This document shows positions 1 through 32,893 of a stretch of DNA of 32,893 nucleotides, piece by piece. Under the pieces are notes generated by a model. That model worked only from the letters and a program-made list of their open reading frames with translations, had not been told where the DNA came from and searched no databases. Every line of letters begins with the position of its first letter. The first letter of the stretch is position 1. Origin of the DNA: an uncultured Myxococcales bacterium (GTDB lineage: Bacteria; Myxococcota_A; UBA9042). Made by a program: the position numbers and the translations under genes. Location: contig CALENB010000520.1 in NCBI GenBank assembly GCA_937910235.1, positions 1 to 32,893 of the forward strand, written 5' to 3'.

Positions 1-1925
1 GGCTGCGTCCCACCGCCGGCCGGATCCACGGGCGGCGCCGCAGGCGGACCCGTCGTATCAGGCGCCGGCGGCGCGCCACCGTCAGCTGGCGGTGGGGAAG
101 TCGGCGGTGCAGTTGTCGGCGTTACGCCGCCAGGCGCAGCGGCAGCGGCAGCCGCGGCGGCCTGCGCAGCCTTGGCCTCAGCAGCGGCCTGAAGCTTGGC
201 GTCTTCCTCCGCCTTCTTCAGGCGCTGCTTCTCAAGCTCAGCCTTCTCAGCTTGCTGCTCCTTCATCGATGTCTTGGTGTCGACGAGGGTCTGCTTCCAC
301 ATCTTGATGAGGTTCTTGCACTCCTGAACGTAGCTGTTCAGCGAATCCGCCTGGCTCACCTGCCCGGCACGGGTCCGGTACTCAGCGAAGTAGCTCATCG
401 CCTTCTGAAAACGCTTAATCTGCGCGCTCACCTGAGCGACCTTATCCGTCTCATCGACGGTGCCAGCGAGCTCTTTGTTTTCAAGGAACAACACGGCCAA
501 ATTGAAGTACGGCGCCGGGTGATTGGCGTCCTGCTGGATCGCCTTCATGTACTGCTTCTGCGCCTTAGCGACACGCTCGGGATCTTTGCTGATCCGGTAA
601 GCGTTGCCGAGATTGATGCGTGCTTCGAAGAAGAGGGGCTCCTGCTCAAGTGCGCGGGTGAAGGCGTCAATCGACTCCTTTCCCTTCTTAGCGACCAACC
701 ACGTCACGCCAAGATTATTCCATGCCTCCGGGTAGTCAGCTCGAAATTCAACGGCTTTCAGGAAATGCCGGCGAGCCTCTTCGTAGCGACTGCCGTCTAG
801 CGCCATGCGTCCAAACATGTAGTAGATGTGGGCGAGTCCCTCTGCCTTGTCGAGCCCCTCGGCCGCGACGCCGCGCAAGCCATCCGACCCGCGCTGGCTG
901 CGAAGCTCATACTGGGTCTTTGTCTCCGGCGCCTCGGCCGTCGTCACACCGGCTTCGCTCTTCGGCGGCTTCATGTAGAGCGCGAACGCCTGATTCAACG
1001 CGAGCCGGGCCAAACCCGTCTGGTTCAGGTGAAGGTAGGCCATCCCCAAGATGCGCAGCACCTCCGGGTTGTCGTAGTCGATCTTGAGCGCCGTTACGCA
1101 GCTCTCGACCGCCTGTCGATACTGCTTCTGCGCGCTCTGCACCTGGGCGCTCGCGATCAGCAACATCACGTCACGTGGGCGCTGGGCCAACGCGGCGTTC
1201 ACGACCTGACTGGCGGCGGCGACGTTGTCGTTGCGCAAATGCACCACGGACAGCAGCAACACAGCGCGCGAAAACGTCGGATTCAGCGAGATCGCCTTGT
1301 TGAGGCTGGCGACGGTCTCCTGGTAGTTGCCGGTTCGCCACTGGACGAGACCGAGGTTGTACCAAGCCGTCGCGGAGTTGGGATCCGCCTGCGTCGCGGA
1401 CTGAAAGCGTTGCCGTGCGTCGAAATAGTTGAACGCCTTCAGATACGTCAGCCCCTCTTGCAGCGCCGCGTCTGCCGGCGACGACGCAGCGCGCCGATAC
1501 GTATCCGCGGCCGTTGGGGTGGCGGCGCCGGGTGCGCCAGCAGGCGCGGCGCCGGGTTGCACCGCGCCCGCGGCGCCAGGAGCCGCTGCGCCTGGCGCTG
1601 GGGTCGCGTCTGGCGCGCCAGGTGGTGGCGTGGCCGGAACGGTAGCCGGGGGGACGGCTGCGTCGCTCGGCTGCGCTGGCTGGTTAGGCGCAGGCGCGCC
1701 GTCGGGCGCAGGCGGCGCGGGGGCAGCCTCCACGGCAGGCTGGGCCGCCGCGAGGTTGGTGGGCTCGGTCTCAGCGCCGCCGCAGCCAGTGAGCGTCCCG
1801 GCGACCAGCAGCGTCGCGGCAAGCATGGCCACGGCCGCGAGCCGTTCAGCGACGTTGCCGGAGGTCACGGCGACAGGGGTCATCAGGGTCGGACGGCGAC
1901 CGTCATGCGTCAGGGCGGCGCTCAT
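1..1925 (-). CDS. TPR-repeat lipoprotein (partial, C-terminus beyond window)
   Basis: The frame is open from the ATG at 1925 to the left edge, giving at least 641 residues. The N-terminus has a hydrophobic stretch ending in a lipobox (LTGC, Cys48; Cys34 if translation starts at Met15), so it is a predicted lipoprotein. An Ala/Pro-rich linker (about residues 50-140) follows, then many TPR motifs (about 150-525, for example WYNLGLVQWRTGNYQETV near 186 and AWNNLGVTWLVAKKGKESI further on). After these come a Lys/Glu-rich coiled coil (about 545-590) and a Pro/Gly-rich tail still open at the edge. Its ATG overlaps the stop of the preceding 1412-residue TPR gene as ATGA, so the two are translationally coupled. 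It is the fourth gene of the operon. TPR lipoproteins of this layout include GltE of myxobacterial gliding machinery; this is a possible relation from architecture only. The long tail beyond the TPRs is not explained. Confidence 0.85.
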   Translation of the reverse strand, partial: MSAALTHDGRRPTLMTPVAVTSGNVAERLAAVAMLAATLLVAGTLTGCGGAETEPTNLAAAQPAVEAAPAPPAPDGAPAPNQPAQPSDAAVPPATVPATPPPGAPDATPAPGAAAPGAAGAVQPGAAPAGAPGAATPTAADTYRRAASSPADAALQEGLTYLKAFNYFDARQRFQSATQADPNSATAWYNLGLVQWRTGNYQETVASLNKAISLNPTFSRAVLLLSVVHLRNDNVAAASQVVNAALAQRPRDVMLLIASAQVQSAQKQYRQAVESCVTALKIDYDNPEVLRILGMAYLHLNQTGLARLALNQAFALYMKPPKSEAGVTTAEAPETKTQYELRSQRGSDGLRGVAAEGLDKAEGLAHIYYMFGRMALDGSRYEEARRHFLKAVEFRADYPEAWNNLGVTWLVAKKGKESIDAFTRALEQEPLFFEARINLGNAYRISKDPERVAKAQKQYMKAIQQDANHPAPYFNLAVLFLENKELAGTVDETDKVAQVSAQIKRFQKAMSYFAEYRTRAGQVSQADSLNSYVQECKNLIKMWKQTLVDTKTSMKEQQAEKAELEKQRLKKAEEDAKLQAAAEAKAAQAAAAAAAAAPGGVTPTTAPPTSPPPADGGAPPAPDTTGPPAAPPVDPAGGGTQ

Positions 1926-4900
1926 CGCAGCTCCTTCTCAGCGCCGGGCGCTGTGCCTTCGGGATGCTTCGTCAGACGTTTGGCTTCCTTGAGAAGTGGG
2001 TAATCCTTCGGCTTGTAGCGGTTGATGGCCACGCGCAGCTTCGTCACCCACTCATTGACCACCCCCTTGGCCTCCGCGTCCTTCAACGCCACCTCCAAGG
2101 ACTTCATCGCGGCGTTCTCAATCTGACCACCAAACTTCTCAAGGATCTCAGCCAGCGCCTCCTCTTCGTCCTCACTCAGGTTCTTCGGCGTCGGCGCGGC
2201 GTAGATCGTGCGCGCTAGGTGAACGAGCATCTGCGCACGATAGAGGTAGGCCGCGTACGACCAGTTGCGCGAGCCAAACGTCGCGACCTTGTCTTTGTAC
2301 TCCTTGAACATGCCGCCATCGCGCTCGTAGTAAACTTGGCCGGTGGTCGGGTTCTTCTTCTTCACTTCCTTGCCAAGCGCCGTCGTCATCATGGCCTTGA
2401 CCTCTTTCTGCAGGGCAGCCATCGCCTTCGTCGGCTTGAGACGCGGGTTCACGGTCAGCTTGCGGGCCATGTAGTCGTTGTAGGCAGGCTCCATCAAGCG
2501 GAACGTCGCCTCTGCAGCGGCGGTCGCTTCTGGCTTGCCGTCACGCTCGTGGTTGCCGCGCTCGAATTCGGTCAGGATCACGTTCCAAACCTTGAATTCA
2601 TCGCGCGTGCGGCCACGACCGCGATGCAGCCGCGCGATGGTGGCGTAGGCCTCGAACACCATCGCAGAGGACGCCCGATCCGATTTGTAGCGGTCGATGA
2701 AGGTGTACAGCGCCTTGATGTGGTCCTCGACGTTGCCCTTGGCCTTGTAGGCGTCGACGATGCGTTGGTTGGCGTCATCGCGCGCGGTCTTGCGCTTGTA
2801 GTCCGTCGCAAACTTGCGCACGACCTCCTCGTTCAAGCTGATCGCCAGATCCCAGTTGCTGTTGCGGAAGGCGAGCAGCGCGGCGTTGATGAGCGCGTCG
2901 GCGCCCTTCTCACCGTCTGGGTCAAGCTTGTAGACCTCCCGGAAGTTGGCGATGGCCTCAGGAATGCGGAAGAAGCGGAACTGCAGCGCGGCGCGTCGGC
3001 TGATCACGCCGAGCAGGCTCTTTGTATTCACCTTGCGCTCTTTCTCGGAGGTAGACGGCTTCTCGTTGATCTCGCGCAGCATCTTCTCGGCTTCATTGAG
3101 CGTGCCAAACGACTCGTCCCACTCCTGGGCCTGATAATACAGCGCAACGGCGTTCAGCAGGGACTGCAGCTTCACCTTGGTCTCGTCGGTCTCGTGCTGC
3201 AGACGACGATATTCCTGCGCCGAAGCTTTGTACGCGGCGCGCGCCTTGTTGTGGAGGCGGAACGCCTCATCGGGCTCCGTCGCCGCGAGCGCCAGCTTCT
3301 CGTCGCCGATGGCTTTGGTCCGGAGCGCGTCGGCCTTGCGTGCGATACCGCCGAGCATCTCGATTCGGACGGTCGCGTCGATCTTCGCCATCTCGCCATC
3401 GGAGAGCAGCCCAAGCTTCTTGAGCCAGGTCGCCACGCTCTGCAGGTTGTTGATGTCGACGAGCATCTGATAGCTGGTGAGCAGGTTCTTCGCCGCTTCT
3501 GTCGACACTTCCGTCTTCGGGTACTTCGTGATGATCGTTCGGAAGCGCAGGCGCGACGAGAAGAACTCAGGCTTGAGGTCTTTGTAGGGCTGCTCTTTCC
3601 AAGGGTCGAGGTAGCGGTTCTTGTAGAGCAGCTCTGCAGCCTTCAGCGCTAGCTTCTCTTCGCGGTCCTGACTGCCAGCCTTGCTCTTGTAGTTGCCAGC
3701 GATGTAGCCGTCGACCGCCTTGATCCAGAGCACCACGGCCTCTGGGATCTCCTCAGGGGCGACCGTGAAGTTGGTCTTGGCGCCCTTGGAGTCCTCCATC
3801 TCCTTGTTGTTTTTCTCCAACAAGGCCAGATCGCGCTCCGAGTCTGGGCGCACGCTCGGCAAGACGCGCGAGGGCAGGCGATCGGGGTCGTCGAAGGGGT
3901 AGGCAGCGCGGGCGTTGATGACACGCTCAGTCGCGATGATGCTTGAGAATGCGGCCTCTTCGGTGTGATCGACGATCTTGCCTTCGTCGTCTTTGCCCTT
4001 CGCGCCCTTCCAATCGCGGACCCGGTCGTAGAATCCCAGTGACTTCTTCATTGAGCCGCAAGCACCCTTGATGCCGATCACCTGCTCGGCCGACCACGGC
4101 AGCAACATGCCTTTGTACTTCTGGCGTTCTTCTGGCGTGACGTTCTTGAGTTTGGCGATGTCGATGAAGACGAAGTTCTCCTTCACCCGGCGCGCGTCAC
4201 AATGCTTGCCTGCGAAGTAGTAGACCTCAGCGAGTGTCCAGGTCAGCTCGTACGCCTTGTCACTGCTCGGATCATCTTGAAGCAGCTTCTCGTACTCCGC
4301 GCCAGCTTCGAGGTACTTCAGCCGCGCCTTCTCAGGGAACTGCCCTGCCAGATTCTGGGCCTGGATGTGGATCAGCTTGGCGAAGTTCATCCGCACCTGA
4401 GTGCTCATCTCCTCGACTTGGCGGGCGAGGTCCTTGTCTTTGCCCCAGATGTCGTGCCACGGCGAGCCCGGCGAGAACATGCGCAGGTACTTGCGGCGCG
4501 CGCTGATCTGCCGATCTTGGGCCTGTTGCGCCATCTCCAAGCCAAGGCGCGCGTCGACGTTGTTCTTGTCCTTCTCCACCTCCAAGCGGAAGCTCGGTGC
4601 GGCGGCCGCGAGCAAGTCGACGGCGCGGATGATCTTCTTCTGCAGCTGCTGCGCCTCACGCGCGAGCGGCCACGTATCCACCACGTGGCCGAGCACGAGG
4701 ATGCCCTGGCGATAGTAGTCGTCTTCCGCCTGATCGAGCAGCGTGTTGCCGTAGGTGATCATCACCTCGCGCACGTAGGGCTTGCCATTCATCAGGCCTT
4801 TGCGGACCTGAGCACGGGCGGCGAGGTTGCGCTGCAACGCCGCGAGCACGGTGCCTTGGTAGCTCGCCATCCAATCTGGAAAGGCCTCGGCTTTGGGCTC

Positions 4901-6160
4901 GAGCACGCCAGACACGTAGAGGTGGGTTCGGAGGCGCGGGTCAACCTGAATGCACTCACCCTTTGCGTCCGCACCGCCGAAATCTTCGCAGCCGTCGTCG
5001 TCCCAGGAGGGCTCAGCCAAGGACTTGGCGAGGTACTCGATGGCCTCTTTGCGAAGATCAGCGCCCTGCTTGATACCCTTGGCCTTGCTCTCATCGTAGT
5101 ATTCGATGAGCTTCTGGAACCACGCCACGGCTTCGGGGTAGCGGTACATCTGAAAGTGCGCCCAGCCGAGCTTGTAGAGCGCGAGGCCGTACATCTTCGG
5201 GTCTTTCGTGGCGGCGGCGCGGCGGTACGCGTCTGCGGCTTGCTCGAACTCGTTGTTGTCAAAATAGAGCTCGCCGACACGCAGCCACGCCTCGGCGCGG
5301 TACTTGCTCGTCGGGTAGTGTCGCTCGAGCGAGCTCAACGTGGCGATCGCCTTCTCAAAGTCGCCCATCTCTGCTTCGCAGTAGCCTTGGAGGTACAGCG
5401 AGGCGTCGGCGTGGCGATACGTCGGCCAGCGCTGCGGCAGCACAACGCCAGCGAGTCGGCCGCTCAACGGCAGCATGCGAGTGCCAGCCGGGACCCAGTG
5501 GAGATACTTGTAGATGGCGATCGAGCGCGAGAAGTTCTTGTCCTGCTCGTTCGGTGGGTCGAGCAACTTGCCTCGATTGTAGAGGTCTTGGCGTTCGTCG
5601 AAGTGATCCTGCGAGTAGTTGTACGCGGCGACGCTGTCCTCGTAGTAGAGCTCCGCTAAGCGGAACATCGCGTCGGGCGTGTAGCGGTCGTGCTCGCGGT
5701 GCCGGAAGATGAAGCCCTCGAGCCGCGCGATCGCCTCTTTGCGCAGCTTGTCTTGCTCGGAGTCGATCTTGTCGATCTGGGTCTGATAGGTGTCGTTGAT
5801 CTTGCGCTGGCGCTTGCGAATCTCGTCGGTGATGAACTCGCGCACCTCGGTGCGGAACTCCCCGGCGGCGCGGCGAAAGGCGATGTAGGCCGCGTCGAAT
5901 TCGCGCGACTCCTGCTTCATCCGCGCGGGGTCGTCGACCGCTACGCCCTTGTCGCCTCGGTAGGGAGGCATGCGTTTGACGGGCGCGGCGCTGACGCTGA
6001 CGCTGGCCAGGAGCAAGACCCCAACCAGCGCTGCGCCGAGAAGCGCCGCGCTGCGGGCAGCGGCGCAACGAGGCAACACAAAGGCGTCGCCGGCGCCATC
6101 GACGTGGGCGACGTCGACGCGGGTGTGGCGTCGGAGGCTGCTGGGCAGAAGTGCGCTCAT
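1922..6160 (-). CDS. Large exported TPR protein, 1412 aa
   Basis: A very long periplasmic-type protein. The N-terminus has a long basic region and then a hydrophobic segment (about residues 36-58) ending SVSA-AP, a predicted signal peptide. A Lys/Glu/Arg-rich helical part (about 75-155) precedes a long array of TPR-like helical pairs running most of the length; clear examples are the stretches around YRAEAWLRVGELYFDNNEFEQAADAY and LALYKLGWAHFQMYRYPEAVAWF (about 290-350). No enzymatic motif is visible. The ATG at 6160 has a strong ribosome site (GAGGAGG) and overlaps the upstream stop as ATGA; its own stop overlaps the next ATG the same way. Function is likely scaffolding in a multi-protein envelope complex with its three operon partners. 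A relation to the large TPR protein of the myxobacterial Glt complex (GltD type) is possible but unproven here. Confidence 0.88.
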   Translation of the reverse strand: MSALLPSSLRRHTRVDVAHVDGAGDAFVLPRCAAARSAALLGAALVGVLLLASVSVSAAPVKRMPPYRGDKGVAVDDPARMKQESREFDAAYIAFRRAAGEFRTEVREFITDEIRKRQRKINDTYQTQIDKIDSEQDKLRKEAIARLEGFIFRHREHDRYTPDAMFRLAELYYEDSVAAYNYSQDHFDERQDLYNRGKLLDPPNEQDKNFSRSIAIYKYLHWVPAGTRMLPLSGRLAGVVLPQRWPTYRHADASLYLQGYCEAEMGDFEKAIATLSSLERHYPTSKYRAEAWLRVGELYFDNNEFEQAADAYRRAAATKDPKMYGLALYKLGWAHFQMYRYPEAVAWFQKLIEYYDESKAKGIKQGADLRKEAIEYLAKSLAEPSWDDDGCEDFGGADAKGECIQVDPRLRTHLYVSGVLEPKAEAFPDWMASYQGTVLAALQRNLAARAQVRKGLMNGKPYVREVMITYGNTLLDQAEDDYYRQGILVLGHVVDTWPLAREAQQLQKKIIRAVDLLAAAAPSFRLEVEKDKNNVDARLGLEMAQQAQDRQISARRKYLRMFSPGSPWHDIWGKDKDLARQVEEMSTQVRMNFAKLIHIQAQNLAGQFPEKARLKYLEAGAEYEKLLQDDPSSDKAYELTWTLAEVYYFAGKHCDARRVKENFVFIDIAKLKNVTPEERQKYKGMLLPWSAEQVIGIKGACGSMKKSLGFYDRVRDWKGAKGKDDEGKIVDHTEEAAFSSIIATERVINARAAYPFDDPDRLPSRVLPSVRPDSERDLALLEKNNKEMEDSKGAKTNFTVAPEEIPEAVVLWIKAVDGYIAGNYKSKAGSQDREEKLALKAAELLYKNRYLDPWKEQPYKDLKPEFFSSRLRFRTIITKYPKTEVSTEAAKNLLTSYQMLVDINNLQSVATWLKKLGLLSDGEMAKIDATVRIEMLGGIARKADALRTKAIGDEKLALAATEPDEAFRLHNKARAAYKASAQEYRRLQHETDETKVKLQSLLNAVALYYQAQEWDESFGTLNEAEKMLREINEKPSTSEKERKVNTKSLLGVISRRAALQFRFFRIPEAIANFREVYKLDPDGEKGADALINAALLAFRNSNWDLAISLNEEVVRKFATDYKRKTARDDANQRIVDAYKAKGNVEDHIKALYTFIDRYKSDRASSAMVFEAYATIARLHRGRGRTRDEFKVWNVILTEFERGNHERDGKPEATAAAEATFRLMEPAYNDYMARKLTVNPRLKPTKAMAALQKEVKAMMTTALGKEVKKKNPTTGQVYYERDGGMFKEYKDKVATFGSRNWSYAAYLYRAQMLVHLARTIYAAPTPKNLSEDEEEALAEILEKFGGQIENAAMKSLEVALKDAEAKGVVNEWVTKLRVAINRYKPKDYPLLKEAKRLTKHPEGTAPGAEKELR

Positions 6161-8544
6161 GGCTGGTCCTCCTCATCGTCCGTGAGGGACTCGAGGGTCT
6201 TCTGCAGGCTGTTGACGCGGCTGTTGCGCTCGGTCTGCAGCTCGCCAACGCGCTTGGCCTTGTCTTGTTTGCGCTGCCACGCCACGTCCACCATACCGAG
6301 GTCGGCTTCGAGCACCACGTCGGCTAGGCGGGCCTGCGCGCGGCGGATCAGCGTGTAGCCGACCGTACGTGCCAGCGTGCGCGACGCATCCTCGTACTGA
6401 TTCATGCGGACCTTGTAGTTCGCGATGTTGGTCTTCTCGCGTCGCAGCACGGCCTGCACCTTCTCCGTGCGCTTGTCGACGCGGGCGCCGAGCGAGCTGT
6501 ACAGCTTGTTGATGCGCAGTAGCCCAGAATCCAGCTTGCCGCGAACGGAGCGCATCCGTGAGACGAGGCTCGGGTCGAGGCTCTTGCGCATCATCGCGGT
6601 CGCGTAGGCGGCCTGCTCCATCCGCTGCATGGCGAGGAGCGTGCCACGTACTTGACCCTCATCAGAGCTGACTTTGTCGCCGGCGCCGACCGCGGTGGCA
6701 CCGAGCTCAACGTCCTGCGCCAGCTGGTCGACTTCGCGATAGATGCGGCGTAGCCAGTCCTTCTGTGCCTCAAGCCCTTTCCGAACCTGCTCTTCGGTCG
6801 CCTTGCTCAGCACGACGCCTTCGGTGCCGTACACACGCTCGTTGAGCATCTTCTCGATCGCCAAAATCTCATCGCGCAGCGCGCTCAGCCTGGACTTCAG
6901 CAGGCTGATCTGCGCGGCGATGTTCACCCAGATGTTTTGAATGCGCGTCTCGCGTTTGGTCCAGTCTTTCGCGGTGCGCGGGATCTTCGCGAAGGCCATC
7001 CGCAGCTCGGCGGCGCGGCGACGCAGCGCGTCCACCTCGGCCCGCTGGCGTGCGTCCATGATCGGGTAGGCCTTGCCGCGGAGGATGTCGACGACGCGGT
7101 CGCCGATGGCGACGATCTGATTCTCCTGCTCCACCAACTTCAACCAGCTGGCCTTGAGCTTGGGGAACATCTCGATGCGGGCAGTAGCGGCGAGCGCGTG
7201 CTCAATGGTTCGAGCGAGCTTCTCCGACTCCTTCACGTCGCGTCGCTCGTGGCCCATCTCGTCAAAAAGCTGCACGACGCGACCCATGTCCGGATCACCC
7301 TCGATGTACTTGGCGACGCGCTCAGAGACCGGACGGACGATGCTGTAGTCGTCTGCGCCGCGGTTCAGCAGCCAAGAGAAGAACTGCTCCAGGCGCTCTG
7401 GCCGGGCGACAAAGCGCGTCAGCTCGCCGCTGATGGCGCTGTAGCGATCGACCACGTCTTTGTACGATCCGTCGGCCGCAGCGTACTGCTTGCGCATCAG
7501 GTTGATGCGGCCGCGCAGGACGACAGCTTCAACGGCGACTTTGTCGTCCGAGACGGTCAGCAGGAGCATGTCGAGGGCGTCGAGCGCACGCTTGGGTTTG
7601 TTCGCTGCCAGAAACGTCGCGGCGAGCTCAAACAGCGCTTCTTCGGCGACGGCGGAGTTGCGGTCCACAGCCGTGTAGTGCTCGATCGCCTGCTTGAACT
7701 GCTTTTTCTCCAGGTAGAGCCGGCCGAGCGACAGGTTGGCATAGTCCAGCACGACCTGCCTGGGCTTGCGCTTCACGTCTTGCACGCGACCGGCGGCGAC
7801 CACATCGCGGAACTCACGGATCGCGTCGTCAAACCGCTTGGCGTCGACGTGCAAGACGCCCAGATAGAAGCGCGCGGCCGCGTAGCGCGGGTCGCCAACT
7901 TCGACCTGCGCGAGGTATTTTTGGGCCTGCTCGAATTTCTTGGCGACAAAGAACGACCGCCCGAACTGGTAGAGCATGTCCGATCGGCGGGGGCCAGGCG
8001 GCACCGAGCCGAGGTACGTCGCGTACTGCGACACCAGCTCGAATTTGCGCATCCGGATCGCGATGTCGACCAGCGCCGTCAGCGTCGGCACAAAGTGGCG
8101 GCGGTTGGTGAATCGGACGATCAACGTCAGGTACCGGCGCGCGCCCACGTAATTACGCATGCGGTAGAGGCTGTGGCCGAGCATGTAGAGCGCGTTGTAG
8201 TAGTCGCGACGCTGCTGAAACGCCCGCGTCATGACGAGATCGAAGAGCAGCACCGACGCCATCGGCAGATTGCCGCGATCGTACGCGATCGTAGCGTCGA
8301 CGTAGCGGCGCTCAAGGGGATACCGGCGCTCACGCAACACGGCCGCGCGAAGATCGGAGTCGACGAGGTTGACCTGCGACAGCACGTTGTCGGCGTCGAT
8401 CTCGACGGCGCCGGGCGTGTCCGTGCGCGTTGCCGCCCACGCGTCAGAGCCCAAGCCAACCGGTAGGACCGATAGGACCAACGTCGCCGCCAATAGGACA
8501 ACGACCGTCGCGTGAGTGGCGCTGGTAGTTCGCATGCGGGTCAT
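6157..8544 (-). CDS. Exported TPR/coiled-coil protein, 795 aa
   Basis: Begins with a signal peptide (hydrophobic residues about 13-37, ending AWA). The first half (about 75-350) is TPR-like, e.g. DYYNALYMLGHSLYRMRNYVGARRY and AAARFYLGVLHVDAKRFDDAIREF; the second half (about 430-795) is long charged helices with heptad character, ending in an acidic tail. No catalytic motif is recognised. The start ATG shares one base with the stop of the upstream gene (TAATG) and the stop overlaps the next start as ATGA, so the protein is made in step with its neighbours. It is probably a periplasmic component of the same complex. Its TPR-then-coil layout recalls the periplasmic GltC-type proteins of myxobacteria, but only at the level of architecture. 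Met4 is an alternative start. Confidence 0.87.
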   Translation of the reverse strand: MTRMRTTSATHATVVVLLAATLVLSVLPVGLGSDAWAATRTDTPGAVEIDADNVLSQVNLVDSDLRAAVLRERRYPLERRYVDATIAYDRGNLPMASVLLFDLVMTRAFQQRRDYYNALYMLGHSLYRMRNYVGARRYLTLIVRFTNRRHFVPTLTALVDIAIRMRKFELVSQYATYLGSVPPGPRRSDMLYQFGRSFFVAKKFEQAQKYLAQVEVGDPRYAAARFYLGVLHVDAKRFDDAIREFRDVVAAGRVQDVKRKPRQVVLDYANLSLGRLYLEKKQFKQAIEHYTAVDRNSAVAEEALFELAATFLAANKPKRALDALDMLLLTVSDDKVAVEAVVLRGRINLMRKQYAAADGSYKDVVDRYSAISGELTRFVARPERLEQFFSWLLNRGADDYSIVRPVSERVAKYIEGDPDMGRVVQLFDEMGHERRDVKESEKLARTIEHALAATARIEMFPKLKASWLKLVEQENQIVAIGDRVVDILRGKAYPIMDARQRAEVDALRRRAAELRMAFAKIPRTAKDWTKRETRIQNIWVNIAAQISLLKSRLSALRDEILAIEKMLNERVYGTEGVVLSKATEEQVRKGLEAQKDWLRRIYREVDQLAQDVELGATAVGAGDKVSSDEGQVRGTLLAMQRMEQAAYATAMMRKSLDPSLVSRMRSVRGKLDSGLLRINKLYSSLGARVDKRTEKVQAVLRREKTNIANYKVRMNQYEDASRTLARTVGYTLIRRAQARLADVVLEADLGMVDVAWQRKQDKAKRVGELQTERNSRVNSLQKTLESLTDDEEDQP

Positions 8545-9347
8545 TACTTCTTCTTTGCGGCGGCGGCGGGCGCGGTCTTGGCGCGGTTCTGAATCTGCTT
8601 GACCTCGTACTTGATGTACGGCTTGTCCTCCAGATCCGTGCCGATGCCGCCGCGCTCGTAGCCGATGACGGAGACCTGCGTGATCCGACCCTTGGCGGCG
8701 TAGAACGTGTACGCAGATCGGAGCTTGAAGACGTAGCCCTTCAGGTACGAGAACAAGTTGGAGCGGCCGCGGTACACCAGCTCGACGGTGAGGCTGTGAT
8801 TACCCGGGATGATCGAGCCGTTGTAGATCTCGAATTCCGGGCGCTTGTGCAGCAGGCCGTTGCTGTTGTCCTGATAGTAGATCTTCTTGCCGTCGAGGTA
8901 GTAGAGCACCTTCGTCAACTCGAAAAACGATCCCATCTCATTCTTGTGGCGCAGCACAGCGCGCGACTCCTGAATGACGTTGTCGAGGATCTGCTCTTTC
9001 AGCAGCAGCAGGCGCGTCTTGGTCTGAAAGATCTTCTCCTTGATGCCCACGACCCGCTCCTCGATCTGGCGGAGTCGGGCCTCGTACTGTGCATCCCCAG
9101 AACGCGGCACCTCAGCAGGTTTGGCGGCCGGTGCAGCCGTGCCGGCCGGTGCAGGCGTGGCGGCCGGCGCAGCCGTGCCGGCCGGTGCAGGCGTAGCGGC
9201 CGGTGCAGGGGTCGCGGCAGGTGCAGGCGTAGCGGCCGGCGCGGGCGCAGCGTCGGGCGAGGGGGGCGTCTGCGCGGAGGCGTTCGCGCTCACGAATGCT
9301 GCCAACACAGCGATCAGGGCGGCTTTTCGTCGCAGCTTGTGGACCAT
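8544..9347 (-). CDS. Small exported protein with Ala/Pro repeat linker and coiled coil
   Basis: First gene of the TPR operon, 267 residues from the ATG at 9347, which has a good ribosome site (GAGAGG, 5 nt upstream); a longer reading from 9458 lacks one and would put 37 residues before the signal peptide. Layout: signal peptide (about 1-25, ending ANASA), an Ala/Pro/Thr linker encoded by seven 18-bp repeats (about 32-80), a helical segment (about 85-145) and a beta-rich C-terminal domain (about 155-250) ending in an Ala/Lys tail. The linker superficially resembles the swinging arms of dihydrolipoamide acyltransferases, and such proteins may be mislabelled that way, but no lipoyl or catalytic domain is present. 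Predicted role: periplasmic partner of the three large TPR proteins downstream. The family is not recognised by name. Confidence 0.82.
   Translation of the reverse strand: MVHKLRRKAALIAVLAAFVSANASAQTPPSPDAAPAPAATPAPAATPAPAATPAPAGTAAPAATPAPAGTAAPAAKPAEVPRSGDAQYEARLRQIEERVVGIKEKIFQTKTRLLLLKEQILDNVIQESRAVLRHKNEMGSFFELTKVLYYLDGKKIYYQDNSNGLLHKRPEFEIYNGSIIPGNHSLTVELVYRGRSNLFSYLKGYVFKLRSAYTFYAAKGRITQVSVIGYERGGIGTDLEDKPYIKYEVKQIQNRAKTAPAAAAKKK
9126..9251 (-). repeat. Seven 18-bp tandem repeats inside the first TPR-operon gene
   Basis: On the plus strand the unit is close to GGCCGGTGCAGGCGTAGC, present seven times without interruption with a few substitutions per copy. The period is a multiple of three, so copy-number change would lengthen or shorten the Ala/Pro/Thr linker by six residues without a frameshift. 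Confidence 0.85.
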
Positions 9348-9558
9348 CAGTACCTCTCTCAACCGCGGGCATTTCGCCTGCGTTTCCAGTCTCTTTGGCC
9401 CGTGACGCGACCGCCTGAGACCATTCGGCCGAGGGTGCGTCAGATGAACCGGTCGCACCTTCTAGCAAAAGGGAATGGCCTGCACCACCCCCCGCGCGCA
9501 CGGCCAGATCGGGAGCCACCGTTGTGAGTGTGGGCCCGACTCGCGCATTGCGGCGTTG

Positions 9559-9587
9559 AGTATAGGCTCGCGACTGGGACCCGTCAA
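9559..9587 (-). promoter_or_regulatory. Sigma70-type promoter of the TPR operon
   Basis: On the minus strand, TTGACG (9587-9582) and TATACT (9564-9559) are separated by exactly 17 nt, matching 5 of 6 and 5 of 6 of the -35 and -10 consensus. Transcription would begin near 9551, leaving a leader of about 200 nt before the ATG at 9347. In a sequence this GC-rich such a match is unlikely by chance. Confidence 0.75.
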
Positions 9588-9650
9588 ACAACCTTCACGT
9601 CTACAACAGACGATAACTGCTTGGTATTTACGAAGTTTAGCAGGTTGTTG

Positions 9651-9668
9651 CGAGGCTGAAGCGCCTCG
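9651..9668 (-). terminator. Weak hairpin just past obg
   Basis: CGAGGC and GCCTCG form a 6-bp stem with a 6-nt loop, starting 9 nt after the obg stop codon. There is no U-rich run after it on the minus strand, so it is at best a weak terminator or an mRNA-end stabiliser. Confidence 0.25.
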
Positions 9669-9677
9669 GTGCTGTTC

Positions 9678-10709
9678 CTAGCTGGCGTGCGGGTCGTACG
9701 GCGCGACGATGGGCGCGGACGACGACGCGGCGACGTGTGGCAGCAAGGCATCGAGCAGCGCAGGTGTTCCCTGCCCCGTCGCGGCGGAGATCGCCAGGAC
9801 CGGCTCACCCAGCGCAACCGACAGTCGAGCCGCTTCGTCCTTGGCTTCTGGGCCCAGAACGTCGGCCTTATTCAGCACGATCATGGCTGGCCGCGTGAGC
9901 AGCGTCTCGTCAAAACTACCCAGCTCCGCCCGCAACACGGCGAGGGCTTCGGCGGGCGGCAGCTCATCGGTCGCGCTCAACACAAAGACCAACACTTCGC
10001 ATCGCTCGATGTGGCGCAAGAACTGGTGACCAAGGCCGTGGCCGTCGGCTGCACCAGCGACCAGCCCGGGAACGTCCGCGATGGTAAAGGTGGCCTCTCG
10101 ATGCCGCACGACGCCGAGATTTGGGGTCAACGTGGTGAATGGATAGTCCGCCACACGCGCCTGCGAAGCGCTGACGGCCCGGATGAGGGTGGACTTCCCG
10201 GCGTTGGGCAGGCCAACCAGGGCGACGTCGGCCAGCAACTTCAACTCAAGGCGCAGCGAGACCGTGACGCCAGGCAGGCCCGGGTTGGCCTTGTCGGGCG
10301 CCTGACAGGTCGCCGTCTTGAAACGCGCGTTGCCCCAGCCGCCGTTGCCTCCCCTGGCGATGCAGATGCGGGTGTCATCGTCGATCAAGTCGGCGAGCAG
10401 CTCGCCCGACTCGGCGTCGAAGACCTGGGTACCCCGAGGTACAACCAACTCCAGGTGGGCGCCCGAGCGTCCGGTGCTGCCTGAGTCGCCGCCGGCGCGG
10501 CCGTCATCGGCGCTGTGGTGCCGCCTGTGGTGAAAATCATAGAGCGAACGCGCCCGTGAAGACGCGACCATCCAGACGTCCCCACCACGGCCGCCGTCCC
10601 CGCCATCGGGTCCGCCGCGCGGCACGAACTTCTCTTTTCGGAAGTGAACGGCGCCGTGACCGCCCTTGCCGCTGCCCACCGAAATAATAGCTTGATCAAC
10701 AAATTTCAT
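9678..10709 (-). CDS. obgE: GTPase Obg (ribosome assembly)
   Basis: Essential GTPase that binds the large ribosomal subunit during assembly and links growth to nucleotide state. The start ATG at 10709 gives the canonical MKFVDQA opening and is preceded by GAGGAG; a longer in-frame reading to 10829 begins with TTG and adds 40 unrelated residues. The Gly-rich Obg fold covers about 1-158, followed by the GTPase domain: G1 GLPNAGKS (166-173), G3 DVPG (212-215), G4 NKAD (280-283) and G5 SAAT near 308. At 343 residues it ends shortly after the GTPase domain and lacks the variable C-terminal extension found in some species. It is not next to rplU and rpmA here, the usual partners; its upstream neighbour is the divergent nrdJ. 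Confidence 0.97.
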   Translation of the reverse strand: MKFVDQAIISVGSGKGGHGAVHFRKEKFVPRGGPDGGDGGRGGDVWMVASSRARSLYDFHHRRHHSADDGRAGGDSGSTGRSGAHLELVVPRGTQVFDAESGELLADLIDDDTRICIARGGNGGWGNARFKTATCQAPDKANPGLPGVTVSLRLELKLLADVALVGLPNAGKSTLIRAVSASQARVADYPFTTLTPNLGVVRHREATFTIADVPGLVAGAADGHGLGHQFLRHIERCEVLVFVLSATDELPPAEALAVLRAELGSFDETLLTRPAMIVLNKADVLGPEAKDEAARLSVALGEPVLAISAATGQGTPALLDALLPHVAASSSAPIVAPYDPHAS

Positions 10710-11040
10710 GGCCGGCTCCTCAATCGGTAGCGGAGATACGCGCCAGGGGCTCGACACGCAAGGGTCTTCTGAGTTCGGCACGGCCAGCGAGCGTGAGGGA
10801 GGCGCCGACGGGCGGCGCGGCGAAACCAAGCTTCGGCGCCGGAGTTCTGGGGGGTTGGCTACCAGATGGGGTGTGATGGATCACCACTCGGCCACAATCG
10901 GTGAATACATGGGGCCATTCCCGACCCATCCCCACGGGACAGATCCACTACATCTGGTATTGAGATATTTTCTTGACCGCAATCAATTGTGTTTGACCCT
11001 GGTTCAGACGGAGTATCCCGCCCATCCCAGGAGGTTCGAC
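10710..11040. other. 331-nt divergent spacer between obg and nrdJ
   Basis: An in-frame extension of nrdJ could be read through it, but the strong ribosome site directly before the GTG at 11041 argues that this is non-coding. It holds an 8-bp perfect inverted repeat GGCGCCGA (10801-10808) / TCGGCGCC (10833-10840), a palindrome GTGAT-GG-ATCAC (10873-10884), an inverted pair ACCAGATG (10861-10868) / CATCTGGT (10951-10958), a direct repeat TTGACC (10973-10978 and 10993-10998) and the two NrdR-like boxes listed separately. The stretch 10940-11000 is markedly AT-richer. No cobalamin riboswitch signature (B12 box) was found despite the cofactor need of the enzyme. Confidence 0.5.
10945..10992 (+). 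promoter_or_regulatory. Pair of NrdR-box-like palindromes upstream of nrdJ
   Basis: Compared by eye with the NrdR consensus acaCwAtATaTwgtgt, CCACTACATCTGGTAT (10945-10960) matches about 11 of 16 positions and CCGCAATCAATTGTGT (10977-10992) about 12 of 16. Their starts are 32 bp apart, three helical turns, the known arrangement of NrdR box pairs. A TATTTT possible -10 (10966-10971) lies between them. NrdR itself is not in this window. Confidence 0.5.
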
Positions 11041-14111
<3,071 letters not shown>

Positions 14112-14115
<4 letters not shown>

Positions 14116-15785
14116 GGAGTCGCGCGGATCAACGAAGGCGCCATGTGCGCCGGCGCTTCGTACCCGAGCAACGTCAGGACCGTCGCGGCGACGTTGGCGA
14201 GTCCAGCCTCCGGCAGGTCGTCGCGCAGCTGCCAGGGCGGCGGCACACGCGAATCCAGCAGGGTGAAGGGCACCGGCGCGAGGGTGTGGCTGGTGCGCGG
14301 TTGTGGCGTCCCGTCGCCGCGCCGCACGGGCAACCCATCGGCGCGGCGTAGCCACATGTCGTCCGCGTTGCCGTGGTCGGCCGTGAGCAGCAGCACGCCG
14401 CCAGCTGCCTGAACCGCGGCCACCAACCGGCCGACCTCCTGGTCCACGACCTCCATCGCCGCGATCGTGGCCGCTAGGTTCCCCGTGTGGCCCACCATGT
14501 CGCCGTTCGCCCAGTTGAGCCGAATGAGGTCGGGCGGCGCCGCCTCGTTCAGCGCATGAATGGCGACATCCGTGATCTCCTTCGCCCTCATGGCCGGCGC
14601 GCGATCGAAGGAGATGCGATCGGACGGCACCTCGACCCAGACATCCAGGTCGCGATCCAGCGGCTCGGAGCGGTTGCCATTCCAGAAGTAGGTGACATGA
14701 CCAAACTTCTGCGTCTCGCTGACCGCGAGCGAGCGTTTCCCGGCCGCCACCAGGTACGCGCCCAACGTGCGGTCAATCGCCGGCGGCGCGACCAGGAAAT
14801 GGCGGGGCAAGTGCAGATCACCGTCGTACTGCATCATCCCAGCGAAGCGCACGTCAGCCGGGAGATCGCGCTGAAATCCCGTAAAATCAGCGCCATCTTC
14901 GAAGGCGCGGGTCAGCTCGATGGCGCGGTCTCCGCGGAAGTTCCAGAAGATGAAGCTGTCACCCGCACCGACAGGGCCGACCGCCTGCCCCTGCTGGTCG
15001 TGGATGCAGAACGCAGCGAGGCTCTGGTCGCTCTGCCCGCCGGGCTGCGCCCGCAGGTGTTGCAGCGCGGCGCGCCAGGACGGAAACCCCGGCGCGGCGC
15101 CTTGCACATGGGCCTGCCAGCCGCGCGCGACGATCGACCAGTCGGCCTCGTACCTGTCCATGGTGACGAGCATGCGCCCGCCACCTGAGGCCAGTTGATA
15201 GTCGCGTCCGGCGGCTTGGTGGGGTTGGAGGTGGCCATCTAGCGCGATCAGATACCGCTCGAATGAGGGGTCGGCGACGTCGCGTCCGTCGGCGAGGGCG
15301 TGGACGCGGAGGCGCATGACGCCCGCACGCGCTGCGCCGTCGATCAGCGCCAAAACGTGATCGATGTGGGCGTGTACGTTGCCATCGGAGAGCAGCCCGC
15401 ACAGATGCAGAGTCCGGGTGGCGTCCGTCGCCGGCCGCTCCGAGACCCAGCGCCACGCTTCGCCCAAAAACAGCGCCCCAGACGCGAAGGCATCCTGCAC
15501 CAACGCCGCCCCCTGCCGCACCACGCGGCCGGCGCCTAGGGCGTTGTGACCGACCTCGGAGTTGCCCATGTCGTCGTCACTCGGCAGCCCAACGGCCAAC
15601 CCATGGGCACGCAGCGAACGTGTGCCGGCACTGGCCCACAGCGCGTCGAGGTTCGGCGTATGTGCGAGGTGGACGGCGTCGCCAGCGTCGCCGGGGCCGC
15701 GGCCCACTCCATCCATGATCGCGATAACGATGGGGCCGACGGATGTCGCATGCCCAGACAACGGGCGCAGGGCGGTGAGGGTCAT
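14112..15785 (-). CDS. gpmI: 2,3-bisphosphoglycerate-independent phosphoglycerate mutase
   Basis: Interconverts 3- and 2-phosphoglycerate in glycolysis and gluconeogenesis, using two metal ions (usually manganese) and a phosphoserine intermediate. The 557 residues match the family length. Metal and catalytic motifs are in place: MDG near 24-26, DMGNSEVGH (72-80) with the nucleophilic Ser76, HADGRD-like ALADGRDV, NWANGDMVGHTGN, and TADHGNADDM near the C-terminus. The ATG at 15785 is preceded by GGAG at a good distance. The gene is the last of a co-directional series of envelope-protein genes, 61 nt after the barrel protein, so it may be read partly from their promoter. Its stop codon overlaps that of convergent nrdJ within CTAG. 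Confidence 0.96.
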
Positions 15786-15846
15786 GTCGATCTCCAGCGT
15801 GGCTCTGTAGGCGCTGGCCGCAGCGCGGCAGCGCCGGAATATCGGG

Positions 15847-17463
15847 TCAGAAGCGGTAACCGAGCCCCGCCTCGAGGCCGAGGGGGTAGTTCAGGTCATC
15901 GGCGCTGCTCAAAGGTAGGATGTAAGCCGTGCCAGACACACGCGCTGTCACGAAGAAGCGCCGACCGAGCGCGACGTCGCCGCCGATAGCGAGGTGAAAC
16001 CCGGCGAGGACACCTTGCTCGAGGGTGCGGACGGTGCTCGCGTCGCAGAGGCGATGCGACTCGCCAAACAGCTTGCAGTTGGGGTCGTCCGTCACGATGA
16101 AGCGACCAAAGGCGTGGAGATCGATGCCCGGTCGCACCCACAGCCGCAGGTACCGCCATTGCAGCGCGAATCCGACACCCGCCACGAGGCGGACGGAGTT
16201 AAACGCGTGCAGGAGATCACGATAGGGATCGGCCAGGCTCGTGAACATGTTGATGCGCGCGAACCACTCCAGGCCCGGGCGCACCTGGCTGGCCACGCCG
16301 GCGGCGAACCCGACGCTGTGAAAGAGCTGACGCGTGGGCTGGCGCAGGTACAGGGCGTAGGCGGCGGAGGTGTCCATGAAGAAGGGCTGCGAGGAGCTAG
16401 GGGTGTCGGCCCCAGCGCGGATCGGGATCGTCACGCAATCCAACCAGCGGGCGAGGGCTGGCTCAAGTCGCGTCGCTGTCGCCGCGATCGGAAGGCGCAC
16501 GTCGGCCTCGAAGCGATCGCGTCGGGCGTGGTAGGCCGACAGCAGCACCTCCGGGTTGTGGTCCGCGCCATAGCGCACCGCGACCGTCACCACCGCGTCG
16601 ACCTTGAGCCGCTTGGCGAGCGCGCTGAGGCGGGCGGCGTCGCCATAGGGCCGAGAATGCGCGCCGGTGCTCAGGTAGTCGGTCACCGCGCCGTGCAGGG
16701 CCTGCTCCACCCGCGGCGGAAAGAAGCGCTGCCGGAACCGCCGGCGCGGTTGAATCGCGAAGGCTGCCTTCAAGGCGACGTGGCCCTGCAACGTATCGCC
16801 GGCATCGACGAGGCTCACCCCCAGCATGAACTGTGCGTCGGCGTAGGGTTTGGGCGCGGACACGTCTTGAAAGACCTGTTCGTACAAGCGCACCGACTCT
16901 TGCAGGCTCGCGATCGCCTGGGCGCTGGAGAGCCCGAGGTAGTACTCCAGCCCGAGTCGATATCGCGCGTGCGCTGCGTGCGCGGTCGCCGCCAACCCGG
17001 GATCCGCGGCGAGGCGGCGTCGCACCGCGGCAGGGTCCAGAACCCGCACAAAGTCCCGACCACGAAGCGCCGCGATCACGCGCCGCTCGAGCGCGACGAG
17101 GTCCGCGACATCAGCGCGAGGTGCAGTGGGCGCGAGCAGCTCGGAGGCCCGCGCCAGCACGCTCTTGATGGGCAGAACGGCGATCGACCGATTTCGCTTC
17201 TGTGCGTCCGGCACGTCCGTGCGCACGAGCGTCGCGGCGGGCAAGAGCGACGCCTGCTCGGCGCGGACCGCAGGGCTGAACAGGACGCCGACGGACGCGA
17301 CGAGGCTGACAAGGGCGACGACGCCTGTGCGCGCGGTGACGCTGCAGCGCGCGGCGACGTTGCAGCGCGCGACGACACGATGGCGCCAAGCAGCGCCCAC
17401 ACCCTTTGGCACGCAGCCGGCGCGAGGTTTAGATTCCGTTTGCGGTGTTTCCGGCGTCGGCAT
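15847..17463 (-). CDS. Predicted outer-membrane protein: TPR-like N-terminus and C-terminal beta-barrel
   Basis: Not recognised as a named family. From the ATG at 17463 it is 538 residues; a GTG at 17478 is also possible. Either start overlaps the upstream lipoprotein gene by 35-50 bp. The N-terminus is long and basic and then hydrophobic (about 47-68, ending AVRA), a predicted signal peptide. Residues 70-175 hold a mixed alpha/beta segment (SIAVLPIKSVL, RDFVRVLDPAAV) resembling the small domain found in exported TolB/FlgO-like proteins. A helical TPR-like segment (about 180-270) follows. The C-terminal part (about 360-538) is rich in alternating hydrophobic residues with Trp/Tyr/Phe girdles and ends GLGYRF, the aromatic C-terminal signature of outer-membrane beta-barrels. 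It may anchor or export the neighbouring lipoproteins. Confidence 0.75.
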   Translation of the reverse strand: MPTPETPQTESKPRAGCVPKGVGAAWRHRVVARCNVAARCSVTARTGVVALVSLVASVGVLFSPAVRAEQASLLPAATLVRTDVPDAQKRNRSIAVLPIKSVLARASELLAPTAPRADVADLVALERRVIAALRGRDFVRVLDPAAVRRRLAADPGLAATAHAAHARYRLGLEYYLGLSSAQAIASLQESVRLYEQVFQDVSAPKPYADAQFMLGVSLVDAGDTLQGHVALKAAFAIQPRRRFRQRFFPPRVEQALHGAVTDYLSTGAHSRPYGDAARLSALAKRLKVDAVVTVAVRYGADHNPEVLLSAYHARRDRFEADVRLPIAATATRLEPALARWLDCVTIPIRAGADTPSSSQPFFMDTSAAYALYLRQPTRQLFHSVGFAAGVASQVRPGLEWFARINMFTSLADPYRDLLHAFNSVRLVAGVGFALQWRYLRLWVRPGIDLHAFGRFIVTDDPNCKLFGESHRLCDASTVRTLEQGVLAGFHLAIGGDVALGRRFFVTARVSGTAYILPLSSADDLNYPLGLEAGLGYRF

Positions 17464-18139
17464 CGCTCTCGGGCTCACAAATCAGATCGCTACGGGAGAC
17501 GCTATCAAAGGGTTCGAATACCCACCCTTGTTTGCGGCCGTAGAGCGCCGATGCTGGGTCCTCTACCGCGAGGCTGCCACTCAGCGCGCCCACGGCGTTC
17601 AGCGTCAATTCGCCGCGAACATACACCGTCTGGGTAGCGGCTGCGCCCGGCAGACAGCCCTTTAGCACAAAGTCCAGGCGCTTGGCCGCATTGCTCCACC
17701 GCCCGCGATGCACAAAGGTGCAGCTGCACTCTTTGGAGGGCACGGCTGCGTCGCGCGGCAAGGTGAAGTCGTCACTGCGGTAAAATCGGAACAGGCCCGT
17801 GACGTCCGGACCGTAATGTCCGAGCACCAGCTCGACGCCAAGCGGCGGCTGCGCGGTGGTGCCTGCGCCCCCGAGACCGCTACCGATGATCACATCCCCG
17901 GTTGGGGGCAACGTCGCGCGCCAGACGCCGCCGAGCACGTTGGTGCTGTCGCAACCCGTCGTGACGAGCGTCGCCACGAGCACGAACAAGAGCACGACCG
18001 GGCGCCTGCGGGCGACGCCGCCAGCCCCAACAACGCGATCCGAGGCTGTGCGATCCGAGGCTGTGCGATCCCAGGCCGTGCGATCACAGACCAAGCGACT
18101 CGAGCCGACGTGGAAGATCTTGAGCGAACGTACAGCCAT
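17429..18139 (-). CDS. Predicted lipoprotein, 236 aa, with repeat-bearing N-terminus
   Basis: Family not recognised. The ATG at 18139 lies 7 nt past the stop of the upstream gene; a longer reading to 18268 would overlap that gene widely and is rejected. A hydrophobic segment (about 48-61) ends in the lipobox LVTTGC (Cys63). It is preceded by an unusually long n-region of about 45 residues that contains a DRTAS-type repeat encoded by 15-bp tandem repeats. The mature part has a Gly-rich start, a beta-rich body with YVRGELTLNAVGALSGSLAVEDP and four Cys (including CSC near 150). The 3' end overlaps the next gene. Co-directional with two other lipoproteins and a barrel protein, suggesting a shared surface or periplasmic assembly. 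Confidence 0.75.
   Translation of the reverse strand: MAVRSLKIFHVGSSRLVCDRTAWDRTASDRTASDRVVGAGGVARRRPVVLLFVLVATLVTTGCDSTNVLGGVWRATLPPTGDVIIGSGLGGAGTTAQPPLGVELVLGHYGPDVTGLFRFYRSDDFTLPRDAAVPSKECSCTFVHRGRWSNAAKRLDFVLKGCLPGAAATQTVYVRGELTLNAVGALSGSLAVEDPASALYGRKQGWVFEPFDSVSRSDLICEPESDADAGNTANGI
18036..18095 (-). repeat. Four 15-bp tandem repeats in the lipoprotein signal region
   Basis: Plus-strand unit CGATCCGAGGCTGTG: two identical copies (18036-18065), a third with two changes (18066-18080) and a fourth degenerate copy (18081-18095). It encodes the repeated DRTAS residues before the signal-peptide core. The period is a multiple of three, so copy changes keep the frame. Confidence 0.85.
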
Positions 18140-18146
18140 GGCTGGT

Positions 18147-18923
18147 CTACTCCATCGGAGCGCACACCACCTGCACGTTGTCGATGTAGATACCGCAGCC
18201 GCCGCGCAGACCAACCATGATGGTGCCGGGCGGACACACCTGCTCAAATGGCGTGCCACCCACGCCACCCGCTGACGTCAGGTTGATGCGGTTGCGGCTG
18301 AGCTTGATGCGGCCCTTGCGCTTGTTCAGCTTGGTGAACGTCTCTTTGAGCAACTTACCCGTGTAGGGACCCACCCGATCGGCGACGGTGGCGTGCTCCG
18401 AGTCGTACGAAAAGCCTGATTTCTCGGCGTACTTGACGATTTGACGCCCGCCAGACGGGCGCGCCATGACCTTGGACACCTCGCCGGAGACCACCTGGCT
18501 GAGCACCACGCCGGCGCCATCGATGGACACCTCAATGATGGTCTGGTCCGGATCAAAGCGCGCTGGCAACTTCGACTTGCGGCCGAGCTGCAAGGCGTAG
18601 TTCCCGTTGTCGACGGCGACCCAGTGCGTCTCTTTCCAGAGCCGCCTGCGACCTTTTCGATTCCGAAGCGTGAAGCCCATGGAGAAGATGCCCGACACCG
18701 GCTTGTTGTTCTCGTCCTTGAGGCGACTCTCGAAGGCGAGCACCGTCTTGAACTTGCGCGCGCCCGACTTGGTCTTCGAACGGACGCTCTTGCCGCGACG
18801 ACCCTTCGCCGAGGCGTCTGTCGCCGGTAGCACAAACAGGGCCGCGACCGCTACGATCATGGCGATCAGGGCAACTCGCCAGCGGGCCATGAGGCGAGGG
18901 TTGGGGCTGCGAGCTGTCATCAT
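18147..18923 (-). CDS. Secreted fibre-like protein with C-terminal Cys motif
   Basis: From ATG at 18923 (a second ATG follows immediately, and GGAG precedes both) it has 258 residues. A signal peptide (hydrophobic about 15-38, ending DASA) is followed by a very basic stretch, then a domain (about 58-150) of the type FESRLKDENNKPVSGIFSMGFTLRN...WKETHWVAVDNGNYALQLG. That pattern is familiar from secreted or tail-fibre-like proteins of Myxococcota and relatives, though I cannot name the family with certainty. The C-terminus holds FEQVCPPGTIMVGLRGGCGIYIDNVQVVCAPME, a short disulfide-prone motif also seen at the ends of secreted proteins in these bacteria. A longer reading to 19067 overlaps the upstream lipoprotein gene and has no ribosome site. 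Likely secreted or surface-attached; ligand unknown. Confidence 0.75.
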   Translation of the reverse strand: MMTARSPNPRLMARWRVALIAMIVAVAALFVLPATDASAKGRRGKSVRSKTKSGARKFKTVLAFESRLKDENNKPVSGIFSMGFTLRNRKGRRRLWKETHWVAVDNGNYALQLGRKSKLPARFDPDQTIIEVSIDGAGVVLSQVVSGEVSKVMARPSGGRQIVKYAEKSGFSYDSEHATVADRVGPYTGKLLKETFTKLNKRKGRIKLSRNRINLTSAGGVGGTPFEQVCPPGTIMVGLRGGCGIYIDNVQVVCAPME

Positions 18924-18938
18924 GTCTCCGACTGCGTT

Positions 18939-18958
18939 GGGGGGGGGCGTAGGGGGGG
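18939..18958. repeat. Poly-G tracts (G9 and G7) upstream of the fibre-like gene
   Basis: Nine G (18939-18947), then CGTA, then seven G (18952-18958) on the plus strand, i.e. C runs on the coding strand. They lie 16-35 nt upstream of the ATG at 18923, in the 95-nt gap after the stop of the 519-residue lipoprotein gene. Confidence 0.8.
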
Positions 18959-19018
18959 CGTGTGGTGTTGAAGGGGCGCCATTGTTGTCCTCGCCGGAGC
19001 GGAATTCAAGGCGCACGC

Positions 19019-20578
19019 TCACTGCGACGGCAGGGTTGGCAAGGCGCCACCTTCGAGCCACAGCCAAAGCTGGTCAGCCACACGGGAAGTTCCGACCACT
19101 ACGGCGCCGTCCTTCGGCGTCCCGCCGGAGAACCCCAGGGCACCCGCGAAGATTCCCTTGAGGGCAGCATCCACGGCCAACGACAGGCCTGGACCGGCGG
19201 CGACGTCCGCTTTGGGCAGCACAGGGCTCGACAGCACCGCCGCGTCGACGGTCGCAGCGACGACCGAAAAACCGATGCCTGATGCGGTCTGCGGCTTGAG
19301 TACCAGCCGAAACGTCCCCTCAACCCGCAGCACGACCAACTCGACGCCTGCGACGGGCGCTGACATCTCTAGAACAGCCTCGGGCAGCTGCCACTCCACG
19401 CCCCCGCCGCCGTCCAGGTCTATCACGCGCACCGAGGGCGTGGTGCCCGGCCAGAACGTAGCGCCGACCGCGCCGGCCTCGACTAGCGCACCCAGGGCCG
19501 GCACGGCGTTGTTCGCCCAGTTGGCTGGCAACAGCTTCTCGATGCCGCGCGACAGGCCGCGACAGAGATGGCCGGAGCGGGCGGCAGCCCACGCCAGATG
19601 GCCTAGGATCGCGCGATCGAGCACGACCGCGCGACGCAAGACCTGACCGGAGGCCGCCACTTCGGGCGCCTTCACGGGAAGCGATTGCACGCCGATCTGC
19701 GGCGGTTGGCCGTCCATCGCGCACGGGTGGCGTGACACGTCGAAGCTGACGTCGATACCGATCGCCGCGAAGCTGCCGTTGTGGTGCAGCAGCGAACTTG
19801 GGTTTGGTCCGTCTGCGACGGGGCGATAGCGGGTCTGGACGCCGCCCGTGATCGGCGCGCCCTGCAGCACGGTCGCGAAACTTGCCGCAAACTCAAGGCT
19901 CGGAGGGATAACGGTCTGCAGCGTCGCGCGCGCCGCCTTCACGTAGTCGGTGGTCAGCGCGCTCGCGGCGGCGGCGACGATCTGCTGTGACAGCGTGAGC
20001 GCGTCACCGGTGCCAGAGAGGCAGCCGCTCGCATCCACGAGCGCATCGTCGCCGACGGCGAGGGTGGGTTCGTTGGCGAGGACGACGTCGACGGCGCCGG
20101 AGGTTGACCGGCCGAAACGCAGCGTCAGCGTCAGGGTGGCCGACTTCGCCTGCCAAGCCAGCGCACACGCGGCGCGGCCGGTCTGGACCAACGCCAGCGG
20201 GACCACCGGCGTGGTCACGGGAAACACGAGCGCGATGTCTTGGTCCTTGGTGATCGTGGCCGCGCCCTCGCCAATCGCCAGGGCGATCGTGGTCGCCGCC
20301 ACTTTGGCGTCACCGAGCGACACGGGCGCGAGGCTCGCCTCCGCCGCCTTGCCGGCAGAGAGGCGGACGGCCGCGGGGAGATGTTGCAGGTCGGCGTTCG
20401 TCAGCACGATCCAGCTGGCGGCGTTGACCGTACGGTCGGCGGGCAGCGGGGCCTCAAGCGGCGACAGTTTGGCGTCGCAGCCCACGACGCCGAGCGCCAC
20501 GACCACGAGCGCTAGTTGTGCCAGCGCGGGCCACGCCGGGCATACAAACCGCGACACGACGAATCGGGGCGGCGTCAT
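19019..20578 (-). CDS. Predicted lipoprotein, 519 aa
   Basis: Family not recognised. The ATG at 20578 overlaps the stop of the upstream lipoprotein gene as ATGA, which fixes the start and implies coupled translation; a longer reading to 20608 is less likely. Signal peptide with lipobox ALGVVGC (Cys34). The mature protein is 485 residues, rich in Ala, Val and Leu, with alternating hydrophobic patterns that suggest mostly beta structure. Some amphipathic elements repeat the pattern of hydrophobic strand, Gly turn, strand (for example TFRLVLKPQTASGIGFSVVAATV), reminiscent of lipid-binding or bactericidal/permeability-like folds, but this is only an impression. No enzyme motif. It is the second gene of the lipoprotein series. 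Confidence 0.8.
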   Translation of the reverse strand: MTPPRFVVSRFVCPAWPALAQLALVVVALGVVGCDAKLSPLEAPLPADRTVNAASWIVLTNADLQHLPAAVRLSAGKAAEASLAPVSLGDAKVAATTIALAIGEGAATITKDQDIALVFPVTTPVVPLALVQTGRAACALAWQAKSATLTLTLRFGRSTSGAVDVVLANEPTLAVGDDALVDASGCLSGTGDALTLSQQIVAAAASALTTDYVKAARATLQTVIPPSLEFAASFATVLQGAPITGGVQTRYRPVADGPNPSSLLHHNGSFAAIGIDVSFDVSRHPCAMDGQPPQIGVQSLPVKAPEVAASGQVLRRAVVLDRAILGHLAWAAARSGHLCRGLSRGIEKLLPANWANNAVPALGALVEAGAVGATFWPGTTPSVRVIDLDGGGGVEWQLPEAVLEMSAPVAGVELVVLRVEGTFRLVLKPQTASGIGFSVVAATVDAAVLSSPVLPKADVAAGPGLSLAVDAALKGIFAGALGFSGGTPKDGAVVVGTSRVADQLWLWLEGGALPTLPSQ

Positions 20579-21885
20579 GGCGTCTCCGCCGTGATGCTCA
20601 TGGTCCACATCGCGAGCCGACCAGCGCCGGCGCCCGTCGCCTCCAGCTCGAGCCAGGCGACAACCAACGAGCCGTCCACCCGCGCCAAGAGTTGCGGACG
20701 AATCTGCGGCCGACCCGTCGCCGGCACCTCATATCGCTTGAAGTCGCCCGTAGCGCTCTCCACTGCGACGGTGATGCGTGCGCGGCTGGCGTCTTGCAGG
20801 GCGACGGCGACCCGTCCGTCGCTTCGGACGGCGGCGGCGACGGCGGTGCCGACGATGTGCCGCCGCTCGATTGCGCGGCCGACGACGCCGTACGTGCCAT
20901 CGCTCACCTTGTACCGCGCGACCGCGCCGCCCTGGCTACGCGCGACCCAAACGGCGTTGTCGGTGCGGTGACGCCAGACCACCACCAGCTCACCGGCGAC
21001 GTCCCGCGCGAGGGCGCACGGCAGGCCGACGTCGCCGTCATCCACACCCGTCGCAGCGTCGCGCCCGGCGAACCGAGCCGCTTGCCAGTTGGACGGGCCG
21101 CCCGACGCCAGAATCAAGTCGCCACCCACGCTGTCGTACGTCGCCAGGGCGAGCCCGCCACCGGCGCCGGAGATCGCGAGGGTGCCGCCGAGCGCGGGCG
21201 CGAAACCATCGACCGCGGCCGGCGCCGGGAGCGCGGCAAAGCTCCACTGCCCGGCCGTGTCGCGCGAGACCACGCTGATACCGCCGGTGATGGCGTCCTC
21301 GAACGCCACAGTGGGCAGCCCGCCACGCAGCGCTAGGGCGATGCGGTGGCCGACCCGGTTTGGCGGCACAGCGGCGATGCGCGTGCGGTCCCATTTTCCG
21401 TCGATCCGAACCGCGTGCCACAGCGTCTGGTCGACCGTTCGCAACCAGACGACGTGGGGCACGCCGGCTTGGGTCGACACCGCCGCTGATCGCTCACCCT
21501 CCGGGCCCGCGGAATCGCCAGCGGCCGGGCCAGCGAGGTACGTCGTGCCGACCGCTCCGGGCCCCTGCTCCACCCACACCAAGCTCTTTTGCTCGACCGC
21601 GTAGCCCACAACTGCATAGCGCAAGCCTGGCAGCGCAACGATGGCGTACGCGCCGCGGAGCAACGGCAAGCGGCTCTGGTTCTGCTCCGAATCGGCCTCG
21701 CAGAGACCCGTCGCGGCAACGCAGCGGGAGCCTGCCGGACACAAACCGGCTTCGCATCGCGGGGGCTCGCTGCACGCCGACAGCGCCACGGACATGACGG
21801 ACAGCACCACAACGCCGACGAGAAGCGGTCGCCAAGGGGGAGGGCCACGAGGTTTTGGAGTGCACACGCTCACGCAGACGATCAT
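20575..21885 (-). CDS. Lipoprotein with predicted seven-bladed beta-propeller
   Basis: From the ATG at 21885 it has 436 residues; a longer reading starts with TTG at 21909. Lipobox VALSAC gives Cys38 as the lipid-bearing residue. Next comes a short Cys cluster (C44, C49, C55, C62; CEAGLCPAGSRCVAATGLC), a knot typical of lipoproteins in Myxococcota and Bradymonadales. The rest is about seven divergent repeats of 40-50 residues (near 80, 134, 182, 235, 288, 346 and 397), each with the pattern Gly, V-x-V/A-W/F/Y, D, then a strand and Trp or aromatic, e.g. GVPHVVWLRTVDQTLWHAV, GELVVVWRHRTDNAVWVA, GSLVVAWLELE. That is what a seven-bladed beta-propeller looks like. No sialidase catalytic residues are evident, so binding rather than catalysis is likely. 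First gene of the series; stop overlaps the next start as ATGA. Confidence 0.8.
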   Translation of the reverse strand: MIVCVSVCTPKPRGPPPWRPLLVGVVVLSVMSVALSACSEPPRCEAGLCPAGSRCVAATGLCEADSEQNQSRLPLLRGAYAIVALPGLRYAVVGYAVEQKSLVWVEQGPGAVGTTYLAGPAAGDSAGPEGERSAAVSTQAGVPHVVWLRTVDQTLWHAVRIDGKWDRTRIAAVPPNRVGHRIALALRGGLPTVAFEDAITGGISVVSRDTAGQWSFAALPAPAAVDGFAPALGGTLAISGAGGGLALATYDSVGGDLILASGGPSNWQAARFAGRDAATGVDDGDVGLPCALARDVAGELVVVWRHRTDNAVWVARSQGGAVARYKVSDGTYGVVGRAIERRHIVGTAVAAAVRSDGRVAVALQDASRARITVAVESATGDFKRYEVPATGRPQIRPQLLARVDGSLVVAWLELEATGAGAGRLAMWTMSITAETP

Positions 21886-22040
21886 GCGGGACCCCCGGGA
21901 CGCCCGCAAGCGCGGTGTGCCTGCACGCGCAGCGTGAACGGGCGAGCAGATCTTCTGGCCCGGTTTCTGGTCGCCTGCGCCGCGAGGATGCTATGGTGGC
22001 GCGTCGTCCCTGTCCCGCGGTCGTCACCGCTGGAGCCGCC

Positions 22041-22613
22041 ATGAGCCCTGAGTACGCTGACTCCCTGCGCCGAATCAAGATGTTTCGAAAACTGGGGGCG
22101 GCGGACATTGCGGCCGCGCTCGACAGCATGCGTGAACGGAGATTCGACTCGGGCTCCGTCGTTTTCCACCAGGGCGCCAACGGCGACACGCTCGTCGTCG
22201 TGATGGACGGAATCTTGCGAGTCGAGGTGACGGACCACGAGGGCGTGACCGCCACGGTCGGTACGATTCAGAACGGCGAAGTCGTGGGCGAGATGGCGGT
22301 CATCGACCCAGCGCCTCGCTCCGCGTCGGTGATCGCGGCGACGGACGTGGTGCTCCTGGAGTTGAGCCGCGCCGGGTTAGATCGACTTCGCAAGACCTCT
22401 CCTAGCGCGACCGCTGGCATCGTCGGCGGTATCATCGGCGACGTGACCCGCCGGTTGCGCACCGTCAACAAGCGCATCGACGCCGAGTTGGACCCCGCCC
22501 AGATGGGGCTACACGGCGCACCGAAGAAGACGGCGCTCGCCGATCGTCCGGCCGCTGAGGACGACGCTGGCGGCGGGCTTCTCAGGCGCCTTTGGCAGAA
22601 GATCGCGGGCTAA
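22041..22613 (+). CDS. Stand-alone cyclic-nucleotide-binding domain protein A
   Basis: 190 residues from the ATG at 22041, which follows GGAG (22032-22035); a longer reading from 21855 runs antisense into the divergent lipoprotein start and is rejected. Residues about 8-125 form a CRP-type cNMP-binding fold, with strands such as GSVVFHQGANGDTLVVVMDGILRVEV and the phosphate-binding cassette GEMAVIDPAPRSAS (83-96), where Glu84 and Arg93 occupy the positions that contact the ribose and phosphate in cAMP/cGMP binders. There is no helix-turn-helix after it, so it is not a CRP-type transcription factor. The C-terminus (about 150-190) is charged and flexible with a short amphipathic end (LLRRLWQKIAG). 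It may regulate a partner protein in response to a cyclic nucleotide. A second such gene follows after 19 nt. Confidence 0.88.
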   Translation: MSPEYADSLRRIKMFRKLGAADIAAALDSMRERRFDSGSVVFHQGANGDTLVVVMDGILRVEVTDHEGVTATVGTIQNGEVVGEMAVIDPAPRSASVIAATDVVLLELSRAGLDRLRKTSPSATAGIVGGIIGDVTRRLRTVNKRIDAELDPAQMGLHGAPKKTALADRPAAEDDAGGGLLRRLWQKIAG

Positions 22614-22632
22614 CGCGGAGACGGATTCAACG

Positions 22633-23271
22633 ATGGCGCAAATAAACCTTCGATCGCTACGTGCGCTGGACGACTACTCGAATGCAGAGCTGAAGCTGCT
22701 CGGTGCCGTGGCGCCGGCACGCGAGTATCAGACTGGCGATGAGCTGTGCCAGGAAGGCGATCAAGGGCACTCGTGCTACTTGGTGGCCACGGGTCAGGTG
22801 GACGTGGTCAAGGTCATCGACAACGAGGATCGGGTGCTGGCGACCCTGCGCGCCGGTTCGATTGTGGGCCAGATGGCGTTGGTCGATCGTTCACCGCGGT
22901 CGGCGACGCTTCGGGCCAGCGACTACACGGTGGTCCTCGAGTTGACCCGCGACGTGTTCGAGCGACTGCTAAAGGCCCACAGCCCCCTCGCGCTGCGGTT
23001 TCAGCAGCAGATCGCCGTCGCGGGTATCCGACAGCTGCGCATGGCGACGACCAAGCTCGCGACGGTGCTGGCCGACGCGCAGAAAGAGGCGGACCGCTCG
23101 TCCAAGAACCAAGAGACCTCGGTGGTGATCCGCGAGAAGAAGCGGGACGCGTTGCTGACGGTGCAGGCGGCGCTGGCTGAGTGGGATATGTCCCTCGACG
23201 AGCTCGATCAGGTTCGCGTGAGCGTGCCGGTCGGCCAATCGCGCCCCAGCGACGGACGCGCCCACCCCTGA
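22633..23271 (+). CDS. Stand-alone cyclic-nucleotide-binding domain protein B
   Basis: 212 residues. A CRP-type cNMP-binding fold covers about 8-125, with the phosphate-binding cassette GQMALVDRSPRSAT (79-92). The Arg (89) for the phosphate is kept, but the usual Glu is Gln80, which may change or abolish nucleotide choice. No DNA-binding domain follows; instead there is a helical, Lys/Glu-rich stretch (about 140-195) likely to form a coiled coil, and a flexible tail. It lies 19 nt after the related gene A with a modest ribosome site (GGAG, about 12 nt before the ATG), so both are probably co-transcribed, and the pair may have arisen by duplication or may form heterodimers. Confidence 0.88.
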   Translation: MAQINLRSLRALDDYSNAELKLLGAVAPAREYQTGDELCQEGDQGHSCYLVATGQVDVVKVIDNEDRVLATLRAGSIVGQMALVDRSPRSATLRASDYTVVLELTRDVFERLLKAHSPLALRFQQQIAVAGIRQLRMATTKLATVLADAQKEADRSSKNQETSVVIREKKRDALLTVQAALAEWDMSLDELDQVRVSVPVGQSRPSDGRAHP

Positions 23272-23365
23272 GGGACCTCACGTCTTGGCGTCGTCGCGTC
23301 CACGCTTTGGGGCGGGTGAACGACCTGCCGCGTCCCCCTGATCGCTCCGGTCGCGCTGAACCCTC

Positions 23366-24478
23366 ATGTCGAACACACCAGACCTGCCATGGATCCCCGC
23401 CCGCCGCACGGCGCCCGCGCGCGCGGCGGACTGGGTGCGGGGTTTTAGCGTCGGACAGGTCGCGGTGGCGACCCCTTTTCTGCTCGCGCCCATGAGCGGC
23501 GTCACCGACACGGCGTTCCGCGTCACTGTGTTGGAGGCGTCTGGCGCGGCCAGCGTCGGGTTGCTCACGACAGAGTTCCTCTCCGTCGAGCTGCTGACGA
23601 GCGGACACATGGCCACGCGAATGCGCATGGCGTTTGCGCCGGAGCTTGAGCGGCCGTTGTCCGTGCAGCTATTTGGCGGCGATCCCGGCCGAATGGCTGA
23701 GGCGGCGCGGCATGTGGAGGCGGCTGGGGCGCAGGTGGTGGACATCAACTGCGGGTGCCCGGCGCCGAAGGTGGTCAGGCGCGGTGGCGGCGCGGAGTTG
23801 ATGCGAGATCCAAGCCATCTCGCGCGCTTGGTCGAGGCGGCGGCCACGGCGGTCGACATCCCCGTGACCGTCAAGCTTCGCAGCGGCTGGGATGACAGCC
23901 AGCGCAACGTCGTGGAGGTCGCGCAGCTTGCCGAGCGCGCTGGGGCGGCGATGATCTCCGTGCATGGACGATCGCGCGCACAACGCTACGCGGGCGCGCC
24001 GGATTGGGATCTCGTGGACGAGGTCGCCCGGGCGGTGCGTGTTCCAGTCGTGGGCTCGGGCGATCTGGTTGCGGCGGAGCAGGCGCTGGCCCGGCTGCGA
24101 CACACCCAAGCTGCCGGGGTCATGATCGGTCGCGCAGCCATCATGAATCCGTGGATTTTTGGTCAAATACAAGATCTCATCGCGGGTCGCGCGCCCCGGG
24201 TGCCGGGGAGCGCGGCGCGGGTCGCGCTGGTGGAGGCGTTCGCCGAGCGACTCAGCCACACGCTGCCCGAAGGCGCGATCGCCGGCCGACTCAAGCAGCT
24301 GCTCGCCCGACTCTCCAAAGGCGTGCCCGGCGGCGGTCTGCTGCGCTCAGTCGCGTTGCGGGCGACGACACACGAGGCGCTGCTCGCCCATGTCCGTGCC
24401 TTCTTCGAAGCCGCAGAGCTGGGCGAGACCGCGCGGTGGGCCGAGACCACGCGGTTGCAGTTGGAGCGCGTCGGATAG
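23366..24478 (+). CDS. dusB: tRNA-dihydrouridine synthase
   Basis: FMN enzyme that reduces specific uridines in tRNA to dihydrouridine using NAD(P)H. Family marks: PFLLAPMSGVTDTAFR for FMN binding, NCGCPAPKV (128-136) with catalytic Cys131, TVKLRSGWDD, SVHGRSRAQRYAGAPDWD, PVVGSGDL and GVMIGRAAIMNPWIF (phosphate site of FMN). At 370 residues it is somewhat longer than typical DusB, with about 35 extra N-terminal residues; the ATG at 23366 lacks a clear ribosome site, so a later start is possible. It is co-directional with the two cNMP-domain genes, 94 nt downstream of them. The subfamily (DusB versus other bacterial Dus) is not certain from inspection. Confidence 0.93.
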   Translation: MSNTPDLPWIPARRTAPARAADWVRGFSVGQVAVATPFLLAPMSGVTDTAFRVTVLEASGAASVGLLTTEFLSVELLTSGHMATRMRMAFAPELERPLSVQLFGGDPGRMAEAARHVEAAGAQVVDINCGCPAPKVVRRGGGAELMRDPSHLARLVEAAATAVDIPVTVKLRSGWDDSQRNVVEVAQLAERAGAAMISVHGRSRAQRYAGAPDWDLVDEVARAVRVPVVGSGDLVAAEQALARLRHTQAAGVMIGRAAIMNPWIFGQIQDLIAGRAPRVPGSAARVALVEAFAERLSHTLPEGAIAGRLKQLLARLSKGVPGGGLLRSVALRATTHEALLAHVRAFFEAAELGETARWAETTRLQLERVG

Positions 24479-24496
24479 CGTTGGGAGGCGCCTTCG

Positions 24497-24525
24497 GGCT
24501 CCGCGCACCGTCCGACCGTGGAGCC
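24497..24525. terminator. Weak inverted repeat between convergent dus and fmdB-like genes
   Basis: GGCTCC (24497-24502) pairs with GGAGCC (24520-24525) across a 17-nt loop in the 53-nt gap between the two stops. No T-run on either strand, so terminator function is doubtful. Confidence 0.25.
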
Positions 24526-24531
24526 GCGGCG

Positions 24532-24933
24532 CTAGCCTTTGCCCGCGCCTTTCGACGACGACGATCCCGCGGCAGTCGAGTTGCTGATGGCCGGCGCGCT
24601 CTTGGCGGCGGCGGCGGCGCTCGGCGCGCTGACCGCAGGGGCCGGGCCGGCCGATGACGCGCTGCCTTTGACCGATGCGTTGGCGCTTGGCGCGGCTTTT
24701 TGGGCCGCCTGCTGGGCCGCCTGCTGGGTGCTCGCGGTGCCGCTGCGACCGGCGCCGCCGTAGTCGGACGCGTACCAGCCGCTGCCCTTGAGATGGAACG
24801 TGCCACCAGAGATCAGGCGGGTGCATTGGTCACTGCCGCACTCGGGACACGTGGCGCCCGGTTCGGCGGTGATCCGCTGAAACTCCTCAAATACAGCGTC
24901 GCAGCTGGCACAGCGATAGTCGTAGCTCGGCAT
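24532..24933 (-). CDS. FmdB-type zinc ribbon protein with Ala/Ser-rich tail
   Basis: The first 50 residues are the FmdB-type putative regulatory domain: MPSYDYRCASCD...TCPECG with Cys8, Cys11, Cys29 and Cys32 placed to bind zinc, then the usual LISGGTFHLKGSGWYASDYG. In relatives this small ribbon occurs alone, and its role is not settled (it was first noted beside formamidase and amidase genes). Here it continues for about 70 residues as an Ala/Ser/Pro/Lys-rich disordered tail. The ATG at 24933 has GGAGG 7 nt upstream and a good promoter. It is divergent from the Ser/Thr kinase gene, whose own product starts with a zinc ribbon. Confidence 0.88.
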   Translation of the reverse strand: MPSYDYRCASCDAVFEEFQRITAEPGATCPECGSDQCTRLISGGTFHLKGSGWYASDYGGAGRSGTASTQQAAQQAAQKAAPSANASVKGSASSAGPAPAVSAPSAAAAAKSAPAISNSTAAGSSSSKGAGKG

Positions 24934-24956
24934 ACGGGACCCTCCAGAGGGGCGGA

Positions 24957-24984
24957 ACAGTAAGGATCAACCGCTTGCTGTCAA
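24957..24984 (-). promoter_or_regulatory. Promoter of the fmdB-like gene
   Basis: On the minus strand a perfect TTGACA (24984-24979) is followed after 16 nt by TACTGT (24962-24957), which keeps the key T, A and final T of the -10. A palindrome ACCGA-N6-TCGGT (24984-24999) abuts the -35 box and could be an operator. Confidence 0.55.
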
Positions 24985-25033
24985 CCGAGATCGATCGGTG
25001 CGGTCGGTCATGCGTCTAGAAGGAACGTGAAGA

Positions 25034-25062
25034 TTGAGAGCCACCGGATCGCGTGTTAGGTT
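25034..25062 (+). promoter_or_regulatory. Possible promoter of the Ser/Thr kinase gene
   Basis: TTGAGA (25034-25039) and TAGGTT (25057-25062) are 17 nt apart, 45 nt before the kinase ATG. The -35 is good, the -10 only fair. Confidence 0.4.
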
Positions 25063-25106
25063 CCACGCGTTCCCGAGCCATTCCGGCTGAGGTCAGGAAA
25101 GCGACA

Positions 25107-26831
25107 ATGCGCGTGTGCCCCCGCTGTGGTTTCGAGACCGATGGAGCCGTGTGTCCGCACGACGGCGCGACGACCGTGACCGTATCCACCGCCGTCGCGA
25201 CGTATCCGCACGGCACGATCGTCGACGGGCGCTACCGCATCGAAGAGGTGCTGGGCATCGGCGGCTTTGGCGCGGTGTACAAGTGCACCCAGCTGACGAT
25301 GGATCAGCTCATCGCCGTCAAGATCCTCAAGAGCGAGCACATCAAGAGCGAGGAGCACGTCAAACGTTTCGCGCGCGAGGCGCAGGCGGCGTCCAAGCTC
25401 AGCCACCCGAACACCATCCGCATCTTCGACTTTGGTAGTCACACCGACGACGCCTTGTTCTTGGCGATGGAATATCTGGAGGGCGAGACGCTGGCGCAGC
25501 GGCTCGACAAGGAGCACCGGCTGGCCGCGGAGCAGGTCGCCCACATCCTGACACAGATCTGTCACTCGCTGACGGAGGCCCACGCCAACGGCATCATCCA
25601 TCGCGATCTGAAGCCCGAGAACATCATGCTGCTGCGCGTCGCGGGCGATCCAAGCTTCGTGAAAGTGCTGGATTTTGGCATCGCCGCGAAGCTGGCCGAC
25701 GCCAATGACCATGACGAGCGGCTCACCGAGCTCGGCATGATCATGGGTACGCCCACGTATATGTCGCCCGAGCAAGCGCACGGCAAACCGCTCGACGCGC
25801 GCTGCGATATCTATGCGCTCGGCGTCCTGATGTACGAGATGCTGACCGGACGCGTGCCCTTTGAAGGCGACCAGCCGATGACGGTGCTGGTCAAGCACAT
25901 CAACGACGCCGCTGTGCCCCCACGTGAGCTCGCTCCGGACGCCAACATCTCGCGTGCGATGGAGAAGGTGGTGTTGCGCTGCCTGGAGAAAGAGCCGGTT
26001 TTGCGGCCGCAGAGCTGCGAAGAGCTGGCGGAGATGCTGTCGCAAGCGTTGCTCAGTCCAGAGGGCGGCCTGACGCGCGGCCGGGCGGCGAAGGGCCAAA
26101 CGCAGGGGTATGTCCCTGGCGGCGAGTTGACCACGCCCGTGCAGGAGCTCGACGCGGCCAAGCAGGATCCCTTTCTGACGCAGGCCGTCGTACCGGCACG
26201 TCATGTCTCCGGCGGCTACGGATCCCGGCACGTCTCGAAGACGCCGTTGTGGCTCGGGCTAGGCGCGCTGGGCCTGATTGGCGCGGCGGCCGTGGCGCTG
26301 GCGCTGTTGATCCCGAGTCAAAACGGCGGTCACGCCGCAGGCAACGACGCGACGGCCACACACCACGAAGCGACGACGCGTGCCGGCAACAGCGCAGGGC
26401 GGCCCCCTGGCGAAGGCACCGACGCTGCGAGCGCGGGCGCCCAGGCGCAGCGCGAGACGCTCGCGGCGCGGAAGGCGGCGGCTGAGTCCGCGCGGATCGT
26501 CCAGCTCGCCGCAGAGAAGGCGGCGGCAGCGGCGACGTTACGGGTCGAAGCCGAAGCTCGGGCGCGACGGCTCGCCGAGACCAAGGCGCGCGCTGCGGCT
26601 GCGGCAAAGGCCAGGGCCATCGCGGTGAAGCGCGCCAACAGCGCCAAAGTCGCTCCCGATGTGCGCCCCGCGACGATGGACCCCGACCCAGCGCTGGTCG
26701 CCAAAGCGGCGGCGCGGGCCCTCCGCGCCAAGGCGGCGGCGAAGGCGGCGGCGGCGAAGAAGGCCGCCGCGGCGAAGCCTGTCACGCGGGACCAGTTTCG
26801 GCTGCGTCCGGACGACGCGGGCGCCAAGTGA
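25107..26831 (+). CDS. Membrane Ser/Thr protein kinase with N-terminal zinc ribbon
   Basis: Hanks-type kinase of 574 residues from the ATG at 25107 (AGGAAAG upstream; an in-frame extension to 25053 has no support). It opens with a small ribbon CPRCGFETDGAVCPHDG (Cys4, Cys7, Cys16, with His18 as a possible fourth ligand). The kinase domain (about 44-315) has the Gly loop GIGGFGAVY (50-58), Lys72, HRDLKPEN (165-172), DFG (189-191) and SPE (220-222), so it should be active. After a linker of about 65 residues, one membrane segment lies near 380-400. The remaining 170 residues, predicted periplasmic, are Ala/Lys/Arg/Glu-rich helix without PASTA or other sensor domains. The PEGA/TPR gene 106 nt downstream is a probable partner or target. 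This layout is common in Myxococcota. Confidence 0.93.
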   Translation: MRVCPRCGFETDGAVCPHDGATTVTVSTAVATYPHGTIVDGRYRIEEVLGIGGFGAVYKCTQLTMDQLIAVKILKSEHIKSEEHVKRFAREAQAASKLSHPNTIRIFDFGSHTDDALFLAMEYLEGETLAQRLDKEHRLAAEQVAHILTQICHSLTEAHANGIIHRDLKPENIMLLRVAGDPSFVKVLDFGIAAKLADANDHDERLTELGMIMGTPTYMSPEQAHGKPLDARCDIYALGVLMYEMLTGRVPFEGDQPMTVLVKHINDAAVPPRELAPDANISRAMEKVVLRCLEKEPVLRPQSCEELAEMLSQALLSPEGGLTRGRAAKGQTQGYVPGGELTTPVQELDAAKQDPFLTQAVVPARHVSGGYGSRHVSKTPLWLGLGALGLIGAAAVALALLIPSQNGGHAAGNDATATHHEATTRAGNSAGRPPGEGTDAASAGAQAQRETLAARKAAAESARIVQLAAEKAAAAATLRVEAEARARRLAETKARAAAAAKARAIAVKRANSAKVAPDVRPATMDPDPALVAKAAARALRAKAAAKAAAAKKAAAAKPVTRDQFRLRPDDAGAK

Positions 26832-26937
26832 CCGGCGCTGCAGGTCGTGAAAGTTGACGCCGAGCGGCAATCGGGTGATCACGAGTCAATCGCGCCAGGG
26901 GCAAACGCTCCGGGCGCCGCCCTGGTGGAGGCTCGCT

Positions 26938-27948
26938 ATGGCCCGTAGGCTGCTCTCAGTTTTCCTGACCCTGCTCGTTGGCCTCGCGCCATGCGCTGGT
27001 TTTGCCGCAGACAAGGGCGATCAGGAGGCGCTGCGCGCCGCGCTCGGCCTGTTCAAGCAGGGCAGCATGGCCCTGCAAGCCAAGGATTTCGACGCGGCGC
27101 TCAAGCTGTTTCGCAAGGCCCAGGCGACGTACGAACACGAGCCGCTGATCATCTTGGCCCTCGCCAAGACGCTCGATAGCTCGGGTGAGTTGACCAAGGC
27201 GCTGCGGTACTACGAGATCTTCATCAAGCAGGTCAACCCGACCGATCCAGCTCGGCAACCGACGCTCCAGCGCATCGCCGCCCTCAAGCGCCAGCTCGCA
27301 GCGCGGCCGGCCCAGATCGTCTTGAAAGGGCTGCCAACCGGCGCGGACGTGATGCTGGATGGCCAACAGGTTCAAGCGGACGCCAACAACACGCTGCGAG
27401 TCCGCGCTGGCGTGCACCGCGTGCGGATCACCATGGGCAGCCGCATCCCCTACGCCCGAAAAGGCATGGCCCTCGCCGCCGGACAGATTCTGACGCTGGA
27501 CGTGGTGCTCCTAGATCCGGTGGATCAGTCCAAGCTCAGCCGCGATCACACTTGGACGTGGGTGGCCGGCGGCACGACCGCCGTCGCGGCGCTAGCGGCG
27601 GGCGTGTTTGCGGTGCGGGGCGCGTCCCTGCGCGACAGCTACGGCGAGATCGCGAACATCGAGACCGGCCTCATCACCGCGGCGGCGCGCGAGGAGTACA
27701 ACTGCAAGTCGCAGAAAGCTGAGGATTGCCCAGAGCTCATCGGAGAAGCGCGCAAGCGGCGCGCAGCGATCGACGACAACAATACGCTTATCTACGCGAC
27801 CGCCATCGCCGCTGGCGCGTTTGGCATCGCCACCCTGGTCGCGTACATCGCCGCGCCAGTGAAGAAGCCGGTCGAGCAGAGTTCACTGCAGCTGGCGCCG
27901 CTCTGGGATGGCACGCGAGCCGGCATGGCGCTGACGCTGCGCTTCTAG
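26938..27948 (+). CDS. TPR and PEGA-domain membrane protein
   Basis: 336 residues from the ATG at 26938, which follows GGAGG; a longer reading from 26854 has no such site. A signal peptide (1-23, ending GFA) is followed by TPR-like helices (about 28-120, ALGLFKQGSMALQAKDFDAALKLFRKA), a PEGA-type beta domain (about 125-192, IVLKGLPTGADVMLDGQQVQ...AGVHRVRITM), a hydrophobic segment (205-226), a Cys-containing loop (Cys256, Cys264) and a second hydrophobic segment (284-306). It ends with a short strand closing LTLRF. TPR plus PEGA is a frequent companion of Ser/Thr kinases in Myxococcota, and the gene follows the kinase on the same strand. Probably an envelope protein that senses or is assembled near the cell wall; substrate unknown. 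Confidence 0.83.
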   Translation: MARRLLSVFLTLLVGLAPCAGFAADKGDQEALRAALGLFKQGSMALQAKDFDAALKLFRKAQATYEHEPLIILALAKTLDSSGELTKALRYYEIFIKQVNPTDPARQPTLQRIAALKRQLAARPAQIVLKGLPTGADVMLDGQQVQADANNTLRVRAGVHRVRITMGSRIPYARKGMALAAGQILTLDVVLLDPVDQSKLSRDHTWTWVAGGTTAVAALAAGVFAVRGASLRDSYGEIANIETGLITAAAREEYNCKSQKAEDCPELIGEARKRRAAIDDNNTLIYATAIAAGAFGIATLVAYIAAPVKKPVEQSSLQLAPLWDGTRAGMALTLRF

Positions 27949-28004
27949 CGGGTGCCCACGCCGTCTCAAACCCACCACAGTCACTGCAACGCCATCGCGC
28001 GCGG

Positions 28005-29294
28005 CTACGGCACAGCCACCAACCACGGGCTGCGGCGCATGACCTGGATCTGCTCGTGGCTCAGCTTCGTCGCTTGGGTGCCCACGGACCAGAACATGAG
28101 GTTGGTCGGGTCGTCGGGTAGCGTGTCGGGCAGCGTGTCGTGCACACCGCTGCCGCTCGCCGATTTGGCCTCAGAGGCGTGAAATAGGCCGAGATAGTGG
28201 CCGATCTCGTGGGCCATCGTGTGACCAAGCACGTCGGTCTGACCGGGCGGCACCACCAGCGACAGCGCGATCCCATCGCGGGCATGACCCACGCTGTTGG
28301 GCAGCCCCGGGATCCCGCCGGCGAGCCCGAGGACGACGTTGGCGCCCGGCAACCCGCCCACCGCGACGACGCGCTCCGTCAGAAAGACGTTGAGCCCGTT
28401 GGGCAGCCCGTCACCAGAGAGGAACAGCTGCATTAGGTCACTGTCAGGGCCGTGCTGCGACGCGATGTACTGCCCCTTGGCGCTCACGTTGACGGTGCGA
28501 ATGGGATCGAGCGCGATCCCCGCCGGCGCCAGGAGCTGCTGCGCCGTCACCAACGCGGCGACCAAGCGCGGCTGATCGAGCGCATTCCCGGCGTTCCAGC
28601 CCATGGCGCCCGTCAGGCAGAGGTTGACTGGCAAGCGCCAGCCGCCCGGTGGCGCGCGTGGGCGTACCAGGTCGAGCGAGACCTGCACAGTTGTCTGCGC
28701 TGGCTGTCGTTTCGCGTCAAAAGCGTAGACACGGAGCCTGTGTGGTCCCGGACGCAAGTCGACCAGTGGCGTGTTGGGGAAGAGGAACGCCGCAGCGCCC
28801 GGCTGCGCGGCCATGCGATTGGCGCAGGGGGTGACACAGGCGTCGGGCACCGGCGCTTGGTCCAGCCACGCCTTGGGGATCAGCGAGAAGCCAGCGTCGC
28901 GCTCAAGCGACGCGAGGATGTAGTGCAGCGCCGGATCGCCCTCCACGCGCACCACAATCGCGGTGACGCCAACGGGCAGGTCGAACGCGATGTCGGCGGT
29001 GCGCCCATCCGCCAGCGTCTTGTGGTCGCCCAACGTCACGTGCACCAACCGCGGCCCGGCGCTGACATCATGGCCTGCTGCGTCGTCACTGATAGCGTCG
29101 ACACCGTCAGCGCCGCTCGCTGCGTCGGCGCCACGGTTGGCCCCGCTGTCCGAGCTACCGTCACTGGCCGGCGTGTCGGGCGTTGGGCCGCACGCCACCA
29201 GCGAAACCGCGGCGAACAGGCACCCGAGCCGCGCAAGGCGAGCGAGTGCGGCGGGCGGGCGGGGCGTCTCTGTGGCTTGGTGCGTCGTTTTCAC
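28005..29294 (-). CDS. Lipoprotein metalloprotease of the metzincin type
   Basis: 429 residues from GTG at 29294, the only start that keeps the signal peptide, although its ribosome site is weak. Lipobox SLVAC gives Cys35. A Ser/Asp/Gly-rich acidic spacer (about 40-75) leads to a beta-rich domain (about 80-220), and then a zinc protease domain with HEIGHYLGLFH (362-372), the extended HExxHxxGxxH signature of metzincins: three His zinc ligands and Glu363 as catalytic base. A Met-turn candidate NLMFW (Met400) sits at the expected distance. The enzyme should be tethered to the outer membrane and act on proteins outside the cytoplasm. It is divergent from the ArsA-type ATPase gene; no cognate target is seen nearby. 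Confidence 0.88.
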   Translation of the reverse strand: MKTTHQATETPRPPAALARLARLGCLFAAVSLVACGPTPDTPASDGSSDSGANRGADAASGADGVDAISDDAAGHDVSAGPRLVHVTLGDHKTLADGRTADIAFDLPVGVTAIVVRVEGDPALHYILASLERDAGFSLIPKAWLDQAPVPDACVTPCANRMAAQPGAAAFLFPNTPLVDLRPGPHRLRVYAFDAKRQPAQTTVQVSLDLVRPRAPPGGWRLPVNLCLTGAMGWNAGNALDQPRLVAALVTAQQLLAPAGIALDPIRTVNVSAKGQYIASQHGPDSDLMQLFLSGDGLPNGLNVFLTERVVAVGGLPGANVVLGLAGGIPGLPNSVGHARDGIALSLVVPPGQTDVLGHTMAHEIGHYLGLFHASEAKSASGSGVHDTLPDTLPDDPTNLMFWSVGTQATKLSHEQIQVMRRSPWLVAVP

Positions 29295-29346
29295 TGCCGG
29301 TAGTATGTCGCTCGCGGCCGGTGGTTGCAGCCTTTTGGCGCGATCA

Positions 29347-29362
29347 GCAGAAAAAAATCTGC
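29347..29362. other. A-loop hairpin in the metalloprotease-arsA spacer
   Basis: GCAGA (29347-29351) and TCTGC (29358-29362) flank six A. It stands out in the 119-nt divergent spacer, but no promoter pair is convincing there; a TTGACC (29366-29371) is the only good -35-like element. Confidence 0.3.
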
Positions 29363-29413
29363 GGTTTGACCTGCGCTAGGGGCCGTGCTCCCATCGCGGC
29401 CGGAGGGGTCTCA

Positions 29414-30628
29414 GTGTCGCAAGCGCTCCACAATCTGATCGACGCCAAGCGTGTGCTCGTCTGTGTTGGAGCCGGTGGCGTGGGCAAAACCACCATCTCG
29501 GCTGCGATTGGCGTTGCAGCGGCCATGCAGGGCCGGCGCGCGTTGGTGCTGACGGTGGATCCGGCCCGGCGCTTGGCCGACGCGCTCGGCATCGCGGCGT
29601 TCGATGAGCACATCCAGACGCTGTCTGTGGAGACGTTCGCGCAGCACGGGATCACCGTCGGCGCGCCGCTCGATGTCGCCATGCTCGACATCAAATCAAC
29701 CTTCGACCGCACGGTGACTCGCCTCGCGCCGGACGACGCGACGTCGCAGTCCATCCTCGATAACCGGTTCTACCAGCAAGGCTCCACCGTGCTCACGGGC
29801 TCGCAGGAGTACATGGCCATGGCCCGACTCTACGAGGTCGTGACGGAGACCTCGTACGACCTCATCGTGCTCGATACGCCGCCATCTGCTCACGCGCTCG
29901 ACTTCCTCGATGCACCCCAGCGCATGATCGATCTCTTTGGGTCCTCAGCGTTTCGCATGCTGCTCCGCTCGCTGCAGCGCAGCAATGAGGGTACGGGCAT
30001 GTTCAGCAAACGCTCGTTGGTGATGCGGGGCCTCGGCCGGTTTACGAGCGCGGAGAGCTTCACCGGGTTACTTGAGTTCTTCGGACTGCTCAGCTCGACG
30101 TTCGATGGCTTCATCCAGACCGGTGAAGATGTCATGGCGCTGCTGCGCAGCCGACGGACGGCCTTCCTGGTCGTGTCGGCTTGCGATGAGACGAGCACGC
30201 GGGAGGGGCTGTTTCTGAACACGCGGCTGGTGCAAGAGCAGATGGAGGTCGGCGGATGGGTGCTCAATCGCGTTCAGGCCTACAGCGACGCCGCGTTGAC
30301 CCAGCCCGACGCGACACGCGCTGCGCTGCGCGACACGTTTGACAGCGCCGGCCTCACGCTGCCGACGGCGCCGTCGATGGAGACGATCCTGCATGTGGCG
30401 ACGGTGCTCGGCCAGATGGCGGCGCGCGATCACACGCACCTCGCGCAGCTGCGTGAGCGCGTCGGCGCCGATCAGGCCGTGGTCTCGGTGCCGCGGTCGC
30501 GCCATGAGCCGACGCACCTCACGGAGCTGACGGCGCTGGCGCAGATCCTGACCTACGTCGCGCCGGCAGCCACGCCGACGCCGCCCCCTGCCGCAACTGA
30601 ACCCCGGCCACACCCAAGCGCGCGGTGA
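29414..30628 (+). CDS. ArsA/Get3-family ATPase
   Basis: 404 residues from GTG at 29414, preceded by GGAGG; a longer reading from 29183 runs antisense through the metalloprotease N-terminus and is rejected. The deviant Walker A GAGGVGKTT (19-27) with its signature Lys, the DPARRL segment (about 50), and DTPPSAHALDFLDAP (154-168) place it in the ArsA/Get3 branch of SIMIBI ATPases. It has one ATPase domain and lacks the cluster of Cys used for arsenite binding in ArsA; no arsB or arsR is near, so arsenite resistance is unlikely. Role in bacteria of this type is unclear; membrane-protein targeting or a partner-regulated dimer switch is possible. The C-terminus is a Pro/Ala-rich tail encoded in the 110-bp overlap with comEC. 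Confidence 0.9.
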   Translation: MSQALHNLIDAKRVLVCVGAGGVGKTTISAAIGVAAAMQGRRALVLTVDPARRLADALGIAAFDEHIQTLSVETFAQHGITVGAPLDVAMLDIKSTFDRTVTRLAPDDATSQSILDNRFYQQGSTVLTGSQEYMAMARLYEVVTETSYDLIVLDTPPSAHALDFLDAPQRMIDLFGSSAFRMLLRSLQRSNEGTGMFSKRSLVMRGLGRFTSAESFTGLLEFFGLLSSTFDGFIQTGEDVMALLRSRRTAFLVVSACDETSTREGLFLNTRLVQEQMEVGGWVLNRVQAYSDAALTQPDATRAALRDTFDSAGLTLPTAPSMETILHVATVLGQMAARDHTHLAQLRERVGADQAVVSVPRSRHEPTHLTELTALAQILTYVAPAATPTPPPAATEPRPHPSAR

Positions 30629-32893
30629 CGTAGCCCCGCTCGGTGCGCCAGAGCGGGATGCGACGCCGGGCATAACGCGCGCTGACGTCGTGGTGGGGAA
30701 AGGGCAGCTGACCCCAACTCCGCGCGCCGGCGACGGCAAGCCGCGGCGCGACGGCATCCAGAAAGGCTGGCGTGCTCGACGTGCGGCTGCCGTGATGCGG
30801 AACCTTCAACACATCACACGGCCGAAGGACCCGCGCCGCGACCAGCCTCGCCTCGGCGCGACGTTCCACGTCTCCAGCGAGCAGCAACCGCGCGCCGGCC
30901 GTCTCGACCTGCAGCACGAGCGAGTTGTCGTTGAGACCGAGTCCAGCCACCGGCCCGGCCCGGGGCGGCCACAACGTGTGAATGCGAACACCCGCGATGT
31001 CGACATCCCCGCGCCGCCGCCATGCGGTGCCGCCAACGTGCAAGGCTTCGATCAGCTTGCGGTGCTCCTGGCTGCGATTGCCCTGGCCGTTGAACCAAAA
31101 CGTGCCGACCGGGATCAGGCGCGCGACCGCCAGGAGGCCATTCTCGTGGTCAGGGTGCGCGTGACTCAGCACCATGTGGTCGACACGGCGTATGCCAAAA
31201 GCCCGTAAAACCGGCACGACAGCGGCCAACCCGACTCGCCCGTCATCTCCGACCTCACCCCCGGCATCGACGAGCATGGTCGTGCCATTGGCGAACCGGA
31301 GCAGGGTCGCGTCGCCATGACCGACGTCGAGGAAATGGGCGACGACGGTCCCATGCGGTGGCCGCTCCAGGACCGGACGCACAACGATGGCGACGGCGCC
31401 AAGACCGATCAGCGCGACGGCCGAGGCGACACCACGCCGAGGTAGGGCGTGGATCAGCAGGAGGGCCCCAGCGAGGCTGCAGCCGAGGATCCAACCGTCG
31501 GGTCCGCCTACGTCGAGACATGGCCAACCGGCCACCTCGGCCATGGCGTCGATAGGCAGCGTCGCGGCGCGCGCGAGCGGTCGCAGCAAGACACCAAGCG
31601 CGACGTCGCTGACGCCCGCAGACACCAGCGTCACGAGCGCCAGCGGCAGCAGCACAAGACCGACGTAGGGCACCACCAACAGGTTGACGAGCGGCGCCAG
31701 CAACGGCAGTTGGCCAAACAGCGGCACCGACACCAGGGAGGTGCTCGCCCACGCCGCCGCGCTCACCACAAACACCCGCTGCACGACGCCGCCTCGAATG
31801 GGTAGGCGTGCGCCCGTCAGCGCGCCGAGGGCGCCCAGCAGCGACAGGGCGAGCCCTGCGTCCCCAGAGGCGCCCGGATCGAGCCACAGCGCCACCATGG
31901 CGGCCACGCCGAGCAGCTCCACAGGGGCAGGTCGGGTCCCCGCGGCACGCACCGCCAACGCAGCGATCGCGACAACGACGGCGCGGAGTGTGCTCGGCGC
32001 CGCCCCCGTCAACCCGGCGTACACCGCCACGACCGCGGCGCCCACGCCGAGCTCCCACATGGGCAGTGGCCAGCGTCTCAGCACCCCGCTCACTCGGCTG
32101 AAACGCAGCGCCAGCCGCAACAAACCCAGGGCCATTGCGAGCACGAACCCGACGTGGGTGCCGGAGACGGCGAGCACGTGCGCGGTGCCGGTGCGACGCA
32201 ACACCCGTAGATGCGCTGGGTCCACGCCGCTGCGGTCGCCCAGCGCGAGCGCCCGCAGCAGGCCGCCGGCGCGCCCAGGCACCAGCCGCAGCATGCCGCG
32301 CCGCAGGTCGACGCGACGCTGCGCCATCAGGCTGAGCGCAGTCGCCGCTCCCTCAACGGCCACCTGGTCGGCACGCAGCGCGCGAATCCGGCCACGCAGA
32401 CCGGCGCGCCGCCAGCGCGCCAGCGCCGTGTCAGCGCCCGGATTGCGATACCCCGGCGGTGGATGCACAAACCCGAGGATGCGCAGCTGCGTCCCAACAC
32501 CCCACGCGCTCGCATCCGGCGGCAGCGTCAGCGCGAGGCGGCCATGCCGCGTGCGACACGCCCCTGCGGACCCCGGCTGGCACGACCCCAACCACTGCGC
32601 CGTGGCCCGGTAGCCCAGACGACCGGGCTCGGGCGCGTCGAGCAGGCGCACCCGCTGCACGGGGTGCTGCACGCGTGGCAGCGGCAAATCCGGTCGTCGG
32701 ATCGCGACCTCGAGAGCGGGACGCACAGCGACCACGGACGCGATCAGCGCGAGCGAGCAACCTGCGAGAAAGGGCCCCAGCAACGTCGGTCCCCGGCGCG
32801 CGAGGGCGACGACTGTCAATGAAGTCACCGCGGCGGCGACCGGCGCGAGGAGCGGATGAACGAGCCCAGGCAACACCGCGCAACCGGCCCAGG
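30519..32893 (-). CDS. comEC: ComEC/Rec2 DNA-uptake channel (5' end uncertain at window edge)
   Basis: Inner-membrane channel that brings single-stranded transforming DNA into the cytoplasm. From a GTG at 32876 it has 785 residues, but the frame stays open to the right edge, so the true start may lie outside. Order of domains: membrane and OB-like N-terminus (about 1-175; Cys100 and Cys107), the competence transmembrane domain with VSGTHVGF (237-244) and many hydrophobic segments (to about 505), and a metallo-beta-lactamase domain (about 510-750) with HAHPDHENG (572-580), DAGGEVGDDG before it and HHGSRTSS (694-701). All three usual domains are present, so natural transformation is plausible. 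The 3' end encodes a low-complexity Arg/Ser/Ala/Pro tail overlapping arsA-like DNA on the other strand. Confidence 0.94.
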   Translation of the reverse strand, partial: WAGCAVLPGLVHPLLAPVAAAVTSLTVVALARRGPTLLGPFLAGCSLALIASVVAVRPALEVAIRRPDLPLPRVQHPVQRVRLLDAPEPGRLGYRATAQWLGSCQPGSAGACRTRHGRLALTLPPDASAWGVGTQLRILGFVHPPPGYRNPGADTALARWRRAGLRGRIRALRADQVAVEGAATALSLMAQRRVDLRRGMLRLVPGRAGGLLRALALGDRSGVDPAHLRVLRRTGTAHVLAVSGTHVGFVLAMALGLLRLALRFSRVSGVLRRWPLPMWELGVGAAVVAVYAGLTGAAPSTLRAVVVAIAALAVRAAGTRPAPVELLGVAAMVALWLDPGASGDAGLALSLLGALGALTGARLPIRGGVVQRVFVVSAAAWASTSLVSVPLFGQLPLLAPLVNLLVVPYVGLVLLPLALVTLVSAGVSDVALGVLLRPLARAATLPIDAMAEVAGWPCLDVGGPDGWILGCSLAGALLLIHALPRRGVASAVALIGLGAVAIVVRPVLERPPHGTVVAHFLDVGHGDATLLRFANGTTMLVDAGGEVGDDGRVGLAAVVPVLRAFGIRRVDHMVLSHAHPDHENGLLAVARLIPVGTFWFNGQGNRSQEHRKLIEALHVGGTAWRRRGDVDIAGVRIHTLWPPRAGPVAGLGLNDNSLVLQVETAGARLLLAGDVERRAEARLVAARVLRPCDVLKVPHHGSRTSSTPAFLDAVAPRLAVAGARSWGQLPFPHHDVSARYARRRIPLWRTERGYVTARLGVAGVQLRQGAASAWLPARRRSGSAPAPSAP

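Follow-up and report, generated by a model that had tools for sequence, protein, structure and literature searches.

A conserved Glt-like operon of an uncultured Myxococcales bacterium and its candidate role in surface polysaccharide export

The window, i.e., the whole stretch of 32,893 nucleotides analyzed here (contig CALENB010000520.1 of an uncultured Myxococcales bacterium), carries an operon which, in our estimate with a probability of about 0.6, encodes the transducer of a Glt/Nfs-like machine that is driven by protons and serves the export of surface polysaccharide. At the sequence level, its proteins belong to Glt families, its gene order is conserved, and genes for an AglR-type ExbB and for ExbD proteins are found elsewhere in the same genome; from the genomic context we infer the function in polysaccharide export. 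The gene order suggests a testable job for a long-unexplained machinery, as a fixed operon containing the core, the motor, and the sole OPX exporter makes the function of the core experimentally approachable. If true, a motor of the TolQR type could power polysaccharide export across the outer membrane, and myxobacterial gliding would gain a concrete origin. No report of a linkage between Glt core, motor, and OPX was found in the literature searched (subscription papers and preprints lay outside the search).

Operon structure

Four coupled ORFs on the minus strand are joined by the TAATG, ATGA, and ATGA junctions that the original prediction had described (Table 1). Hydrophobic N-terminal export signals were recognized by eye in genes 1–3 and an LTGC lipobox at residues 45–48 of P4, in agreement with the earlier view of four exported proteins ending in a lipoprotein; the three TPR proteins were likewise recovered, with Pfam placing TPRs in genes 2, 3, and 4. 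Shine-Dalgarno-like sequences precede genes 1, 3, and 4 (by eye). The single promoter proposed earlier corresponds to one sigma-70-like candidate (expected by chance 0.3, found 1), of which one congener (L106) recognizably retains both hexamers and another (L104) the -35 region, the surrounding spacer having diverged.

Table 1 Features of the operon in the window
Feature	Coordinates	Strand	Description
P1 (gene 1)	8544..9347	-	267 aa; signal peptide, Ala/Pro-rich linker, 43-residue helix, beta-sandwich
P2 (gene 2)	6157..8544	-	795 aa exported TPR protein, GltC family
P3 (gene 3)	1922..6160	-	1412 aa exported TPR protein, GltD family
P4 (gene 4)	3..1925	-	at least 641 aa; TPR lipoprotein, GltE family; open at contig end
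P1/P2 stop/start junction TAATG	8543..8547	-	reads AAGTAATGACC
P2/P3 overlap ATGA	6157..6160	-	reads CCATGAGC
P3/P4 overlap ATGA	1922..1925	-	reads CGATGAGC
Candidate sigma-70-type promoter TTGACG-17-TATACT	9559..9587	-	10/12 consensus positions

The four genes were coupled as claimed, but they are not the whole operon. P4 appears to continue on a second contig of this genome (C559), where its C-terminal 75 codons and stop apparently occupy positions 1–228 (G000:C559), followed by a GltF-family gene 5 (P5), and the operon thus has at least five genes.

Conserved gene order across the phylum

Other families and classes of the phylum contribute about 50 loci, and these share a single gene order: P1-GltC-GltD-GltE-GltF-(AglR-AglQ-AglS)-GltG-helical protein (dn198)-outer-membrane barrel-OPX-(Wzc). 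Genes were collinear in 59 of the 60 loci of the window's type (hereafter system A) and in none of the 12 loci of a second, Glt-type system (system B, see below). The sole exception (L052), in which the P3 frame is open further upstream, probably arose because genes were ordered by the start of their ORFs. The P2/P3 junction is an overlap of the ATGA or TAATG/TGATG type in most family loci, while the P3/P4 overlap is kept in nearly all loci examined; the latter, together with the gene order of the 59 loci, indicates that the arrangement is more than chance. Neither of the two outcomes named in advance as speaking against the Glt link, i.e., a lack of Glt homology and a scattered gene order, was encountered, given the profile scores (see below) and the order across the phylum.

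Collinearity including barrel and OPX spans at least 9 families. Outside the window's family, the AglR-AglQ-AglS motor is linked in 33 of 50 loci and GltG in 39 of 50 (motor and GltG-like arm were identified by Pfam/NCBIfam). According to Pfam, the OPX of these relatives consists of PF02563 and SLBB, the barrel of PF10082 (a structural model made from one sequence was of low confidence, pLDDT 31), and the Wzc-like co-polymerase of Wzz, GNVR, and AAA domains. The OPX is short (about 205–240 aa) and adjoins the barrel gene, often together with the Wzc-like gene. Exactly one OPX gene was present in each of 12 genomes searched, and in 6 of them it is situated inside or directly behind the operon. 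Genomes such as G008, G086, and G151, which combine the linked operon with one OPX gene, resemble Bradymonadia. On the other side, it lies on a different contig in two genomes (G016, G005) and is missing downstream of the operon in three loci (L058, L237, L244) though the sequence extends there, which counts against the export reading.

Proposed machine

In the machine that we propose, the periplasmic and outer-membrane transducer would be formed by P1, the GltC-, GltD-, and GltE-family proteins, and the GltF-family protein encoded on the next contig. Proton flow through an inner-membrane AglR/AglQ/AglS-like motor would move a GltG-like TonB_C arm, which would pull on P2-P3-P4, the TPR scaffold of the periplasm, together with P1 and P5; the scaffold would in turn act on the barrel and the short OPX lipoprotein, together a putative composite polysaccharide translocon, and on the Wzc-like co-polymerase. 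The outcome would be a surface polysaccharide that is driven or placed, in much the way Agl-Nfs does it for the Myxococcus spore coat. Further points speak against an export function: Agl and Nfs are dispensable in Myxococcus for exporting the polymer as such (PMC3858216), OPX and motor lie apart from P1–P5 in the window's family, and the GltG of this family is unlinked and a candidate only.

The same genes could instead serve envelope maintenance in general, as a Tol-like complex holding the outer membrane in place, with the polysaccharide genes sharing the operon for co-regulation only. The ExbB/ExbD motor and TonB_C-type arm do resemble Tol and Ton parts, and the operon is found widely in the phylum; however, the strict collinearity with barrel and OPX over at least 9 families and the one OPX per genome exceed what co-regulation needs, and the ExbB of system A forms a clade of its own, leaving this explanation unlikely.

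More tentatively, the Glt/Nfs core might have begun as a proton-powered engine attached to the genome's only outer-membrane polysaccharide exporter, with gliding and spore-coat wrapping as later uses of a machine made for moving exported sugar polymer, and with P1 as a new, dedicated ancestral part; we regard this origin as possible, at somewhat under even odds.

Systems A and B

A separate second cluster closer to Glt (system B) is located on contig C3 of the same genome, and its GltC reaches 200 bits with the Myxococcus GltC model vs. 60 bits for P2. No genome out of 379 exceeded the cut-off of the GltE model, and Glt-type clusters were selected by their NCBIfam scores; these clusters represent clade B in a GltD tree that contains no M. 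xanthus sequence. This tree places the two types in different clades (support 100/99), with P3 of the window in A. By these sequence comparisons, i.e., the closer cluster on C3 and the A/B split, the window operon is distinct from the gliding-type Glt set.

A true gliding apparatus that moves the cell is accordingly quite unlikely here, the homology to GltC, GltD, GltE, and GltF and the AglRQS-like motor in the same genome notwithstanding. Besides the separate, closer cluster and the distinct GltD clades, no GltI-like giant gene was seen in the A operons viewed, and system A carries P1, the barrel, and OPX, which are absent from every B locus examined. The earlier suggestion of a variant or ancestral form with another role fits these data, surface polysaccharide export being the candidate role.

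P1 is the part without a known counterpart: a Pfam search gave no TPR and no other match, and its predicted structure, a good model (pLDDT 85), had no confident match in PDB (best E 2.5e-3, TM 0.37). P1 was found in 0 of 12 B-type loci. P1 is a new family, confined to system A and a marker of this type.

The operon in the window's own family

In the family of the window, the operon is split into pieces within about 60 kb. In the genome of the window, dn198-barrel-OPX-Wzc is found on C559 about 10–15 kb downstream of P5 (assigned by HMM, PF02563 match, and adjacency); this off-window partner, a short OPX beside a barrel gene, has the composition of a composite translocon, the PES and SLBB domains being identified by Pfam in relatives. 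AglR-type ExbB and ExbD genes are located on contig C400, and synteny with a relative (G088) places them about 30 kb upstream of P1 on the same strand. An ancestral single operon would have broken into nearby pieces, and the window would show the transducer piece only. For GltG, only unlinked candidates exist in the genome of the window.

Loss of the motor in this family, with the complex remaining as a static scaffold, would agree with ten family loci in which no motor gene was seen, and with best AglR matches of E 1e-32 to 1e-39 across 22 family genomes, compared to 1e-62 to 1e-134 where the motor is linked. Yet each family genome retains a single ExbB of the AglR type, which is sister to the linked AglRs, and ExbD-type genes follow it in the six family genomes read (Pfam-tested in G088). 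A static scaffold is very improbable, motor loss having been rejected on the ExbB tree, the neighbourhoods, and the synteny.

Homology to Glt proteins

The relationship to GltC, GltD, and GltE, which the original prediction had suggested from the architecture, was evaluated by profile-profile comparison (hhalign), using mismatched TPR pairs as control. Scores were 349 for P2 vs. GltC (E 2.3e-42), 1209 for P3 vs. GltD (E 2e-138), and 438 for P4 vs. GltE (E 4.5e-57), whereas mismatched pairs scored 73–127; P2, P3, and P4 are hence homologous to these families above the generic TPR background. Gene 5 matched GltF by profile comparison, and the order P2–P5 is the same as in Glt-type clusters, GltF-like gene included. 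In the HMM search proposed earlier, P2 obtained 60 bits with the NCBIfam GltC model (curated cut-off 450) and P4 73 bits with the GltE model (curated cut-off 225), i.e., they are relatives within these families and not equivalogs. That P2–P4 are unrelated proteins resembling Glt merely through their TPRs, as might be suspected because single-protein scores for GltC and GltE do not surpass those for other TPR models, can practically be dismissed: generic TPR similarity as the full explanation is refuted by the mismatched-pair controls, and the shared gene order, with its GltF-like gene, argues the same way.

Comparison with known systems

The Glt core complex consists of GltC, GltD, GltE, and GltG together with AglR, AglQ, and AglS (Luciano et al. 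2011, PMC3169522). For the standalone unit, earlier work noted only its conservation, its function being unknown (PMC3169522, PMC3858216), and non-myxobacterial cores have one additional unnamed gene (PMC3169522). In the window, P2, P3, and P4 provide GltC, GltD, and GltE in one cluster, and no linked GltG was found in the same genome. System A has these protein families in common with the core, in one operon in most relatives, and differs from it by the addition of P1, a GltF-like protein, the helical protein, the outer-membrane barrel, and the short OPX, as well as by the splitting off of motor and exporter in the window's family. The relative order of GltC, GltD, GltE, and GltF is that of M. 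xanthus Glt (PMC3169522, PMC4488436), but closer matches to the latter sit in the system B cluster of the same genomes, and a non-exhaustive search found no GltA/B/H/I/J/K-type gene in the A operon.

Agl-Nfs, which transports the exported spore-coat polymer in Myxococcus (PMC3858216), likewise combines, with the Exo exporter, a Glt-type transducer and a proton motor with an exported polysaccharide (PMC3858216), and by analogy system A likely works like this spore-coat machine. The Myxococcus nfs and exo genes are separate loci, whereas transducer, motor, barrel, and OPX of system A share one operon in most relatives. A short OPX plus a barrel is a known polysaccharide translocon, EpsY/EpsX (PMC9601211), and there too a short OPX (PF02563 and SLBB) stands beside a barrel, as in system A; in the latter, however, the translocon genes come last in a motor operon of the Glt type.

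Window operon and its continuation

The genome of the source organism (7.1 Mb, 593 contigs) holds the window as one whole contig, C520. Its four coupled genes, P1 to P4, are joined by TAATG (P1/P2), ATGA (P2/P3) and ATGA (P3/P4), and P4 bears a lipobox (LTGC, residues 45-48). The sole promoter-like site detected upstream of P1 is TTGACG-17-TATACT; one congener retains both hexamers in recognisable form, and a second the -35 region. Within P1, a linker of Ala/Pro repeats (ATPAPA units; window 9120-9270) varies in length and sequence among relatives.

Coupled genes of the window operon
Gene	Position	Strand	Type
P1	8544-9347	-	ORF
P2	6157-8544	-	ORF
P3	1922-6160	-	ORF
P4	3-1925	-	ORF

The operon probably continues past the contig edge onto contig C559, whose first 75 codons, in frame and Pro/Ala-rich, run to a stop (the apparent end of P4), followed within a few bases by P5, a 104-aa exported protein with 70% identity to the gene after P4 in a congener; this join rests on frame and synteny. 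Inspected by eye, window 9678-32891 resembled ordinary chromosome (Obg GTPase, large ribonucleotide reductase, phosphoglycerate mutase, a Dus-type protein, a serine/threonine kinase, an ArsA-like ATPase and, at the right end, ComEC).

Protein families

In single-sequence searches, P2 matched GltC (60 bits) and P4 matched GltE (73 bits) only weakly, at the same level as unrelated TPR models. Alignments were compared with alignments of proteins from Glt-type clusters of the same phylum, giving scores of 349 (E 2.3e-42) for P2-type proteins vs. GltC, 1209 (E 2e-138, 967 columns) for P3 vs. GltD and 438 (E 4.5e-57) for P4 vs. GltE, as opposed to 73-127 for mismatched control pairs (GltC vs. GltE, GltD vs. 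GltC, etc.). At the level of sequence, this comparison settles P2, P3 and P4 as relatives of GltC, GltD and GltE, a kinship that the original prediction had drawn from architecture. P5 matched GltF (probability 97, E 4.7e-11), which is the same protein as CglF (PMC4488436); two tandem GltF-like genes were present at one locus (L043 11830-12454, genome G101), and a single one elsewhere. P1 matched no Pfam family; the predicted structure of its core (pLDDT 85) has a 43-residue helix and then a beta-sandwich, and this model had no confident match in the PDB.

Two Glt-type systems

Two kinds of Glt-type cluster occur in genomes of this phylum: system A, to which the window operon belongs and which includes P1, and system B, whose GltC, GltD, GltE, GltF and GltG are close to the Myxococcus models (e.g., GltC 355 bits, GltG 371, GltE 188 and CglF 64 at locus L217), with all of these scores below the NCBIfam curated cut-offs and the label "Glt-type" accordingly loose. 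The GltD tree separated A (22 rows, window included) from B (12 rows) with support of 100/99. Since a B-type cluster is also present in the source genome, on contig C3 (GltC 200 bits on the NCBIfam model, positions 55-620 of 622), the window operon is not this organism's closest match to the gliding machine; the C3 cluster is the better candidate for a machine of the gliding type. GltC, GltD and a GltE-like TPR protein were seen at C3 1-8000 (L225).

We built profile HMMs and scanned 60 loci of system A and 12 of system B with them. The system-A order, P1-P2-P3-P4-P5-(AglR-AglQ-AglS)-GltG-dn198-barrel-OPX-(Wzc), was collinear in 59 of the 60. Family homology and gene order are established from sequence comparison. 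The stretches fetched for the 50 A loci outside the window's family contained AglR in 33, GltG in 39, the barrel in 33, OPX in 31 and Wzc in 10; most absences are due to contig or stretch ends, although OPX was absent from L058, L237 and L244 where the stretch had room. P1, AglR, the helical protein dn198, the barrel and OPX were found in none of the 12 B loci. The motor genes encode PF01618 and PF02472 proteins, GltG (a TonB_C-type arm) has an AgmX/PglI tail, the barrel is PF10082 (some members under its cut-off), and the outer-membrane polysaccharide exporters (OPX) combine PF02563 with SLBB in about 205-240 aa. Searching 12 genomes for PF02563 returned exactly one gene each, located in or directly behind the system-A operon in six; we estimate the chance of a sole such gene falling within 20 kb in a 5-10 Mb genome at about 0.2-0.4% per genome. 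The named family members are uncultured metagenome assemblies. One record (L114, CAMDBH010000027.1) is titled Klebsiella pneumoniae yet contains a myxobacterial-type locus, which looks like a labelling error.

A split operon in the window's family

In the window's family the probably ancestral single operon is in pieces, with P1-P5 still together. In the source genome, G045 and G070, Wzc-OPX-barrel-dn198 is found ~10-15 kb downstream of them, on the other strand; G016 and G005 carry OPX on separate contigs. Loss of the motor, considered because the best AglR match was at background level in all 22 genomes of the family, was overturned by an ExbB sister to the linked AglRs (support 95/81), one in each genome. 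In the six genomes read, this ExbB scored 136-157 on the AglR profile vs. 42-61 for other own ExbB proteins, and was followed by ExbD-type genes. A single 52-kb contig of G088 is collinear with contig C400 of the source genome and then the reversed window, which places AglRQS ~7 kb beyond the right end of the window and ~30 kb upstream of P1, in the same strand orientation. At C400 52787-59967 (L068) and in L169-L173, these AglR-type motor genes precede a nuclease-like protein (weak PF00565), two proteins rich in DxDxDG-type repeats and then ComEC, a neighbourhood kept in 6/6 genomes read. GltG is unlinked, its best candidates being on C587 and C167. GltG-like arms far outnumber motors in the source genome, where 15 proteins at 15 places have the AgmX/PglI-type C-terminal tail, several with an FHA-like N-terminus. 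In the GltD tree this family sits on a very long stem, with 1.57 changes per column, and its GltD exceeds that of other families by ~200 aa; the protein therefore evolved rapidly at about the time of the operon split.

Comparison with known systems

The proton-driven Myxococcus motor AglRQS makes contact with GltG or NfsG and sets the Glt or Nfs complex in motion; together with Nfs it distributes exported spore-coat polymer, export itself needing no AglRQS (PMC3858216). The standalone Glt core has been proposed as basal transport machinery of undefined function (PMC3169522, PMC3858216), and M. xanthus clusters G4 and G5 have no function assigned (PMC3169522). Myxobacterial short OPX and barrel proteins form a composite polysaccharide translocon (PMC9601211). 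In the simplest reading, for which we infer motor action, contacts and cargo, system A would be a device that uses its motor to push, pull or place polymer exiting the OPX/barrel pore, and P1 may be a dedicated part of it. The system-A operon unites a Glt-type motor machine with an OPX/barrel translocon.
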